Shown piece after piece: positions 1-64,000 of a DNA stretch of 64,000 nt (the first letter of the stretch is position 1; the number at the start of each line of letters is the position of its first letter). Position numbers and translations under genes: made by a program. Under the pieces are notes generated by a model. It searched no databases, had not been told where the DNA came from, and saw only the letters and a list, made by a program, of their open reading frames with translations. Source of the DNA: Fusobacterium necrophorum subsp. necrophorum (GTDB lineage Bacteria; Fusobacteriota; Fusobacteriia; Fusobacteriales; Fusobacteriaceae); assembly GCF_004006635.1 (NCBI RefSeq), contig NZ_CP034842.1:1984001-2048000 (forward strand). The letters are read 5' to 3'.

Positions 1-1
1 G

Positions 2-421
2 AAAGCGCAAGAAATGAAAGAGAATTTGGTCATTCAAAAATATCAAATTACAGAACTCGATGTATTTGATTGGAAAGAAGCGGTGAAAGCTGCCACAGAA
101 ATATTATGGAAGCATAAATACATCAAAAAAGCCTATATGGAAGATATGCTAAATCATTTGGAAGAAGACGGACTTATGTTTCTTTTAAATGAGAACAGCG
201 CTTTATTTTATACGGAACCGAAAGAAAATGTATATCATACGGGATTTTCCATTGTACATGTGGAAACACCTTTAATAATAAGAGGGAAAAAAATAGAATA
301 CTTTGTATGCTTTGCTCCGAAAGGGGATGCAGAAGATCAAAATTTGCTTTTTCAATTGAATGACTTCTTTGAGGAGGAAAATTTTGAGAATACATTAAAA
401 AAAATGCTAAGAAAAAAATAA
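2..421 (+). CDS. EIIA-like domain, probable C-terminal end of a PRD-type regulator (cut by window edge)
   Basis: The reading frame is open to the left window edge, and the first ATG (14) has no ribosome binding site, so this is probably the end of a longer gene. The visible 135 residues follow the PTS EIIA type-2 pattern: an amphipathic helix near DWKEAVKAA, a short loop where the active histidine normally sits, then TGFSIVHVETPL and a VCFAPKGD strand. In EIIA the loop reads like A-(L/I)-P-H; here it is ALFYTEP, so the phosphorylated His is replaced by Tyr. Such domains commonly end BglG/MtlR-type regulators. It stops 14 bp before gcdD, so a role in controlling the glutamate genes is plausible but is inference. 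A free-standing EIIA-like protein is the alternative. Confidence 0.55.
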   Translation, partial: KAQEMKENLVIQKYQITELDVFDWKEAVKAATEILWKHKYIKKAYMEDMLNHLEEDGLMFLLNENSALFYTEPKENVYHTGFSIVHVETPLIIRGKKIEYFVCFAPKGDAEDQNLLFQLNDFFEEENFENTLKKMLRKK

Positions 422-435
422 AAGGAGGAAGGGGA

Positions 436-741
436 ATGATTACAACAGAGTACATTGGATTTTTAGAAAGCTTGCTTACATCACTTCTAGGAATATCTAT
501 TGTTTTTTTGTCATTGGTCTTTTTGGCAATTTTTGTTACTGTCGTATCAAGAGTCATTGCTGTTTTGGAAAAGACTCTTTTGATGAAAGAGCCGGAAGTA
601 AAAATGGCTGCACAAGCGGTAGAAGAAACGAAGAAAGATAAGAATGAAGCTTTAAAAATTGCAGTGATTACCGCCGCGATTAGCGAAGAAAGAAGAGAAC
701 CAATAGACAGATTCGTAATAACCAATATTCAAAAAATGTAA
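436..741 (+). CDS. gcdD: Glutaconyl-CoA decarboxylase delta subunit
   Basis: A 101-residue protein with one long membrane segment (about residues 12-44) followed by a charged cytoplasmic stretch and a short conserved tail ending near AAISEERRE. This is the OadG/GcdD layout: a small subunit that holds the sodium-pumping decarboxylase together at the membrane. The family is about 80-120 residues, so length fits. The ribosome binding site AGGAGG (422-427) precedes the ATG. It sits directly before the biotin carrier and membrane pump subunits, which supports the assignment more strongly than the poorly conserved sequence itself. Confidence 0.8.
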   Translation: MITTEYIGFLESLLTSLLGISIVFLSLVFLAIFVTVVSRVIAVLEKTLLMKEPEVKMAAQAVEETKKDKNEALKIAVITAAISEERREPIDRFVITNIQKM

Positions 742-783
742 AAACAACGAAAACAGATAAGACGTGAAAGGAGAATTAAAATT

Positions 784-1203
784 ATGAAGTATGTTGTAAC
801 AGTAAATGGAGAAAAATTTGAAGTTGAGGTAGAAAGAGCAGACGGAAGATCAGCAGGAACTTTATCTAGAAGACCAATGGAAAGAGGAGAAAGAACATCA
901 GCACCGATTCAAAAGGCGGCACCGGTTGTGGAAGCACCAAAAGCAGCACCGGTTGCAGCTCCGGCACCTGCAGCAACAAGTTCGGGAACAGCAAATGCAG
1001 TTGTTAGCCCTATGCCGGGAGTTATCTTGGATTTAAAAGTGAAAGAAGGAGACACTGTTACTGTGGGACAAACCATTGTTATTTTAGAAGCTATGAAAAT
1101 GGAAAATGAAATTGTTTCTGAATTTGCAGGAAAAGTAACAGCAATTAAAGTAAAAAAAGGAGATAACGTCGATACAGATGCAGTATTGGTAGAAATTCAA
1201 TAA
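784..1203 (+). CDS. gcdC: Glutaconyl-CoA decarboxylase gamma subunit (biotin carrier)
   Basis: A 139-residue biotin carrier. The first 20 residues form a conserved KYVVTVNGEKFEVEVE segment, then comes a flexible Ala/Pro-rich linker (about 45-70), then a biotinyl domain with the EAMKMEN motif; Lys105 is the predicted biotin attachment site. The carrier takes CO2 from GcdA and delivers it to the GcdB pump. The preceding delta gene ends 42 bp upstream, and a GGAG site lies before the ATG. The linker is shorter than the very long one described for Acidaminococcus GcdC. Biotin would be attached by the ligase encoded at 11293-12273. Confidence 0.92.
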   Translation: MKYVVTVNGEKFEVEVERADGRSAGTLSRRPMERGERTSAPIQKAAPVVEAPKAAPVAAPAPAATSSGTANAVVSPMPGVILDLKVKEGDTVTVGQTIVILEAMKMENEIVSEFAGKVTAIKVKKGDNVDTDAVLVEIQ

Positions 1204-1219
1204 TTTTTAGGAGGAAGAA

Positions 1220-2362
1220 ATGGAATTCATTAAAATTTTAGAAATTATGATGGCAAAATCCGGTTTTGTTGCATTGACATGGCAAAGCTTAGTTATGTTC
1301 ATCATCTCATTTATTTTAATTTATTTAGCCATTGTAAAACAGTTTGAGCCTCTATTGTTATTACCGATTGCATTTGGAGTTTTCTTAACCAATTTACCTT
1401 TGGCGGATTTGATGAAGGAGGCGGATCCTTGGTACGCTTCCGGAGTATTACGAATTATTTATAATGGTATCAAGAGTAATTTATTCCCTTGTTTAATTTT
1501 TATGGGAATTGGGGCAATGACGGATTTTGGACCTTTGATTGCAAACCCTATCAGTTTGTTATTGGGAGCAGCAGCACAATTTGGGATCTATGTGACCTTT
1601 ATGTTTGCAAACTCATTGCCGTTTTTCTCAGCAAAACAAGCTGCAGCAATTGCTATTATTGGAGGAGCGGACGGACCGACTTCTATTTACTTGGCAAATA
1701 ATTTGGCACCGGAACTTCTGGCACCGATTGCCGTAGCAGCGTATTCTTATATGGCGTTGATTCCTTTGATTCAACCCCCTATTATGAAATTATTGACAAC
1801 GAAAAAAGAAAGAGCCGTCAAAATGAAGCAATTGAGAAAAATCAGTAAGATAGAAAAAATTGTTTTTCCGGTCGGAACGGTTTTGTTTACCACTTTATTA
1901 TTACCTTCCGTAGCACCTTTATTGGGAATGTTAATGTTAGGAAATATTTTTAAAGAATCGGGAGTCGTTCAAAGATTATCAGATACTGCTCAGAATGCTT
2001 TAATTAACATTGTAACCATTATGTTGGGAGTTACAGTAGGGGCAACAGCAAATGGAGAACTGTTCTTGCGTTTAGAAACGATTGCTATTATCTTTATGGG
2101 ATTGTTTGCTTTCTGTATGTCAACGGTAGGAGGAATCTTATTAGGAAAATTATTGTATTTTGTAACCGGTGGAAAGATTAATCCATTGATTGGATCGGCA
2201 GGGGTATCGGCAGTACCTATGGCTGCCAGAGTTGCTCAAACGGTAGGAGCTTCCGAAAATCCAACCAACTTCTTATTGATGCATGCGATGGGACCAAACG
2301 TAGCGGGAGTTATCGGATCAGCAGTGGCTGCAGGATACTTTATGTTAATTTTTGGAAGATAG
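1220..2362 (+). CDS. gcdB: Glutaconyl-CoA decarboxylase beta subunit, Na+-translocating carboxybiotin decarboxylase
   Basis: A 380-residue polytopic membrane protein of the OadB/GcdB/MmdB family. It releases CO2 from carboxybiotin and uses the energy to export Na+. Visible family signatures are the segment [13 protein letters not shown] near the middle, the IMLGVTVGA segment and the C-terminal [22 protein letters not shown] stretch (residues around 345-370), with Asp in GGADGP as the expected ion-site residue. Length matches the family (about 375-430). The AGGAGG site at 1209-1214 is well placed. The gene is 16 bp after gcdC, so the two are co-transcribed. Confidence 0.93.
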
Positions 2363-2418
2363 TTCGTACATAATACCATTAAAATCATAAAATGAATAAA
2401 AATTAGGAGGAGATTACT

Positions 2419-3384
2419 GTGAGTAAAGTAATGTCATTGCATGACGCAATCAAAACTTATGTAAAATCAGGAGATAGTATTTGTATCGGTGGTTTTACAA
2501 CAAACAGAAAGCCATATGCAGCAGTATATGAAATTTTAAGACAAGGATTGGGAGATTTTACAGGATATTCCGGTCCGGCAGGTGGAGATTGGGATATGTT
2601 GATCGGAGAAGGAAGGGTAAGAAACTTCATCAACTGTTATATTGCAAACTCAGGGTATACAAATGTATGTAGAAGATTTCGACATGAAGTGGAAAAAGTT
2701 GGAAAAATGAATTTGGAAGATTACTCTCAAGATGTCATTATGTATATGCTTCATGCTTCTTCGTTAGGATTACCATTTTTACCGGTAAAATTGATGCAAG
2801 GATCTGACCTTGTGAATAAATGGGGAATCAGCAAAGAAGTGAGAGAAAAAGATCCTAAATTGCCAAATGACAAATTAGTGGAAATTGAGAATCCTTTGGT
2901 TCCGGGAGAAAAAGTAGTAGCAGTTCCGGTTCCCAGACTGGATGTGGCACTGATTCATGTCCAAAAAGCATCTATTAATGGAACTTGTTCTATCGAAGGA
3001 GATGAATTCCATGATATTGATATTGCCATTGCAGCAAAGCATTGTATTGTAACTTGTGAAGAACTGGTAACGGAAGAAGAAATCAGAAAAGATCCGAGCA
3101 AGAACTCCATTCCGCAATTTTGTGTAGATGCGGTGGTTCATGCACCGTTTGGAGCACATCCATCTCAATGTTATAACTATTATGACTATGATGCAGATTT
3201 TTATAAAATGTATGACAAAGTGACAAAAACAGAAGAAGATTTCAAAGCCTTCTTACAAGAATGGGTATATAACATTAAAGATAATGACGAATATATCGAT
3301 AAAGTCGGAGCTAGTAGATTGGCAAAATTACGAGTTGTACCGGGATTCGGATATGCTGCGAAATTAGTGAAGGAGGCAAAATAA
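2419..3384 (+). CDS. gctA: Glutaconate CoA-transferase subunit A
   Basis: A 321-residue subunit of the type I CoA-transferase that moves CoA from acetyl-CoA or glutaconyl-CoA to (R)-2-hydroxyglutarate. The N-terminal SICIGGFTTNRKPYAAV is the GctA-type glycine-rich segment, and APGGA-like SGPAGGDWDML and HVQKAS are also characteristic. The start is GTG at 2419, set by TAGGAGG at 2404-2410; the later ATG at 2431 has no better site. The next gene starts 1 bp after its stop, and its ribosome binding site lies inside the gctA end, so A and B are probably translationally coupled. Confidence 0.92.
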   Translation: MSKVMSLHDAIKTYVKSGDSICIGGFTTNRKPYAAVYEILRQGLGDFTGYSGPAGGDWDMLIGEGRVRNFINCYIANSGYTNVCRRFRHEVEKVGKMNLEDYSQDVIMYMLHASSLGLPFLPVKLMQGSDLVNKWGISKEVREKDPKLPNDKLVEIENPLVPGEKVVAVPVPRLDVALIHVQKASINGTCSIEGDEFHDIDIAIAAKHCIVTCEELVTEEEIRKDPSKNSIPQFCVDAVVHAPFGAHPSQCYNYYDYDADFYKMYDKVTKTEEDFKAFLQEWVYNIKDNDEYIDKVGASRLAKLRVVPGFGYAAKLVKEAK

Positions 3385-3385
3385 A

Positions 3386-4183
3386 ATGGCAAATTATAAA
3401 AATTATACCAATAAGGAAATGCAGGCAATTACTATTGCAAAAGAAATTACAGATGGACAAATCGTAATCGTAGGAACGGGACTTCCTTTGATTGGAGCTT
3501 CTTTAGCAAAGAGAATTTTTGCTCCAAACTGTAAACTGATTGTGGAAAGCGGACTTATGGATTGCAGTCCGATTGAAGTACCGAGAAGTGTTGGAGACTG
3601 TAGATTAATGGCTCATTGTGGAGTACAATGGCCAAATATTCGTTTCATCGGATTCGAAGCAAATGAATTATTGAATAATAATGATAGAATGATTGCTTTT
3701 ATCGGAGGAGCACAAATCGACCCTTATGGAAACGTAAACTCTACTTGTATCGGGGATTATCATCATCCAAAAACAAGATTTACAGGTTCCGGAGGAGCAA
3801 ATGCCATTGCAACGTACTCTAATACCGTCATCATGATGCAACATGAAAAGAGAAGATTTATTGATCAAGTTGACTATGTGACAAGTGTAGGATGGGGAGA
3901 TGGACCCGGAGGAAGAGAAAAATTAGGACTTCCCGGAAATAGAGGACCGATTGCAGTTGTAACGGATAGAGGAGTATTACGATTTGATGAAAAAACGAAG
4001 AGAATGTATCTGGCCGGATACTATCCAAGTTCATCCATTGAAGATATTATTGAAAATACCGGATTTGAAATTGATACTTCCAGAGCTGTTTTATTAGAAG
4101 CTCCAAGTGAAGAAGTGATTAAAATGATTCGGGAAGAAATTGATCCGGGACAAGCGTTTATTAAAGTACCGGTAGAAGAATAA
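3386..4183 (+). CDS. gctB: Glutaconate CoA-transferase subunit B
   Basis: A 265-residue partner of GctA. The segment LIVESGLMDCSP places a glutamate at residue 54, exactly the position of the catalytic Glu54 known for the Acidaminococcus fermentans beta subunit, which forms the thioester with CoA. The glycine-rich GVQWPNIRFIGFEANE and TRFTGSGGANAIAT segments are further family marks. The protein forms an alpha2beta2 enzyme in the cytoplasm. It begins 1 bp after gctA and ends 20 bp before gcdA. Confidence 0.93.
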   Translation: MANYKNYTNKEMQAITIAKEITDGQIVIVGTGLPLIGASLAKRIFAPNCKLIVESGLMDCSPIEVPRSVGDCRLMAHCGVQWPNIRFIGFEANELLNNNDRMIAFIGGAQIDPYGNVNSTCIGDYHHPKTRFTGSGGANAIATYSNTVIMMQHEKRRFIDQVDYVTSVGWGDGPGGREKLGLPGNRGPIAVVTDRGVLRFDEKTKRMYLAGYYPSSSIEDIIENTGFEIDTSRAVLLEAPSEEVIKMIREEIDPGQAFIKVPVEE

Positions 4184-4203
4184 AAAACGAGAGGAGAGCA
4201 TAC

Positions 4204-5961
4204 ATGGGAAACTATTCAATGCCTAATTATTTCCAAAATATGGAACAAATTGGAAAGGAATTAACAAGAGTTGATGAACAAAATGAACAACAAGTAAGAG
4301 AAGTAGAGGATAAAATTGCGAAGTTGATAGAGGAACTTCACGCAGCAGGAACTCCTGATGAAAAAATCGCAGAAAAAGGGCAATTAACGGCCTTACAAAG
4401 AATTGCGGAATTGATAGATGAGGGAACTTGGTGTCCGTTAAACAGTCTTTACAATCCGGAAGATTTTGAAACTGCGACAGGAATTGTCAAAGGATTGGGA
4501 AGAATCAACGGAAAATGGGCTATGATTGTAGCATCTGACAATAAAAAAATTGTAGGAGCTTGGGTACCGGGACAATCCGATAACTTATTAAGAGCTTCCG
4601 ATACTGCGAAATGTTTAGGAATTCCTTTGGTATACATTTTAAACTGTAGTGGAGTAAAGTTGGACGAACAAGAAAAAGTATATGCCAATAGAAGAGGAGG
4701 AGGAACTCCTTTCTATCGAAATGCGGACTTGCAACAAGCCGGAATTCCGGTTATTGTTGGAATTTATGGAACAAACCCTGCAGGAGGAGGATATCATAGT
4801 ATCAGTCCTACTATCTTAATTGCTCATAAAGATGCCAATATGGCAGTGGGAGGAGCAGGAATTGTAGGAGGAATGAATCCGAAAGGATATATTGATCAAG
4901 AGGGAGCGGAACAAATCATTGAAGCAACTGCAAAAGCAAAAGGAGTAGACGTTCCGGGAACGGTTTCCATTCACTATGATCAAACGGGATTCTTCCGAGA
5001 AGTATATGCAGAAGAAGTCGGAGTTTTGGATGCGATTCGATATTATATGGATTGTTTGCCATCTTATAACTTAGAATTTTTCCGAGTGGATGAACCGATG
5101 GAACCGGCTTTGGATCCAAATGATTTATATTCTATTTTACCGATGAATCAAAAGAAAGTATATAATATTTATGATATTATAGGAAGATTAGTGGACAACA
5201 GTGAATTCAGCGAATACAAAAAAGGATATGGACCGGAAATTGTAACCGGACTTGCAAAAGTTGACGGATTGTTGGTAGGAATTGTTGCAAACTTCCAAGG
5301 ATTATTGATGAAATATCCTGAATACAAAGAAAATGCAATTGGAATCGGTGGAAAATTATATCGACAAGGTCTTGTAAAAATGAATGAATTTGTCACTCTT
5401 TGCTCACGAGATAAATTACCTATTGTCTGGTTACAAGATACTACCGGAATTGACGTGGGAAATGATGCAGAAAAAGCGGAATTATTAGGATTGGGACAAT
5501 CTTTAATCTATTCTATTCAAAATTCAAAAGTTCCTCAAATGGAAGTGACTTTAAGAAAAGGAACCGCAGCGGCTCACTATGTATTGGGAGGACCTCAAGG
5601 AAATGATACCAATGCCTTCTCTTTAGGAACGGCGGCAACAGAAATTAACGTAATGAATGGAGAAACTGCGGCAACTGCAATGTATTCAAGAAGATTGGTG
5701 AAAGATAAAAAAGCCGGAAAAGATTTAACTCCGACTATTGAAAAAATGAATAAACTAATCAACGAATATAAAGAAAAATCAACTCCGGAATATTGTGCAA
5801 AAACAGGAATGGTAGATGAAATTGTTAATCTTTATGATATTAGAACTTACATGATTGCCTTCGTAAACTCTGTATATCAAAATCCGAAAGCAATCTGTGC
5901 TTTCCATCAAATGCTTCTACCAAGAGCTATCAGAGAATTTAATACTTATACAAAAAAATAA
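4204..5961 (+). CDS. gcdA: Glutaconyl-CoA decarboxylase alpha subunit (carboxyltransferase)
   Basis: A 585-residue carboxyltransferase of the acyl-CoA carboxylase beta-type fold. It transfers the carboxyl group of glutaconyl-CoA to biotin on GcdC, giving crotonyl-CoA. The N half has the oxyanion segment GGGYHSISPTILIAHKDA followed by VGGAGIVGGMNPKG; the C half has FQGLLMKYPEY and KGTAAAHYVLGGPQGND. Length is that of GcdA (about 587). It is separated from the membrane subunits by gctAB, so the operon order is D-C-B-gctA-gctB-A. A GAGGAGAG ribosome binding site precedes the ATG. Confidence 0.94.
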   Translation: MGNYSMPNYFQNMEQIGKELTRVDEQNEQQVREVEDKIAKLIEELHAAGTPDEKIAEKGQLTALQRIAELIDEGTWCPLNSLYNPEDFETATGIVKGLGRINGKWAMIVASDNKKIVGAWVPGQSDNLLRASDTAKCLGIPLVYILNCSGVKLDEQEKVYANRRGGGTPFYRNADLQQAGIPVIVGIYGTNPAGGGYHSISPTILIAHKDANMAVGGAGIVGGMNPKGYIDQEGAEQIIEATAKAKGVDVPGTVSIHYDQTGFFREVYAEEVGVLDAIRYYMDCLPSYNLEFFRVDEPMEPALDPNDLYSILPMNQKKVYNIYDIIGRLVDNSEFSEYKKGYGPEIVTGLAKVDGLLVGIVANFQGLLMKYPEYKENAIGIGGKLYRQGLVKMNEFVTLCSRDKLPIVWLQDTTGIDVGNDAEKAELLGLGQSLIYSIQNSKVPQMEVTLRKGTAAAHYVLGGPQGNDTNAFSLGTAATEINVMNGETAATAMYSRRLVKDKKAGKDLTPTIEKMNKLINEYKEKSTPEYCAKTGMVDEIVNLYDIRTYMIAFVNSVYQNPKAICAFHQMLLPRAIREFNTYTKK

Positions 5962-5983
5962 TAAACAATAGGAAAGGGAGCTT

Positions 5984-7222
5984 ATGAACAGAATCGTTTT
6001 AGAATTAGGTATGTTTGAAACATTGTCGTTAGCAGTATTGGCTATTTATTTTGGAGAATTTTTGAGAAAACAATTTCCTGTTCTGAAAAAATATTGTTTA
6101 CCTGCCTCTGTTGTGGGGGGAACGGTATTTGCTATTATTTCTATGGGATTGTATTATGCGAATCTCTATGAGTTGAGTTTTGAATTTAAAGCTGTCAATT
6201 CATTATTTTATTGTATTTTCTTCGCTGCAAGTGGAGCGGCAGCAAGTTTATCTCTTTTGAAAAAGGGAGGAAAACTTGTTGTGATTTTTGCAATTCTTGC
6301 CGCAATATTGGCAGCAGGGCAAAATGCTTTGGCATTATTTATCGGAAAATTGATGAATGTCAATCCGTTGATTTCCATGATGACCGGAAGTATTCCCATG
6401 ACAGGAGGTCATGGGAATGCAGCGGCTTTTGCTCCGATTGCAGTCGAAGCGGGAGCAAGTGCGGCAATGGAGGTGGCAATTGCATCAGCAACTTTCGGAT
6501 TGATTTCCGGTTGTATTCTAGGAGGACCTTTAGGAAACTTTATTATTAGACGACATCGTTTGGAAGATCCTGCTTTGGATGGAAAAGATGATATTGTCAA
6601 TATGCAGGAAGGAACAGGAACGTCTTCTGTAATGGCAGTGGATAAAAATAGTGTGGTGAATGCCATGTTTTTAATGTGCATTGCCTTAGGAATCGGACAA
6701 ATTGTTACTTTAGTACTAAAAAAATATGGAGTTAGTTTTCCTATTCATGTAAGCTGTATGTTGGGAGGAATTTTAATTCGATTATTTTATGATAGAAAAA
6801 AAGGAAATCATGATGTTTTGTATGAAGCAATTGATACGGTTGGAGAATTTTCTTTAGGATTGTTTGTTTCTATGTCGATTATTACCATGAAGTTATGGCA
6901 ATTATCAGATTTAGGAGGACCTCTATTTGTGTTGTTAATTTCTCAAGTTATATTTATCGTTGTATTCTGTTATTTATTGACATTCAATTTACTAGGAAGA
7001 GATTACGATGCAGCAGTAATGGCAGTAGGACATTCCGGATTTGGATTAGGAGCAGTACCGGTTTCTATGACAACGATGCAAACAGTTTGTCGAAAATATC
7101 GATATTCTAAATTAGCATTTTTCGTAGTACCTGTTATTGGAGGATTTATCAGCAATATTAGTAATGCAATTATCATTACCAAATTCTTGAATATCGCCAA
7201 AGCGATGGTTGGTATCGGATAA
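5984..7222 (+). CDS. gltS: Sodium/glutamate symporter
   Basis: A 412-residue GltS-family carrier with about ten membrane segments arranged as two inverted halves. The hallmark glycine-rich re-entrant motifs are visible: [12 protein letters not shown] in the N half and [17 protein letters not shown] in the C half. It imports glutamate with Na+, so the Na+ gradient made by the decarboxylase can drive uptake of the fermented substrate. It lies 22 bp after gcdA and 28 bp before hgdC, inside the same operon. The ribosome binding site AAAGGGAG precedes the ATG. Confidence 0.92.
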
Positions 7223-7250
7223 GAATAGTAAAGAGAGAAAGGATGGGAAT

Positions 7251-8045
7251 ATGAGTAAGTATACTATGGGAGTTGATGTAGGTTCGACCGCATCGAAATG
7301 TGTTATTATAAAAGATGGGAAAGAAATTGTAGCAAAATCAGTAATTTCAGTAGGTACCGGTACAAGTGGACCTGCAAGAGCTATCAAACAGGCATTGGAA
7401 GAAGTAGGATTAAACTCTATTGCACAGTTGGATGGAGCAGTGGCCACAGGATATGGAAGAAATTCGTTGGAAGAAGTTCCGGTACAAATGTCGGAATTGT
7501 CTTGTCATGCCAAAGGAGCATATTTCTTATTTCCAAAAGTAAGAACTATCATTGATATTGGAGGACAGGATTCCAAGGCATTAAAAGTTGGAGATAACGG
7601 AATGTTGGAAAATTTTGTTATGAATGATAAATGTGCTGCAGGAACAGGAAGATTTTTGGATGTCATTGCCAAAGTTTTGGAAGTAGATTTAAAAGATTTA
7701 GAAAAATTGGATGAGCAATCCAAGTTGGATGTGACGATTAGTTCTACTTGTACTGTATTTGCGGAATCGGAAGTCATTTCTCAATTGGCAAAGGGAACAA
7801 AAATTGAAGATATTGTAAAGGGAATTCACACAGCAATTGCAAGTCGTGTGGGAAGTTTAGCAAAAAGAGTTGGAATCAAAGATCAGGTAGTTATGACCGG
7901 AGGAGTTGCTTTGAACCAAGGAATGGTGAGAGCATTGGAAAGAAACATAGGATTTAAAATTCATACCAGTGAATATTGTCAATTAAATGGAGCGATTGGA
8001 GCAGCATTGTTTGCATATCAAAAATGTCTGCAAGCAGAAAAATAG
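7251..8045 (+). CDS. hgdC: 2-Hydroxyglutaryl-CoA dehydratase activator (archerase)
   Basis: A 264-residue ASKHA-family ATPase. It binds one [4Fe-4S] cluster between two subunits and, with ATP hydrolysis, injects a low-potential electron into the dehydratase. Visible are the phosphate-1 loop [11 protein letters not shown], the DIGGQDSK segment, and the cluster ligands Cys128 ([10 protein letters not shown]) and Cys167 ([12 protein letters not shown]), each one residue off the A. fermentans numbering. The ATG at 7251 is chosen because AGAAAGGATG lies just before it and the protein then aligns from residue 1; an in-frame start at 7209 would overlap gltS. A strong hairpin follows the gene. Confidence 0.95.
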
Positions 8046-8049
8046 GAAT

Positions 8050-8098
8050 GATAAGGGTATTGTTCATGAAGAGATGAACAATATCCTATCAGTTTTTT
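8050..8098 (+). terminator. Strong intrinsic-terminator-like hairpin between hgdC and hgdA
   Basis: Arms 8050-8067 and 8074-8090 pair over about 17 bp with one bulged A and one G-U pair; the loop is GAAGAG and a T-run (8093-8098) follows. This is the form of a Rho-independent terminator, yet hgdA starts only 25 bp later with no room for a normal promoter. It may act as a partial terminator or an mRNA-processing/stabilising hairpin that sets the ratio of activator to dehydratase. Confidence 0.8.
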
Positions 8099-8122
8099 AT
8101 TAGGAAGTAGGAGGAAATTGAA

Positions 8123-9448
8123 ATGGCTGGAAAAGTAGAAAAATTACCGAATAAGACACCAAGACCGATTGAAGGTCATAAACCCGCAGCCGCTGTTTTA
8201 AGAGGGGTTGTAGATAAAGTGTACGCAGGAGCCTGGGAAGCAAAAAGAAGAGGAGAATTGGTTGGTTGGAGTTCTTCTAAATTCCCGATTGAATTGGCAA
8301 AAGCATTTGATCTAAATGTTGTATATCCAGAAAATCACGCTGCATCAACAGCAGCAAAAAAAGATGGTTTAAGACTATGTCAAGCGGCGGAAGACATGGG
8401 ATATGATAATGATATTTGTGGTTATGCAAGAATTAGTTTGGCTTATGCAGCAGGAGAACCTACAGATGCAAGAAGAATGCCTCAACCGGATTTTGTGCTT
8501 TGCTGTAATAATATTTGTAATATGATGACGAAATGGTATGAAAATATTGCCAGAATTCATAATATTCCATTGATTATGGTGGATATTCCTTTTTCCAATA
8601 CGGTAGATACTCCCGAAGAAAAAGTGGATTATTTGATTGGACAGTTCGACTATGCTATTAAGCAGTTGGAAGAATTGACAGGAAAGAAATTTGATGAAAA
8701 GAAATTTGAAGATGCCTGTGCAAGAGCAAACAGAACAGCTGCGGCATGGTTGAAAGCTTGTTCTTATATGTCTTACAAGCCGTCTCCTTTGAGCGGATTT
8801 GATTTGTTTAACCATATGGCGGACATCGTGGCAGCAAGATGTGATGAAGAAGCAGCTATCGGATTTGAATTATTGGCTCAAGAATTTGAACAGTCCATTG
8901 CAGAGGGAACTTCCACTTGGGAATATCCGGAAGAACATAGAATTTTATTTGAAGGAATTCCTTGTTGGCCCGGACTAAGACATTTATATGAACCGTTGAA
9001 AGACAATGGGGTCAATGTAACGGCGGTTGTCTATGCTCCGGCATTCGGATTCCGATACAACAATATTCGAGAAATGGCTGCGGCGTATTGCAAGGCTCCA
9101 TGTTCTGTATGTATTGAAACAGGAGTGGAATGGAGAGAAACTATGGCAAAACAAAATGGTATCAGCGGAGCTTTGGTAAATTATAACCGAAGTTGTAAAC
9201 CATGGAGCGGAGCTATGCCGGAAATTGAAAGAAGATGGAAAGAAGATTTGGGAATTCCGGTGGTTCACTTTGACGGAGACCAGGCAGATGAAAGAAACTT
9301 CTCTACAGAACAATACAAAACGAGAGTGCAAGGTCTAGTGGAAATCATGGAAGAAAGAAAACAGGAAAGATTGGCAAAAGGCGAAGATGTATATACAAAC
9401 TTTGAAAATACCAAAGAAACGGATTGGTCAAAACCAACATTAAAATAA
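8123..9448 (+). CDS. hgdA: 2-Hydroxyglutaryl-CoA dehydratase alpha subunit
   Basis: A 441-residue subunit of the FldB/FldC/HgdB dehydratase superfamily. With HgdB it eliminates water from (R)-2-hydroxyglutaryl-CoA by a ketyl-radical mechanism. The sequence has the substrate-binding segment ELVGWSSSKFPIEL, a Cys-rich stretch FVLCCNNICNMMTKW (around residues 125-140) expected to supply iron-sulfur ligands, and further cysteines in KAPCSVCIE. Length agrees with the roughly 475-residue family within normal variation. GTAGGAGG precedes the ATG. It lies after a terminator-like hairpin and just before hgdB. Confidence 0.94.
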   Translation: MAGKVEKLPNKTPRPIEGHKPAAAVLRGVVDKVYAGAWEAKRRGELVGWSSSKFPIELAKAFDLNVVYPENHAASTAAKKDGLRLCQAAEDMGYDNDICGYARISLAYAAGEPTDARRMPQPDFVLCCNNICNMMTKWYENIARIHNIPLIMVDIPFSNTVDTPEEKVDYLIGQFDYAIKQLEELTGKKFDEKKFEDACARANRTAAAWLKACSYMSYKPSPLSGFDLFNHMADIVAARCDEEAAIGFELLAQEFEQSIAEGTSTWEYPEEHRILFEGIPCWPGLRHLYEPLKDNGVNVTAVVYAPAFGFRYNNIREMAAAYCKAPCSVCIETGVEWRETMAKQNGISGALVNYNRSCKPWSGAMPEIERRWKEDLGIPVVHFDGDQADERNFSTEQYKTRVQGLVEIMEERKQERLAKGEDVYTNFENTKETDWSKPTLK

Positions 9449-9459
9449 GGAGGATAAAA

Positions 9460-10608
9460 ATGGAAGAAATCAAAGAATTGTTAGAACAATTTAAATACTA
9501 TGCGAATAACCCAAGAAAGCAATTGGATAAATATCTTGCTGAAGGGAAAAAGGCAGTAGGAATTTTCCCATATTATGCTCCTGAAGAAATTGTGTATGCA
9601 GCCGGAGTAGTACCTTTTGGTGTATGGGGAGGTCAAGGACCGATTGAAAGAGCGAAAGAATATTTTCCAACTTTCTATTATTCTATGGCATTGAGATGTT
9701 TGGAAATGGCATTGGACGGAACTTTAGACGGCTTATCCGCTTCTATGGTAACTACCCTAGATGATACTCTAAGACCTTTTTCACAAAATTATAAAGTGAG
9801 TGCGGGAAGAAAAATTCCTATGATTTTCTTAAATCACGGGCAACATCGAAAAGAAGATTTCGGAAAACAATACAATGCCAGAATTTTTAAGAAAGCAAAA
9901 GAAGAATTGGAAAAAATTTGTGATGTAAAGGTAACGGATGAAAATTTAAAGAAAGCGTTTGAAATATATAATGAAAATAGAAGTGAAAAAAGAAAATTTA
10001 TCAAATTAGCTGCTACTCACCCACAAACCGTTAAGGCTTCCGACAGATGTCATGTTTTGAAAAGCTCTTATTTTATGTTAAAAGATGAGCACACAGCTCT
10101 TTTGAAGAAATTAAATGAAAAATTGGCTGCTTTGGCAGAAGAAGCATGGGATGGGGTTCGAGTGGTTACCAGTGGAGTGATTACGGATAATCCGGGATTA
10201 TTAGAAGTATTTGATGCTTATAAAGTATGCATTGTTGCGGATGACGTAGCTCATGAATCAAGAGCCTTAAAGGTAGATATTGATCTTTCTATTGAAGATC
10301 CGATGTTAGCTTTGGCAGATCAATTTGCTAGAATGGATGAAGACCCTATTTTGTACGATCCGGATATTTTCAAACGTCCGAAATACGTTGTGGATTTGGC
10401 AAAGGAAAATAATGCGGACGGCTGTCTATTATTTATGATGAATTTCAATGATACCGAAGAAATGGAATATCCTTCTTTGAAACAAGCTTTTGATGCAGCA
10501 AAGATTCCTTTGATTAAAATGGGATATGATCAACAAATGGTAGACTTTGGACAAGTAAAAACACAATTAGAAACTTTCAATGAAATCGTGCAATTAAACA
10601 GAATGTGA
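9460..10608 (+). CDS. hgdB: 2-Hydroxyglutaryl-CoA dehydratase beta subunit
   Basis: A 382-residue second subunit of the dehydratase. It carries the family segment KAVGIFPYYAPEEIVYAAGVVPFGVWGG near the N terminus and VCIVADDVAHESRAL in the C half. The ATG at 9460 is taken because AAGGAGG sits 5-6 bp before it; an upstream in-frame start at 9424 would overlap hgdA and lacks a site. It is 11 bp after hgdA and 16 bp before the LRR gene, so all three probably share a transcript. Confidence 0.94.
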   Translation: MEEIKELLEQFKYYANNPRKQLDKYLAEGKKAVGIFPYYAPEEIVYAAGVVPFGVWGGQGPIERAKEYFPTFYYSMALRCLEMALDGTLDGLSASMVTTLDDTLRPFSQNYKVSAGRKIPMIFLNHGQHRKEDFGKQYNARIFKKAKEELEKICDVKVTDENLKKAFEIYNENRSEKRKFIKLAATHPQTVKASDRCHVLKSSYFMLKDEHTALLKKLNEKLAALAEEAWDGVRVVTSGVITDNPGLLEVFDAYKVCIVADDVAHESRALKVDIDLSIEDPMLALADQFARMDEDPILYDPDIFKRPKYVVDLAKENNADGCLLFMMNFNDTEEMEYPSLKQAFDAAKIPLIKMGYDQQMVDFGQVKTQLETFNEIVQLNRM

Positions 10609-10624
10609 TAAGGGGGTTGAAGAA

Positions 10625-11215
10625 ATGTGTCAAAATGTATGGGAAAATGATGATTTTATTTTTAAAGGCGATGAATTAAAAGGAATGACAGCGAAGGGAA
10701 AAGATAAAGTAAAAACACAAGGATTTACAGATATGATTATTCCTGCAACGACTCCTGAAGGATTGGCGATTAAGAGAATTGGAGATAATGCTTTTTACAG
10801 AAGAGGATTGACATCCGTAGTCATTCCTGATACAGTAGAGACAATCGGTTATGATGCCTTTGGAGTATGTAAATTGACAGAAGTAAAATTACCGGCAGCT
10901 TTGGTGGGAATTGAAGGCTTTGCTTTTTATCGAAACAAATTAAAAAATGTAATTTTCGGAGATAAGGTAAAAACAATAGAACCAAGTGCTTTCGCATTGA
11001 ATGAGTTGGAAGAACTTCATTTACCGGAAGGATTAGAATTGATTGATACTTCATCTTTCTATAAAAATTCTTTGACTTCTCTAAAAATTCCCGCATCTGT
11101 AAAGAAAATCAACATGTATGCATTCCATAAAAATAATATAGCGGAAGTGGAAATTCCGGAAGGAACACAACTTCATGTTTATGCATTTGAAGCAAATACG
11201 GAAATAAAAAAATAG
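10625..11215 (+). CDS. Small leucine-rich-repeat protein of the BspA/LRR_5 type
   Basis: A 196-residue protein. After about 45 residues with no recognised motif come roughly six repeats of 22-24 residues of the pattern L-(T/E)-x-(V/L)-x-(I/L)-P-x-x-(V/L)-x-x-I-x-x-x-A-F, typical of LRR_5 proteins such as BspA. No signal peptide or membrane segment is seen, so it should be cytoplasmic, unlike most LRR_5 proteins which are exported. It is only 16 bp behind hgdB with a GGGGG-type ribosome binding site and is followed by a terminator, so it is the last gene of the glutamate operon. Function unknown; a scaffold or chaperone for the dehydratase is speculation. Confidence 0.85.
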   Translation: MCQNVWENDDFIFKGDELKGMTAKGKDKVKTQGFTDMIIPATTPEGLAIKRIGDNAFYRRGLTSVVIPDTVETIGYDAFGVCKLTEVKLPAALVGIEGFAFYRNKLKNVIFGDKVKTIEPSAFALNELEELHLPEGLELIDTSSFYKNSLTSLKIPASVKKINMYAFHKNNIAEVEIPEGTQLHVYAFEANTEIKK

Positions 11216-11232
11216 CTGCAAGTAAAAATGTA

Positions 11233-11270
11233 AGGGGGCTGCTTCACAACGGTGAGCACCCCCTTTCTCT
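11233..11270 (+). terminator. Terminator of the glutamate-fermentation operon
   Basis: A GC-rich hairpin with arms AGGGGG-TGCT-CAC (left, two unpaired bases) and GTG-AGCA-CCCCCT (right) followed by TTTCTCT. It separates the LRR gene from the biotin ligase gene. Confidence 0.75.
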
Positions 11271-11292
11271 ATAAAAAACAGAGAGGAGAATT

Positions 11293-12273
11293 ATGAACAT
11301 ATACTCATTTGAAGTTTTGGATTCGACCAATGATTATATGAAGGAACATCGAAAAGAATTTGAGGAATTTGATATTGTCATGGCGAAAAATCAAAGAGCG
11401 GGAAAAGGTCGACGGGGGAATATTTGGATCTCTACAGAAGGGATGGCTCTTTTTACTTTTTTGGTGAAAAAGAGAGGAGACAAAGCCGAGGAAGTATATA
11501 TGAAATTGCCTCTATTGGCAGGATTGGCTGTCATTAGAGCTTTACAACGGAGAAAAAAAATACATTACCAGTTGAAATGGACCAATGATATTTATTTACA
11601 AGAGAAAAAATTGGCAGGGATATTGGTAGAAAGACGAGAAAATGATTTTTTTATTGGAATTGGAATCAATGTGAATAATGCCATTCCGATAGAAATTAAA
11701 AATATAGCAATTTCGTTACAGGAAGTCTGTCAGGAAAAGATAGAAATAGAGTCTTTGATTTTGAGTATTGTAGAGGAGTGCAGAAAACTTCTTGAAGAAT
11801 ATTTTGTAGGAAATTGGAAAAACATCTTACAGGAAATCAATGCTATCAACTATCTACAGGGGAAAAAAATCGGACTTCGTGCAGGAAATCTTTTTGTACA
11901 AGGAATCGTGCAGAGAATTGACGAAAATGGAGAACTGGAAATTCTTTCCAAAGAGGGATTACGGAGTTTTGGAATGGGAGAAGTCGTGAAAGAAAGAATC
12001 CTTGTGAAATTGGAAAAAAATTTGGAGATATTGGCGAAGATATATATTTTAAAGGAAGCAAATTATGATGTCATCGCTTATACAGAAGAAGTTTGGGAAC
12101 CTTTTTGGGAGCAAAAATTGGAGAAGTTACAGGTAAAAATAGAAAGAAACTTTGGAAAGGAAGAATTGAAAGAAAAATATCAGGCAAAAACCTTGGAAGA
12201 ATATCCGAATCTTTTTCCTTTGGAATATTATGACGAGAAAAACATAAAAGAAGTTGCAAAAATATTTGCTTAA
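11293..12273 (+). CDS. birA: Biotin--[biotin carrier protein] ligase with C-terminal extension
   Basis: A 326-residue ligase that adenylates biotin and attaches it to carrier lysines such as that of GcdC. Visible are STNDYM, the biotin-binding loop RAGKGRRGNIW (residues about 36-46), LKWTNDIY and KLAGILVE, then the small C-terminal beta domain to about residue 232. There is no N-terminal winged-helix domain, so it is a single-function ligase and should not repress bio genes. The remaining 90 or so residues are not part of a standard ligase and are unrecognised. AGAGGAG precedes the ATG. bioB follows 52 bp later. Confidence 0.88.
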   Translation: MNIYSFEVLDSTNDYMKEHRKEFEEFDIVMAKNQRAGKGRRGNIWISTEGMALFTFLVKKRGDKAEEVYMKLPLLAGLAVIRALQRRKKIHYQLKWTNDIYLQEKKLAGILVERRENDFFIGIGINVNNAIPIEIKNIAISLQEVCQEKIEIESLILSIVEECRKLLEEYFVGNWKNILQEINAINYLQGKKIGLRAGNLFVQGIVQRIDENGELEILSKEGLRSFGMGEVVKERILVKLEKNLEILAKIYILKEANYDVIAYTEEVWEPFWEQKLEKLQVKIERNFGKEELKEKYQAKTLEEYPNLFPLEYYDEKNIKEVAKIFA

Positions 12274-12325
12274 AAGGTAAGAAATGTGATAGCATACAAG
12301 AAGAAATTAAAATGTAGGAGGAAAC

Positions 12326-13309
12326 ATGAAGGAATTTTTACATCAATTGAAGAACAGAGTGTTAGAGGGGTATTTAGTAACGAGAGAAGATGTTGCAAGC
12401 TTATTAAGCATTTCCATAGAGAAGGAAGAAGAGTTGCAGGAATTATTAGAGGCAGCCAATGAAATTCGAGAAAAGTTTTGCGGAAACTTTTTCAACTTAT
12501 GTACCATTTTGAACGCGAAGTCAGGTCGTTGTTCGGAGAATTGCAGATATTGTGCTCAGTCGGCTCATTTTAAGACAAATGCGGAGATATATCCTCTTGT
12601 GAGCAAGGAAGTTGCTTTGGAGGCTGCAAAAGAAGTGGAAGAGGAGGGAGCTCATCGTTTTTCTTTGGTAACGAGTGGAAGAGGTTTACAGGGAGAAGAG
12701 AAGGAATTAGACAGACTGCAAGAAATTTATCAATATTTACAGAAAAATACGAAGTTGGATTTATGTGCTTCTCATGGAATTTGTAGCAAAGAAGCACTAC
12801 AAAAATTAAAAGATGCGGGAGTGAAAACCTATCATCACAATTTGGAAAGTTCTCGAAGATTTTATCCCAGCATTTGTACTTCCCATAGTTTTGAGGACAG
12901 AGTCAACACGGTAAAATACGCTCACGAAGTTGGCTTACAAGTGTGCAGTGGAGGAATTTTCGGTTTAGGAGAAACAGAGGAAGATAGGATGGATATGGCA
13001 TTTGATTTACGGGAATTAGGTGTTCATTCCGTTCCTATCAATATTTTGACACCGATTCCGGGGACACCTTTGGAAAAAAATGAAGCCATTGATCCTAGAG
13101 AATTATTAAAAGATATTGCCATTTATCGATTTATTTTGCCAAAAGTAGCGATTCGGTATGCCGGAGGGCGAGTGAAGCTGGGGGAATATGCAAAACTCGG
13201 GTTAAGAGGAGGAGTGAATTCCGCTTTGACAGGAAATTTTTTAACGACAACAGGAAATACGATTGAAAGTGATAAACAAATGATTAAGGAGCTTGGTTAT
13301 GAATACTAA
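12326..13309 (+). CDS. bioB: Biotin synthase
   Basis: A 327-residue radical SAM enzyme that inserts sulfur into dethiobiotin. The SAM-cluster motif CxxxCxxC is visible as GRCSENCRYCAQ (Cys69, 73, 76). Other marks are the YHHNLESS segment, GIFGLGETEEDR and a late RYAGGRVKLGEY with the arginine expected near the second cluster. Length is normal. AGGAGG lies before the ATG. The 3' end overlaps bioD, and bioD overlaps bioA, so B-D-A form one operon. Confidence 0.96.
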   Translation: MKEFLHQLKNRVLEGYLVTREDVASLLSISIEKEEELQELLEAANEIREKFCGNFFNLCTILNAKSGRCSENCRYCAQSAHFKTNAEIYPLVSKEVALEAAKEVEEEGAHRFSLVTSGRGLQGEEKELDRLQEIYQYLQKNTKLDLCASHGICSKEALQKLKDAGVKTYHHNLESSRRFYPSICTSHSFEDRVNTVKYAHEVGLQVCSGGIFGLGETEEDRMDMAFDLRELGVHSVPINILTPIPGTPLEKNEAIDPRELLKDIAIYRFILPKVAIRYAGGRVKLGEYAKLGLRGGVNSALTGNFLTTTGNTIESDKQMIKELGYEY

Positions 13310-13994
13310 AGGGTATTTTGTCATCGGAACGGATACGGATATCGGAAAAACATTTTGCAGTACTTTGTTATATCATGGTTTAAGAAACAGAAATGCAATG
13401 TATTATAAGCCGGTGCAGAGTGGCGGTGTTTTGAAAGAGGGAAAGTTGTATGCTCCGGATGTTCTTTCTCTTTGTGAATTTGAAGGAATGGAATATCAGG
13501 AGAAGATGGTAAGTTATGTGTTAGGTCCTGAGGTTTCACCTCACTTAGCAAGTGAATTGGAAAACAAAGTTTTGGATGTTGACAAGATAAAAAATCATTT
13601 TCGGGAACTTTGTAAGAAATATGATTATCTTATTGTGGAGGGAGCGGGAGGTTTGTATGTTCCTCTCATCAGAAATCAATTTTATATCTATGATTTGATT
13701 CGGGAATTTCAATTTCCCGTGATTTTAGTAAGCAGTGCCAAAGTAGGTTCCATCAATCATGCAGTATTGACCCTAGAAGCTTTGAAACATATGGGAATTT
13801 CATTACATGGGATTATTTTTAATCGTGTACAGAATACTGAAACAAGTAGGATATATGAAGAAGATAATATAAAAATCATTTTACAGAAGGCTTCCACAAA
13901 AAATCATTTAATTCTTTTAGAGGGGGAGCAGGAAATTGCAGAAGAAAAATTGGACTTGTTTCTGAAAGGAGAAGCAAATGAAGAAACGAAGTGA
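13299..13994 (+). CDS. bioD: Dethiobiotin synthetase
   Basis: A 231-residue ATP-dependent carboxylase that closes the ureido ring of dethiobiotin. The P-loop GTDTDIGKT is at residues 10-18, the substrate lysine segment YYKPVQSG follows, and VEGAGGLYVPL is present. The ATG at 13299 is preferred because AAGGAG (13286-13291) is 7 bp away; a TTG at 13293 is too close. It overlaps the last 11 bp of bioB and the first 17 bp of bioA. Confidence 0.93.
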   Translation: MNTKGYFVIGTDTDIGKTFCSTLLYHGLRNRNAMYYKPVQSGGVLKEGKLYAPDVLSLCEFEGMEYQEKMVSYVLGPEVSPHLASELENKVLDVDKIKNHFRELCKKYDYLIVEGAGGLYVPLIRNQFYIYDLIREFQFPVILVSSAKVGSINHAVLTLEALKHMGISLHGIIFNRVQNTETSRIYEEDNIKIILQKASTKNHLILLEGEQEIAEEKLDLFLKGEANEETK

Positions 13995-15321
13995 ATTACA
14001 GGAAAAAGATCTTCAATACATTTTTCATCCCTGTGCTCAAATGAAAGATTTTGAAGAAACTCCTCCTTTGGTTATAAAAAAAGGAGAAGGCTTGTATCTA
14101 ATAGATGAAGAAGGAAAGCGATATATGGATTGTATTTCCAGTTGGTGGGTAAACTTGTTTGGACATGCAAATCTACGTATTAATCAGGTAGTCATGGAGC
14201 AAATTAACGAGTTGGAACACGTTATTTTTGCAAGCTTTTCCCATAAACCTGCAATTGAGTTGGCGGAAGCTCTTGTGGAAGTATTGCCGAAGGGAATCAA
14301 TAAGTTTTTATTCGCAGACAACGGTTCTTCCTGTATAGAAATGGCTTTAAAATTAAGTTTTCAATATCATTTACAAACAGGAAATCCACAAAAAACGAAG
14401 TTTATTTCCTTAGAAAATGCTTATCATGGAGAAACAATAGGAGCCTTGGGAGTAGGAGATGTGGATATCTTTACACAAACTTATCGTCCTTTGATAAAAG
14501 AGGGAAGAAAGGTGAGAGTTCCCTATTTGGACAATACAAAATCGGATGAAGAATTTGCAGCCTATGAGGAAGAATGTATTCAAGAATTAAAAAAGCTCAT
14601 AGAAAACTCTCATCATGAGATTGCTTGTATGATAGTGGAACCTATGGTACAGGGAGCTGCAGGAATGTTGATGTATTCGGCAAACTATCTGAAACAAGTT
14701 CGGGAATTGACGAAACAATACAATATTCATCTGATAGATGATGAAATTGCGATGGGATTCGGACGAACCGGAAAAATGTTTGCCTGTGAACATGCTGGAA
14801 TTACTCCGGATATTATGTGTTTGGCAAAAGGATTGTCCAGCGGATATTATCCGATTGCTATGGCATGTATTACCACAGATATTTTTAATGCTTTTTACGC
14901 CGACTACAAGGAGGGAAAATCTTTTTTACATTCTCATACCTATTCTGGAAATCCTTTGGGATGCCGCGTTGCCGTAGAGGTATTACGAATTTTCCAAGAA
15001 GAAAATATCATGGCTATGGTACAGGAAAAAGGAGAGTATTTACAAACAAAAATGGAGGAACTTTTTCAAGGTCGGGAGTATGTGAAATCCTATCGAAGAA
15101 TGGGAATGATAGGAGCTATTGAACTCCATGATATTCCGGGTCAGGAGAGAATAGGAAGAAAGATAGCAACTTTAGCATTGGAAAAAGGAGTTTTAATTCG
15201 TCCGATTGGAAATATTGTCTATTTTATGCCGCCATATATTATTACGAAAGAAGAAATAGATACTATGTTGGAAGTTTGCAAAGTATCTATGGAGGAATAT
15301 ATAGAACAAATAAAAAAATAA
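13978..15321 (+). CDS. bioA: Adenosylmethionine-8-amino-7-oxononanoate aminotransferase
   Basis: A 447-residue class III aminotransferase dependent on PLP. It converts 8-amino-7-oxononanoate to 7,8-diaminononanoate with SAM as usual amino donor. Visible: SSWWVNLFGHAN near residue 55, GSSCIEMALKLSFQY, YHGETIGALGVGD, the DDEIAMGFGRTGKMFACEH region, and the PLP-lysine segment LAKGLSSGYYPIA. The gene starts inside bioD with GGAGAAG before the ATG. No other aminotransferase assignment fits the biotin context as well. Confidence 0.94.
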   Translation: MKKRSELQEKDLQYIFHPCAQMKDFEETPPLVIKKGEGLYLIDEEGKRYMDCISSWWVNLFGHANLRINQVVMEQINELEHVIFASFSHKPAIELAEALVEVLPKGINKFLFADNGSSCIEMALKLSFQYHLQTGNPQKTKFISLENAYHGETIGALGVGDVDIFTQTYRPLIKEGRKVRVPYLDNTKSDEEFAAYEEECIQELKKLIENSHHEIACMIVEPMVQGAAGMLMYSANYLKQVRELTKQYNIHLIDDEIAMGFGRTGKMFACEHAGITPDIMCLAKGLSSGYYPIAMACITTDIFNAFYADYKEGKSFLHSHTYSGNPLGCRVAVEVLRIFQEENIMAMVQEKGEYLQTKMEELFQGREYVKSYRRMGMIGAIELHDIPGQERIGRKIATLALEKGVLIRPIGNIVYFMPPYIITKEEIDTMLEVCKVSMEEYIEQIKK

Positions 15322-15333
15322 GGGAGAGATGGT

Positions 15334-16149
15334 ATGAAAGTTAAGAAAGTATGGGCAGCTTATTTCAGTGCAACAGGAACAACAGAAAAGGTAGTCAAAG
15401 GGCTGGCAAAGTCTTTAGCAAAAAAATTAAAGACAGAATGGGACTGTTTCGATTTTACACTTCCAAAGGCAAGGAAGTTGGAAATGCCTTTTCAAGAAGA
15501 GGATGTCGTTGTGTTTGGAACTCCGACGATCGCCGGGAGAGTTCCTAATGTATTATTAAAGTATTTAGCAACGATAGAAGGAAGAGGAGCTCTGGCAATT
15601 CCTATTTCTCTTTATGGAAATCGAAATTATGATGATTGTTTAATAGAACTTCGTGATATTTTAGCAAAGGCACATTTTTATCCTATTGCGGCAGGAGCTT
15701 TTATTGGAGAACACTCTTTTTCCAAAATTTTGGGAGCAGGGAGACCTGATGAAAAAGATATGAAAATTGTGGAAGAATTTGCGGATAAAATTGTAAATAA
15801 AATAGCAACAGGGGATAGAACTCTGATTGAAGTCAAGGGAACTCCGGATCCTTATCGTTGGTATTATCAACCGAGAGATCGGCAAGGAAATCCTGTCGAT
15901 ATTCGTAAGGTAAAACCTCTGACCAATGAGAAATGTACGGATTGTAAAATTTGTGCAAAAGTTTGTCCTATGGGATCCATTTCTTTTGAAAATGTTCGAG
16001 AGATTCCCGGAATTTGTATTAAGTGTTGTGCTTGTATCAAAAAGTGTCCGGAAGATGCAAAATATTATGAAGATGAAGGATATTTATACCATCAACATGA
16101 ATTGGAAGAGGAATATATCAGAAGAGCGGAGCCGGAATATTTTGTTTAA
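15334..16149 (+). CDS. Flavodoxin-ferredoxin fusion (EFR1-type) protein
   Basis: A 271-residue two-domain electron carrier. Residues 1-165 form a flavodoxin-like domain with the FMN phosphate loop FSATGTTEKV and FGTPTIAGRVPN. Residues about 195-235 hold two 4Fe-4S motifs, CTDCKICAKVCP and CIKCCACIKKCP. The protein should be cytoplasmic and could pass low-potential electrons. It is 12 bp after bioA, so it is co-transcribed with biotin genes; support of the SAM cluster in BioB is possible but is inference only. Substrate or partner is unknown. Confidence 0.85.
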   Translation: MKVKKVWAAYFSATGTTEKVVKGLAKSLAKKLKTEWDCFDFTLPKARKLEMPFQEEDVVVFGTPTIAGRVPNVLLKYLATIEGRGALAIPISLYGNRNYDDCLIELRDILAKAHFYPIAAGAFIGEHSFSKILGAGRPDEKDMKIVEEFADKIVNKIATGDRTLIEVKGTPDPYRWYYQPRDRQGNPVDIRKVKPLTNEKCTDCKICAKVCPMGSISFENVREIPGICIKCCACIKKCPEDAKYYEDEGYLYHQHELEEEYIRRAEPEYFV

Positions 16150-16171
16150 CTGGTAAAAATTGGAGGAAAAT

Positions 16172-17122
16172 ATGGAAATTGTTGTAGTGATTCTTGCTAT
16201 TCTTGTATTTCAAATATGGAAAATAATAAAGGATAAAAAAATACTAAAAGGAGTAGAGAAAATGAAAGATGGAAACAAAGGAGCGGAGATGATGAAAAAT
16301 GTCAGTGTAGGAAAATCTATCATGGGAATTTTTGGAATTTTAGTGCTTGTGTTTTTCTTGGGGATTGGGTTTTCAAACTGTTATACAGTAAATACCGGAG
16401 AAGTTGCTATTGTTTCCACTTGGGGAAAAATTAGCCGGATTGATGAAGAAGGACTGCATTTTAAAATTCCTTTTGTTCAATCAAAAACTTTTTTAGAAAC
16501 GAGAGAAAAGTCTTACATTTTTGCAAAAACGGAAGAGTCGAATACCACATTGGAAGTTTCCACGAAAGATATTCAATCCATTTTTATTGAATTTACAGTA
16601 CAGGCAAGTATTTCCGATCCCGAAAAGTTATATCGAGCTTTTAACGGAAAGCACGAGAGTCGATTTATTCGACCCAGGGTACAAGAAGTGGTACAGGCAG
16701 CAATTTCAAAATATACCATTGAAGAGTTTGTAACAAAACGAACTGAAATTTCACGATTAATTTTTGAAGATTTAAAAGATGATTTTGCAACCTATGGTTT
16801 GAATGTATCAAATATTTCCATTATGAATCATGATTTCAGTGATGAGTATGAAAAGGCGATTGAAGCGAAAAAGGTTGCAGAGCAGGCAGTGGAAAAAGCA
16901 AGAGCGGAACAGGCAAAATTATTGGTAGAACAGGAAAATCGTGTCAAGGTAGCCGAGTTGGAACTAAGAGAAAGAGAAATTCGAGCAAAAGCCAACGCAG
17001 TGGAATCTCAATCTTTGAGTCCTCAATTATTAAGAAAAATGGCCATTGAAAAGTGGGATGGTCATCTTCCGAAAGTACAGGGAAATAATAGCTCCACTTT
17101 AATTTCTTTAGAAGAAAAATAA
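16172..17122 (+). CDS. SPFH/Band 7 (prohibitin-like) membrane protein
   Basis: A 316-residue protein with two hydrophobic stretches (residues about 2-15 and 50-70), then the Band 7 domain beginning VNTGEVAIVSTWGKISRIDEEGLHFK, followed by an Ala/Glu-rich coiled coil (KKVAEQAVEKARAEQ) and a short tail KWDGHLPKV that is usual in this family. These proteins form membrane rings or microdomains; the exact role here is unknown. The ATG at 16172 follows TGGAGG by 5 bp; an upstream TTG at 16160 overlaps that site. It is 22 bp after the ferredoxin fusion gene. Confidence 0.88.
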   Translation: MEIVVVILAILVFQIWKIIKDKKILKGVEKMKDGNKGAEMMKNVSVGKSIMGIFGILVLVFFLGIGFSNCYTVNTGEVAIVSTWGKISRIDEEGLHFKIPFVQSKTFLETREKSYIFAKTEESNTTLEVSTKDIQSIFIEFTVQASISDPEKLYRAFNGKHESRFIRPRVQEVVQAAISKYTIEEFVTKRTEISRLIFEDLKDDFATYGLNVSNISIMNHDFSDEYEKAIEAKKVAEQAVEKARAEQAKLLVEQENRVKVAELELREREIRAKANAVESQSLSPQLLRKMAIEKWDGHLPKVQGNNSSTLISLEEK

Positions 17123-17142
17123 AAAGATTTTTCAGATATTTC

Positions 17143-17171
17143 TTGAAAAAAAATAATAAATATGTTATTCT
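17143..17171 (+). promoter_or_regulatory. Promoter for the Mn2+ riboswitch and P-type ATPase
   Basis: TTGAAA (17143-17148), a 17 bp spacer and TATTCT (17166-17171) form a good sigma-70-type promoter. Transcription would start about 10 bp before the riboswitch aptamer. Confidence 0.65.
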
Positions 17172-17179
17172 ATATGTAC

Positions 17180-17268
17180 ATGGAAAAGGGAGTAGTTTCA
17201 AATATAGTATCAACAATCCCGATGTGAATACATCTGGTACTATAGCCTGTTAGGTAACAAGACTTTTG
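17180..17268 (+). ncRNA. yybP-ykoY manganese riboswitch aptamer
   Basis: The RNA has the family landmarks in order: AAAAGGGAGTAG at the left, TCAACA after the ATAGTA arm, a GATGT/ACATC inner stem, TGG and TACTAT closing that arm, and AACAAGAC at the right. AAAAG at the left pairs with CTTTT at the right as stem P1. The spacing matches the Lactococcus lactis example as I recall it. This class binds Mn2+ and often controls Mn exporters. The right strand of P1 is also part of the following terminator, so the two folds exclude each other and Mn2+ should turn the downstream gene on. Confidence 0.88.
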
Positions 17269-17303
17269 ATGTAAAGCGGAGCTTTATATCAAGAGTCTTT
17301 TTT
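17258..17303 (+). terminator. Riboswitch-controlled terminator
   Basis: Arms 17259-17277 and 17281-17299 form a long, nearly perfect stem (AAGACTTTTGATGTAAAGC with its partner; two non-Watson-Crick positions) with loop GGA and a run of T. The left arm includes the 3' strand of aptamer stem P1. This is the expression platform of the Mn2+ riboswitch. Confidence 0.88.
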
Positions 17304-17325
17304 ATTAAAAGATATGGAGGAGAAT

Positions 17326-19863
17326 ATGGCGAATATAAAAGGATTGACCACGAAACAAGCGAAACAATTACAGGAACAATATGGAAAAAATGTATTGTCG
17401 GAAGAGGAAAAGGAAAGTATATTTTTTGTATTTTTGAGACAATTTAAAGATGCTTTGGTTATGATTTTAATTGCGGCATCGATTGTATCAGCCGTCTCTG
17501 GAAATATAGAAAGTACTTTTGTTATTATTTTAGTGTTGATTGTGAATGCTGTGATTGGAACGGTACAACATGTAAAAGCTCAAAAATCTATGGATAGTCT
17601 ACGAAAATTATCTGCACCGAAATCCAAAGTGATGAGAGATGGAAATAAAATAGAGATTGATGCCTTTGATTTAGTTCCGGGAGATCTGGTTTTTGTGGAA
17701 GCGGGAGATATTATTCCTGCAGATGCAAGCGTTTTGGAATCTTATTCTCTTCTGGTCAACGAAAATTCTTTGACAGGGGAGTCAAATTCTGTGGAAAAGA
17801 GTCCGAGTAATCGGGATATGTCAGATTTGCCTTTGGGAGACAGAACGAATGTAGTATATTCCGGAAGTTTGGTAAATTATGGAAGAGCTGTGATTCAAAT
17901 TACAAAGATCGGAATGGAAACGGAAATCGGAAATATTGCAAAATTATTGGGAGAAACAAAAGAAAAAATGACTCCCTTACAAAAAGCTTTGGATAGTTTC
18001 GGAAAGAATTTAACCATTGTGATTTTAGTCTTATGTAGCTTAATTTTCGGAATTTATGTATATCACGGGAATTCTATGATGGAATCACTGCTATTTGCCA
18101 TTGCTTTAGCAGTAGCTGCCATTCCGGAGGGATTGAATCCGATTATTACCATAGTATTGTCTTTAGAAACTCAAAAATTGGCAAAGCAAAATGCTATTGT
18201 CAAAGAATTGAAATCTGTGGAATCATTGGGAGCCATTTCGATTATTTGCTCTGATAAAACAGGGACTTTAACACAAAACAAAATGACAGTAAAAAAATTA
18301 TATTTGGATGCTAAAGTTTTAGAAGAGACAGCTTTACAAACAGAAAATGCCAGTCATAAAATGCTTTTGGAAGAATGTATTCTTTGTTCAGACGCAACTG
18401 AAACGGTCGGGGATCCTACAGAAATCGCTTTGGTGGTATTGGCAGAAAATTATGGGCATGACGCACAGGTATTAAAAAATGAGCATCCGAGACTGGCTGA
18501 AATTCCATTTGATTCCGAACGGAAATTGATGAGTACGGTATATGCCAAAGAGGATAGATATATCATGTACACAAAAGGAGCTTTGGACAGTTTACTTCCC
18601 AGAGTGATAAAAATCGATATGGATGGAGAAGTACGAGATATTACGGAAGCGGACATTGAAAGAATTAAATTGGTCAATGAAAAATTTGCGGAAGACGGAA
18701 TGAGGGTTTTAAGTTTTGGATATCGATATGTGAAGTCGAAAGATATTACCTTATTTGATGAAGAAAAATATGTATTTTTAGGGCTTGTGGGAATGATAGA
18801 TCCTCCAAGACAGGAATCCGTTCAGGCAGTGGCGGAATGTCGAAGGGCCGGAATCAAACCTATTATGATCACAGGAGATCATAAAATTACCGCAAGAACC
18901 ATTGCAAGAGAAATTGGTATTTTTGAAGAGGGAGATTCCGTGTTGGAAGGAATCGATGTGGAAAAGCTTTCTCAGGAAGAGTTGATTGAAACGGTTCCGA
19001 AAATTTCCGTCTATGCAAGAGTATCTCCGGAACACAAAATTCGAATTGTTTCCGCTTGGCAAAGTTTAGGAAAAATTTGTGCCATGACGGGAGACGGGGT
19101 AAATGATGCTCCGGCTTTAAAAAGAGCGGATATTGGAATTGCTATGGGAATTACAGGAACGGAAGTTTCTAAGAATGCGGCTTCTTTAATTTTGGCGGAT
19201 GACAATTTCTCTACGATAGTCAGAGCAATTACCATAGGAAGAAATATTTATCGAAATATCAAGAACTCCATCGGATTTTTATTGTCCGGAAATATGGCGG
19301 CTATTTTAGCCGTAGTATATGCATCCTTTGCAAATTTACCGGTAATTTTTTCCGCAGTACAGCTATTGTTTATCAATTTATTGACAGACAGTTTACCGGC
19401 AATTGCAGTGGGAGTAGAACCGGGAAACGAAGATGTCTTGGATGAAAAACCGAGAGATCCGAAAGAAGGAATTTTAACAAGAGATTTCTTGGAAAGAATT
19501 TCATTGGAGGGAATTTTAATCACTGTTTTCATTCTGATTGCATTTCATATCGGTTTGGCGGGAGGAAATGCCTTGAAGGGAAGTACTATGGCATTTTCCG
19601 TGCTATGTTTAGCAAGATTGTTTCATGGGTTTAATTATCGGGGAAAACGAAATATTTTTGCAATCGGATTTATGAAAAATAAAATGGCAATTGCAGCGTT
19701 TCTAATCGGTTTCCTGCTATTGAATGGAGTATTGTTTACGACAGCTTTGCATAAAACTTTTGGAATTACGGCTTTGAGTTTGGAACAATATTTTATGATA
19801 TATACTTTAGCTTTTATTCCGACAGTGATTTTACAGATTGTAAAATGGATTACATACAGATAA
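17326..19863 (+). CDS. P-type cation ATPase, probable Mn2+ exporter
   Basis: An 845-residue P2-type ATPase. Visible are the N-terminal cation-ATPase domain (1-60), the actuator loop LTGESNSVEK, the phosphorylation motif SDKTGTLTQNK with Asp310, the hinge TGDGVNDAPAL and a six-helix C-terminal membrane domain. Helix M4 reads IPEGLNPI, where Ca2+ pumps usually have PEGLP; the Asn in place of Pro may affect ion choice. The start is the ATG at 17326, because the upstream ATG at 17314 overlaps its GGAGGAG site. The Mn2+ riboswitch in front makes Mn2+ efflux the likeliest role; Ca2+ transport is the alternative. Confidence 0.9.
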   Translation: MANIKGLTTKQAKQLQEQYGKNVLSEEEKESIFFVFLRQFKDALVMILIAASIVSAVSGNIESTFVIILVLIVNAVIGTVQHVKAQKSMDSLRKLSAPKSKVMRDGNKIEIDAFDLVPGDLVFVEAGDIIPADASVLESYSLLVNENSLTGESNSVEKSPSNRDMSDLPLGDRTNVVYSGSLVNYGRAVIQITKIGMETEIGNIAKLLGETKEKMTPLQKALDSFGKNLTIVILVLCSLIFGIYVYHGNSMMESLLFAIALAVAAIPEGLNPIITIVLSLETQKLAKQNAIVKELKSVESLGAISIICSDKTGTLTQNKMTVKKLYLDAKVLEETALQTENASHKMLLEECILCSDATETVGDPTEIALVVLAENYGHDAQVLKNEHPRLAEIPFDSERKLMSTVYAKEDRYIMYTKGALDSLLPRVIKIDMDGEVRDITEADIERIKLVNEKFAEDGMRVLSFGYRYVKSKDITLFDEEKYVFLGLVGMIDPPRQESVQAVAECRRAGIKPIMITGDHKITARTIAREIGIFEEGDSVLEGIDVEKLSQEELIETVPKISVYARVSPEHKIRIVSAWQSLGKICAMTGDGVNDAPALKRADIGIAMGITGTEVSKNAASLILADDNFSTIVRAITIGRNIYRNIKNSIGFLLSGNMAAILAVVYASFANLPVIFSAVQLLFINLLTDSLPAIAVGVEPGNEDVLDEKPRDPKEGILTRDFLERISLEGILITVFILIAFHIGLAGGNALKGSTMAFSVLCLARLFHGFNYRGKRNIFAIGFMKNKMAIAAFLIGFLLLNGVLFTTALHKTFGITALSLEQYFMIYTLAFIPTVILQIVKWITYR

Positions 19864-20149
19864 GAACAGAGATTTTTGTCAATTGAAGTTGAGGGAGAAA
19901 AAGAATGAAATTTTTTCAGTTCTTTGTTAAATGATGTTAATGAAGAATAGAATACGAAATTTTCAAAGGGATTTTAGAGATTTTAAAAACATAATTTCTG
20001 AAATCCTTTTTTTATTTTTTATAACCTTATAAAAGTGTACACAAATAAAATTATTGCATTTTTTCGAAAATTATGATAATAATATTATAAATAAAATAAT
20101 AAATAGAAATAAAATATATTAGAGTACACTATTAAAAAAGAGGAGAGTT
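19864..20149 (+). promoter_or_regulatory. Intergenic control region of the gluconeogenic operon
   Basis: This 286 bp gap holds a terminator for the ATPase gene (about 19965-20014), then a candidate promoter TTGCAT (20054-20059), 17 bp, TAATAA (20077-20082). The promoter is flanked by the inverted pair AGTGTAC (20034-20040) and GTACACT (20124-20130); the left copy sits in the perfect palindrome GTGTACAC. These are good operator candidates for the CcpN-like regulator encoded next. Assignment is inference. Confidence 0.55.
19965..20016 (+). terminator. Terminator after the P-type ATPase gene
   Basis: Arms AAAGGGATTTTAGAGATT (19965-19982) and AATTTCTGAAATCCTTT (about 19993-20009) pair with one bulge and are followed by a long T-run. 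Confidence 0.8.
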
Positions 20150-20737
20150 ATGGAACTAACAAGAAGACAAGAAAAAATTCTGCATTTAATCAAAGAAAAC
20201 TCTCCCATTTCAGGAGAAGATATTGCACAAAATTTAGGTTTGACTCGTTCTGCTTTGAGAACCGATTTCTCTATTTTACGAAAAATGTCCTTGATTTCCG
20301 CAAGACAGAATTATGGATATTGTTATATCGGAGGAGAGAATAAATATAAAGTGGGACAGGTGATGGGAGAACCTAAAAAAATGGATTCTAAAAGTAGTGT
20401 CTATGAAACCATTGTATATATGTTTGAGAATGATATTGGGAGTGTGTTTATTACAGAGCATAAAGACATATTGGTGGGAGTTGTTTCCAGAAAGGATTTG
20501 TTGAAAGCGGCTTTAGGAAATAAAGATTTGGAAAAATTACCCATTCATATGGTTATGACAAGAATGCCGAATTTAATTTATGTAACGGAAGAAGATTCTA
20601 TTAAAACCGCAGTAGAAAAGATTATGAAACATCAAATTGACTCAGTCGCAGTTGTCAAGCAAGAAAAAGAAACGTGTTATTTAGTAGGAAGATTTAGTAA
20701 AACGAATATCAGTAAACTATATTTAGAAACTTTATAA
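20150..20737 (+). CDS. CcpN-like transcriptional regulator (winged helix plus CBS pair)
   Basis: A 195-residue protein. Residues 1-60 are a helix-turn-helix of the HTH_11 type (LTRRQEKILHLIKENSPISG, then LGLTRSALRTDFSILRKM). Residues about 75-195 hold two CBS domains, which usually sense adenine nucleotides. This is the layout of Bacillus CcpN, a repressor of gluconeogenic genes. The next two genes, ppdK and class III fbp, are gluconeogenic and begin 20 bp after its stop, so autoregulation with co-regulation of that pathway is likely. AGGAG precedes the ATG. Confidence 0.85.
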   Translation: MELTRRQEKILHLIKENSPISGEDIAQNLGLTRSALRTDFSILRKMSLISARQNYGYCYIGGENKYKVGQVMGEPKKMDSKSSVYETIVYMFENDIGSVFITEHKDILVGVVSRKDLLKAALGNKDLEKLPIHMVMTRMPNLIYVTEEDSIKTAVEKIMKHQIDSVAVVKQEKETCYLVGRFSKTNISKLYLETL

Positions 20738-20757
20738 ATGAGGAGAGGAGAGGGAGA

Positions 20758-23292
20758 ATGAAACAAGTATATGAATTTAGAGAAGGTGGAAAAGATTTGA
20801 TTCCGTTGTTAGGTGGAAAAGGTGGAAATTTAGCGGAAATGACTAAAATCGGTTTGGCAATTCCAAACGGAATTATTGTAACGACGGATGCTTGCCGAGA
20901 ATATTTTAAACATGGAAAACAAATATCCGAAGAATTACGAAAAGAAATTTTAGAAAAATTGGAAAGCATTCAAAAGAAACCTTTACTTGTTTCCGTTCGT
21001 TCCGGAGCTCCCATTTCCATGCCGGGAATGATGGATACTATTTTGAATGTAGGATTCAATGATACGGTAGCAGAGGAAATGTTGGCAAGCATTCGAGATG
21101 AAAAATTTGTATATTCTTCCTATGCAAGATTCATCTCCATGTTTTCAGAAATTGTGCAGGGTGTGGAAAAGAAAAAGTTCGATGAAATCGCAGAAAAGAC
21201 AGAAAATCCGAAGGATTTAATTCCTTTATACAAAGCTCTTTATGAAAAAGAAACTGGAGAAAAATTTCCGGAAGAAGTGAAGGAACAAATTTTAATGGCA
21301 GTCAATTCCATTTTCAATTCTTGGAATAATGAAAGAGCTATCTTATATCGAAAGTTAAATAACATTGATGATAATATGGGAACTGCTGTGGTAGTACAAG
21401 AAATGGTATTTGGAAACTTCAATCAAAAATCAGGAACAGGAGTGGTATTTTCTCGAAATCCGTCAACAGGAGAAAAACAAATTTTCGGAGAATATTTGAT
21501 TTGTGCACAAGGAGAAGATATTGTTGCGGGAATTCGGACTCCGGAACCCATTGCAAAATTACAGGAAGAAATGCCGAAAGTTTATGAAGAATTGTTGGAA
21601 AATATTCATAAATTGGAACAACACAACCGAGATATGCAGGATATTGAATTTACAATTCAAGATGAAAAATTATATATTTTACAAACCAGAAACGGAAAAC
21701 GAGCACCGAAGGCAGCCGTAAAAATTGCCATTGATATGCAAGAAGAAGGAATTATTTCCAAAGAAGACGCTGTCTTACGAGTGGATCCGTCTTTGGTCAA
21801 TCAATTGTTGACAGGAGATTTTGAAGAAGAGGCTGTGAAGAAAGCGGTTTTATTGGGAAAAGGATTGGCAGCTTCTTCCGGTGTGGCAGTCGGTAGAGTG
21901 ATGTTTGACTCCAAACGAGTGAAAATTCGGGAAAAAACAATTTTGGTACGTGAAGAAACCTCTCCGGAAGATTTAAAAGGAATTGCTCTGGCACAAGGAA
22001 TTTTGACAGTAAAAGGAGGAGCAACTTCTCACGGAGCTGTCGTAGCGAGAGGAATGGGAAAATGTTGTATCACAGGTTGCGGAGCCATCAAAATCAATGA
22101 GATTGATCGAGAAATGTATATTGGCGGTAGAACGGTGAAAGAGGGGGAATTTATTTCTATCAGCGGATATACGGGAGAAATTTATTTAGGAAAAGTAGCT
22201 ATCAAAGAAGCCAGCTATGACGATGACTTGAAAAAAATTCTTTCTTGGGCATATGAAATCAAGCGTTTACAAGTTCGGATGAATGCGGACACTCCGGAAG
22301 ATGTAAAAATGGGAAAAGATTTTGGAGCGGAAGGAATCGGACTTTGTCGAACGGAGCATATGTTCTTCCAAAAAGATAAAATTTGGGCAATTCGACAAGT
22401 GATTTTAGGCGAAGAAGGGGAAGAAAAGGATAAGGCAATTGAAAAGTTGTTTGCATTGCAAAAAGAAGACTTCATGGGAATTTTTAGAAATTTGAATGGA
22501 GATGTAGCAAACATTCGTTTGTTAGACCCGCCCGTTCATGAGTTTTTGCCGAAAGAAAAAGCGGATAAAATTATTATGGCGAAAAATTTAGGAATTCATT
22601 TGGATGATTTGGAAATTAGAATCCGTAAATTAAAAGATGAAAATCCTATGTTAGGACATCGAGGATGTCGTTTGGGAGTAAGTTATCCCAGATTATATCG
22701 TGCACAGGGAAGAGCGATTTTGGAAGCTGCCTTGGATTGTAGAAAAGAAGGACATCCAGTGCATCCCGAAATTATGATTCCGTTTACGATGGAAGCAAAA
22801 GAATTGGCATATTTACGAAAAGAAATTACGGAAGAGATTGAATGTTTGTTTGAAGAAAGAAAAGAAAGAGTGGAGTACAAATTAGGAACGATGATAGAAA
22901 TTCCTAGAGCTTGTCTACTGGCGAATGAAATTGCAGAAGTTGCTGATTTCTTCTCTTTTGGAACGAACGACTTGACACAAATGTCTATGGGACTTTCGAG
23001 AGATGACTCGGTAAAATTCTTGGATCAATATCGGGAAAAAGGAATTTGGGAAGGAGAGCCTTTCTATTCGATTGACCAAAAAGCTGTTGGAAAATTGGTA
23101 GAGTACGGAACGAAATTAGGAAGAGAGGCAAACAAAGAGTTGATAGTAGGAATTTGCGGAGAGCACGGAGGGGATCCGAAGAGTATAGAATTCTTTGAAA
23201 AACAAGGATTTGATTATATCAGTTGTTCTCCATTTCGAGTTCCGTCTGCAATTTTGGCAGCAGCTCAAAGTTATTTAAAAAATAGAAAGTAG
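20758..23292 (+). CDS. ppdK: Pyruvate, phosphate dikinase
   Basis: An 844-residue enzyme that interconverts pyruvate, ATP and Pi with phosphoenolpyruvate, AMP and PPi. The nucleotide-binding domain begins LLGGKGGNLAEM; SVRSGAPISMPGMMDTILN and GTGVVFSRNPSTGEK follow. The swivelling His domain reads GGATSHGAVVARGMG with His425, and the PEP domain has GTNDLTQM and the catalytic Cys segment GICGEHGGDP. It is about 30 residues shorter than the 874-residue Clostridium symbiosum enzyme, from small gaps before the His domain, but no key residue is missing. Sits between the CcpN-like regulator and fbp. Confidence 0.96.
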   Translation: MKQVYEFREGGKDLIPLLGGKGGNLAEMTKIGLAIPNGIIVTTDACREYFKHGKQISEELRKEILEKLESIQKKPLLVSVRSGAPISMPGMMDTILNVGFNDTVAEEMLASIRDEKFVYSSYARFISMFSEIVQGVEKKKFDEIAEKTENPKDLIPLYKALYEKETGEKFPEEVKEQILMAVNSIFNSWNNERAILYRKLNNIDDNMGTAVVVQEMVFGNFNQKSGTGVVFSRNPSTGEKQIFGEYLICAQGEDIVAGIRTPEPIAKLQEEMPKVYEELLENIHKLEQHNRDMQDIEFTIQDEKLYILQTRNGKRAPKAAVKIAIDMQEEGIISKEDAVLRVDPSLVNQLLTGDFEEEAVKKAVLLGKGLAASSGVAVGRVMFDSKRVKIREKTILVREETSPEDLKGIALAQGILTVKGGATSHGAVVARGMGKCCITGCGAIKINEIDREMYIGGRTVKEGEFISISGYTGEIYLGKVAIKEASYDDDLKKILSWAYEIKRLQVRMNADTPEDVKMGKDFGAEGIGLCRTEHMFFQKDKIWAIRQVILGEEGEEKDKAIEKLFALQKEDFMGIFRNLNGDVANIRLLDPPVHEFLPKEKADKIIMAKNLGIHLDDLEIRIRKLKDENPMLGHRGCRLGVSYPRLYRAQGRAILEAALDCRKEGHPVHPEIMIPFTMEAKELAYLRKEITEEIECLFEERKERVEYKLGTMIEIPRACLLANEIAEVADFFSFGTNDLTQMSMGLSRDDSVKFLDQYREKGIWEGEPFYSIDQKAVGKLVEYGTKLGREANKELIVGICGEHGGDPKSIEFFEKQGFDYISCSPFRVPSAILAAAQSYLKNRK

Positions 23293-23302
23293 GGAGAAAA
23301 GG

Positions 23303-25234
23303 ATGTCAGAATTAAAATATTTGGAATTATTGTCCAAAAGTTTTCCCAGTATTGCGGAAACATCAACAGAAATTGTGAATTTACAAGCTATTTTAAATTT
23401 GCCAAAGGGAACGGAACATTTTTTAACAGATGTGCACGGGGAATATGAAGCGTTCAGTCATGTGTTACGAAACGGATCCGGAAGTATTCGACAAAAGATT
23501 GAGGACATTTTTCAAGATACTCTGACAGAATCCGAAAAAAAAGAATTGGCGACAGTCATTTATTATCCGGACGGAAAATACGATATGGCTTTGGAAGAAC
23601 AACCGAATATGAATAAATGGATTCGGACTATTATTTATCGTTTGTTAAGGGTATGTAAAAATGTTTCCAGTAAATATACCCGTTCTAAGGTTCGGAAAGC
23701 AATGCCGAAAGATTTCGAATATATTATGCAGGAATTGTTATACGAAAGTCGCGAAGAAGACAATAAAAGAGATTATATTGAATCTATTATTGATACTTTG
23801 ATTGCCATTTCGTATACCAGACAATTTATTATAGCCATGAGCGAGTTAATTCGCAGATTGACGATAGATCATCTTCACTTGGTGGGAGATATTTATGATA
23901 GAGGACCAGCACCACATCTTATCATGGATTGCCTCCTTGACTATCACCATGTCGATATTCAATGGGGGAACCATGATATGTTGTGGATAGGAGCCGGAGT
24001 TGGAAACAAAGCCTGTATTGCAAACGTGATTCGGATTTGTTGCCGATATAATAACAATGATATTTTAGAGGAAGCATACGGAATTAATTTGTTACCTTTA
24101 GCTACTTTTGCTATGAAATATTATGAAAAAGATCCTTGTAGAAGTTTTCGTCCTAAAGAGGGAGTAGATTCTGATTTGGTATCTCAAATGCACAAGGCGA
24201 TCAGTATTATTCAATTTAAAGTGGAAGGACTGTTTTCCCAAAGAAATCCGAATTTGAGAATGAAAAATCGAGAAATTTTAAAGGATATTGATTATAAAGA
24301 GGGAACGATTTTATGGCAGGGAAAAGAATATCCGTTAAATGATACCTTTTTCCCAACGGTAGATCCCGACAATCCTTTGAAATTATTGGAGGAAGAAGCT
24401 GAACTTTTGGATCGATTGAAAGATTCTTTTATGAACAGTGAAAAATTACAACGACATTTACGATTCTTATTCAGTCATGGTTCTTTGTATTTATGCTGTA
24501 ATTCCAATTTGTTATATCATGGTTGTATTCCCTTAACGAAAGAGGGAAAATTGGCGGAGGTCGAGATTGAGGGGGTAAAATACAAAGGAAAAGCTTATTT
24601 GGATAAAATTGATACCATTGCAAGACAAGCCTTTTTTGATCGAGTGGGAAACGAAAAAGATAAGAGGAATCGAGATTTCTTATGGTATTTATGGTGTGGA
24701 GAACTGTCCCCACTTTTTGGGAAAGATGTGATGAGAACCTTTGAGAGATATTTTATTGATGATAAAAGTACTCATGAAGAGCACAAAAATCCTTATTATC
24801 AATATATTGATCAAGAGGAAACTTGTAATATGATTTTGTCAGAGTTTGGATTAAATCCGAATATTTCTCACATTATCAACGGGCATGTTCCGGTCAAAGT
24901 GAAAAAAGGAGAATCTCCTGTGAAAGCAAATGGAAAGTTATTTGTCATTGATGGAGGTTTTGCAAGAGCTTATCAAAAAACAACAGGAATCGCCGGATAC
25001 ACTTTAATTTATAATTCTTATGGAATTAAATTGGTCTCTCATGCTCCTTTTGAATCCAAAGAAAAGGCCTTGAAAGAGGGAGCGGATATTTTATCCTCCG
25101 TTGTAGTTGAGGATAAAATTGTTCAAAGAAAGAGAGTGAAAGACACGGATATTGGAAAAAAATTACAGGGGCAGGTGAATGATTTAAAAAAATTATTGCT
25201 GGCTTATCGAAAAGGAATTATACAAGTGAAATAA
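23303..25234 (+). CDS. fbp: Fructose-1,6-bisphosphatase, class III
   Basis: A 643-residue metallophosphatase of the Firmicutes-type class III. Visible metal-binding motifs are TDVHGEYEAF (residues about 42-51), VGDIYDRGPAPH and WGNHDMLWIGA, with INGHVPVKVKKGE near the C terminus. The reaction, fructose-1,6-bisphosphate to fructose-6-phosphate, completes the gluconeogenic unit with ppdK. Length is normal (about 640-670). It begins 10 bp after ppdK with AGGGAG as ribosome binding site. A second, unrelated FBPase (GlpX) lies at 41082-42140. Confidence 0.96.
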   Translation: MSELKYLELLSKSFPSIAETSTEIVNLQAILNLPKGTEHFLTDVHGEYEAFSHVLRNGSGSIRQKIEDIFQDTLTESEKKELATVIYYPDGKYDMALEEQPNMNKWIRTIIYRLLRVCKNVSSKYTRSKVRKAMPKDFEYIMQELLYESREEDNKRDYIESIIDTLIAISYTRQFIIAMSELIRRLTIDHLHLVGDIYDRGPAPHLIMDCLLDYHHVDIQWGNHDMLWIGAGVGNKACIANVIRICCRYNNNDILEEAYGINLLPLATFAMKYYEKDPCRSFRPKEGVDSDLVSQMHKAISIIQFKVEGLFSQRNPNLRMKNREILKDIDYKEGTILWQGKEYPLNDTFFPTVDPDNPLKLLEEEAELLDRLKDSFMNSEKLQRHLRFLFSHGSLYLCCNSNLLYHGCIPLTKEGKLAEVEIEGVKYKGKAYLDKIDTIARQAFFDRVGNEKDKRNRDFLWYLWCGELSPLFGKDVMRTFERYFIDDKSTHEEHKNPYYQYIDQEETCNMILSEFGLNPNISHIINGHVPVKVKKGESPVKANGKLFVIDGGFARAYQKTTGIAGYTLIYNSYGIKLVSHAPFESKEKALKEGADILSSVVVEDKIVQRKRVKDTDIGKKLQGQVNDLKKLLLAYRKGIIQVK

Positions 25235-25240
25235 AAAAAT

Positions 25241-25292
25241 AGGCAATTTATTCTTGGACTTTTCAAGTTTTGGAATGAATTGCCTGTTTTTT
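25241..25292 (+). terminator. Terminator of the ppdK-fbp operon
   Basis: AGGCAATTTATTC (25241-25253) pairs with GAATGAATTGCCT (25273-25285) over 13 bp, with a loop of about 19 bases, followed by GTTTTTT. Confidence 0.85.
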
Positions 25293-25358
25293 AATATCTG
25301 GAAAAAAGAAGAAAAATGTGATATTATAACATGTGTATTTTATTTTTGGGAGGAGATT

Positions 25359-25820
25359 ATGAAAAAGATTTTAGTAGGAATGCTATTATTGGGAAGTATT
25401 GCGTATGCAAAGGTGGAAGATATATTAGGTACTTGGATTACGGAGAAAGCAGATACGGGAAACCAAATTATTGTAGAAATTTACCAAGCAAAAAATGGAA
25501 AATATAACGGGAGAGTTTTGGAACTTACTATGCCGATTTACACAGAAGGAGAGTACGCAGGAAAAGAAAGAATGGACCTGCAAAATCCGGATCCGCAATT
25601 AAAACATAGAAAATTGGTAGGGATCGATTTTGTAAGCAATTTTGATTATAATGAAGAGAAAGATAAATTTGAACATGGAAACATTTATTCTCCAATCAAT
25701 GGAAAAACATATCACAGTTATATGCAATTACAAAAAGATGGTAGATTATTAGTCAAAGGAAGTATTGATAAGGCAGGATTAATTGGGAAAAAACAATATT
25801 GGACACGATATCAAAAATAA
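25359..25820 (+). CDS. DUF2147 secreted/periplasmic protein
   Basis: A 153-residue protein with an N-terminal signal peptide (MKKILVGMLLLGSIAYA, cleavage probably after residue 17). The mature part has the DUF2147 pattern: DILGTWITEK, IVEIYQAKNGKYNGRV, RKLVGIDF and a late MQLQKDGRLLVKGSI. This lipocalin-like family is exported; function unknown. The ATG at 25359 is chosen because GGGAGGAG precedes it and gives a proper signal peptide; an in-frame ATG at 25254 falls in the preceding terminator. A paralogue begins at 63626. It is probably transcribed alone. Confidence 0.88.
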   Translation: MKKILVGMLLLGSIAYAKVEDILGTWITEKADTGNQIIVEIYQAKNGKYNGRVLELTMPIYTEGEYAGKERMDLQNPDPQLKHRKLVGIDFVSNFDYNEEKDKFEHGNIYSPINGKTYHSYMQLQKDGRLLVKGSIDKAGLIGKKQYWTRYQK

Positions 25821-25838
25821 CTTTTGAAAAAAATAATC

Positions 25839-25867
25839 TTGAAAAAATAACACGGTGGTGCTACAAT
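25839..25867 (+). promoter_or_regulatory. Promoter of the peptide-binding lipoprotein gene
   Basis: TTGAAA (25839-25844), 17 bp, TACAAT (25862-25867). The start codon is 44 bp after the -10 box, with GGAGG between them. Confidence 0.7.
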
Positions 25868-25910
25868 TTTATAATTATAAAATTATATTATGGAATAAGG
25901 GAGGAAAGGT

Positions 25911-27428
25911 ATGAAGAAAGTATTGGCACTATTTGTTATTTTGACGGCGGTATTCTTTGCGGCTTGTGGGAAGAAGCAAGAACAGGGAACGGGAAGTAAA
26001 GAAAAAGTTGTAGTAGTTTCACAGGGAGCGAAACCGAAAAGTTTGGATCCGTATATGTACAATGAGATTCCGGGACTTGCTGTGACAAGACAATTTTATG
26101 ACAGCTTATTCAAGAAAGAAGATGACGGAAGTATTACTCCATTGCTTGCGGAAAGTTATGAATACAAAACACCGACAGAACTTTGGATAACATTAAGAGA
26201 AGGGGTAAAATTTCATAATGGAGACATTTTAAGCGTGGAGGATGTATTATTCAGTTTTCAAAGAATGCAAGATACACCGGCTTCCGCCATTATGATTTCC
26301 GATATTGACAAAGTGGAAGCGGTTGATGATAGAAGTTTTAAAATTATATTAAAGCAGAGTTCGGCACCATTATTATTCAGCCTGTCTCATCCATTGACTT
26401 CGATTTTAAATAAAAAATATGTGGAAGAACATCAAGGAAATATTTCTACGGAACCTATGGGAACGGGACCTTATAAATTCGTTTCTTGGGGAGATGGAGA
26501 AAAAATTGAAATGATTGCTTTTGATGACTACTTTAGAGGAAGAGCGAAGGTAGATAGGGTGATTTTCCGAGAAATTACGGAAGACAGCAGCCGTTTGGCA
26601 GCATTGGAAACGGGAGAAATTGATATTGCCTATGATATGACGGCAATTGATTCCGGAACCATTGAAGCAAAAGAGAATTTGACTTTGATTTCAAAGCCGA
26701 CAACCGCTGTGGAATATATTTGTTTAAATAATCAAAAGCCACCCTTTCATAATAAAGTATTTCGAAAAGCATTGGATTATGCAATTGACAGACAAAGCAT
26801 TATAGATTCGGTGTATTTAGGAAGAGCTAAAATTACCAATTCGATTGTAAATCCAAATGTCTTCGGATTCTATGACGGATTGAAACCATTCAGCTTTGAT
26901 CCGGAAAAGGCAAAAGCATTGATTGCAGAGTCCGGAGTGAAAAATCCAAGCTTTACCTTATCCATCAATGAGGGGTCCGACAGACAACAGGCAGCTCAAA
27001 TCATTCAAGCAAATTTACGAGAAGTCGGAATTGATATGAAAATTCAAATTCTGGAATGGGGAACGTATTTACAAAGTACTGCAGAAGGAAAGTTTGAAGC
27101 ATTTTTAGGAGGCTGGATGTCAGGAACTTCGGATGCGGACATTGTGTTATTTCCTTTATTGGATACAAAATCTTTTGGAAGTGCTGGAAACAGAGCAAGA
27201 TATTCCAACCCTGAGTTTGATAAATTGGTAGAGGCAGCAAGAAGTGAATTGGATGTAGAAAAAAGAAAAGAGCTGTATAAAGAAGCCCAATTAATTCTTC
27301 AAGAAGATACTCCAATGACAATTTTATATGCAAAAAATAAAAATATTGGATTGAATACAAGAGTCAAAGGATTTATTTATGATCCGACCAATGTACACAG
27401 TCTATATACTTTGGAAGTGGAAGAATAA
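25911..27428 (+). CDS. ABC transporter substrate-binding lipoprotein (peptide/nickel family 5)
   Basis: A 505-residue family 5 solute-binding protein. The signal peptide ends in the lipobox FFAAC, so Cys19 should be lipidated. The mature part has the family opening AKPKSLDPYMYNEIPG, then LREGVKFHNGDILSVEDVLFSFQR and, later, the FRKALDYAIDRQSIIDSVY segment. Such proteins bind oligopeptides, dipeptides, glutathione or metal chelates; the ligand cannot be told here. No permease or ATPase genes are adjacent; instead an M42 peptidase gene follows 10 bp later, which fits peptide use. It has its own promoter. Confidence 0.9.
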   Translation: MKKVLALFVILTAVFFAACGKKQEQGTGSKEKVVVVSQGAKPKSLDPYMYNEIPGLAVTRQFYDSLFKKEDDGSITPLLAESYEYKTPTELWITLREGVKFHNGDILSVEDVLFSFQRMQDTPASAIMISDIDKVEAVDDRSFKIILKQSSAPLLFSLSHPLTSILNKKYVEEHQGNISTEPMGTGPYKFVSWGDGEKIEMIAFDDYFRGRAKVDRVIFREITEDSSRLAALETGEIDIAYDMTAIDSGTIEAKENLTLISKPTTAVEYICLNNQKPPFHNKVFRKALDYAIDRQSIIDSVYLGRAKITNSIVNPNVFGFYDGLKPFSFDPEKAKALIAESGVKNPSFTLSINEGSDRQQAAQIIQANLREVGIDMKIQILEWGTYLQSTAEGKFEAFLGGWMSGTSDADIVLFPLLDTKSFGSAGNRARYSNPEFDKLVEAARSELDVEKRKELYKEAQLILQEDTPMTILYAKNKNIGLNTRVKGFIYDPTNVHSLYTLEVEE

Positions 27429-27438
27429 GGGGGAGAAA

Positions 27439-28467
27439 GTGAAAGTAGATATCAATTATATTTTAGATTTGACAGAGGAATTATTATCCATTCCAAGCCC
27501 TGTTGGATATACTCATTTGGGAATTCAAAGAATTGCGGAAGAGTTGGATAAGTTCGGCCTTCGTTATCAGTATACCAAAAAAGGAGCTATTTTGGCCTTT
27601 GTGGAGGGGGAAAATAGAGATTATCGAAAAATGATTTCTGCACATATTGACACTTTGGGAGCGGTTGTAAGAAATGTAAAAGCAAACGGACGATTGGAAC
27701 TTACAAATACGGGAGGGTATGCTTGGGGTTCTGTGGAAGGAGAAAATGTGTTGATACATACTCTTTCCGGAAAAACTTATGAAGGAACTTTGTTGCCTAT
27801 CAAAGCTTCTGTTCATACCTATGGAGATGTGGCAAGAGAATTACCGAGAATTGAAGAAAATATGGAAGTTCGTATCGATGAAGATGTAAAAACGGCAGAA
27901 GATGTTTTGAAATTAGGAATTTTGCAAGGAGATTTTGTTTCCTATGAAACCAGAACCAAACGCCTTTCCAACGGATATATTAAATCCAGATATTTGGATG
28001 ATAAGTTATGTATAGCACAGGTGTTCGGATACTTGAAGTATTTGGCGGACAGTTCTTCGAAACCGAAAACGGACTTATATATCTATTTTTCCAATTTTGA
28101 AGAAATCGGGCATGGGGTTTCTTTATTTCCGGAAGATTTGGATGAATTTATTTCCATTGATATCGGTTTAGCAGCGGCAGATGCTCATGGAGATGAAAAA
28201 AAGGTCAATATTATTGCAAAAGACAGCCGAAGTCCCTATGATTTTGTTCTACGAAAAAAATTGGTGGAAGCGGCGGAACAAGCTAAAATTCCATATACTG
28301 TCAGTGTAAATTATCGCTATGGATCGGATTCCACAACAGCTATTTTGCAAGGATTTGATTTTAAATATGCTTGTATCGGACCGAGTGTGGATGCTTCTCA
28401 TCACTACGAAAGAACGCACAATGAGGGAATTATTGCAACCGTAGATTTAATGATTGCTTATTTATAA
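27439..28467 (+). CDS. M42 family metallo-aminopeptidase
   Basis: A 342-residue M42 (FrvX/PepA-type) peptidase expected to remove N-terminal residues from cytoplasmic peptides with two metal ions. Metal-site segments are SAHIDTLGA (His-x-Asp), SRYLDDKLC, the catalytic NFEEIGHG, SIDIGLA and a late YERTHNEG histidine. The GTG at 27439 is chosen because AAGGGGGAG (27427-27434) precedes it; an ATG at 27379 would overlap the previous gene by 50 bp. Co-transcribed with the peptide-binding lipoprotein. Confidence 0.88.
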   Translation: MKVDINYILDLTEELLSIPSPVGYTHLGIQRIAEELDKFGLRYQYTKKGAILAFVEGENRDYRKMISAHIDTLGAVVRNVKANGRLELTNTGGYAWGSVEGENVLIHTLSGKTYEGTLLPIKASVHTYGDVARELPRIEENMEVRIDEDVKTAEDVLKLGILQGDFVSYETRTKRLSNGYIKSRYLDDKLCIAQVFGYLKYLADSSSKPKTDLYIYFSNFEEIGHGVSLFPEDLDEFISIDIGLAAADAHGDEKKVNIIAKDSRSPYDFVLRKKLVEAAEQAKIPYTVSVNYRYGSDSTTAILQGFDFKYACIGPSVDASHHYERTHNEGIIATVDLMIAYL

Positions 28468-28536
28468 TATTGCCGGCACAGTCATGGTTTTCGATATGAG
28501 AGTTTTAGGAATAAGAATAAATAGAAATGAAAAATA

Positions 28537-28568
28537 TAAAAGGTACTGGAAAAATTCTAGTACCTTTT
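28537..28568. terminator. Bidirectional terminator between the M42 peptidase and bioC
   Basis: AAAAGGTACT (28537-28546) and AGTACCTTTT (28559-28568) are perfect complements. A-run on one side and T-run on the other let it work for both convergent genes. Confidence 0.85.
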
Positions 28569-29219
28569 TGCTTTAAAATATCCTACTCGATAGGTCAATG
28601 TTTTATGAGGATAGGAACGAATTTTATGAATATTGGTTTCTCCGATGCCGGTGACTCCTGTTGCCTGTAAATGGCGTAAGGAGGCAAGAGGGCTTGGAAA
28701 TTCCAGTGTAAATATTTCTTCCTGATATTCGACACATGGATAAGATTTTCTTAAATTGTGAATGGTGTCGGAAACACTTGGATAGTCTAGGCTAATTTGA
28801 AAGTGTTGTTTGATTTCTTTTAAATTATCTTCTAAAAACATTGAAAAAATTAAACAGTCTGTTTTGGGAGCAATTTTTTTCAAAAAACTCTGCAAATCAT
28901 AAAACCATTGGAAGCACCCGCTCGAAGTAATTAAATCATAGGATTTTAAAGACATGGTTTCGGCATTGTGCAAGATAAATTCCTGATAGTGTAAGTCGGA
29001 CAAAAAAGCGGAAGTATCAAAAATATCATTTAAACTCAAAGAAGCTTTCGGAAAATGTTCCACAATTTCACGAGAAAAAATTCCGGTTCCGCAACCAATT
29101 TCTAAAATAGTTTTTGGCGACTTATCCAGATCGGTCAAAAAGTGAGCTAATTTTTTGGCTACTTTTTTTTGCACAATAGCATTTTCTTCATAGCTCTTAA
29201 AATGTTTCTCAAAGGTCAT
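28557..29219 (-). CDS. bioC: Malonyl-[acyl-carrier protein] O-methyltransferase
   Basis: A 220-residue SAM-dependent methyltransferase. The SAM loop LEIGCGTGIFSREI is at residues about 39-52, and LITSSGCFQWFYDL is the usual BioC post-motif region. BioC methylates the free carboxyl of malonyl-ACP so that fatty acid synthesis can extend it to the pimeloyl stage. The gene overlaps the end of bioG by 11 bp, and bioG overlaps bioF, so F-G-C form an operon. The C-terminal half is less conserved; the operon settles the assignment. Confidence 0.88.
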   Translation of the reverse strand: MTFEKHFKSYEENAIVQKKVAKKLAHFLTDLDKSPKTILEIGCGTGIFSREIVEHFPKASLSLNDIFDTSAFLSDLHYQEFILHNAETMSLKSYDLITSSGCFQWFYDLQSFLKKIAPKTDCLIFSMFLEDNLKEIKQHFQISLDYPSVSDTIHNLRKSYPCVEYQEEIFTLEFPSPLASLRHLQATGVTGIGETNIHKIRSYPHKTLTYRVGYFKAKRY

Positions 29220-29805
29220 CTGTAGTATCTCCTAATAATTCTAAAAAATTTTGAAAATAATGAAAAGGATAATGCCCACCCGGAAAGATACGATAAGGGA
29301 CTTTTTCTTTTTCATAATATCGAATCAATTTTTTGGCGGAGAAAATTCGATCTTCTTCTCCAATCCAAGCAAAGTCAAAAGGATTTGCAGGAACTTGATA
29401 GTTTTTATAAAAAAATTCCAATTCTTCCCGAATATCTGTAAAATTTTTTGAAATGCTTCCATGAAAATCCATATTTTTATAAAAAGCAAGCAGACTTTCC
29501 GGACTTAGCGTATCTAGAGTGAATTTACACATTTTTGGTAAAATTCCATAGGGACCCAAGCTTTCAGGAAGTCCGTTCAATACAATTTTTTTGCGAAAAC
29601 GGTTTTGAATTTCTGTTGGAAGTTTGGAAAAGTAATAGGCTCCAAACGACCAGGCAACAGCATACAAAGTATCATTTTCATGTTTTTTTAATAAAGTTTC
29701 TATCCTGTCATAAGGATAATTGATAATTTCCACTTGATCTAAAGAGAGATGAGGAAATGCCTCTTCCGTCATTCCCCAACCGTTAAAAAAGAAAATCCAT
29801 TTCAT
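29209..29805 (-). CDS. bioG: Pimeloyl-[acyl-carrier protein] methyl ester esterase BioG
   Basis: A 198-residue alpha/beta hydrolase of the DUF452/BioG type. It removes the methyl group placed by BioC to give pimeloyl-ACP. FFFNGWGMTE forms the oxyanion region, the nucleophile elbow AWSFGAYY has Ser53, and a late GGHYPFHYF supplies the catalytic His. BioG replaces BioH in many anaerobes. The ribosome binding site AAAGGAG lies inside the bioF 3' end, and the gene overlaps both neighbours. Confidence 0.88.
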   Translation of the reverse strand: MKWIFFFNGWGMTEEAFPHLSLDQVEIINYPYDRIETLLKKHENDTLYAVAWSFGAYYFSKLPTEIQNRFRKKIVLNGLPESLGPYGILPKMCKFTLDTLSPESLLAFYKNMDFHGSISKNFTDIREELEFFYKNYQVPANPFDFAWIGEEDRIFSAKKLIRYYEKEKVPYRIFPGGHYPFHYFQNFLELLGDTTDDL

Positions 29806-30904
29806 AGCGAAGCTCCTTTACAAAACGTTTTATTTCTTCTTCCGGAATGGAAGAAGTGAGGCTCAGACGTAATCTTGCCGTATTTTTAGGAACGGTCGGT
29901 TCCTTGATTGCCTGAATTAAAAATCCTTTTTGTAATAAGGCTTTGGACAAGCGGTTGGCTTTTTCATTTTCCCCGATGACAATGCTCACAATATGAGTAG
30001 TCGATGTTGTAGGGATGTTTTCTTCTTTCAATAATTGATATATTAGTTTTTGTTTTCGAAACAGTTCTTGCCGTTCTTTTTCAAAGTCCGCCATATGAGT
30101 TAAGATAAAATAATTCCAAGCATGATTTACCGGGGGCAGAGCGGTAGAGTAAATAAATTTTCGACTTCGATTGATTAAATATTGTTTGGCGATTTCATCG
30201 CAAAGTACAAAAGCTCCCATAGAGGCTCCTCCCTTTCCCAAAGGAAGAATCAGATAATCAATATCGGAAAGCAGATGTTTTTCGTAGGCGATTCCATAAC
30301 CATATACTGCATAAGAGTGAGCTTCATCAATCATAAGTTGCACTCCGTATTGTTTTTTCAGGGTAACCAGTGTTTCTAAATCTGCACAATCTCCGTCCAT
30401 GCTGTAAACGGATTCTGAAACAATGAGAATATCTTCGTATTGATTTTTGTATTTTTGCAATAAGTTTTCCAGAGCCTTCATATTTAAATGAGAATAACGT
30501 AAAAATTTGGACTCGGAAGCAAGAATTCCGTCATAGATGCTCGCATGATTTAAGCGATCCGTTAAAATTAAGCTTTTTTTAGAAAAAATAGTCTCAATGA
30601 CAGAGGAGTTTGCATCAAAACCGGAATTAAAACAAAGAGCGGGCTTTGCATAGATTTCTTCTATTTTTCTCTCCAATTCCATAACAATTGCATAGGAACC
30701 GTCAATCAAACGGGAAGAAGAAGAAGATAAGGCCAAATAAGGATATTCTTCATAAAACTTCTTTCGTAAGGGAAGTTGCCCCGCTAAGCCCAGATAATCA
30801 TTGGAAGAGAAGTTGGTCATATTACCGGGTTTTGTTTCTACTTTTCGTAACCTGTTCTCTTGTTCAAAATGATTTAATTCCTCTTGCATTTCTGTCAATT
30901 TCAT
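29783..30904 (-). CDS. bioF: 8-Amino-7-oxononanoate synthase
   Basis: A 373-residue PLP enzyme of the alpha-oxoamine synthase family that joins pimeloyl-ACP and alanine. Visible: NFSSNDYLGLAG, GSYAIVMELE, the cofactor segment DEAHSYAVYG (PLP ring Asp) and the lysine segment ILPLGKGGASMGA. The ATG at 30904 lies 9 bp after AAGGAG; an in-frame ATG at 30910 is only 3 bp from it. First gene of bioF-bioG-bioC. A TATAAT box (fwd about 30934-30939) in the gap upstream may be its promoter. Confidence 0.92.
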   Translation of the reverse strand: MKLTEMQEELNHFEQENRLRKVETKPGNMTNFSSNDYLGLAGQLPLRKKFYEEYPYLALSSSSSRLIDGSYAIVMELERKIEEIYAKPALCFNSGFDANSSVIETIFSKKSLILTDRLNHASIYDGILASESKFLRYSHLNMKALENLLQKYKNQYEDILIVSESVYSMDGDCADLETLVTLKKQYGVQLMIDEAHSYAVYGYGIAYEKHLLSDIDYLILPLGKGGASMGAFVLCDEIAKQYLINRSRKFIYSTALPPVNHAWNYFILTHMADFEKERQELFRKQKLIYQLLKEENIPTTSTTHIVSIVIGENEKANRLSKALLQKGFLIQAIKEPTVPKNTARLRLSLTSSIPEEEIKRFVKELRYEMDFLF

Positions 30905-30956
30905 AGTCATACTCTCCTTTTTTTACCAGCTTATTATATCACAAAATTAAAAAAAA

Positions 30957-31006
30957 TGCACCTCGCTATCTTTTTCACAAGATAGTGAAGTGCTGCTGCA
31001 TTTTTT
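30957..31006 (-). terminator. Terminator after hutG
   Basis: Read on the minus strand, TGCA..CACTTC-CTATCTT and AAGATAG-GAGGTGCA form a hairpin with a small internal loop, followed by an eight-T run. It separates hutG from bioF. Confidence 0.75.
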
Positions 31007-31962
31007 TATTGAAAAGTAACTTCAAAGTGATTTAAAATCGTTTGGTAAATTAAATTTGCCATCAATCGAGAAGTTCTGTCATCAAAATCGAATTTTGGAC
31101 TGATTTCCGCAACGTCAATAGTTAAATCTTTGGTATGACTACTGATAATATTCAGCAATCTCATCGCTTCGTCCGGCATGATTCCGAAAGATTGAGGGGC
31201 ACTTACTCCCGGAGCGCAGGTAATATGAAAAACATCGGTACAAAGAGTTAAATGAATGTAATCATTTCTCTTGATAATGGGGTCGATATTAAATTCATTT
31301 AATTTTTTTATATCCTCTGCCAAATAATAGTTTACTCCAAAATGTTTTGCCGTATCGAAAAGTCTTTTGGTATTGGAGAATTTTTGAATTCCTATGACAT
31401 TATAGTCAAAAATTCTACCTTCTCGTTCGCAATCATCGGCAATTTGTAGGAACATGGTTCCGGAGCTTGCTCCTTTTTCATAGGAACGCATATCAAAATG
31501 GGCATCGAAACTGATAATTCCAATTTTGGGATCCATTTCCCTACTCTGAGCATATTTTAAAATTCCATTGTAAGTTCCGTAGGCAATATCATGTCCGCCC
31601 CCCAGACAAACTACAAGAAAGTTTTTCTTTTTTAACATGGAGACTGTCATGGATAATTCATATTGTGCAGCTTCCAAATCTCCATTGATCACATCAATAG
31701 GAGTTTTTAAATCATAAAAATGAATGTCGGAATCAAATACGGGAAAATTTGCAAAGGCTTTTTTCAGATGAATCCAGCCTTCTGCGGCTCCTAAACGACC
31801 GAAATTTCTTCGAATTCCTTCTTCCGAATTAAAACTGACAAAACATATTTTCTTTTCTTCCACATCTTGTTGCAGTAATTCCTCTAATGTCATTTTTTTT
31901 ACAACCTGATGGATACGGAGAACATCCGTTTCTTCGCCATCACAACGACCTGTCCAATACAT
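31006..31962 (-). CDS. hutG: Formimidoylglutamase (arginase superfamily)
   Basis: A 318-residue arginase-fold hydrolase. The binuclear Mn site motifs are GGGHDIAYG, SFDAHFD and TLCTDVFHITCAPGVSAPQ. The variant TLCTDVF...APGVSAPQ fits formimidoylglutamases better than arginase or agmatinase. The reaction gives glutamate plus formamide in histidine breakdown, so its product could feed the glutamate fermentation genes at the left of the window. No other hut genes are in view. It follows the YedF-like gene by 18 bp. Confidence 0.85.
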   Translation of the reverse strand: MYWTGRCDGEETDVLRIHQVVKKMTLEELLQQDVEEKKICFVSFNSEEGIRRNFGRLGAAEGWIHLKKAFANFPVFDSDIHFYDLKTPIDVINGDLEAAQYELSMTVSMLKKKNFLVVCLGGGHDIAYGTYNGILKYAQSREMDPKIGIISFDAHFDMRSYEKGASSGTMFLQIADDCEREGRIFDYNVIGIQKFSNTKRLFDTAKHFGVNYYLAEDIKKLNEFNIDPIIKRNDYIHLTLCTDVFHITCAPGVSAPQSFGIMPDEAMRLLNIISSHTKDLTIDVAEISPKFDFDDRTSRLMANLIYQTILNHFEVTFQ

Positions 31963-31980
31963 GCTGTTATCTCTCCTTTT

Positions 31981-32412
31981 CTACCATTGAATAATCTTGG
32001 AAGCATGGAAAAGCTTCTCGATAATTTCTTCCATTCCGGCAAAACGTCCAATGGGAATATTATTATTTATTTTATAATATTCTGCTGAAGTTTTGCAAGT
32101 CAAAATTTCAATATTTTTTTGTTCCAATAATCTGAAAAAGTGTAAAAATTCAGATTCCCTTTGGTTGCATAAAACAGTTTTTTGAGACAAAATGATAGTT
32201 TTAGGAAGTAATTCCTGTTGGGATAAAGTGCACAGTAATTCTTTTAACAATAGAATGGACAAATCTTTTGTTCCCATATCTAAGGTTTTTCCGTGAAGAA
32301 AAAGCACAATATTGTTTTCCAGGCTTTCCAATTGTTTATCATTTAAAATCTTGTAAATGGATAAATCAAATTCCGGATTATTTTGTAATAGTGCTGCCAA
32401 ATCTTTTTTCAT
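31981..32412 (-). CDS. YedF-like DsrE-fold protein lacking the TusA domain
   Basis: A 143-residue protein resembling the C-terminal domain of YedF, the selenium-linked sulfurtransferase-like protein. Shared features are the FLHGKTLDMGTKDLSILLL segment, LPKTIILSQK, the cysteine in KNIEILTCKTSAEYY and the closing LFHASKIIQW. Full YedF proteins have an N-terminal TusA domain of about 70 residues; here only some 30 unrelated residues precede the core. It overlaps the AroB-Ppx gene by 4 bp, so it is translated from the same mRNA. Role unknown. Confidence 0.7.
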   Translation of the reverse strand: MKKDLAALLQNNPEFDLSIYKILNDKQLESLENNIVLFLHGKTLDMGTKDLSILLLKELLCTLSQQELLPKTIILSQKTVLCNQRESEFLHFFRLLEQKNIEILTCKTSAEYYKINNNIPIGRFAGMEEIIEKLFHASKIIQW

Positions 32413-34388
32413 AGTATCATAGCTCCCATTAAATTATCATATTCTGAAATTGTCATACTATCTTGTTGTAAATAGAGAAGAATCGTTTGTAAAATGATAG
32501 TACCGGCAATAATAACATTCGCTCTTTTTGCTTCCAAACCGATAATTTTTTGCCTTTCTTCCAAAGATTTGGAAAGAAATAACATTAAATTTTTTTCCAG
32601 TTGTTCTATCGAAAGTGTCGAGAGATGAACGAGTTCTCTTCGATATTGTTTCATTTCTTTTGCCACAGATATTTGTGTGGTAGCTGTTCCCGCAACTCCA
32701 ATGACTTTGAAGTTTTCTTTTCTAAGAGGCTTCAAGAAATCCAATTGTTCCAAAATCCATTTTTTACATTGAGTAATAGCTTCTGAAGAATAGTTCTGAT
32801 TTGGAAAAAAGAGTTCTGTAGCACGAACAGCACCTATGTTGATACTTTTGGAAAAGAAAATAGAAGCATTTTTTCCGAGAGTAAACTCGGTAGAACCTCC
32901 TCCAATGTCTATAATTAAAATCTGTTCCGGGACGGCGAGACTTACCCCGCGAAAATTATATTCCGCCTCTGTTTCTCCGGAAATGCAATGAATTTGAATC
33001 CCCGTCTCTTGAAAAACTTTTTGAATAAAAAAATCTCGATTTTCAGCATCTCTTGTAGCGGAAGTAGCAAAACAATAGAGAGAAGAGCAAGCATAGTCTC
33101 GTATCGTATTTGCATAATTTTTTAGACAGTTTATGGTTCTATCCATAGCATGTTTTTGCAATCTTTTTGTCTGATTGACTCCTTCTCCCAATTGTACAAT
33201 TTGTACTTCCTGATGTAAATGTCTCATAATTTGATGAGTATCCGCTTGCCGTTCCGCAATATAAAGACGACAGGAATTGGTTCCGATATCAATCACTGCT
33301 TTCACTTCATTATGAGGCTGTTGTGTTAAATAGTCTTCCGTGAATTGTTTGTGTATTTCCTGTACTGTAAAATTTTTTTCTTCTTCCCGCTTTTTCAAAT
33401 AGATACTGTTGATTTTTGAAAAAGCATTCTTTTTATCCTGTTTCATGGCTTCCCATAAAGCTTTGAAAGGAAATAGAATCGGAGTGCTGTCAATAGAATA
33501 TAGGTGAAAAATACGCTTTATTTTTTCAAAGTATTCCTTTGTCAAAAAACCTTGACGATAGGAAACATATACATCTAAAAGACAGCCTTTTGCCACCGCT
33601 TCTCCATGAGAAATATTTTTATATTGAAATAAACTCTCTAAAGCATGAGCATAGGTATGCCCGAAGTTTAAGAAAGCACGAATTCCTTGTTCTTTCATAT
33701 CTTTTTCTACATAGTATTGTTTGATTCGGCAAGATTGTTCCACAAGGGAGATGAGAGTATCTTCTTCTTTCTCCTGAATTGCTTCATAATTTCGATATAA
33801 GAAATCGGAATATTTCTCATCACAAGATAAAATGGAATGTTTGATAACTTCAGCCATTCCGGACTGAAATTGTGTTTCCTCTAAAGTATCAAGGAAACTG
33901 ACATCAATCAGAACCGCTTTCGGATTGTAAAAGAAACCGATTAAATTTTTTCCGGTAGAATGATTGACAGCTACTTTTCCTCCGATACTCGCATCCACTT
34001 GTGCCAGCAAGGAAGTGGGAAGTTGGATAAAATCAATTCCTCGCATAAAACTTGCCGCAACAAATCCACCTATGTCACAGATAACTCCACCACCAAAACA
34101 TAGAATACAAGACTTTCTGGAAAAATGTTTTTCTATCATAAAATCGTAAATTTTTTGAACGGAGTCTAAGGTTTTATATTCTTCTCCGTCCGGAAGTAAA
34201 AAATATTCCGTTTTTTCAGAGGCAATGTTCTGCTGATACCAATCTCCATAATAAGAAAAAAGAGTGTCATTACTCAAAAACAGAAGTTTATCATATTTTT
34301 TGGTAAAAGAATGTACCTTGTGTAAAAAATGAGAACCGATCAAAATGGGATAGTCATCCGTTTTTGTGTGAATTAAAATTTCTTTCAT
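32409..34388 (-). CDS. aroB: Fusion of 3-dehydroquinate synthase (AroB) and Ppx/GppA phosphatase
   Basis: A 659-residue single open frame. Residues 1 to about 345 are AroB, the NAD- and metal-dependent second shikimate enzyme: CFGGGVICDIGGFVAASFMRG, QVDASIGGK, GMAEVIKH and the metal motif NFGHTYAHALE are intact. Residues about 352-659 are a Ppx/GppA phosphatase (polyphosphate or pppGpp): IDIGTNSCRLYIAE, FATSATRDAEN, SGETEAEYNFRG and IIDIGGGSTEFTLG are intact, with no C-terminal HD domain. The ATG at 34388 follows AAGGAGG. No stop or frameshift separates the halves. This pairing is not one I know as standard; whether the protein is cut after synthesis is unknown. Confidence 0.9.
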   Translation of the reverse strand: MKEILIHTKTDDYPILIGSHFLHKVHSFTKKYDKLLFLSNDTLFSYYGDWYQQNIASEKTEYFLLPDGEEYKTLDSVQKIYDFMIEKHFSRKSCILCFGGGVICDIGGFVAASFMRGIDFIQLPTSLLAQVDASIGGKVAVNHSTGKNLIGFFYNPKAVLIDVSFLDTLEETQFQSGMAEVIKHSILSCDEKYSDFLYRNYEAIQEKEEDTLISLVEQSCRIKQYYVEKDMKEQGIRAFLNFGHTYAHALESLFQYKNISHGEAVAKGCLLDVYVSYRQGFLTKEYFEKIKRIFHLYSIDSTPILFPFKALWEAMKQDKKNAFSKINSIYLKKREEEKNFTVQEIHKQFTEDYLTQQPHNEVKAVIDIGTNSCRLYIAERQADTHQIMRHLHQEVQIVQLGEGVNQTKRLQKHAMDRTINCLKNYANTIRDYACSSLYCFATSATRDAENRDFFIQKVFQETGIQIHCISGETEAEYNFRGVSLAVPEQILIIDIGGGSTEFTLGKNASIFFSKSINIGAVRATELFFPNQNYSSEAITQCKKWILEQLDFLKPLRKENFKVIGVAGTATTQISVAKEMKQYRRELVHLSTLSIEQLEKNLMLFLSKSLEERQKIIGLEAKRANVIIAGTIILQTILLYLQQDSMTISEYDNLMGAMIL

Positions 34389-34410
34389 GCTTTGCCTCCT
34401 TATATTACTT

Positions 34411-34459
34411 ATTATAACGAAAAACAGGCTTGAATTCAATACGAAATAAATGTTATAAT
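34411..34459. promoter_or_regulatory. Divergent promoters with overlapping -35 boxes
   Basis: The palindrome TTGAATTCAA (34430-34439) supplies both -35 boxes. Plus strand: TTGAAT (34430-34435), 18 bp, TATAAT (34454-34459) for the small secreted protein. Minus strand: TTGAAT (34439-34434), 17 bp, TATAAT (34416-34411) for the AroB-Ppx gene. The two -35 boxes share 2 bp, so the promoters should compete for polymerase. Confidence 0.75.
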
Positions 34460-34484
34460 AAAAATAAAATATTTTGGAGGATAT

Positions 34485-34832
34485 ATGATGAAAACAATAG
34501 CAGCTTTCTTTCTATTTGTTTCCGGTATCGGATTTGCCATGGAAATCTATCCGGAAACGTACGCAATGCAAAAAATGATTCCACAATTAGAAAAAGGAAA
34601 TCGATATACAGGCTCTTCTCCTTATGAAGCCATGGAACATATTGTAGCCGTTCCTATGAATGCCAATATCAGAAAAGCTTTGGGAACGGGGGACAGCTCC
34701 ATTCATTTTATAGATTCCGACGGAAATACGGTGAAAGCGGGACCGGAAGATTATATCATTGCTCCCAGATCTCTTTCCAGAATTTACGTGCTGTCAAAAC
34801 GTCATTTACAAGAATACTATAGAGGACAGTAA
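34485..34832 (+). CDS. Small exported protein of unknown function
   Basis: A 115-residue protein with a clear signal peptide (about residues 1-18, MMKTIAAFFLFVSGIGFA). The mature part of about 97 residues has no motif I recognise; it contains a segment HFIDSDGNTVKAGPEDYIIAP that could be a small beta fold. GGAGG lies before two adjacent ATG codons (34485 and 34488); the second has the more usual spacing. yihY starts 2 bp after the stop, so they are co-transcribed from the divergent promoter above. Confidence 0.75.
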   Translation: MMKTIAAFFLFVSGIGFAMEIYPETYAMQKMIPQLEKGNRYTGSSPYEAMEHIVAVPMNANIRKALGTGDSSIHFIDSDGNTVKAGPEDYIIAPRSLSRIYVLSKRHLQEYYRGQ

Positions 34833-34834
34833 TT

Positions 34835-36019
34835 ATGAAAAGAGAAGATTTTCATGAAATCTATTCCGGAGTAGGGACATCTATCAAACATGCACTTTGG
34901 AAATATAAAGAAGCAAATTCAAATTTATGGGTAACTTCTCTTTGTTATTATACAATTTTGTCTATGATCCCCATTTTTGCTATTTTATTCAGTATTGGGA
35001 CTTGGTTGGGCTTGGGAGAATATTTACTAAAACAGATTGACAGTCATTCGCCCCTAAAAGGAGAAGCGATTGAATTGCTGCTAACCTTTACCGATAATTT
35101 ATTGACCAATGCGAGAAGCGGAGTATTAGCGGGATTGGGTTTTCTATTTTTAATTTGGTCTTTGATTTCGATGTTTTCCATTGTGGAAAAGGCTTTTAAT
35201 GATATTTGGGATATTGAAGGAACTCGAAGCTTTGTTCGAAAGATTAGTGATTATTTGACCTTTTTTATTTTATTGCCTACCTTAATTTTAGTGTCCAATG
35301 CTTCGTCTCTTTTAATACGAAACGATTTCTTATCGAAAATTTTGCCTTATTGTTCTGTCTTGTTGTTTTTTATGGCTCTTTTTATGGTGATGCCGAATAC
35401 GGAAGTAAAATGGTTACCGGCTTTTATAGCCAGTTTCTTCACATCCATTATGTTTTCCGTCTTTCAATATGCTTTTATTTATTTGCAAGTGTTAATCAAT
35501 ACTTACAATAAAATTTATGGAAGTTTTTCCGTCTTATTCATTTTTTTGATTTGGCTTAGAATTGCTTGGTTTCTTATTATTTTGGGAGCTCATCTCTCTT
35601 ATTTATTACAAAATAGAGATATGAATTTATATTATGACAGTTTAAATATTGATGAGATTAGTTTTCAATCTAAATTTTCTTTGGCAGTTCATATCCTGAC
35701 AGAAATGGTGATAAGGTATCAAAAGGAAGAAAGTTTAGTAACTCGAGCAGATTTTATTGAAAAATTTCATAATGTGATTGCCATTGACGGAGTTCTTAGA
35801 ATTTTGAAAAAAGGGAATTTTATTTTGGAGGGAAGAAATGAGAAGCAGGAGAAAGTATATTCTCTTGCAAAAAATTTGGAAAAAACAAAGTTGGAAGAGC
35901 TGTATTTTGTGATTTCTTCTTATGGAAAAAAACTGGAAAATATAGAGAATAAAGTAGTCTCCGAAAAAAAATTGCAAACTCGTTTATCGGAATTAGGGGG
36001 ATATGAAGAAAGAGAATGA
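34835..36019 (+). CDS. YihY/BrkB family inner-membrane protein
   Basis: A 394-residue protein. The first 270 residues carry about six membrane segments of the YihY/BrkB pattern, including YTILSMIPIFAILFSIG, FLIWSLISMFSIVEKAFNDIW and FIFLIWLRIAWFLIILGAHLSYLLQ. The last 120 residues are soluble and resemble the winged-helix tail found in some members. The family was once called RNase BN, which was later shown to be wrong; its function is unclear. The stop overlaps the start of the PBP gene by 4 bp. Confidence 0.85.
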   Translation: MKREDFHEIYSGVGTSIKHALWKYKEANSNLWVTSLCYYTILSMIPIFAILFSIGTWLGLGEYLLKQIDSHSPLKGEAIELLLTFTDNLLTNARSGVLAGLGFLFLIWSLISMFSIVEKAFNDIWDIEGTRSFVRKISDYLTFFILLPTLILVSNASSLLIRNDFLSKILPYCSVLLFFMALFMVMPNTEVKWLPAFIASFFTSIMFSVFQYAFIYLQVLINTYNKIYGSFSVLFIFLIWLRIAWFLIILGAHLSYLLQNRDMNLYYDSLNIDEISFQSKFSLAVHILTEMVIRYQKEESLVTRADFIEKFHNVIAIDGVLRILKKGNFILEGRNEKQEKVYSLAKNLEKTKLEELYFVISSYGKKLENIENKVVSEKKLQTRLSELGGYEERE

Positions 36020-37980
36020 AGAAGAATCGATTTCACAGTCGTTTGACAGGAATTATGTATTTTGTCTGTATTTTATTTATGTGTATCGGCTTACGTCTAT
36101 GTCAGATACAATTGGCAAAAAAAGCCATGTATCGTTCTCGTATTTTAAATCAAATTGAAGCAAAAGATGAAGAAATAGGAGAAAGAGGAAATATTTTAGA
36201 TCAAAACGGAAAACAATTGGCATTTAATAAAAGACAATACACTGTCATCATTGATCCTAGTAAAATTCATATCAACGAGGATCAGTTTTTAAAAAATTTA
36301 CAGGATATCGCGGAGAAAAAAATTTTGGACTTGGATGCTTCTTTTTTCGAAACCTTAGAAAAAGAGTTTCAGGCAAATAAAAAATATAAAGTGATTGCAA
36401 AAAAAATAGATGATGTCACAAAAGAAAAAATTAAAGAATGTCTTTCTAAAATTCCGGAAGAAAGAAAATATCTGTTCTTTAAAAAAGAGATAGAGAGAGA
36501 ATATTATCGAAAGGATATTTATGAAACTTTAGTTGGAATGGTACGCTTTACAAAGGATTCCAAGGAAAAAAAGGCCGGAGTGTTCGGAATAGAAAGTCGT
36601 TACGAACCATATTTGGCAGGAAAAGTTCTAACGAGAAGCAAATATTATTCCAGAGATAAAAAGAAAGTACTTCCAACTTCCATGGAATGGATGTACACCA
36701 ATTTGAATGGAAATAATGTTTATTTGACACTGGACAATGAAATTAACTATATTTTGAATGATGAAATCAAAGCACAGTATGATGCTTTAAATGCGGAAGA
36801 AGCATACGGAATTATCATGGATCCTCAAAACGGAAAGATTTTAGGGATTTCTACCTACACCCGAAATCCGAAAGATCTTAGAAATCAAGTTTTCCAAAAC
36901 CAGTATGAGCCGGGTTCTATTTTTAAGCCTTTGATTGTTGCGGCGGCATTAGACGAAGGATTGATTCAAAAAAACAGTACTTTTAATATTGGAAACGGAA
37001 GTATCGTAAAATATCGTCATACCATTCGAGAAAGCAGTCGAACGACAACAGGGATTTTAACAACGACAGAAGTGATTAAGAAATCAAGTAATGTTGGAAT
37101 GGTGTTGATTAGTGATCGTTTTACAGAGGAGCAATTTGAAAAGTCTTTACGAAAATTCGGTTTGTATGATAAAACAGGAGTGGATTTTCCAAATGAAATC
37201 AAACCTTATACCACTCCACATAAAAAATGGGATAAATTGAAAAAAAGTAATATGGCGTTTGGACAAGGAATCACGGTAACTCCGATTCAAATGGCAACTG
37301 CATTTTCAGCAGTTGTTAACGGAGGGAAATTATTTCGACCTTATTTGGTCGAAAAGATTGTGGATGATGACGGGGTGGTCTTACGAAGAAATATTCCGAA
37401 AGTAGTTCGGCAAGTTATCAAACCGGAAGTTTCGGAAATGTTGGTGGGAATGTTGGAAGAAACCGTTGCCGGCGGAACAGGTTCGAAGGCGAAAGTGGAG
37501 GGCTATCGTGTCGGTGGAAAAACGGGAACGGCACAGTTAAGCAGTAACGGTCGTTATTTGGCTCATCAATATTTAGCTTCTTTTGTCGGATTTTTCCCTG
37601 TAGAAAATCCTCAATATGTGATTTTGGTCATGATTTTAAAACCGCAGGCGGAATCTGTTTTTGGAAGATACGGAGGAACGGCATCTGCTCCTGTTGTTGG
37701 AAATATTATTCGACGGATTAGTAAAATTAAAAATGTATCCTCTCAAGAGGTGTCTAAAATTATTTCTACGAAGAAAGAAACTTTGGAAGAAAAACCTAGA
37801 CCGGTATTGGGAGAAGAAATGCCGGATCTGAAAGGTCTAAGTCCAAAAGAAGTCATGAATTTATTTCAATCGACGAATTATGATATACATATTAAGGGAA
37901 CAGGATTGGTAGTCCAACAGGAACCGGCAGCCGGGAAGTCTTTAGAAGAGGTCAATAAAATCGAGGTTATTTTAGAATGA
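36016..37980 (+). CDS. Class B penicillin-binding protein with PASTA domain (FtsI/PBP2-type)
   Basis: A 654-residue transpeptidase. A single N-terminal membrane anchor (about residues 12-32) is followed by the dimerisation domain and the transpeptidase domain with EPGSIFKP (SxxK nucleophile Ser), KSSNVG (SxN) and GGKTGTAQ (KTG). Residues about 605-654 form one PASTA domain. It crosslinks septal or side-wall peptidoglycan in the periplasm. FtsI is the likelier assignment given the FtsB-like gene nearby, but FtsI and elongation PBP2 cannot be fully separated by eye. Overlaps yihY and priA by 4 bp each. Confidence 0.9.
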   Translation: MKKNRFHSRLTGIMYFVCILFMCIGLRLCQIQLAKKAMYRSRILNQIEAKDEEIGERGNILDQNGKQLAFNKRQYTVIIDPSKIHINEDQFLKNLQDIAEKKILDLDASFFETLEKEFQANKKYKVIAKKIDDVTKEKIKECLSKIPEERKYLFFKKEIEREYYRKDIYETLVGMVRFTKDSKEKKAGVFGIESRYEPYLAGKVLTRSKYYSRDKKKVLPTSMEWMYTNLNGNNVYLTLDNEINYILNDEIKAQYDALNAEEAYGIIMDPQNGKILGISTYTRNPKDLRNQVFQNQYEPGSIFKPLIVAAALDEGLIQKNSTFNIGNGSIVKYRHTIRESSRTTTGILTTTEVIKKSSNVGMVLISDRFTEEQFEKSLRKFGLYDKTGVDFPNEIKPYTTPHKKWDKLKKSNMAFGQGITVTPIQMATAFSAVVNGGKLFRPYLVEKIVDDDGVVLRRNIPKVVRQVIKPEVSEMLVGMLEETVAGGTGSKAKVEGYRVGGKTGTAQLSSNGRYLAHQYLASFVGFFPVENPQYVILVMILKPQAESVFGRYGGTASAPVVGNIIRRISKIKNVSSQEVSKIISTKKETLEEKPRPVLGEEMPDLKGLSPKEVMNLFQSTNYDIHIKGTGLVVQQEPAAGKSLEEVNKIEVILE

Positions 37981-40253
37981 TGTACTATCAAGTGTATTTG
38001 GAAAAAAACAGAGGACTTTATACCTATGTTGATGAAAAAGAAGAGTATCGAATCGGAGACAGTGTCTTCGTATCTTTTCGAAATCAAAAACAGGTAGCTT
38101 ATATCATAGCGCTTGATAGTCGGCAAGAATTTCCGTTTCGAGTTTTGCCTATTTTAGAAAAAACTGATTTTCCAAATATACCTCCTCTTTTAGTGCAGTT
38201 AGCCCGTTGGATGGTAAGATACTATGTTACGAGTTATGAAGCGGTTCTTCGAAATATGATACCGAGAGATTTAAAAATTAAGAAAAAAATTTTTTATTCT
38301 TTACATTCGCCGGCGTCCTCTGAATATCCTCAAAAGTTATTGAAGTATTTTCGGGAATATTCTTCTGTTTCTAAGGCAACATTACGAAAATACTTTCCTT
38401 TGGAGGAAATCAAACAAGAGATGGCACGACGGCATCTCATAGAATTTGAAAAAAATCGTTTTGCTTGGAATTTGGAAAGAGAAAAGACAGGAGAGATAGG
38501 AAAGTATTTTTTGCAAAGAGAACAGATACTAGCAAAAAAATTGGAAGAAAAATTTTCAAAAGCGGAAATTCAAGAATTTTTAGAAAAGAATTATCTGGAA
38601 GAAAAAAACCTTTTTGAAACAGGAGTTTCCTCTCTTCATTCCTTTCGTCAGGAAACTTCTTTTCGAGAAATAGAGTTAAATGAAGAACAAAGAAAGGCGA
38701 CATTTTCGATTATGCAGGGGAAGGCTTCTTTCTATTTATTAAAAGGAGTGACAGGTTCCGGGAAAACGGAAGTTTACTTATCTCTCATTCGAAAAGCTTT
38801 TCAAGAGGGAAAGGGAAGTATTTTTTTAGTTCCGGAAATTTCTTTGACTCCTCAAATGGTGGAACGATTTCAGGGAGAATTTCAGGAAAATATCGCTATC
38901 TTACACAGTCGATTGAGTTCCAAAGAGAGAGCGGAAGAATGGATTCAATTATATCACGGAAAGAAAAAAATTGTGTTGGGGGTGCGTTCCGCTATTTTTG
39001 CTCCTGTACAAAATTTACAATATATCATCATCGATGAAGAACATGAGAGTAGTTATAAACAGGATGTAAATCCCAAATATCATGCGAGACAGGTTGCGTT
39101 GAAGAGGGCGATGTTGGAAGGAGTGAAATTGATTTTAGGCTCTGCAACTCCTTCGATTGAGAGTTATTACTATGCAAAACATGGAATATATCAACTTTTA
39201 GAATTAAATCAACGATATAATCAAGCAAAAATGCCGGATATTGAATTGGTGGATATGAAGGAAGAAAGAGATTTATTTTTTAGTCAAAGATTGTTGGAAG
39301 AAATTCGGAATACTTTACTTCGAAAAGAACAAATTTTGTTGCTTTTAAATCGAAAAGGGTATTCTACCTATATTCAATGTCAAGATTGCGGTCATGTGGA
39401 AGAATGTAATCATTGTTCCATTAAAATGAGTTACTATGCCTCCAAAAGAATTTATAAGTGCAATTATTGTGGAAAAGTGATAAAATATACAGGGAGATGT
39501 AGTGTCTGTGGGAGTGAACATTTAGTTCATAGCGGAAAAGGAATTGAGAGAGTGGAAGAGGAATTGAAACAGTATTTTCCGGATATTTCCATTTTACGAG
39601 TAGACGGGGATCAAAAGGGAAAGCAATTCTTTGAACAGGCATACTACGATTTTTTACAAGGAAAATATCAGGTCATGATAGGAACTCAACTGATTGCTAA
39701 GGGTTTACACTTCCCTAACGTTACTTTGGTCGGGGTCATCAATGCGGATATGATATTGAATTTTCCGGATTTTCGTGCAGGAGAGAAAACATATCAGTTG
39801 TTGGCACAGGTGGCAGGAAGAGCGGGAAGAGAGGAAAAACCCGGAAAAGTGATTATACAAACCTATCAATCCGAGCATTATGTCATTGAGAAAGTAAGGG
39901 AACATGACTATGAGGGATTTTATGAAAAAGAGATAGAAGCCAGAGAGTTTTTAGACTATCCTCCGTTTTCTAAAATGATTTTAATAGGTTTGTCCTCGAA
40001 AAATGAGGAATATTTGAAACAAAAAGCGGAAGAAATTTTTCAAATGATTCCAAAGGATGAAGCGGATATGTATGGACCTATGCCCTGCTTGGTTTATAGA
40101 GTGAAAGACAGGTATCGGTATCAGATTTTTATGAAAGGGAGTCGAGACAATATAGAAAAGTATAAAAAAATTCTTCGAAAAGTTTTATCGAAATATCAGA
40201 CAGAAGAGGAGATACGAATTTCTATGGATGCAGAACCCTTGAATATGATTTAG
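37977..40253 (+). CDS. priA: Primosomal protein N' (replication restart helicase)
   Basis: A 758-residue helicase. The N-terminal 3' DNA-binding domain (1-100) is followed by the helicase core with Walker A GVTGSGKTEVYLS, the DEEH box IIDEEHESSYKQ and LILGSATPSIES. The zinc region has paired cysteines CQDCGHVEECNHC, CNYCG and CSVCG. It reloads the replisome at stalled forks. Its start codon overlaps the stop of the PBP gene (ATGA). Confidence 0.95.
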   Translation: MMYYQVYLEKNRGLYTYVDEKEEYRIGDSVFVSFRNQKQVAYIIALDSRQEFPFRVLPILEKTDFPNIPPLLVQLARWMVRYYVTSYEAVLRNMIPRDLKIKKKIFYSLHSPASSEYPQKLLKYFREYSSVSKATLRKYFPLEEIKQEMARRHLIEFEKNRFAWNLEREKTGEIGKYFLQREQILAKKLEEKFSKAEIQEFLEKNYLEEKNLFETGVSSLHSFRQETSFREIELNEEQRKATFSIMQGKASFYLLKGVTGSGKTEVYLSLIRKAFQEGKGSIFLVPEISLTPQMVERFQGEFQENIAILHSRLSSKERAEEWIQLYHGKKKIVLGVRSAIFAPVQNLQYIIIDEEHESSYKQDVNPKYHARQVALKRAMLEGVKLILGSATPSIESYYYAKHGIYQLLELNQRYNQAKMPDIELVDMKEERDLFFSQRLLEEIRNTLLRKEQILLLLNRKGYSTYIQCQDCGHVEECNHCSIKMSYYASKRIYKCNYCGKVIKYTGRCSVCGSEHLVHSGKGIERVEEELKQYFPDISILRVDGDQKGKQFFEQAYYDFLQGKYQVMIGTQLIAKGLHFPNVTLVGVINADMILNFPDFRAGEKTYQLLAQVAGRAGREEKPGKVIIQTYQSEHYVIEKVREHDYEGFYEKEIEAREFLDYPPFSKMILIGLSSKNEEYLKQKAEEIFQMIPKDEADMYGPMPCLVYRVKDRYRYQIFMKGSRDNIEKYKKILRKVLSKYQTEEEIRISMDAEPLNMI

Positions 40254-40268
40254 AAGAAAGGAAAAAAT

Positions 40269-40790
40269 ATGATCTATGAAATAAAAAAATATGGAGACCC
40301 TGTACTACGGAAAATCACGGAAAAAGTAGAAGAGGTAAATGATGAAATTCGAGAAATTCTAAGGAACATGGTGGAGACCATGTATGCGAGGGATGGAGTG
40401 GGATTGGCAGCTCCTCAAGTAGGAATTAGCCTTAGAATGTTTGTTTGTGATATAGGGACTCCGGAAGAAAGTAATGTAAAAAAAATAATCAATCCTTTGA
40501 TTACACCTTTAACGGAAGAAACGATAAGTGTGGAAGAGGGTTGTTTAAGTATTCCGGGCATTTATAAAAAAGTGGAAAGAATTGCCAAGTTGAAATTAGA
40601 ATATCAAAATGAACAAGGAGAGTTCATGGAAGAAATTTTAGAGGGGTTTCCGGCGATTGTAGTACAACATGAATATGACCATTTGGAAGCAACTCTCTTT
40701 GTGGATCGAGTGTCTCCTATGGCGAAAAGAATGATTGCAAAGAAATTGCAAGCCTTAAAAAAGGAAACGATGAAAGATGGCAGAGAATAA
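40269..40790 (+). CDS. def: Peptide deformylase
   Basis: A 173-residue metalloenzyme that removes the formyl group from new proteins. All three motifs are present: GVGLAAPQVG (43-52), EGCLS with Cys92, and HEYDH (134-138) whose two His bind the metal. It follows priA by 15 bp, as in many genomes, and its last 14 bp overlap the FtsB-like gene. Confidence 0.96.
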   Translation: MIYEIKKYGDPVLRKITEKVEEVNDEIREILRNMVETMYARDGVGLAAPQVGISLRMFVCDIGTPEESNVKKIINPLITPLTEETISVEEGCLSIPGIYKKVERIAKLKLEYQNEQGEFMEEILEGFPAIVVQHEYDHLEATLFVDRVSPMAKRMIAKKLQALKKETMKDGRE

Positions 40791-41085
40791 GAAAAAATTT
40801 TCAAAAGGCTATCTCTTTCTATTGCTGATTTTTGCATATTCGATGTTTGGAGTGATTCCCCAAATTTTAAAAAGCCAGACAAAGATTGAAAAAATTCGAG
40901 AGGAAATAAAATATTTGGAAACTAAGAATCAAAAAGAAAGAAAAGAGATAGAAAAGTATACTAAAAATATTAAAGAATTGGACAATGATTATGAAAGAGA
41001 AAGAATTGCAAGAAATAGACTTCAAATGATAAAACCGAAAGAAGTCATTTACAGATTAAATGAAAAGAGTCAGGAGGAACAATGA
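40777..41085 (+). CDS. FtsB/DivIC-like septum formation protein
   Basis: A 102-residue bitopic protein: a short basic cytoplasmic end, a membrane segment at about residues 11-31, then a coiled coil (about 34-75, KIEKIREEIKYLETKNQKER) and the RIARNRLQMIKPKEVIYR tail typical of the FtsB/DivIC family. Such proteins bridge FtsL and FtsQ in the divisome. It overlaps def upstream and glpX downstream (ATGA), so it lies in a tight operon with the PBP and priA genes. Confidence 0.8.
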   Translation: MAENKKKFSKGYLFLLLIFAYSMFGVIPQILKSQTKIEKIREEIKYLETKNQKERKEIEKYTKNIKELDNDYERERIARNRLQMIKPKEVIYRLNEKSQEEQ

Positions 41086-42140
41086 AAAGAGAGCTAGCAC
41101 TTGAATTTGCCAGAGTCACAGAAGCAGCAGCTTTAGCAGCACACAAATGGGTTGGAAGAGGAGATAAGGAGGCAGCAGATCAAGCCGCAGTGGATGCTAT
41201 GAGAACGATGTTGAATCGTCTTGCTATTGATGGAGAAATTGTCATTGGAGAAGGAGAAATTGATGAAGCTCCTATGCTTTATATTGGAGAAAAAGTGGGA
41301 AGAGTTTATCATGAAGAAGAAGCAAAAGATGAAATGGAAGAAGGAGAAGTGCCTTATTATACTCCTGTGGATATTGCCGTAGATCCGGTGGAAGGAACGA
41401 GAATGACGGCACAAGGACAAGCAAACGCAGTGACTGTTTTAGCGGTAGCAAAAAAAGGAAGTTTTTTAAAAGCTCCTGATATGTATATGGAAAAATTGAT
41501 TGTAGGTCCGGAAGCAAAAGGAAAAATTGATTTGGAAAAACCTTTATTGGAAAATATTGAAAATGTAGCAAAGGCTTTGGGAAAAACATTAGAAGAAATG
41601 ATGATCGTTGTATTGGATAAACCAAGACATACACAGATTATCAAAGATTTGCAAAAATTAGGAATTAAAGTGTATGCTTTGCCGGACGGGGACGTGGCAG
41701 GGTCTATTTTAACTTGTTTAGTGGATTCGGATGTCGATATGTTATATGGAATCGGAGGAGCTCCGGAGGGAGTCATTTCTGCCGCAGTAATTCGTGCCTT
41801 AGGTGGGGATATGCAAGCGAGATTGAAATTGAGAAGTGAGGTCAAAGGAGTTTCTTTGGAAAATGATAAAATTTCCAATTTTGAAAAGAATCGTTGTGAA
41901 GAAATGGGCTTACGAGTTGGAGAAATTTTGAGAATGGATGATTTAGTCAAGGATGATGAAGTCATTTTTTCTGCAACCGGAATCACAGGAGGAGATTTAT
42001 TGAGCGGAATCTATCGAAGAGGAATGATTGCAAAGACACAAACTTTAGTAGTAAGAGGAAGAAGTAAAACGGTACGTTATATCAATTCTGTTCATAATTT
42101 GGAATACAAAGATCCTAAGATTTTACATTTGGTAAAATAG
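41082..42140 (+). CDS. glpX: Fructose-1,6-bisphosphatase, class II
   Basis: A 352-residue GlpX-type phosphatase. The metal-site segments GEGEIDEAPML and VDPVEGT (residues about 50-60 and 103-109) and the GIGGAPEGVISAA segment are intact. It is slightly longer than the usual 320-336 residues because of a charged insertion near HEEEAKDEMEEGE. AGGAGGAAC lies before the ATG, inside the previous gene. It is the second FBPase type in the window, in a cell-division operon rather than with ppdK. Confidence 0.93.
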   Translation: MKRELALEFARVTEAAALAAHKWVGRGDKEAADQAAVDAMRTMLNRLAIDGEIVIGEGEIDEAPMLYIGEKVGRVYHEEEAKDEMEEGEVPYYTPVDIAVDPVEGTRMTAQGQANAVTVLAVAKKGSFLKAPDMYMEKLIVGPEAKGKIDLEKPLLENIENVAKALGKTLEEMMIVVLDKPRHTQIIKDLQKLGIKVYALPDGDVAGSILTCLVDSDVDMLYGIGGAPEGVISAAVIRALGGDMQARLKLRSEVKGVSLENDKISNFEKNRCEEMGLRVGEILRMDDLVKDDEVIFSATGITGGDLLSGIYRRGMIAKTQTLVVRGRSKTVRYINSVHNLEYKDPKILHLVK

Positions 42141-42153
42141 AAAGAGGGAACAT

Positions 42154-42645
42154 ATGATTTTTTATGAAGATTTTGTAAAAAAAATAGAGGAATTGGAAGG
42201 AGAGGACCTTTCTTTTTCCGAAATAGAAAGTTTTGGATTGGGGAAAAAAAAGAAAATGGGAGGATATGGAATTGCCCTTCCTCTTATTTTGATTGCTTGT
42301 TATGAGATTTTTGTTGCTTTTTTTCTGAAACAATATTATCTTATTTTGATTGCTCTTGTCTTATTTTATTTTGGAATACGACAATGTAGAAATATGTGGG
42401 CATATCGTATTACTTTAGACACAAAAGAGAAGCATTTGCTATTTCAAAAAATGGATATTGATTTGGAGAATTTAAGTAGTCTACAAGTGCGAGAAGCTAA
42501 AATAGGAAGGAAAGTCATTCCTGTCTTGGACTTTATTACAAAAGATAAAAAACAGATGATTCTTCCTATGTACATGGAGAGGCAAGTTTTTTTAGTAAGA
42601 ATTTTACAAAAAATGCTGGGAGTACGTTTTTCCATTCAAAAATAA
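42154..42645 (+). CDS. Membrane protein of unknown function
   Basis: A 163-residue protein: a charged N-terminal 38 residues, two closely spaced membrane segments (about 40-58 and 62-78), and a C-terminal soluble domain of about 85 residues rich in beta strands (YRITLDTKEKHLLFQK onward), reminiscent of PH-like domains of membrane YdbT-type proteins, though this is a weak resemblance. It begins 13 bp after glpX with GAGGG as ribosome binding site. Last gene before the tRNA cluster. Confidence 0.7.
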   Translation: MIFYEDFVKKIEELEGEDLSFSEIESFGLGKKKKMGGYGIALPLILIACYEIFVAFFLKQYYLILIALVLFYFGIRQCRNMWAYRITLDTKEKHLLFQKMDIDLENLSSLQVREAKIGRKVIPVLDFITKDKKQMILPMYMERQVFLVRILQKMLGVRFSIQK

Positions 42646-42680
42646 AGAAATAAAAAAGTGAAAGAAGAATCGAAAAAAGA

Positions 42681-42709
42681 TTGACAAAGTATCTTATATA
42701 TGATACTAT
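42681..42709 (+). promoter_or_regulatory. Strong promoter of the tRNA cluster
   Basis: A consensus TTGACA (42681-42686), 17 bp, TACTAT (42704-42709), ending 10 bp before the first tRNA. Confidence 0.8.
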
Positions 42710-42718
42710 AGCAATGTT

Positions 42719-42795
<77 letters not shown>

Positions 42796-42805
42796 AGAAC
42801 ATTCT

Positions 42806-42881
42806 GCGTCATTAGCTCAGTTGGTAGAGCATCTGACTCTTAATCAGGGGGTCACAGGTTCGAACCCTGTATGACGCACCA
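42806..42881 (+). tRNA. tRNA-Lys (anticodon CTT)
   Basis: Acceptor GCGTCAT pairs with ATGACGC; the anticodon loop is CTCTTAA giving CTT, with a T-G pair at the stem base; CCA is encoded. Confidence 0.95.
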
Positions 42882-42890
42882 TGATTATCT

Positions 42891-42965
42891 GCCCCGTTCG
42901 TTCAGTGGTTAGGACATCAGATTTTCACTCTGGAAACAGGGGTTCAATTCCCCTACGGGGTACCA
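42891..42965 (+). tRNA. tRNA-Glu (anticodon TTC)
   Basis: Acceptor GCCCCGT pairs with ACGGGGT, with one terminal G-T pair; the anticodon loop is TTTTCAC giving TTC; CCA is encoded. Confidence 0.95.
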
Positions 42966-42968
42966 CTC

Positions 42969-43044
42969 GGTCGCATAGCTCAGTTGGGAGAGCATCTGCC
43001 TTACAAGCAGAGGGTCATAGGTTCGAGTCCTATTGCGACCACCA
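42969..43044 (+). tRNA. tRNA-Val (anticodon TAC)
   Basis: Acceptor GGTCGCA pairs with TGCGACC; the anticodon loop is CTTACAA giving TAC; CCA is encoded. Only 3 bp separate it from tRNA-Glu. Confidence 0.97.
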
Positions 43045-43060
43045 TATTTTTATAAAAGTT

Positions 43061-43138
43061 GGGGGTGTAGCTCAGTTTGGTTAGAGCGCCTGCCTGTCAC
43101 GCAGGAGGTCGCGAGTTCGAGCCTCGTCACTCCCGCCA
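43061..43138 (+). tRNA. tRNA-Asp (anticodon GTC)
   Basis: Acceptor GGGGGTG pairs with CACTCCC with one G-T pair; the anticodon loop is CTGTCAC giving GTC; discriminator G then encoded CCA. Confidence 0.96.
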
Positions 43139-43157
43139 TTTTATTTTTTGGAACATT

Positions 43158-43187
43158 AGAGATTACAGAGAAGTAATCTCTTTTTTT
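43158..43187 (+). terminator. Terminator of the tRNA cluster
   Basis: AGAGATTAC (43158-43166) pairs perfectly with GTAATCTCT (43173-43181), followed by TTTTTT. Confidence 0.85.
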
Positions 43188-43208
43188 GATTTGTAAGGAA
43201 ATTATAGA

Positions 43209-43367
43209 ATGAATTTTAAGATTTCTTTTTTGAAAAAAGAAAATGAAAAAATACTTTTAGAATTTTCTGGAAAGAAAAAAATAATGTTTTATTTCAAGAG
43301 TTTATATACATATTCGGGCTTGAATGCAATTACAAAACTCGAAATAAAATGGTGGAAGTCCGCCTGA
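43209..43367 (+). CDS. Possible small protein (52 residues), uncertain
   Basis: An open frame from ATG 43209, with AAGGA 9 bp upstream, encoding 52 mostly basic residues that end KLEIKWWKSA. The same end is partly repeated 77 bp later in the same codon phase (KLEIKWWKSTEI), without a start codon. It may be a small gene whose 3' end was partly duplicated, or a remnant left at the edge of the accessory region. No family recognised. Confidence 0.35.
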   Translation: MNFKISFLKKENEKILLEFSGKKKIMFYFKSLYTYSGLNAITKLEIKWWKSA

Positions 43368-43445
43368 ATTTTTTATCTATTGTTGATTAGTTTGCCGATT
43401 TATGATAAGATAAACTCGAAATAAAATGGTGGAAATCCACCGAAA
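43335..43445 (+). repeat. Pair of imperfect direct repeats with internal hairpins
   Basis: A 23 bp identical core starts at 43335 and again at 43412 (period 77 bp) and similarity runs on for about 15 bp. Each copy contains a short hairpin: GGTGGA/TCCGCC in the first and GGTGGA/TCCACC in the second, so the stem is kept through a G-T pair. The rest of the 43139-43466 gap is AT-rich and holds the tRNA terminator and a possible small gene. Confidence 0.7.
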
Positions 43446-43466
43446 TTATTCTTGTGAGGTGGCTAT

Positions 43467-44762
43467 ATGATAATTAAACGAGATTATTATCTAAAGAAAA
43501 TTATAGATAAAAGAGAGAATGGCAGGATAAAGATTATTACAGGGATAAGAAGATGCGGGAAATCATATCTGTTATTTCATTTGTACCAAGAGTACCTATT
43601 ATCCAAAGGCATCAAAGAAGAACAAATCATATCGATTGCACTTGATGAAATAGATAATCTTGAATATAGAAATCCATTCAGATTGAACGAATACATCAAG
43701 GAAAAAACTAAAAACAGAAATCAAAAATACTACATTTTTATTGATGAAATTCAATTATCTGTGGCCGTAAGTAATCCCTATATTGACAGTAAAGAAAAGA
43801 ATGTAACCTTTGTTGATGTCTTGCTCGGGTTTATGAAACACAGCAATTTGGACATTTATGTAACAGGCAGTAATTCTAAAATGCTTTCATCCGATGTGCT
43901 TACACAGTTTCGAGATCGTGGGGATGAGATACATGTAAATCCTCTGTCATTTGCAGAAGTTTATGATTTGTACGAAAACAAAGAGTTGGCTTTTGAGCAT
44001 TATACGGTGTATGGAGGTATGCCGTATATCTATAGTTTAAAAAGTGATGAGGAAAAGAATCAATACTTGAAAGACTTATTTCAAGAAACATATATAAAGG
44101 ATATTCTTGAAAGGAATAACATACAAAATGAGAAGGAGGTACTTGAATTACTGCTTGACTTCACATCTTCCGCCATTGGATCGCTCACCAATCCGACTAA
44201 ACTTTCAAGAAGATTTTTGTCGGAGAAGCAAATAAAAATATCTTCCAACACAATCTCCAAATATCTTAGTTTTTTTGAGGAGGCATATGTTATATATCAT
44301 GCCAATAGATATGATGTTAAGGGTTCAAGATATTTCTCAACGCCATTAAAATACTATTTTGCAGATATAGGTCTTAGAAATGCAAGATTGAATTTTAGGC
44401 AAGTAGAAGACACACATATTATGGAAAACATCATCTATAACGACTTGCTTCGTAGAGGATACAATATAGATGTTGGTGTGGTTGAACATGATTTTAAGAA
44501 AGACGGGAACAGAAAAAAAGTTCAGCTTGAGGTTGATTTTGTTATAAACAAAGGGCATCAAAGGTACTATATTCAATCGGCTTTGAATGTAGACAGTACA
44601 GAGAAAAGAGAGCAAGAAACGGCATCACTTAAGAAAATAAACGATGCATTTAAGAAGATTGTGATTGTAAGGAAGCACATTATTCCTAAACATGATAATG
44701 ACGGTATTTTATACATTGGAGTAGAGGATTTTTTGCTTAATGAAGCAATCATAGATTCATAA
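43467..44762 (+). CDS. AAA family ATPase with DUF4143 domain (first copy)
   Basis: A 431-residue protein. Residues about 20-150 form an AAA_14 ATPase domain with Walker A GIRRCGKS (26-33), Walker B YYIFIDEIQ (about 90-98) and a sensor region VTGSNSKML. Residues about 210-400 match DUF4143, a winged-helix plus nuclease-like region ending in VQLEVDFVINKG (E-x-D pattern). The family is widespread and mobile; its function is not settled. GAGGTGG precedes the ATG. A different member lies at 50914-52251 on the other side of the restriction genes. Codon use (more CCA, AAC) differs a little from the core genes. Confidence 0.88.
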   Translation: MIIKRDYYLKKIIDKRENGRIKIITGIRRCGKSYLLFHLYQEYLLSKGIKEEQIISIALDEIDNLEYRNPFRLNEYIKEKTKNRNQKYYIFIDEIQLSVAVSNPYIDSKEKNVTFVDVLLGFMKHSNLDIYVTGSNSKMLSSDVLTQFRDRGDEIHVNPLSFAEVYDLYENKELAFEHYTVYGGMPYIYSLKSDEEKNQYLKDLFQETYIKDILERNNIQNEKEVLELLLDFTSSAIGSLTNPTKLSRRFLSEKQIKISSNTISKYLSFFEEAYVIYHANRYDVKGSRYFSTPLKYYFADIGLRNARLNFRQVEDTHIMENIIYNDLLRRGYNIDVGVVEHDFKKDGNRKKVQLEVDFVINKGHQRYYIQSALNVDSTEKREQETASLKKINDAFKKIVIVRKHIIPKHDNDGILYIGVEDFLLNEAIIDS

Positions 44763-44794
44763 AAATATTTTGTGTCATTCAATTGACACGCGAA

Positions 44795-44957
44795 GGTTCA
44801 GCAACCACAGCTCATGCACTCATGCAACTCAATGCGGAAGATGGAGGAAATCGGAAATTTAGAAAAGAGTTTATTTGATTCAGTCGATAATATAAAGTCA
44901 GATAGAAGTGAATTAGATGTATTATATGAAATTCTATTAAAATATGGATTGGATTTA
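44795..44957 (+). pseudogene. Remnant of a type III DNA methyltransferase (mod) gene
   Basis: Two pieces resemble the intact mod gene downstream. The first (44795-44860) encodes GSATTAHALMQLNAEDGGNR, matching the SAM-binding region near 46995-47060. The second (about 44861-44957) matches 47291-47388. They are joined at the 6 bp sequence AATTTA that occurs at both ends of the missing 227 bp in the intact gene, so the deletion arose there and shifts the frame. Sequence differences from the intact copy show an older or different allele. Not expressed as an enzyme. Confidence 0.8.
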
Positions 44958-44959
44958 AT

Positions 44960-45589
44960 CCCATCGAATTCGAGGGGTTTTTAAATGAAGCAGGAAGCAA
45001 TGCTTTTACATTATCACCACAAAAATGGATAAATAATACAAATGCTATTGGTATTGTTGTTAAACTTGGACGAGGTGGAGGAACATTTGCTCATAAAGAT
45101 ATTGCCTTTAAATTTTCTTCTTGGATATCAGCAGAATTTGAACTTTATATTATAAAAGACTATCAGAGATTAAAAGAAAATGAGACATCAAAATTATCAC
45201 TAACTTGGAATTTACACAGAGAAATTTCTAAGATTAATTATAAAATTCATACAGATGCTATAAAAACATATTTATTAAATGAACTAACAAAGGAACAATT
45301 ATCATATAAATATGCAAGTGAAGCAGATATGTTGAATGTAGTATTGTTTAATAAAAGAGCGAAACAGTGGAGAGAAGAAAATCCTAATTTAAAAGGAAAT
45401 ATCCGTGATTATGCAAGTCTAAATGAATTATTGGTACTTGCTAATATGGAAAGCTATAATGCTATTCTGATAGAAAAAGGAATATCACAGAAAGAAAGGA
45501 TGATTGAATTAAGAAAACTGGTTACAACACAACTTGTTTCTTTAGAAAAATTAGGAGATAAAGAAATAAAAAAATTAGAGAAGAAATAA
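44960..45589 (+). pseudogene. 5'-truncated KilA-N domain protein
   Basis: A 209-codon frame without its own start: it opens at the junction with the mod remnant (reading EFEGFLNEAGSNAFTLSP) and runs to TAA at 45587. GGGTFAHKDIAFKFSSWIS is the conserved end of a KilA-N DNA-binding domain, and the C-terminal part WREENPNLKGNIRDYASLNE is typical of bacterial KilA-N proteins. About the first 50-60 residues are missing. The only in-frame ATG (45329) would give an 86-residue piece without the domain. It shows that the mod remnant and this gene were fused by a deletion. Confidence 0.8.
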
Positions 45590-45670
45590 TAAGTGAAATA
45601 TAAATTAGATAAAAAACTATTACCTAGTTCATTTAATGAAGATATTATATAATAAAAAGGAGTGAGAGAT

Positions 45671-47638
45671 TTGGAAAAGCTAAATGGAACAAGCATGGAT
45701 TTAACACAAGATAACATTGAGAAATTAAAACAAATTTTTCCCGAAATATTTACAGAGGGAAAAATAGATTTGGAAGTGTTAAAACAATTGCTAGGAGATA
45801 GCATAGAAACCGAGAAAGAAAGATACTCTTTTACATGGAATGGAAAAGCAAAAGCAAGACAAATGGCTCAAACAGTGAGCAATGCAACGTTGAGACCTGA
45901 ACAAAATGTTCTGAACACTACACACACAAGCAATCTATATATAGAGGGAGATAATTTAGAAGTATTAAAGCTCTTACAAAAGTCATATCATGGAAAAATA
46001 AAAATGATATACATAGATCCACCATATAATACAGGAAAAGATTTTGTATATAAGGATAATTTTAAAGATAGTGTAGAAAATTACAAGAGAATCACAGGAC
46101 AAATCAATGAAGAAGGAATGAAACTAACAACAAATATAGACTCGGATGGCAGATATCATTCGAACTGGTTAAATATGATGTATCCAAGATTGAAATTAGC
46201 AAGAAATTTATTAACAGAAGATGGTGTTATTTTTATTTCCATAGATGAAAAAGAAATTTATAATCTTAGAAAAATATGCAATGAGATTTTTGGGGAAGAA
46301 AATTATTTAGAAACATTTCATATTCAAGTAAGATATACAAATAAATCATTAAATGAAAAAGATAATTTTCAACCTGTTATGGAATATGTGTGTATTTATT
46401 CTAAAAATAAAAATCAATTTACTCCAAATAAACCATATAAGGAATATGATTTGAAAAAATTCAAATGGGAAATAAAGGAATTGACTAAGGGAGAAGAAAT
46501 CGTTTTAGGTAATAAAAAAGTTAAAATTTTTAAAGAAAATGAATATAGGATAGTTGAAAAAGAAAATGATTTTATAAATGGATTAAAAGATACTTGGGCT
46601 TCTGGGAGTGTTTTAATAGGCAATACATCAGGGAAATTTTTTGACACATATATATCAAAAAGAAAAGATATAGACGGACTAAATGTATTGTATAAAGTAG
46701 AAAATATAGGTGAAGATGGATTGGGGTATAGATACTTTACAGGTCCTAAAAAAGAAACATCTATAAGAGGACAATTTTTTTCCGGAATTCCTATGGAAAG
46801 AAAAGAAGAATTGGTTAGAGGAATTTCTAAAAAATATAGTCCGATAGTCAATTATTATGATTATAGTGCTGATTTTGGTAATATCCGACATGAAGGTGGA
46901 ATTGCTTTCAATAGTGGGAAAAAACCTATTAAAATGTTAAAAAAAATGTTGAAGATAGTAGATGACAATCAGTTTATTTGTCTGGATTTCTTTTCTGGTA
47001 GTTCTTCAACAGCTCATGCAGTGATGCAATTAAATGCAGAAGATGGTGGAAATCGGAAATTTATCATGGTACAACTTCCGGAACCTTGTGATAAAAATTC
47101 AGAAGCCTACAAGGCAGGGCATAAAAATATATGTGAAATCGGAAAGGAAAGAATCCGAAGAGCAGGAGCAAAAATTAAGGCAGATGAAAGTTTACCTTTC
47201 GAAAATAGAGAAAAATTAGATATAGGATTTAAAGTATTCAAATTAGACTCCTCTAATATCAAAGAATGGGATGCGGAAACGGAGAATTTAGAAAGAAGCT
47301 TATTCGATTCTGTGGATAATATAAAATCAGATAGAAGCGAATTGGATGTATTGTATGAAATTTTATTGAAATATGGATTAGATTTAAATATAGAAATAGA
47401 AGAAAATGAAGATTTTTATTCGATAGGTGGAGGAACTTTATTAGTAAACTTACAGAAAGAAATTACGATAGACACAATCAATTCAATCTGTGAAGAATAT
47501 AGAAGATTATTGGAAATTGATAAAGATTTTAAAACAACAGTGATATTGCGAGATACTTCGTTCAAAAATGATATAGAGAAAACAAATGCCATCAAGAAAT
47601 TAGAACAGGTTGGAATCAATGAGATTAGAAGTATATAG
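45671..47638 (+). CDS. Type III restriction-modification DNA methyltransferase (Mod)
   Basis: A 655-residue N6-adenine methyltransferase of the beta class: catalytic motif DPPY at residues 116-119 (IYIDPPYNTG) comes before the SAM motif FFSGSSSTAHAV (about 440). The variable middle (about 200-400) is the likely target-recognition domain. Start: TTG at 45671, 8 bp after AAGGAG (45657-45662); a GTG at 45662 overlaps that site. It marks and, with Res, recognises a short asymmetric site that cannot be read from sequence. No simple repeats suggestive of phase variation are present in the gene. res follows 26 bp later. Confidence 0.92.
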   Translation: MEKLNGTSMDLTQDNIEKLKQIFPEIFTEGKIDLEVLKQLLGDSIETEKERYSFTWNGKAKARQMAQTVSNATLRPEQNVLNTTHTSNLYIEGDNLEVLKLLQKSYHGKIKMIYIDPPYNTGKDFVYKDNFKDSVENYKRITGQINEEGMKLTTNIDSDGRYHSNWLNMMYPRLKLARNLLTEDGVIFISIDEKEIYNLRKICNEIFGEENYLETFHIQVRYTNKSLNEKDNFQPVMEYVCIYSKNKNQFTPNKPYKEYDLKKFKWEIKELTKGEEIVLGNKKVKIFKENEYRIVEKENDFINGLKDTWASGSVLIGNTSGKFFDTYISKRKDIDGLNVLYKVENIGEDGLGYRYFTGPKKETSIRGQFFSGIPMERKEELVRGISKKYSPIVNYYDYSADFGNIRHEGGIAFNSGKKPIKMLKKMLKIVDDNQFICLDFFSGSSSTAHAVMQLNAEDGGNRKFIMVQLPEPCDKNSEAYKAGHKNICEIGKERIRRAGAKIKADESLPFENREKLDIGFKVFKLDSSNIKEWDAETENLERSLFDSVDNIKSDRSELDVLYEILLKYGLDLNIEIEENEDFYSIGGGTLLVNLQKEITIDTINSICEEYRRLLEIDKDFKTTVILRDTSFKNDIEKTNAIKKLEQVGINEIRSI

Positions 47639-47664
47639 GAAGTATACGCATATAGGAGAAGAGT

Positions 47665-50664
47665 ATGAAAATTAAATTTGAAGAGAATTTAGAATATCAG
47701 TTGGAAGCGATAAACTCTATTACGGATATATTTTCGGGACAGGAAATAGCCAAGACGGTGTTTACAGTGGAAAAAACAAAAAATCCTCAATTAAGTATTA
47801 TTTCTGAAGAAAATGATTTAGGAACAGGGAATAAACTTTTGTTATTTCCGGAAGAAATTTCAGCAAATGTAAATAAGATTCAAACTAGAAATGGTTTAGC
47901 GAAAACAGAAGTATTCGGAAAAAATGACTATCATTTTTCAATTGAAATGGAGACAGGAACAGGAAAAACCTATGTTTATTTAAGAACTATCATGGAACTG
48001 AATAAAAAATATGGATTTACCAAATTTATCATTGTGGTTCCATCCATTGCAATCAAAGAAGGAGTGTATAAAACACTTCAGATGACAGAAGAACATTTTA
48101 AAAGCCTCTATGAAAATACGCCTTATGATTACTTTATCTATGACTCTAAAAAAATAAATATGATACGAAATTTTGCTGTCAACGATACGATACAAATTTT
48201 AATTATGAATATAGATTCTTTTAATAAGGACACAAATATTATTAACCAAGAAAGAGATCAGGCGAGTGGTTATCGACCAATTGACTATATAAGTCAGTGT
48301 AACCCGATAGTAATTGTGGATGAGCCACAAAATATGGAAAGTGAAATAGCAAGAAAATCAATAAAGACCTTAAATCCTTTATGTACCTTGAGGTATTCTG
48401 CAACTCATAAAGAAAAATATAATTCTGTCTTTAAATTAGATTCTATAGATGCCTATGAAAAGAAATTAGTGAAACAAATAGAAGTTGCCACAGTGGGTGT
48501 GACTCAAAATGCAAATACGGAATATATCAAAGTTACAAATATAAAACTTAGAAAAAGTATGCCGGTAGCTGAGATTGAACTTGATATGAAATCAAAAAAT
48601 GGAGTTAATAGAAAAAAAGTAAAAATAGTAAAAGGAGATAGTTTAAGTGAAAAGGCAAAAAGAGATATTTACGATGGCTATATCGTAAATGAAATTACAT
48701 ATAACGAAAAAGATCCGACAAAATCTTTTATAGATTTTGGAAAAGTAACATTGTCCCTGGGACAAGTGAATGGTGGGGAAGATCCGAATATAATAAAAAG
48801 ATTACAGATAAGAAAAACCATCCAAGAGCATTTTGATAAGCAGATAGCTTTGAAAAAGAAAGGAATCAAAGTTCTATCGCTTTTCTTTATAGATAAAGTG
48901 GCTAATTACAGAATTTATGATGTGGAAACAGGAGAAGCTAAAAAAGGAAAATATGCTGTCATCTTTGAAGAGGAATATAATAAGCTTTTAGAATTGCCTG
49001 AATACTCTGAACTTAGAAATTTGTCTCTTCCTTTGTATCAACAAGCAGCTTCAGCTCATGATGGATATTTTTCAGTAGATAAAAAGAAAAGCAAAACTGG
49101 AGTAGAGTACTTCGAAGAGAAGGATACAAAAGGAAATACGAATGCTGATAATGATACTTTTACGAAAATCATGAAAGATAAGGAAAAACTTCTAAGTTTT
49201 GAAGAGCCTTTGGCATTTATTTTTTCTCACTCTGCTTTAAAAGAGGGTTGGGATAACCCGAATGTATTTCAAATCTGTACTTTGAATGAAACGACTTCGG
49301 AAATCAAAAAAAGACAGGAAATTGGAAGAGGACTTCGAATTGCTGTTAATCAAGAGGGGGAAAGAGTTCGAGGTTTTGATGTAAATACTTTAACCGTGAT
49401 GGCAAATGAATCTTATGAGCAGTTTGTAGAATCTTTACAAAAAGAAATGGAGACAGAAGAAAATATTAAATTTGGATTGATAGAGGACTTTATTTTTGCA
49501 AATATTATAACGAAAGATGAAAATGGAAAAGAAATGTTTCTTGGGCATGAAAAGTCAAAAGAAATATATCAAGACTTAATAAAAAAAGATTATGTTGATG
49601 AAAGAGGAAATGCAAAAGAAAAATTAAAACATGATTTACAAGAGGGAAAACTAGAACTGGCAGAAGAATTTCATAGCATAAAGGAAAGTATTATTCAAAA
49701 ACTTAAAGTTACAACGGGAAAGTTAGTCATTAAAAATGCAGACGAAAAAAAGAAAATAATATTAAATAAAAAAGTGTTTTTAAGCGAAGAATTCAAAGAA
49801 CTATGGAATCGAATCAAGTATAAAACAACATATCAGGTAAATTTTGATGGGGAAGAATTAATCAAGCGATGTATTAAAAACTTAGATGATGGAGTCTATA
49901 TACCAAAGGAAAAATTTTTATATGATAAAAAAAGATTAGCCATTACCAAAGGAGGAATTGAGGAAGAAAAATCCTATGCAGTAGAGGAAAATGTAGATGT
50001 ATATCATAGATTTAAATTACCAGATATTATTACTTATTTACAAAATGAAACCAATCTCACAAGAAGAAGTATAGTAAGAATTTTAACGGAATCCGGCACT
50101 TTACATAGTTTTAAGAAAAATCCTCAACTTTATTTGGAACAAGCTAGCAGTATTATAAAAAGAACGATGAAGCTATTTATTGTGGATGGAATCAAATATG
50201 AAAAAATAGGAGATATGGAATATTATTCACAAGAACTATTTGAAAATAATGAAATTTTTGGATATTTGAAAGATGAGATGAACAAACAAGGGAATATGAT
50301 AAAAACGGAAAAAACTCCATACATGGATATTATTATTGATTCTGATGTAGAAAGAGAATTTGCCAAAGGATTAGAAGAAAATGGAAATATTAAAGTCTAT
50401 ACAAAACTTCCAAGTTGGTTTAAAATATCCACTCCTTTAGGAAACTATAATCCTGATTGGGCAGTACTTGTGAAGCCGGATTTAAACAAAGAAGAGGAAA
50501 AATTATATTTTATTGTGGAAACAAAAGGATCTGTATTGGAGGAAAACAGAAGGGAAACGGAAAATTTAAAAATCAGTTGCGGAAGAAAACATTTTGAGGC
50601 AATTTCAAAAGATATCCATTTTCAAGTGACCAATAACTTTGAAAAATTTTCAGAAAAATTTTGA
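47665..50664 (+). CDS. Type III restriction enzyme subunit (Res)
   Basis: A 999-residue helicase-nuclease. Walker A METGTGKTYV is at residues 95-104, the DEAD-like box is VIVDEPQNME (about 216-225), SATHKEKY is motif III, and the late helicase motif is EIGRGLRIAVN. The C-terminal endonuclease shows NPDWAVL (Asp about 931) and ETKG (about 952-955), a PD-(D/E)xK site. With Mod it cuts DNA between two head-to-head unmodified sites. Full length, no broken frame, so the system looks functional. Confidence 0.92.
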   Translation: MKIKFEENLEYQLEAINSITDIFSGQEIAKTVFTVEKTKNPQLSIISEENDLGTGNKLLLFPEEISANVNKIQTRNGLAKTEVFGKNDYHFSIEMETGTGKTYVYLRTIMELNKKYGFTKFIIVVPSIAIKEGVYKTLQMTEEHFKSLYENTPYDYFIYDSKKINMIRNFAVNDTIQILIMNIDSFNKDTNIINQERDQASGYRPIDYISQCNPIVIVDEPQNMESEIARKSIKTLNPLCTLRYSATHKEKYNSVFKLDSIDAYEKKLVKQIEVATVGVTQNANTEYIKVTNIKLRKSMPVAEIELDMKSKNGVNRKKVKIVKGDSLSEKAKRDIYDGYIVNEITYNEKDPTKSFIDFGKVTLSLGQVNGGEDPNIIKRLQIRKTIQEHFDKQIALKKKGIKVLSLFFIDKVANYRIYDVETGEAKKGKYAVIFEEEYNKLLELPEYSELRNLSLPLYQQAASAHDGYFSVDKKKSKTGVEYFEEKDTKGNTNADNDTFTKIMKDKEKLLSFEEPLAFIFSHSALKEGWDNPNVFQICTLNETTSEIKKRQEIGRGLRIAVNQEGERVRGFDVNTLTVMANESYEQFVESLQKEMETEENIKFGLIEDFIFANIITKDENGKEMFLGHEKSKEIYQDLIKKDYVDERGNAKEKLKHDLQEGKLELAEEFHSIKESIIQKLKVTTGKLVIKNADEKKKIILNKKVFLSEEFKELWNRIKYKTTYQVNFDGEELIKRCIKNLDDGVYIPKEKFLYDKKRLAITKGGIEEEKSYAVEENVDVYHRFKLPDIITYLQNETNLTRRSIVRILTESGTLHSFKKNPQLYLEQASSIIKRTMKLFIVDGIKYEKIGDMEYYSQELFENNEIFGYLKDEMNKQGNMIKTEKTPYMDIIIDSDVEREFAKGLEENGNIKVYTKLPSWFKISTPLGNYNPDWAVLVKPDLNKEEEKLYFIVETKGSVLEENRRETENLKISCGRKHFEAISKDIHFQVTNNFEKFSEKF

Positions 50665-50691
50665 TATTTTGCACTATTATAAATATGAAAT

Positions 50692-50793
50692 GTGAAAGCT
50701 GATGTTGGGAATTTTCAAAGAAATGATCAATATGACTTTTGGCAGAAACTTGTAGAGAGATACTTCAAAAAATCCAAGAAGAGGACTGGATAA
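50692..50793 (+). other. Short open stretch, possible gene remnant
   Basis: Between res and the next ATPase gene a 33-codon frame reads VKADVGNFQRNDQYDFWQKL and on to TAA at 50791. The residues look protein-like, but there is no ribosome binding site and a stop lies just upstream. It could be the tail of a deleted gene. No family recognised. Confidence 0.3.
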
Positions 50794-50842
50794 TATGATT
50801 TTTTGAAAAATGTGATATTTATCTCTGTATTTATCAAAAAAA

Positions 50843-50885
50843 TGTGTAAAAAATCACATTATTTTAAAAAAAAGTGTGATATAAT
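50843..50885 (+). promoter_or_regulatory. CRP/FNR-like site and promoter before the second DUF4143 gene
   Basis: TGTGT (50843-50847), six A/T bases and TCACA (50854-50858) have the half-site spacing of CRP/FNR family operators. A TATAAT box is at 50880-50885 with no good -35 box. The centre of the site falls about 41.5 bp before the expected start of transcription, the position of a class II activator. Assignment is inference. Confidence 0.45.
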
Positions 50886-50913
50886 ATAAATATCAAAAGT
50901 TAGGAGGTATTTT

Positions 50914-52251
50914 ATGAAAAGATTTATCATGAATCCTTTAATGGAATGGAAAAATTCAAAATATAGAAAACCTCTTATTTTAAAAGGAATTAGACAGGTA
51001 GGAAAGACTTGGGTTTTGAAAGAATTTGGAAAAATATACTATGAGAATACAGCTTATTTTAACTTTGATGAACATATGGAGTATCGTCAATTTTTTGAAA
51101 CTACAAAAGATGTGAAAAGAATTTTACAAAATTTAATGTTAATCAGTGGAGAAAAAATAAAGCCGGGCAAAACTCTTCTTATTTTTGATGAAATTCAAGA
51201 TTGCCCTGAAGTCATCAATTCCTTAAAATATTTTTATGAAAATGCACCGGAATATCATATAACTTGTGCAGGTTCTCTTTTAGGAATTACTCTAGAGAAG
51301 CCATCTTCATTTCCGGTTGGAAAAATTGATTTTTTAAATATGTATCCAATGACTTTTTGTGAATTTTTGATTGCAAATGGAGATGAAAATTTAAAACTTT
51401 ATTTAGATTCGGTGGAAGAGATAGAAAAAATTCCGGATGCTTTCTACAATCCTTTGTATGAAAAATTAAAAATGTATTATATAACAGGCGGAATGCCTGA
51501 GGCGGTTTATCTATGGACAAAAGAAAGAGATACAGAACAAATGATAAAAAGTCTCAATAATATTATAGAGGCGTATGAGAGGGATTTTGCAAAACATCCC
51601 AATATAAAAGAATTTCCAAAGATATCTATGATTTGGAAATCCATTCCCTCTCAACTCAGTCGTGAGAATAAAAAATTTATTTATAAAATTGTGAAAGAGG
51701 GGGCGAGAGCTAGAGAATATGAGGACGCTTTGCAATGGCTTGTAAATGCTAATCTTGTTTCGAAAGTTTACAGAATTTCAGCTCCTAAAATTCCTCTTTC
51801 CGCTTATGACGATCTATCGGCATTTAAAATATATATGGCAGATATTGGAATCTTGAATAGACTTTCTTTACTATCTCCCAGAGCATTTGGAGAGGGAAAT
51901 AGATTATTTACAGAATTTAAAGGAGCTTTGACAGAAAATTTTATTCTTCAAAGTTTGATTCCTCAATTTGACATTTCCCCTAGATACTGGTCAGATAATA
52001 TTCATGAAGTTGATTTTATTATACAAAAGGAGAATGATATTTTTCCAATAGAGGTCAAGGCGGAGAAAAATACAAAGAGTAAAAGTCTTTTTAAATTTAA
52101 AGAAAAATATTCGGAAGATATAAAATTGAGAGTGCGATTTTCCTTTGACAATTTAACGTTGGATGGAGATTTATTAAACATTCCCCTTTTTATGGTGGAT
52201 TATACTACAAAAATAATTGACATTGCATTGAAAAAAATGAATACTCTATAA
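50914..52251 (+). CDS. AAA family ATPase with DUF4143 domain (second copy)
   Basis: A 445-residue AAA_14/DUF4143 protein. Walker A GIRQVGKT is at residues 25-32, Walker B LIFDEIQDCPE at about 88-98, and CAGSLLGITL follows as sensor. The C-terminal DUF4143 part ends in a nuclease-like HEVDFIIQKEN...PIEVKAEKN (D-E-x-K pattern). It is only distantly similar to the first copy, so this is not a recent duplication. TAGGAGG precedes the ATG. Likely its own transcript, from the promoter with a CRP-like site. Function unknown. Confidence 0.88.
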   Translation: MKRFIMNPLMEWKNSKYRKPLILKGIRQVGKTWVLKEFGKIYYENTAYFNFDEHMEYRQFFETTKDVKRILQNLMLISGEKIKPGKTLLIFDEIQDCPEVINSLKYFYENAPEYHITCAGSLLGITLEKPSSFPVGKIDFLNMYPMTFCEFLIANGDENLKLYLDSVEEIEKIPDAFYNPLYEKLKMYYITGGMPEAVYLWTKERDTEQMIKSLNNIIEAYERDFAKHPNIKEFPKISMIWKSIPSQLSRENKKFIYKIVKEGARAREYEDALQWLVNANLVSKVYRISAPKIPLSAYDDLSAFKIYMADIGILNRLSLLSPRAFGEGNRLFTEFKGALTENFILQSLIPQFDISPRYWSDNIHEVDFIIQKENDIFPIEVKAEKNTKSKSLFKFKEKYSEDIKLRVRFSFDNLTLDGDLLNIPLFMVDYTTKIIDIALKKMNTL

Positions 52252-52305
52252 AAAATAAGGTTTCTGTTTCTTATTTGTTGCCAGAATTTTATTTTTATTC
52301 TTTGT

Positions 52306-52641
52306 GTGTATTATAAAGATAAAATAATTGCCAGTGTAGGAATTATGCCATTGATGGAGAAGAAAAAAGTTTTGCATAGGGCGAGTTTTGGAATTTGTGT
52401 AGAAGAGAAGCATTGGGGAAACGGAATTGGAAAAATACTAACACACAATTCTATTCTGTTGGCTTTTGAATTAGGATATGAACAAATAGAATTGGGTGTA
52501 TTTGCTGATAATCATAGAGCTAAAAAAATGTATCATAAGTTTGGGTTTCAAGAATGGGGAAGAATTCCAAAAGCTTATCGCTTGAAAGACGGAAGCTGCC
52601 ATGATGAAATTTTAATGGGCTTGAGAAAGGAGTGGCTATGA
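52306..52641 (+). CDS. GNAT acetyltransferase, N-terminally truncated
   Basis: The last 111 residues of a GNAT enzyme. Motif A is present (FGICVEEKHWGNGIGK) and motif B reads ELGVFADNHRAKKMYHKFGF, but the first 50-60 residues of the fold are missing. The GTG used here as left end has no ribosome binding site, and a stop in the same frame lies about 50 bp upstream, so this is probably a broken gene cut at the right edge of the accessory region. The next gene starts inside its 3' end and uses its sequence as ribosome binding site. Confidence 0.6.
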   Translation: MYYKDKIIASVGIMPLMEKKKVLHRASFGICVEEKHWGNGIGKILTHNSILLAFELGYEQIELGVFADNHRAKKMYHKFGFQEWGRIPKAYRLKDGSCHDEILMGLRKEWL

Positions 52642-53375
52642 AAGCTTTAATAGGAATTACAGGGAGTATTATTACTTGTGGAGGAGATGATATTTTTTCC
52701 GCTTATGAAAGAGCTTATGTGAATGATGACTATATTTCGGCAGTCGAAAAAGCAGGCGGAATTCCAATCATATTACCGATTGTAGAAGAGGAAGAAAATA
52801 TAAAAGAGATGGTATCTCGAGTGGACGCTGTTCTTTTATCGGGAGGATATGATATAGATCCCAGTTATTGGGGAGAAGAAATTGGAAGGAAATATCAAAG
52901 AATTTATCCGAGAAGAGATCGCTATGAAATGTTAGTGATTCGCTATGCGAAAGAAATGCAAAAGCCGGTATTGGGAATTTGTCGAGGGCATCAAATGATC
53001 AATGTTGCTTTCGGTGGGAGCTTGTATCAGGATATTTCAGAAATTCCGGGAGCTTATATTCAACATGTGCAGCAGGCAAACTATTATGAAGCAACTCACG
53101 GGATTACAGTTGAAGAGGACAGTTTTTTAGCAAAGAGCATGGGACAAAAGGGGCGAGTAAATTCTTATCATCACTTAGCTGTGAAAGATTTGGGAGAATC
53201 TTTAAGGATAGTAGGAAAGGCTCCGGATGGAGTGATAGAAGCGATTGAATGGATTACGGAAGAACAATTTTTTGTGGGAGTACAATTTCATCCCGAAATG
53301 ATGCATCGTCATCATGTATTTGCTCTCAATCTTTTTCAGGATTTTATTCAAGAAGTCAAGAGAAGAAAGAAATAA
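52638..53375 (+). CDS. Peptidase C26 / gamma-glutamyl-GABA hydrolase-like amidotransferase
   Basis: A 245-residue class I glutamine amidotransferase-fold hydrolase of the PuuD/C26 type. The nucleophile Cys is in GICRGHQMIN, and His-x-x-Glu in VGVQFHPEMM completes the triad. Such enzymes cleave gamma-glutamyl bonds and release glutamate. The ATG at 52638 follows AAAGGAG; an in-frame GTG at 52632 is too close. It overlaps the truncated GNAT end by 4 bp and is followed by a two-way terminator. Confidence 0.85.
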   Translation: MKALIGITGSIITCGGDDIFSAYERAYVNDDYISAVEKAGGIPIILPIVEEEENIKEMVSRVDAVLLSGGYDIDPSYWGEEIGRKYQRIYPRRDRYEMLVIRYAKEMQKPVLGICRGHQMINVAFGGSLYQDISEIPGAYIQHVQQANYYEATHGITVEEDSFLAKSMGQKGRVNSYHHLAVKDLGESLRIVGKAPDGVIEAIEWITEEQFFVGVQFHPEMMHRHHVFALNLFQDFIQEVKRRKK

Positions 53376-53378
53376 AAA

Positions 53379-53415
53379 TAAAAAAGCTCACCTGTATGAT
53401 TGGGTGAGTTTTTTT
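53379..53415. terminator. Bidirectional terminator between the C26 gene and the XRE regulator
   Basis: AGCTCACC (53385-53392) pairs with GGGTGAGT (53402-53409), one G-T pair, with an A-run on the left and a T-run on the right. A related but degraded sequence lies at about 60745-60765. Confidence 0.8.
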
Positions 53416-53440
53416 ACATGGAGGCTCCGATAAAGAATCA

Positions 53441-53995
53441 TTAGAATTCAGGTGGAGTTACTGAAAATAATACAATACTTTTCTCCTGTTGAAGATTTTT
53501 CCATTTATGAGGAGCCATTGCCGGGATATGAACAGAATCTCCGGGGGATAAAGTAATGGAAGAATTGCCTATTATCAGTTCGACTTTTCCTTCCAATAGG
53601 ACAGCAACCTCTTCTCCCTTATGTGACATAGGGCGAACGGAAGTTTCCGCATTTTTCCGTAAGGTCATTTGCATAAACTCAATCTTACTTTCTACTTTTG
53701 GAGTTAAAAGTTCGTAGATAACATTTTCCGTACTTATCCTTTTTCTCTCTTCTTTTTTTACGATATGAAAGGTATACTTTGTTTCTTCCGAGTTTATAAA
53801 AAATGTAAATAAAGGAACTTCCAGAGCTTGAGCAATCGCTTTGATTGTATTTAAAGAAGGATTGGCGTTCCCCTTCTCGATTTGACTTAGCATAGAGGAA
53901 GAAATGTCACATTTGGAGGCAACCTCTTTCAGAAGTAAGCCTTTTGAAATTCGTATATTTTTTATCGTCTTTCCTATATTTATCTCATAATTCAT
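53441..53995 (-). CDS. XRE-family regulator with cupin sensor domain
   Basis: A 184-residue regulator. Residues 5-65 are a helix-turn-helix (IGKTIKNIRISKGLLLKEVA, then SSSMLSQIEKGNANPS). Residues about 105-184 are a cupin_2 barrel (MSHKGEEVAVLLEGKVEL, GDSVHIPAMAPHKW). These regulators often control amino-acid or polyamine use. It is divergent from a permease and D-serine dehydratase, 379 bp away, so control of D-serine use is likely. AAAGGA lies before the ATG. Confidence 0.88.
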   Translation of the reverse strand: MNYEINIGKTIKNIRISKGLLLKEVASKCDISSSMLSQIEKGNANPSLNTIKAIAQALEVPLFTFFINSEETKYTFHIVKKEERKRISTENVIYELLTPKVESKIEFMQMTLRKNAETSVRPMSHKGEEVAVLLEGKVELIIGNSSITLSPGDSVHIPAMAPHKWKNLQQEKSIVLFSVTPPEF

Positions 53996-54374
53996 TGTTA
54001 ATCCTTTCTTAAAGTACTATTTTTTCATTTATATTATATAATAATTTTTTGTTTTCATCCAGCTATTTTTAAAATTAAATCATATTAAATTCAATAATCT
54101 GAGTCCTAAGATTGAAATTAAATATAATTTAATTTTTAATATTGACTTCCTATATTTTGCAAGGTAAAATTATATAAAGTAAATATAAAAATAAGAAAAA
54201 GTTAAATAAAAATAAATAAAAAGAGTTTCGTTGAGGAGATAAAAAATATACTTTAAATATAATTAAATTTTTTTAGAGAAAAAAGTAGAAATAGAGATCT
54301 TGGAAATAGTAATTATTGATAGATTCAAAAGTATAAAATAACGTTATTTTAAAATAAAAATAGGGAGGTATTTT
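53996..54374. promoter_or_regulatory. Divergent control region of the D-serine genes
   Basis: An AT-rich 379 bp gap. A strong plus promoter is TTGACT (54142-54147), 17 bp, TAAAAT (54165-54170), leaving about 200 bp of untranslated leader. Just before it, 54085-54122 is an imperfect inverted repeat (TTAAATTCAAT and ATTGAAATTAA). A perfect 16 bp palindrome, AAAATAACGTTATTTT, lies at 54335-54350 close to the permease ribosome binding site. Either may be the operator of the XRE-cupin protein. On the minus strand a TATAAT-like box lies near 54045. Confidence 0.55.
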
Positions 54375-55724
54375 ATGGGAACGTCATTTACAATTATTGC
54401 CATTTTGTTATCAATATTACTATTGGTTTTACTTACTATTAAAATGAAATTACATCCATTTTTTGCTTTGACCATTAGTGCTTTTTTCTTTGGACTGGTA
54501 TCCGGACATTCCATTCCGGATATTATTGGGGCTTATTCAGAGGGATTGGGCGGAACAATTGCCGGAATTGGGGTTGTGATTGCCATAGGTACCGTTATGG
54601 GTGCTCTTTTAGAAAACAGCGGAGCGGCAGAAACTATGGCGGAAACAATATTAAAAATGACAGGAAGAAAAAATGCCGATATAGGCTTAGCAGTCACGGG
54701 ATATTTCGTTTCTATTCCTGTTTTTTGTGATTCCGCTTTTGTCTTATTATCTCCCTTGGCGAAAAGAATAAGTAAGGATACAGGAGGAAGTATGACTACC
54801 ATGACAGTGGCATTGGCAATGGGACTTCATGCCACACATATGCTAGTTCCTCCAACACCGGGTCCATTGGCAGTAGCAGGAATTTTAGGTTCTAATTTAG
54901 GTCTGGTTATCCTATGCGGTATGTTGGTTTCCATCCCTGTAACCATAATAGCTATTTTAGCCGGAAGAATTTTTGGAAAAAAATATTATTTTCTTCCTGA
55001 AATCGAAGAAGCCAATTCTGTGGGGAAAACAAAAAAATTACCAAGTGCAGCTATGAGTTTCTCTCCTATTTTGCTTCCTATTTTCTTGATGTTGTTAAGA
55101 ACAATAGCTACCTTACAATCAAGACCGTTGGGAGAAGGAGTTTTATATCGAGTTGTTGATTCTTTAGGACAAACTATTGTCGCTTTATTTATAGGACTTG
55201 TTATCGCTTTTTTCACTTACAAATCAGTGTATCCGAATGATAAAGAAGTTTGGACTTTTGATGGAATATTTGGAGAAGCTTTGAAGACAGCCGGACAAAT
55301 TGTTTTGATTGTCGGTGCCGGGGGAGCATTTGCTACTGTGTTAAAATTGTCCAATTTACAAGAAATTGTAATGAATTTATTTGCGGGAGTATCCATAGGA
55401 ATTATTGTTCCTTATATAATAGGGGCTATTTTTAGGACGGCTATCGGTTCCGGAACGGTGGGAATGATTACGGCAGCTTCGATGTTATTGCCTTTAGTAG
55501 ATGTTTTAGGCTTCCATTCTCCGATGGGATTAGTCATTGCCATGTTGGCTTGTGCTGCCGGAGGCTTTATGGTTTTTCATGGAAATGATGATTTTTTCTG
55601 GGTAGTGGTTTCCACTTCCGGAATGAAACCGGAGGTGGCATACAAGGTATTTCCATTGATTAGTATTTTACAATCTTTCGTAGCTTTGGTTTGTGTGATG
55701 ATACTAAAAATGATTTTTCTATAA
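54375..55724 (+). CDS. GntP-family permease, probable D-serine transporter
   Basis: A 449-residue carrier with about 12-14 membrane segments. GntP marks are GHSIPDIIGAYSEGLGGT, SIPVFCDSAFVLLSPLAKR, HATHMLVPPTPGPLAVAG and GSGTVGMITAAS. The family takes up gluconate or related acids, but the DsdX branch carries D-serine. A D-serine dehydratase gene follows 17 bp later, so D-serine is the likely substrate; gluconate or another hydroxy acid cannot be excluded. GGGAGG precedes the ATG. Confidence 0.85.
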   Translation: MGTSFTIIAILLSILLLVLLTIKMKLHPFFALTISAFFFGLVSGHSIPDIIGAYSEGLGGTIAGIGVVIAIGTVMGALLENSGAAETMAETILKMTGRKNADIGLAVTGYFVSIPVFCDSAFVLLSPLAKRISKDTGGSMTTMTVALAMGLHATHMLVPPTPGPLAVAGILGSNLGLVILCGMLVSIPVTIIAILAGRIFGKKYYFLPEIEEANSVGKTKKLPSAAMSFSPILLPIFLMLLRTIATLQSRPLGEGVLYRVVDSLGQTIVALFIGLVIAFFTYKSVYPNDKEVWTFDGIFGEALKTAGQIVLIVGAGGAFATVLKLSNLQEIVMNLFAGVSIGIIVPYIIGAIFRTAIGSGTVGMITAASMLLPLVDVLGFHSPMGLVIAMLACAAGGFMVFHGNDDFFWVVVSTSGMKPEVAYKVFPLISILQSFVALVCVMILKMIFL

Positions 55725-55741
55725 GGATTTAAGGAGGAAGG

Positions 55742-57052
55742 ATGTTAAAGAAGACTGATGTAATTCAAAAATTGGAAAAAAAGGAAGAAATGGTATGGAT
55801 TAACCCTAAAAAAATAGATTATAAGACATATGAAGAAAATCTGCCGGTTTCAGATGAAGAATTGTTGCAAGCGGAAAAGAGATTGGAGAGATTTGCTCCC
55901 TTCCTTCAAAAAGTATTTCCGGAAACGGCTCCTACAAAAGGAATTATTGAATCGCCCTTAGAGGAAATTTTTCAGATGCAGAAGACTTTGGAAGAAAAAT
56001 ATAAGGTAAAAATTCCCGGAACATTATATTTGAAAATGGACAGTCACTTACCTGTAGCCGGTTCCATAAAAGCCAGAGGAGGAGTTTATGAAGTGTTAAA
56101 ACACGCTGAGGATTTGGCAATGGAAGCGGGCTTATTAAAAATAGGAGATAATTATGCCATATTGGCAGAGGATAGATTTAAGAAATTTTTCTCGAAGTAT
56201 AAAATTCAAGTCGGGTCGACCGGAAATTTAGGATTAAGTATAGGGATTACCAGTGCAGCATTAGGATTTCAGGTGATTGTTCATATGTCGGCAGATGCAA
56301 AACAGTGGAAAAAAGATATGTTGCGTTCTAAAGGAGTTCAGGTCATAGAATATGACAGTGACTATGGAAAAGCGGTAGAAGAAGGAAGAAAAAATTCAAA
56401 TTTAGACCCTATGAGTTATTTCGTGGACGATGAAAAATCTATGAATTTATTTTTAGGATACACTGTTGCAGCAAAAAGACTGAAAAAACAATTGGACGAA
56501 AAAGAAATTATAATAGATGAAAGACATCCTTTGATAGTATATATTCCTTGTGGTGTGGGAGGAGCTCCCGGGGGAGTAGCCTATGGATTGAAAAGAATTT
56601 TTAAAGAGAATGTACATATTTTTTTCGTGGAACCTACTTTGGCACCTTGTATGTTACTTGGAATGGAAAGCGGATTACATGAAAAAATCAGTGTCAATGA
56701 TATCGGAATTTATGGAATGACTCATGCCGACGGATTGGCGGTGGCAAGACCTTCAGGGTTGATAGGAAGATTGATGGAGCCTATTTTGAGTGGGATTTTT
56801 ACCGTGCAGGATTATAAATTATATGATTATTTACGTTGTTTAGATGAAACGGAAAATAAGAGAATAGAGCCTTCTTCTTGTGCGGCATTCGAAGGGGTAG
56901 CTTCTCTTTTCAATTATGAAGAAAGCAAAAAATATGTGGATGATTTTTTGGGAGATACTGTTAAGAATGCCTATCATATTTGTTGGGCTACCGGTGGAAG
57001 TATGGTACCGGAGGAAGATATGAAAGAATTTTTAAAGACATATTTAAAATGA
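55742..57052 (+). CDS. dsdA: D-serine ammonia-lyase (dehydratase)
   Basis: A 436-residue PLP enzyme of the DsdA family that turns D-serine into pyruvate and ammonia. The opening VWINP, the PLP-lysine segment HLPVAGSIKARGG, GSTGNLGLSIGI, CGVGGAPGGVAYG and DGLAVARPSGL match DsdA. Length is normal (about 440). It lies 17 bp after the permease with AAGGAGG before the ATG. Pyruvate formed would enter the PPDK or fermentation routes. Confidence 0.93.
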   Translation: MLKKTDVIQKLEKKEEMVWINPKKIDYKTYEENLPVSDEELLQAEKRLERFAPFLQKVFPETAPTKGIIESPLEEIFQMQKTLEEKYKVKIPGTLYLKMDSHLPVAGSIKARGGVYEVLKHAEDLAMEAGLLKIGDNYAILAEDRFKKFFSKYKIQVGSTGNLGLSIGITSAALGFQVIVHMSADAKQWKKDMLRSKGVQVIEYDSDYGKAVEEGRKNSNLDPMSYFVDDEKSMNLFLGYTVAAKRLKKQLDEKEIIIDERHPLIVYIPCGVGGAPGGVAYGLKRIFKENVHIFFVEPTLAPCMLLGMESGLHEKISVNDIGIYGMTHADGLAVARPSGLIGRLMEPILSGIFTVQDYKLYDYLRCLDETENKRIEPSSCAAFEGVASLFNYEESKKYVDDFLGDTVKNAYHICWATGGSMVPEEDMKEFLKTYLK

Positions 57053-57069
57053 AACAGAGGTGAATAAAA

Positions 57070-57216
57070 ATGAGAAAGGATGAATTGGCAACCCCAACTA
57101 TTTTGTTAAATATAGATGCTAGCTAATCTAGGCAGTTACTATACCTTGTAAAAGGGGAAGAAGTGATAACAAGTATAAAGGTTGATATAAGAGGAAATAG
57201 TAACAAAAGAATTTAA
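57070..57216 (+). pseudogene. Internally deleted PLP enzyme (D-threonine aldolase/DSD1-like) remnant
   Basis: Both ends of a gene remain in one reading frame but the middle is gone. The left piece (MRKDELATPTILLNIDAS) matches the N terminus of D-threonine aldolase-like or D-serine dehydratase-like fold III enzymes (xLxTPxLLxDxD). After a stop at 57124 the right piece (57136-57216, LYLVKGEEVITSIKVDIRGN) matches their C-terminal LYxVRxGEVVDxWxVxARG. About 300 codons are missing. AGAGGTGA still precedes the ATG, 17 bp after dsdA. The intact protein would have acted on D-amino acids too. Confidence 0.65.
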
Positions 57217-57254
57217 GAGAGTGTGAAGTTTTTTTACTTCACACTCTCCACTTT
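57217..57254. terminator. Two-way terminator between the dsdA operon and the malY-type gene
   Basis: GAGAGTGTGAAGT (57217-57229) and ACTTCACACTCTC (57236-57248) form a perfect 13 bp stem with loop TTTTTT; a short T-run follows at 57252. Confidence 0.8.
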
Positions 57255-58451
57255 TTAAATACATTTATTTGATAATTTTTTTAAAGCATTATCCAATCTT
57301 TGAAGTGCTTCTTCTATAACAGAAGTGGGAGCTGCAAGATTAAATCTTTCAAAACCTTTTCCATTTTCACCAAAAATATATCCCTCATCTAAGAATAAAT
57401 CAGCTTCTTCGATCATAAATTTTTCTAAATTTTCAGAGCTCATTCCTAAAGAGCTGAAATCTATCCATAATAGATAGGTTCCTTCATTTTTAAAAACTTT
57501 AATTTCAGGATATTTTTTTTCAAAAAAATGAACAACAAGCTGCTGATTTTTATAAATAATTGCAAGACATTCTTTCAACCATTCTTCACATTTTGTGTAG
57601 GCTATTTCACAAGACTTATAACCAAGTGCAGTAAATGGAATAGAAGAGGTTCTATTTAATGAAGCTATAAATCTTTCACGGATTTTTTTATTTTTAATAA
57701 TAGTATTACTCATTCCCATTCCTGCCAAATTAAAAGTTTTGGAAGGAGCAGTGAAAGTAATTGTTTTTTCAGCCAATTTATCATTAATTGTCTGAAAAAC
57801 AATATGTTTTGAACCAGGCATGATAATATCAAAGTGTACTTCATCAGAGAGAAGCAAAATTTCATTTTTTAAAATAATATCTGATAATTTTTGTAATTCT
57901 TCCTTAGTCCAGACTCTACCTACTGGATTATGTGGAGAACAAAATAATAAAATTTTATTCTTAGGATCTTGAGAAAGTTTGTCAAATAATTCATAATTGA
58001 TATAATATTTATTATTTTTTAAAATGAGAGGACAGTCAATTAATTTTCTATTTTGTAATTTTATTGCATTGAAAAATGGATAATAGACTGGTGTCATAAT
58101 AATAACTCCATCTCCTTCTTTTGTAAATTCTTGTATTGCACTAAAGAAAGCAGGGACAACACCAGCGGTATTAACTATCCAATCTTCTTGAATTTCAAAA
58201 TTATGTTTTTTTCTCATCCAATTGCATACAGCATCTTTATATTCTCTGTTTGCCATTGTGTAGCCTAATATAACCTCGTCTAAATACTCTTTCAAACCTT
58301 CAATAATTTCGGGAGCATTTTTAAATTCCATATCTGCAACAGAAAGAGGAACAATTCCATCTGCTACATTAGGATTTTTATCATACATATCTTCCCATTT
58401 AAATGATCCTTGTCCTTTGCGATTTACTCTTGTTTCAAAATCATATTTCAT
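57255..58451 (-). CDS. MalY/PatB-type pyridoxal enzyme (cystathionine beta-lyase-like)
   Basis: A 398-residue fold I aminotransferase-like enzyme. Marks are the N-terminal LSVADMEFKNAP, the NTAGVVPAFFSAI segment, CSPHNPVGRVWTKEEL, SDEVHFDI (PLP ring Asp) and the lysine segment TAPSKTFNLAGMG. MalY/PatB enzymes cleave cystathionine or cysteine, giving homocysteine or H2S. It follows an APC permease gene by 26 bp on the same strand, so it probably acts on an imported sulfur amino acid. Proline is almost only CCA or CCT here, unlike the core genes that use many CCG. Confidence 0.88.
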   Translation of the reverse strand: MKYDFETRVNRKGQGSFKWEDMYDKNPNVADGIVPLSVADMEFKNAPEIIEGLKEYLDEVILGYTMANREYKDAVCNWMRKKHNFEIQEDWIVNTAGVVPAFFSAIQEFTKEGDGVIIMTPVYYPFFNAIKLQNRKLIDCPLILKNNKYYINYELFDKLSQDPKNKILLFCSPHNPVGRVWTKEELQKLSDIILKNEILLLSDEVHFDIIMPGSKHIVFQTINDKLAEKTITFTAPSKTFNLAGMGMSNTIIKNKKIRERFIASLNRTSSIPFTALGYKSCEIAYTKCEEWLKECLAIIYKNQQLVVHFFEKKYPEIKVFKNEGTYLLWIDFSSLGMSSENLEKFMIEEADLFLDEGYIFGENGKGFERFNLAAPTSVIEEALQRLDNALKKLSNKCI

Positions 58452-58477
58452 ATTAGTAGACCTCCTAAAATAGATTA

Positions 58478-59854
58478 TTACTCTTCTTCATTTAAAGCTT
58501 CCTGAATGATTATTTCTTTATTTTTTTCTAAATTTTCTACACTAACACTTTTCGTTTTTAACGAAATAATAGAAAATACTGACATAAGAAATAAAATTAC
58601 CACCATCATTATCATTTGATATTTGTCTAAAAGTACAAATAAATTATAGCATACTATTAGTGCTGATAGTGCTGCCAAAATACAGATTAGATTTATTAAA
58701 GTTTTAGGCATGTGTAAAATACTGTTTTCCCATTGCTTAGGATATTTATTTATAATTTTAATACAAGCCAGATTACAGTAAATATTTGTAATCATATAGG
58801 GAATCATAACCAAAGATACTATGACATCCAAACTAAACCCTAATAAAACTGGAATAATTGAGACTATATAAAAAATTAAATATACTACCCAAGGGTAACC
58901 AGAAATTGTTGTTTTTGTACAAATTTTTGGTAACCAACCATCTTCGGCAACTTTTAATATAGGATAGCGAACCATTGTGGCTGCAGTTATCATAGAGGTT
59001 GCAATGGCAAATACCGCACCTCCAATGATAAAAATAACAAATATCCAGTGAGGAAAAATTTGTGCTGCGACTAAACTCAAATTTTTATTACTGACATCTT
59101 CTATGGGTAAAACACCTGCCGCAACATATGACATTGCAAAATAAACAATTGCCAATAGAATAGTCACTAATAAAATTCCTAATGGAATTGTTTTTTTCGC
59201 TTTTTTTGTTACAGCAGAAACAGCAACAGGTCCCATGGTTGTTCCCTGGCAGGCCCATCCCATGATAGCAATTGCAGATATAAAACCAGAAAAACCGTTT
59301 CTAAAAAAATTTTTTCCATAGAAATATCCAGCTTGTACTTTAGGAATTCCAAAAATAATAAAGATAAAAATAGAAATGATTAAAACAACTGTCATAATAC
59401 TATTTATTGTAGAGATAAATTTTGAACCTTTCATTGTTGCGGCAAACAGCAAAGTTATCATTACAATAGAAATTATTTTACTGTAATCTAAGAGAGTAGG
59501 GAAAATTATACTGGCATAGTTAATAATAGCAATACTATACATAGCTATAGAAAATCCGTTAGTAAAATTTACATATGCACTTATACCGGAAAAAAATGGA
59601 TTGAACGTTATTGCTTTTTGACTATAATCTCCACCTTTAAAAGTAAACATAGAGGAAAGGAGTATATTATAAAAATAAGCTAGTAGCATGAATAAACAGC
59701 CAATACCCACAGCAAAAACAATTGACTTTCCTGTAAAATTAATTCCAGATCCCATTAGAACAAAAATTCCTGAACCGATGGCTCCTCCAAAACCCAAACA
59801 AAGGATATCAAATAAGTTTAAATTTTTTTCTTCAATTTTATTTTCGTTTATCAT
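58478..59854 (-). CDS. APC superfamily amino-acid permease
   Basis: A 458-residue carrier with about 12 membrane segments. The first helix has the APC glycine motif GFGGAIGSGIFVLMGSG; GWACQGTTMGPVAVSA is the helix 6 region. The ATG at 59854 is chosen because TGGAGG lies 9 bp upstream; an in-frame GTG at 59860 is nearer but less suited. Substrate unknown; the C-S lyase gene downstream points to cysteine, cystine-derived or methionine-like compounds. Divergent from a MarR gene, with an operator candidate next to its -10 box. Confidence 0.88.
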   Translation of the reverse strand: MINENKIEEKNLNLFDILCLGFGGAIGSGIFVLMGSGINFTGKSIVFAVGIGCLFMLLAYFYNILLSSMFTFKGGDYSQKAITFNPFFSGISAYVNFTNGFSIAMYSIAIINYASIIFPTLLDYSKIISIVMITLLFAATMKGSKFISTINSIMTVVLIISIFIFIIFGIPKVQAGYFYGKNFFRNGFSGFISAIAIMGWACQGTTMGPVAVSAVTKKAKKTIPLGILLVTILLAIVYFAMSYVAAGVLPIEDVSNKNLSLVAAQIFPHWIFVIFIIGGAVFAIATSMITAATMVRYPILKVAEDGWLPKICTKTTISGYPWVVYLIFYIVSIIPVLLGFSLDVIVSLVMIPYMITNIYCNLACIKIINKYPKQWENSILHMPKTLINLICILAALSALIVCYNLFVLLDKYQMIMMVVILFLMSVFSIISLKTKSVSVENLEKNKEIIIQEALNEEE

Positions 59855-59885
59855 GATCACCCCTCCAAAAACATTAGAATCTTAA

Positions 59886-59990
59886 TAGTTAAGTATCTTA
59901 ACTAATTTTATTATAAATTTTTTTTGAAAAAAGTCAAGAGAAATATATAAATTTTTTTAAATTGATAATATAAGTAAATTATGTTATAGT
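59886..59990. promoter_or_regulatory. Divergent promoters and MarR operator candidate
   Basis: TAGTTAAG (59886-59893), TAT, CTTAACTA (59897-59904) is a perfect inverted repeat. Minus promoter for the permease: TTGACT (59937-59932), 16 bp, TATAAT (59915-59910), so the repeat lies over its start of transcription. Plus promoter for the MarR gene: TTGATA (59962-59967), 17 bp, TATAGT (59985-59990). The layout suggests MarR represses the permease operon. Confidence 0.7.
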
Positions 59991-60018
59991 AACAGTACAT
60001 AGTAATGGAGGTTTTATA

Positions 60019-60564
60019 GTGAACAAAAAACTATATGAAGAAGAAATTCTAAATGCAAAAATAGATTTGGATGAAAATGAAAAATTAGTGAATGCCAGAT
60101 ATGAAAAATTAAATGGAATCATGGAATCAATGTACGATTTTATTTTGGCTTATTCTAACTACTATTCCATTAGGAGAGATTATGGCAGTGGTGATAAGTT
60201 TACTATGATAGAAATACATATTTTGACTGAAATCCATGATAAACCTAAAATTACTGTTACTGCACTAGCAGAAAAATGGGGTAGGACAAGTAGTGCTATA
60301 TCTCAAACTGTTAGAAAATTAATGAAATGGAAACTTATAAATAGAGTAGAAAATGAAAATAATGGAAAGATTTACCATTTAATGATTACAGAGAAAGGAA
60401 AAGAACTTGTTTTACTTCATAAAAGATACGATAATTTAGATATTGTGAAAACAAAAAAGAAATTATTGAAAAAATTTACAATAGAAGAACTGATAGCATT
60501 TGATAAAATATGTAAAGAATATACAGATATTTTAAGATTTAAGAAAAATTGTAAAGGAAGATGA
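60019..60564 (+). CDS. MarR-family transcriptional regulator
   Basis: A 181-residue winged-helix regulator. The core (about residues 60-135) contains FTMIEIHILTEIHDKPKITV, ALAEKWGRTSSAISQTVRKL (recognition helix) and the wing NGKIYHLMITEKGKELV. It starts with GTG at 60019, 7 bp after GGAGG. The N-terminal 45 residues form a charged helix longer than usual. It is divergent from the APC permease and C-S lyase genes and probably controls them; it shares their low use of CCG. Confidence 0.88.
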   Translation: MNKKLYEEEILNAKIDLDENEKLVNARYEKLNGIMESMYDFILAYSNYYSIRRDYGSGDKFTMIEIHILTEIHDKPKITVTALAEKWGRTSSAISQTVRKLMKWKLINRVENENNGKIYHLMITEKGKELVLLHKRYDNLDIVKTKKKLLKKFTIEELIAFDKICKEYTDILRFKKNCKGR

Positions 60565-60772
60565 GATTAAAAATGAAGAAACTTAAGAAAAATCAAAAAC
60601 GCTTCTATTTCAGAAGCGCTCTTGACATTTTTTGAATACTTTATTATATTATTTTTTAGAGAGTTAATATTTTCTAACTAACTTATTTTAAAAACCATAG
60701 AAGATAAATTTACAGAAAAAAGTTCACATACTCTTCACACACTCCACCTGTATAATTGGGTGAGCTTCTGTT
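60565..60772 (+). terminator. Gap with terminator after the MarR gene
   Basis: CGCTTCT (60600-60606) pairs with AGAAGCG (60612-60618), with a T-run at 60628-60633, ending the MarR transcript. The rest of the gap is AT-rich. At 60745-60765 a degraded copy of the terminator seen at 53385 may end the flavodoxin gene on the minus strand. Confidence 0.65.
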
Positions 60773-61288
60773 TTATAAATTAGGATTTACCGTTTTTTCG
60801 ATGAATTCAATGACTCGTTGAAAATCTTCTTCATTCGGATGTCCTTCTGCATCCAAAACAATTTGCTTCATATTTGGTACAAACTTATGTACGATATTTA
60901 AAGGGAATTTGTCCATTTTTTGTTTTAAATCCTCCGATACTTTTCCTCTGACTAAGACTCCGCCTTTAAAATGATTATCCTTTTCGCACAATTTCGTGAC
61001 ATTCCTAATACACTTTTCTGCATGGAAAGAAGTAGGAGATTCTCCCAAAGTTCCAATAAAGTAAAGATTTTTATCTTTTAATTTGGAAAGAAATTTTCTT
61101 GTTTTGGCATCTGCCGTTCCCTTATCCACCCAATATCCGATAATGACATTTTCCACCTTTGTCCAATCGACAGTGTCTTTTTCTTCTACCCGGATGAGTT
61201 GTTTTTCTTGTTGTAGATGTTCAAATGCTACTTCACAAACTTTTTTTGTATTTCCTGTTAAGGAAGAATAAATGATAACTGTTTTCAT
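60773..61288 (-). CDS. Flavodoxin family protein
   Basis: A 171-residue flavodoxin-like protein with the FMN phosphate loop YSSLTGNTKKV at residues 7-17 and a GTLGESPTSFHAEKC segment where the isoalloxazine loop would lie. The first half follows the flavodoxin fold; the C-terminal third (KFVPNMKQIVLDAEGHP) is seen in a subgroup of anaerobe flavodoxins, some linked to bilirubin or haem-related reduction (BilS), which I offer only as a possibility. GGAGTG lies before the ATG. Single gene, minus strand. Confidence 0.8.
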   Translation of the reverse strand: MKTVIIYSSLTGNTKKVCEVAFEHLQQEKQLIRVEEKDTVDWTKVENVIIGYWVDKGTADAKTRKFLSKLKDKNLYFIGTLGESPTSFHAEKCIRNVTKLCEKDNHFKGGVLVRGKVSEDLKQKMDKFPLNIVHKFVPNMKQIVLDAEGHPNEEDFQRVIEFIEKTVNPNL

Positions 61289-61390
61289 TTGAAATCACTC
61301 CTTCTTTTATTTTTTGCAAAATCAGTATAGCATAGATTATTTATTATTCCTATATTTTTATTTTTCTTATCTTAAAAAAAAATATTTATA

Positions 61391-61419
61391 TTGACATAAG
61401 AGATAAACTATATTAAGAT
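61391..61419 (+). promoter_or_regulatory. Promoter of the DUF454-exbB-exbD-tonB unit
   Basis: Consensus TTGACA (61391-61396), 17 bp, TAAGAT (61414-61419). Expected start of transcription near 61426. Confidence 0.7.
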
Positions 61420-61456
61420 ATTTTATAAACCAAATTAAATGGATGTGATAGTTATT

Positions 61457-61819
61457 GTGAAAAGAAATATTCTTTTAGGAATTGCGTGGATTTCGTTAAT
61501 CTTGGGAGGAATCGGAATTTTTCTTCCTCTGTTACCTACAACACCCTTTATCTTATTGAGTGCTTTTTGTTTTCAAAAATCTTCGGAAAGATTTCATCAA
61601 TGGATTTTGAACAGTCCTATTTTTGGGAAATATATTCGAGATTATCAAGAACAAAAAGGAATTACTTTAAAGAATAAAATAGTCGCCATTACTTTTATGG
61701 CGCTTGGAATGTCATTTTCCGCTTATAAAGTGCCGAATACATATATGAGAATTTCTCTGGCGGTCATTTTTATAGCGGTTTCGTACCATATTTGGAAAAT
61801 AAAAACCTTAAAAAAATAA
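61457..61819 (+). CDS. DUF454 (YbaN-type) small membrane protein
   Basis: A 120-residue protein with the DUF454 signature GIAWISLILGGIGIFLPLLPTTP followed by FILLSAFCFQKSS, and two more membrane segments near the end. Function unknown. The start is taken at GTG 61457: the sequence GGATGTGAT just upstream is one base from the ideal ribosome binding site, and the protein then aligns with its family from the first residue. An ATG at 61439 in the same frame has no such site and would lie only about 13 bp after the expected transcript start. exbB follows 28 bp later. Confidence 0.8.
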   Translation: MKRNILLGIAWISLILGGIGIFLPLLPTTPFILLSAFCFQKSSERFHQWILNSPIFGKYIRDYQEQKGITLKNKIVAITFMALGMSFSAYKVPNTYMRISLAVIFIAVSYHIWKIKTLKK

Positions 61820-61847
61820 AAATAAATAAATATAGGAGAGTGAAACA

Positions 61848-62456
61848 ATGGCTTATTATTTTAAAGTTGGGGGACCTATTTTATGGGTCTTGTTTTTTAT
61901 GTCAATAGGAGCTTTGGCAATTATCTTAGAGAGGGTTGTATTCTTTACTAGGACAGAGAAAAAAGTGGATATTGATTTTAAGAAAAATATTAATGATTTA
62001 ATTTCTCAAGGAAAAGTGGAGGAAGCAATTCAATTGTGCGAAAGTAAAAAAGGTTCTGTGGCGGGTTCTATCCGAACTTTTTTGAAAAGAGCTAAAAAAG
62101 GTCAGGATGTACAAGATTATGAATCAATTATCAAAGAGATTATGTTGGAAAGTATGACACCCTTAGATCGTGGATTGAGTTCTCTGGAGGCTATTGGTAG
62201 TTTGGCTCCTATGTGTGGATTGTTAGGAACCGTGACAGGGATGATCAAAGCCTTTATCAATATTTCAAAAATGGGAGCCGGAGATCCTACGATCGTTGCA
62301 GATGGAATTTCAGAGGCTTTAGTAACAACAGCAGCAGGGTTATATGTTGCAATACCGGTGATTGCGGCTTATAATATTTTCAGTAAGATTGCGGCAAGAA
62401 GAGAAGATGAAGTGGATAAAATTGTAGCGAATATTATAAATATATTTAGGAGATAG
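61848..62456 (+). CDS. exbB: ExbB/TolQ/MotA-type proton channel protein
   Basis: A 202-residue protein with three membrane segments: one near the start (about 12-33) and two in the C half within GLLGTVTGMIKAFINIS and ALVTTAAGLYVAIPVIAAYN, both typical of ExbB. It forms the proton-driven motor that energises TonB at the outer membrane. ATAGGAGAG precedes the ATG. exbD starts 2 bp after its stop. Confidence 0.9.
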   Translation: MAYYFKVGGPILWVLFFMSIGALAIILERVVFFTRTEKKVDIDFKKNINDLISQGKVEEAIQLCESKKGSVAGSIRTFLKRAKKGQDVQDYESIIKEIMLESMTPLDRGLSSLEAIGSLAPMCGLLGTVTGMIKAFINISKMGAGDPTIVADGISEALVTTAAGLYVAIPVIAAYNIFSKIAARREDEVDKIVANIINIFRR

Positions 62457-62458
62457 TT

Positions 62459-62845
62459 ATGGGAAGAAAAAATAGAAGAGGATCGTTGAAACCTGATTTG
62501 ACTCCTTTGATTGATGTAATCTTCCTGTTGATTATTTTCTTTATGATTTCGACGACCTTTAATAATTATGGAACGATTCCGATTGAGTTGCCCAGCTCCA
62601 CCGTGGAATCCAAAAAAGAAAATAAGGCAGTAGAAATTATCGTGGATAAGCACGGAAGATTTTATGTCAATACGGAGGGAAAAAATCAGGAAGTGACATT
62701 GGAAGATATTCCGAATCATTTGCAAGGAGTGGAAGAAGTTACAATTTCCGCCGACAGAGATATGAAATATCAAACAGTTATGAATGTCATGACAAAAGTG
62801 AAGGAACAAAATATTGCAAATATGGGATTAACATTCTATGAATAG
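62459..62845 (+). CDS. exbD: ExbD/TolR-type protein
   Basis: A 128-residue protein: a short basic cytoplasmic end, the membrane helix PLIDVIFLLIIFFMISTTF (about residues 17-36) with the essential Asp20, and a periplasmic domain with the pattern VTISADRDMKYQTVMNVM. Partner of ExbB in the TonB motor. The next gene's ribosome binding site overlaps its stop. Confidence 0.92.
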   Translation: MGRKNRRGSLKPDLTPLIDVIFLLIIFFMISTTFNNYGTIPIELPSSTVESKKENKAVEIIVDKHGRFYVNTEGKNQEVTLEDIPNHLQGVEEVTISADRDMKYQTVMNVMTKVKEQNIANMGLTFYE

Positions 62846-62857
62846 GAGGAAATGGCT

Positions 62858-63595
62858 ATGAAGAAATATCTAGTTCTTTCTTTTTGTATTCATATATTGT
62901 GTTTTTTAGGATTTTATCATCATGAAATGCACAAGGGAGAGGAAAAGCTTCCCTTAAATCAAGTAATTTCTGTCTCCTTTGTTGTAGAAAATCCACCTCC
63001 AAGTGATAATCCCGGGAGTCCTAATGTAGCAGATAGAGTTTTAGAAAAGAAAGAAAATTCTACAAATGAAAAGCCAAAAGAACAACCGAAAAAAGAAAAA
63101 CCAAAGAAAGAAGAACAGGTAAAAGAAAAAACATTTGACAGTAAAATGGCAACGAAAGATGCCAAAGAAGTAAAACAGGAAGAAAGTTCAGCAGTTGAAG
63201 CGGATTCCGATAACAAAGAAAGCAGTGAAACAGGGAAGAGTTCAGGAAATGACAATCCATTCTACGGTTCTAATTTCCAAGCCAATGGAGACGGCTCTTA
63301 TACCGCTCTTTCTTCGGAAGGAATTAACTATCAAATCTTACAGGAAGTGGAACCGGATTATCCTTCCCAAGCGGAAGCCATAGGATACGATCAGAGAGTT
63401 TCTGTGAAAGTAAAGTTTTTGGTAGGACTAAAAGGGAATGTGGAGAATATTCAAATCGTAAAATCTCATAAAAAATTAGGTTTTGATGATGAAGTCATGA
63501 AAGCAATTAAAAAATGGAGATTTAAACCTATTTATTATGCAGGAAAGAATATTAAAGTGTATTTTGTAAAAGAATTTCACTTTAATCCACAATAG
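62858..63595 (+). CDS. tonB: TonB family protein
   Basis: A 245-residue energy transducer. A signal-anchor helix (about 5-21) is followed by a Pro/Lys/Glu-rich periplasm-spanning stretch (about 55-125) and a C-terminal TonB domain of about 80 residues: EPDYPSQAEAIGYDQRVSVK, then VKSHKKLGFDDEVMKAIKKW. It carries energy from ExbBD to outer-membrane receptors. The ATG at 62858 is preferred because AGGAGG (62844-62849) is 8 bp away; the ATG at 62852 is too close. Confidence 0.9.
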   Translation: MKKYLVLSFCIHILCFLGFYHHEMHKGEEKLPLNQVISVSFVVENPPPSDNPGSPNVADRVLEKKENSTNEKPKEQPKKEKPKKEEQVKEKTFDSKMATKDAKEVKQEESSAVEADSDNKESSETGKSSGNDNPFYGSNFQANGDGSYTALSSEGINYQILQEVEPDYPSQAEAIGYDQRVSVKVKFLVGLKGNVENIQIVKSHKKLGFDDEVMKAIKKWRFKPIYYAGKNIKVYFVKEFHFNPQ

Positions 63596-63625
63596 AAAAA
63601 ATACAAGAAACGGAGAGAGAGGAAG

Positions 63626-64000
63626 ATGAAAAAATTATGCTTACTATTCTTCCTCTTTCCTAATTTACTCTTTGCCGCTAGGGAAGATATTTTAGGAAAG
63701 TGGATTAGCAGCAAACATAAGGATGGCAATCAAATTATTATTGAAATTAGAGAAAAAGAGGACGGAAAGTTTTATGGAACCATGATAGGACAAACGATTC
63801 CTCTTTATCAAGATGGAGAATTTCAAGGACAGGAAAAAATGGATTTAAAAAATCCGGATGAAAGTTTGAGAAAAAGAAAACTTGTGGGAGTGGAAATGCT
63901 TTATTCTTTGACGTACCAGAAAGATGCGAATCGTTACCGAGACGGAAGAGTGTATGTTCCCGGAATGGGAAAAACCCTATATGCCAGTGTTCAAATTGAG
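63626..64000 (+). CDS. DUF2147 protein, second copy (cut by window edge)
   Basis: The first 125 codons of a gene that runs off the right edge. A signal peptide (MKKLCLLFFLFPNLLFA) is followed by the DUF2147 pattern: DILGKWISSK, GNQIIIEIREKEDGKFYG, MDLKNPDESL and RKRKLVGVEM. It is a paralogue of the gene at 25359-25820; the two share the segment around KMDLxNPD and RKLVG. It is 30 bp after tonB with GAGAGAGGAAG before the ATG, so it may belong to the TonB transcript. Function unknown. Confidence 0.88.
   Translation, partial: MKKLCLLFFLFPNLLFAAREDILGKWISSKHKDGNQIIIEIREKEDGKFYGTMIGQTIPLYQDGEFQGQEKMDLKNPDESLRKRKLVGVEMLYSLTYQKDANRYRDGRVYVPGMGKTLYASVQIE

What the first reader, a model, noticed from the sequence alone, without database searches (positions are those of the whole stretch)
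32409..34388. AroB fused to a Ppx/GppA phosphatase in one open frame
The sequence shows an intact 3-dehydroquinate synthase followed, without stop or frameshift, by an intact Ppx/GppA domain. The families are unrelated in metabolism: one makes aromatic precursors, the other hydrolyses polyphosphate or pppGpp. Both sets of catalytic motifs are kept, so both activities may be real. A fusion could link shikimate flux to phosphate or stringent signalling, or release Pi/pyrophosphate control at one site. I do not know this pairing as a described one.
Basis: partly seen in the sequence, partly recalled or inferred. Interest (0 to 1): 0.75.

Follow-up and report, generated by a model that had tools for sequence, protein, structure and literature searches.

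The report
Fusobacterial aromatic-synthesis enzyme fused to phosphatase
In this bacterial family, an enzyme that makes aromatic building blocks is joined into one protein with a phosphatase of the kind that acts on stress signals or polyphosphate; the joining is real and old, but what the link does is unknown.

Summary
One uninterrupted 659-codon frame (34388 to 32409, minus strand) encodes a complete 3-dehydroquinate synthase (DHQS, AroB) followed by a complete short Ppx/GppA phosphatase. The same single-frame fusion occurs in 40 of 98 genomes of the phylum, 39 of one family and one of another, so it is no artefact. The AroB halves form one clade, so one fusion fits; AroB was later lost in several lineages while Ppx stayed. 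How far it occurs in other phyla is largely untested.

In 39 of the 40 genomes no other AroB was found, and 36 of 40 have chorismate synthase: it is very probably the working shikimate enzyme. The window's genome has a second AroB in an apparent mobile biosynthetic cluster. One genus (three genomes) lacks aroA and aroC; there the AroB half has lost 11-12 of 18 active-site residues but is still an open frame, under purifying selection in the one testable pair.

The Ppx substrate is unproven. This genome has RelA/SpoT but no polyphosphate kinase over cut-off, which favours pppGpp. A functional link between the halves remains a hypothesis.

The parts
34389..34401 (-). ribosome-binding site AAGGAGG (34395-34401) and 6-nt spacer before the ATG
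   Evidence: read
32409..34388 (-). AroB-Ppx fusion gene, 659 aa plus TGA stop
33864..34199 (-). DHQ_synthase N-terminal Pfam domain, residues 64-175
   Evidence: E 2.6e-47
33426..33860 (-). DHQS_C C-terminal Pfam domain, residues 177-321
   Evidence: E 3.3e-39; 18 of 18 checked active-site, NAD and zinc positions of the AroB half intact
33309..33368 (-). linker, about residues 341-360, variable between relatives
   Evidence: alignment; model confidence 72 and 62 in the two blocks of ten, with segments under 50 just before it (319-326, 332-335)
32412..33308 (-). short Ppx/GppA phosphatase half, residues 361-659 (R446, E474, D494, E501 = catalytic and metal residues)
   Evidence: residue roles from passages of PMC3411833; Foldseek best hit 1t6c
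31981..32412 (-). 143-aa DsrE-type gene overlapping the fusion stop by ATGA; matches only the second half of YedF (profile 76-193 of 194, 69.7 bits against a cut-off of 110): read as a remnant of a selenium operon
   Evidence: selD-selA-selB-yedF follow the fusion in relatives such as L034 and L035

Best explanation
One polypeptide with two working enzymes joined by a short linker. The N-terminal half is the housekeeping 3-dehydroquinate synthase (DAHP to 3-dehydroquinate plus Pi). The C-terminal half is a short Ppx/GppA-type phosphatase that removes a terminal phosphate, most likely from pppGpp in genomes that have RelA/SpoT but no polyphosphate kinase. The fusion arose once, at or before the base of the Fusobacteriaceae, where an aroK-side gene order met a ppx/acylphosphatase/selenium-operon-side one. 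It was then inherited, with several later losses of the AroB half. Shown: one frame, both folds, intact residues, one AroB clade, no other AroB found in 39 of 40 fused genomes. Inferred: both activities, the substrate of the Ppx half, the place and time of the fusion, and absence of processing into two proteins. Any regulatory coupling is speculative.
For: One frame and two domains. Same fusion in 40 of 98 phylum genomes. 18 DHQS active-site, NAD and zinc positions intact in 37 of 40 fused and 20 of 20 unfused AroBs aligned. Four Ppx catalytic and metal residues intact in 62 of 62. Fused AroBs are one side of one branch, 100/98 support, 100% of 200 bootstrap trees. Only 1 of 40 fused genomes (G000) has another AroB match at E <= 0.001; 36 of 40 have aroC over cut-off and 35 of 40 aroA. 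The window genome's aroA-aroC-aroE-aroQ group contains no aroB. aroK directly upstream in 5 of 40. dN/dS of G000/G038 is 0.126 (AroB) and 0.178 (Ppx). RelA/SpoT over cut-off in 21 of 21 genomes tested, PPK2 in 0 of 21. PPK1 over cut-off in 16 of 40 fused genomes; G000 has only a 17.9-bit match. AF2 model folds match solved Ppx and DHQS.
Against: No biochemistry. A characterised homologue, M. tuberculosis Rv0496, hydrolyses short polyphosphate and not pppGpp (PMC3411833 abstract), so the pppGpp guess may be wrong. 16 of 40 fused genomes do have PPK1. The window genome has a second intact AroB, so there the fused AroB could be redundant. AroB was lost several times, so the physical link is not essential. 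Some fused genomes are incomplete (G008 67%, G045 70%, G047 78%), so a second AroB could have been missed there.
Confidence: 0.78

Rival explanations
1. Fortuitous read-through fusion without functional coupling: two neighbouring genes (aroB, then ppx) lost the stop between them once. The fused gene works as two independent enzymes sharing expression, and persists by inertia.
For: Ppx is found alone, often in the same gene neighbourhood, in lineages that lost the AroB half. In G046 aroK lies directly before Ppx alone where its relative G045 has aroK followed by AroB-Ppx. The halves otherwise keep company with different gene sets (aroK/DAHP synthase versus selD-selA-selB).
Against: The link has lasted through 40 genomes, down to 35-37% identity to the window protein, and one genus keeps the AroB half after its catalytic residues and pathway are gone.
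Confidence: 0.5
2. The AroB half also serves the phosphatase structurally or as a regulator (dimer scaffold or sensor), so the fusion couples shikimate flux or NAD/DAHP status to alarmone or phosphate turnover; in genus g12 only this second role is left.
For: In 3 of 3 g12 genomes, which lack aroA and aroC over cut-off, 11-12 of 18 active-site positions of AroB are replaced. Yet the domain still matches Pfam DHQ_synthase and DHQS_C over cut-off, has no stop, no indel over 308 codons between G050 and G051, and dN/dS 0.171 (0.100-0.261), the same as the Ppx half (0.171). A neutral simulation gave a mean of 6.6 or 10.3 stops at two distances.
Against: dS of 1.3-1.4 is near saturation, and the two pairs with G052 gave no finite dS, so one pair carries the selection test. 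Several lineages do without the AroB half. A dead domain can be kept merely because removing it would harm translation or folding.
Confidence: 0.3
3. The fused AroB is not the housekeeping enzyme in the window's organism; the unfused AroB elsewhere does that job.
For: A second AroB over the TIGR01357 cut-off (353.6 bits) with intact residues at G000:C1:2184090-2185031.
Against: That AroB sits with a serine recombinase and a phosphopantetheinyl transferase and with genes that I read as DAHP synthase, AroQ and an AMP ligase: an apparent mobile biosynthetic cluster. The sister genome G038 has only the fused AroB and has aroC and aroA.
Confidence: 0.1
4. Two separate proteins are made from the one frame (internal start or proteolysis).
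For: Two GTG codons (-5 and -2) just before DIGTN in the window.
Against: Neither has a Shine-Dalgarno-like motif; a start with such a motif is found in 1 of 40 fusions in that stretch. Proteolysis was not testable.
Confidence: 0.08

Closest known systems
Bacterial AroB, 3-dehydroquinate synthase (TIGR01357; 3okf, 5eks)
   Same: passes the equivalog cut-off; all 18 positions checked are kept
   Different: carries a phosphatase of about 300 residues at its C-terminus
Short Ppx/GppA phosphatases: Aquifex aeolicus 1t6c/2j4r, M. tuberculosis Rv0496
   Same: Ppx half of 299 residues against 308-315 in the Aquifex chains; arginine and glutamate 28 residues apart and D/E 7 apart as in Rv0496; fold
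   Different: fused behind AroB; substrate unknown; below the TIGR03706 cut-off
AroK-AroB fusions (PRK13951, PRK14021) and the AROM complex
   Same: DHQS as one domain of a multifunctional protein (families named)
   Different: partners there are enzymes of the same pathway; no kinase domain here, and the partner is from outside the pathway

Membership tests
3-dehydroquinate synthase (AroB) | score over the TIGR01357 equivalog cut-off | tested here: met
   338.3 bits against 305
3-dehydroquinate synthase (AroB) | NAD, metal (Glu, His, His) and substrate residues | tested here: met
   18 of 18 kept in the window protein; the choice of positions and their Aspergillus numbers are recalled, not from a call
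3-dehydroquinate synthase (AroB) | genome has the rest of the shikimate pathway | tested here: inconclusive
   aroA and aroC over cut-off, aroQ over cut-off, aroE below its cut-off (184.6 against 200.2) in G000; aroK and a housekeeping DAHP synthase were not searched for genome-wide
3-dehydroquinate synthase (AroB) | converts DAHP to 3-dehydroquinate | not testable with these tools
   needs assay
Ppx/GppA phosphatase | Pfam PF02541 over gathering score | tested here: met
   197.8 bits against 27
Ppx/GppA phosphatase | catalytic Arg and Glu, metal-binding Asp and Glu | tested here: met
   R446, E474, D494, E501; kept in 62 of 62 aligned; roles as stated for Rv0496 in PMC3411833 (passages)
exopolyphosphatase subfamily TIGR03706 (exo_poly_only) | score over the curated cut-off | tested here: not met
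   244.9 bits against 307; not filed as this subfamily
GppA (pppGpp hydrolase) | hydrolyses pppGpp | not testable with these tools
   only genome context: RelA/SpoT in 21 of 21, PPK2 in 0 of 21
AroK-AroB bifunctional enzyme | shikimate kinase domain in the same chain | tested here: not met
   no kinase domain in the chain; PRK13951 174.9 bits against 560

The most novel reading that the evidence does not exclude
The DHQS half acts as a built-in regulator or scaffold of an alarmone or phosphate phosphatase. The fusion would couple aromatic synthesis to stringent or phosphate signalling, and one fusobacterial genus has stripped it down to a catalytically dead DHQS 'pseudoenzyme' kept by selection purely for that role.
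Probability: 0.22. Interest if true: 0.75.

Novelty: new variant of a known kind. Interest (0 to 1): 0.52.

Why it matters
The DHQS fusions that I know of (recalled) join steps of one pathway; this one joins a biosynthetic enzyme to a phosphatase of signalling or storage metabolism across a bacterial family. Evolution has supplied the controls: fused and apparently active, fused with a dead DHQS half, and Ppx alone at the same place. Whether a domain fusion between unlinked pathways is functional or inertial therefore becomes directly testable with three natural proteins.

Tried and rejected
Rejected: assembly or frameshift artefact (40 genomes). Rejected: internal start for Ppx. Rejected: pseudogene remnant of AroB before the split Ppx genes (in 22 loci the best tblastn E upstream is 0.051 or worse, or no hit; two loci had a little under 1.2 kb and one, L055, had no upstream sequence). 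Rejected: selenium dependence of the fusion. SelD is downstream within 600 nt in 20 of 40, but 13 of 40 fused genomes, the window's included, lack selD over cut-off, and unfused Ppx genes of g5 and part of g6 have the same selenium neighbours, so that company belongs to the Ppx side.

The junction query found 0 of 299 (E <= 1e-38) and 0 of 395 (E <= 1e-33). The record titles of both centres read as Bacteroidota, so other phyla are nearly unsampled; whether the two centres lie in one phylum is not told. In the query's control 11 fused genomes gave 3.6e-231 to 2.6e-35: 9 of 11 would pass 1e-38 (G050 and G051 not) and 11 of 11 would pass 1e-33. Two Ppx-only genomes, G030 and G054, also pass both. 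In one search, 7 genomes outside the phylum showed AroB and Ppx matches in separate places, or Ppx alone in one. The viral scan for AroB gave one locus. The AF2 model has a thin alignment for the AroB half and pTM 0.57, so the relative placing of the halves is not interpretable. dN/dS for two of three g12 pairs has no finite dS.

Full report
OBSERVATION. The frame at 34388-32409 on the minus strand is open for 659 codons from an ATG preceded by AAGGAGG. Pfam finds DHQ_synthase (64-175), DHQS_C (177-321) and Ppx-GppA (383-650). NCBIfam puts the first half over the aroB equivalog cut-off (338.3 against 305). The second half scores 244.9 on exo_poly_only, below its 307. phmmer against the PDB finds DHQS chains within residues 1-347 and Ppx/GppA chains from about residue 357 on. 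An AlphaFold2 model (mean pLDDT 84.1, pTM 0.57) matches solved Ppx/GppA (1t6c, E 8.8e-27) and DHQS (3okf, E 3.8e-22) structures.

DISTRIBUTION. In 98 genomes of the phylum, 40 carry the whole fusion in one open frame: 39 as one match, G051 as two pieces in one 698-aa frame; all 40 were read as single ORFs. Thirty-nine are in family f1 and one (G062) in f2, another family of the order. f1 is Fusobacteriaceae: G049's locus has the same contig place and contig length as that of L093, titled uncultured Fusobacteriaceae. The window's species is not told by any search. Outside the phylum the evidence is thin. A query across the junction found nothing in 299 and 395 genomes, but both samples were drawn round records whose titles read as Bacteroidota, and its control shows that a g12-like fusion would be missed at the first threshold. 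Seven other genomes outside the phylum showed no fusion. Restriction to Fusobacteriota is not established.

HISTORY. In a tree of 60 AroB sequences the 40 fused ones are one side of a single branch (100/98; 100% of 200 bootstrap trees). In a tree of 62 Ppx sequences the fused ones are not one clade: six changes on the best tree, at least three forced by starred branches, and one-clade is rejected (p-AU 0.0004). Holding the unfused g6, g14 and g25 rows together is also rejected (p-AU 0.0018; that grouping was named after seeing the tree). The simplest reading is one fusion followed by several losses of the AroB half with Ppx left in place. Synteny agrees: the six unfused g5 genes keep selD downstream, and the M48 peptidase upstream in the five with upstream sequence. 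In G046 aroK stands directly before Ppx alone, where its relative G045 has aroK before AroB-Ppx; G046 has a separate AroB fragment at a contig end. Long branches are present in both trees. No AroB remnants were found before the split genes.

THE AroB HALF. All 18 checked positions (NAD loop, metal ligands, substrate residues; choice and Aspergillus numbering recalled) are intact in 37 of 40 fused and 20 of 20 unfused AroBs. Only G000, the window's genome, has another AroB match among the 40. aroC is over cut-off in 36 of 40; the exceptions are G008 (67% complete) and the three g12 genomes. aroA is over cut-off in 35 of 40; the exceptions are the three g12 genomes, G045 (70% complete) and G012, where it lies in two pieces. 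In G000 the aroA, aroC, aroE and aroQ genes lie together without aroB. The second AroB of G000 stands with a serine recombinase and a phosphopantetheinyl transferase and with genes that I read from their sequence as DAHP synthase, AroQ, a MATE transporter and an AMP ligase, so it looks like the supply gene of a mobile biosynthetic cluster; the ends of such an element were not sought. The fused AroB is thus very probably the housekeeping enzyme of the family.

THE DEAD DHQS HALF. Genus g12 (G050, G051, G052) has neither aroC nor aroA over cut-off (one match of 75-81 bits each, which I take for MurA). Its fusions have 12, 11 and 11 of the 18 positions replaced, among them metal and substrate residues. 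They fall far below the aroB cut-off (135-165 against 305 bits), yet still match both DHQS Pfam domains over cut-off. The four Ppx residues are untouched. Between G050 and G051 the AroB half has no gap in 308 codons and dN/dS 0.171 (bootstrap 0.100-0.261), the Ppx half 0.171 (0.104-0.248). dS is 1.3-1.4, near saturation, and the two pairs with G052 gave no finite dS. A neutral simulation left 1 of 2000 and 0 of 2000 copies without a stop at two distances. The domain appears to be kept as a folded unit without its chemistry; the fold itself was not modelled.

THE Ppx HALF. The four residues named for Rv0496 in PMC3411833 (abstract, outline and passages seen) correspond by motif and spacing to R446, E474, D494 and E501 and are invariant in 62 of 62. 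PPK1 is over cut-off in 16 of 40 fused genomes; G000 has a 17.9-bit match only. Of 21 genomes chosen (19 of the 24 fused ones without PPK1 over cut-off, and two Ppx-only), 0 have PPK2 over cut-off and 21 have RelA/SpoT. This favours pppGpp over polyphosphate. [quoted passage not shown] The substrate is open.

NEIGHBOURHOOD. SelD lies within 600 nt downstream on the same strand in 20 of 40 fused genomes, aroK within 100 nt upstream in 5 of 40 (many loci had only 1.5 kb flanks). selD, selA, selB, yedF and DAHP synthase representatives pass NCBIfam cut-offs; for the aroK and acylphosphatase representatives these are the best-scoring families, below the equivalog cut-offs. In the window a truncated yedF overlaps the fusion stop and G000 has no selD over cut-off; selA and selB were not searched for. 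The selenium link is therefore read as old gene order on the Ppx side.

READING. Certain: a real, conserved fusion. Probable: two active enzymes in one chain. Open: whether the chain couples them. For inertia: repeated loss of the AroB half. For coupling or scaffold: the selected dead DHQS half in g12. Searches of the paper library (no papers; listings only, 12 of 26 shown) showed no description of the pairing; one search failed. I recall that databases may already label such proteins as bifunctional, but no call showed it.

Noticed in passing
G000:C1:2177090-2192031 (L073): Serine recombinase, phosphopantetheinyl transferase, DAHP synthase, AroQ, second AroB, MATE transporter, AMP-ligase-like and alcohol-dehydrogenase-like genes in a row: an apparent mobile biosynthetic cluster with its own early shikimate genes (several names are my reading of the sequence).
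   Followed up: partly
window 31981-32412: A gene matching only the DsrE half of YedF, standing where relatives have selD-selA-selB-yedF; it still overlaps the fusion stop by ATGA.
   Followed up: partly
L048 7986-9191, L049 7995-9185 and the other unfused g5 genomes: After losing the AroB half, the Ppx proteins of this group are 396-409 aa and carry about 90 extra C-terminal residues, outside the Pfam Ppx match in the one tested (L048).
   Followed up: no
G050 and G051 against G052 (L046, L052, L045): Within one genus group the fusion gene has G+C of 0.56 and 0.54 in two genomes and 0.28 in the third.
   Followed up: no
selD genes of the phylum: 48 of 57 selD matches over cut-off are read through one in-frame TGA, as expected for a selenocysteine-containing SelD.
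   Followed up: no
window 28557-30910: bioF-like, BioG-like (barely over its Pfam cut-off) and bioC-like genes form an apparent biotin group downstream of the fusion and hutG; bioF and bioC score below their NCBIfam cut-offs.
   Followed up: partly
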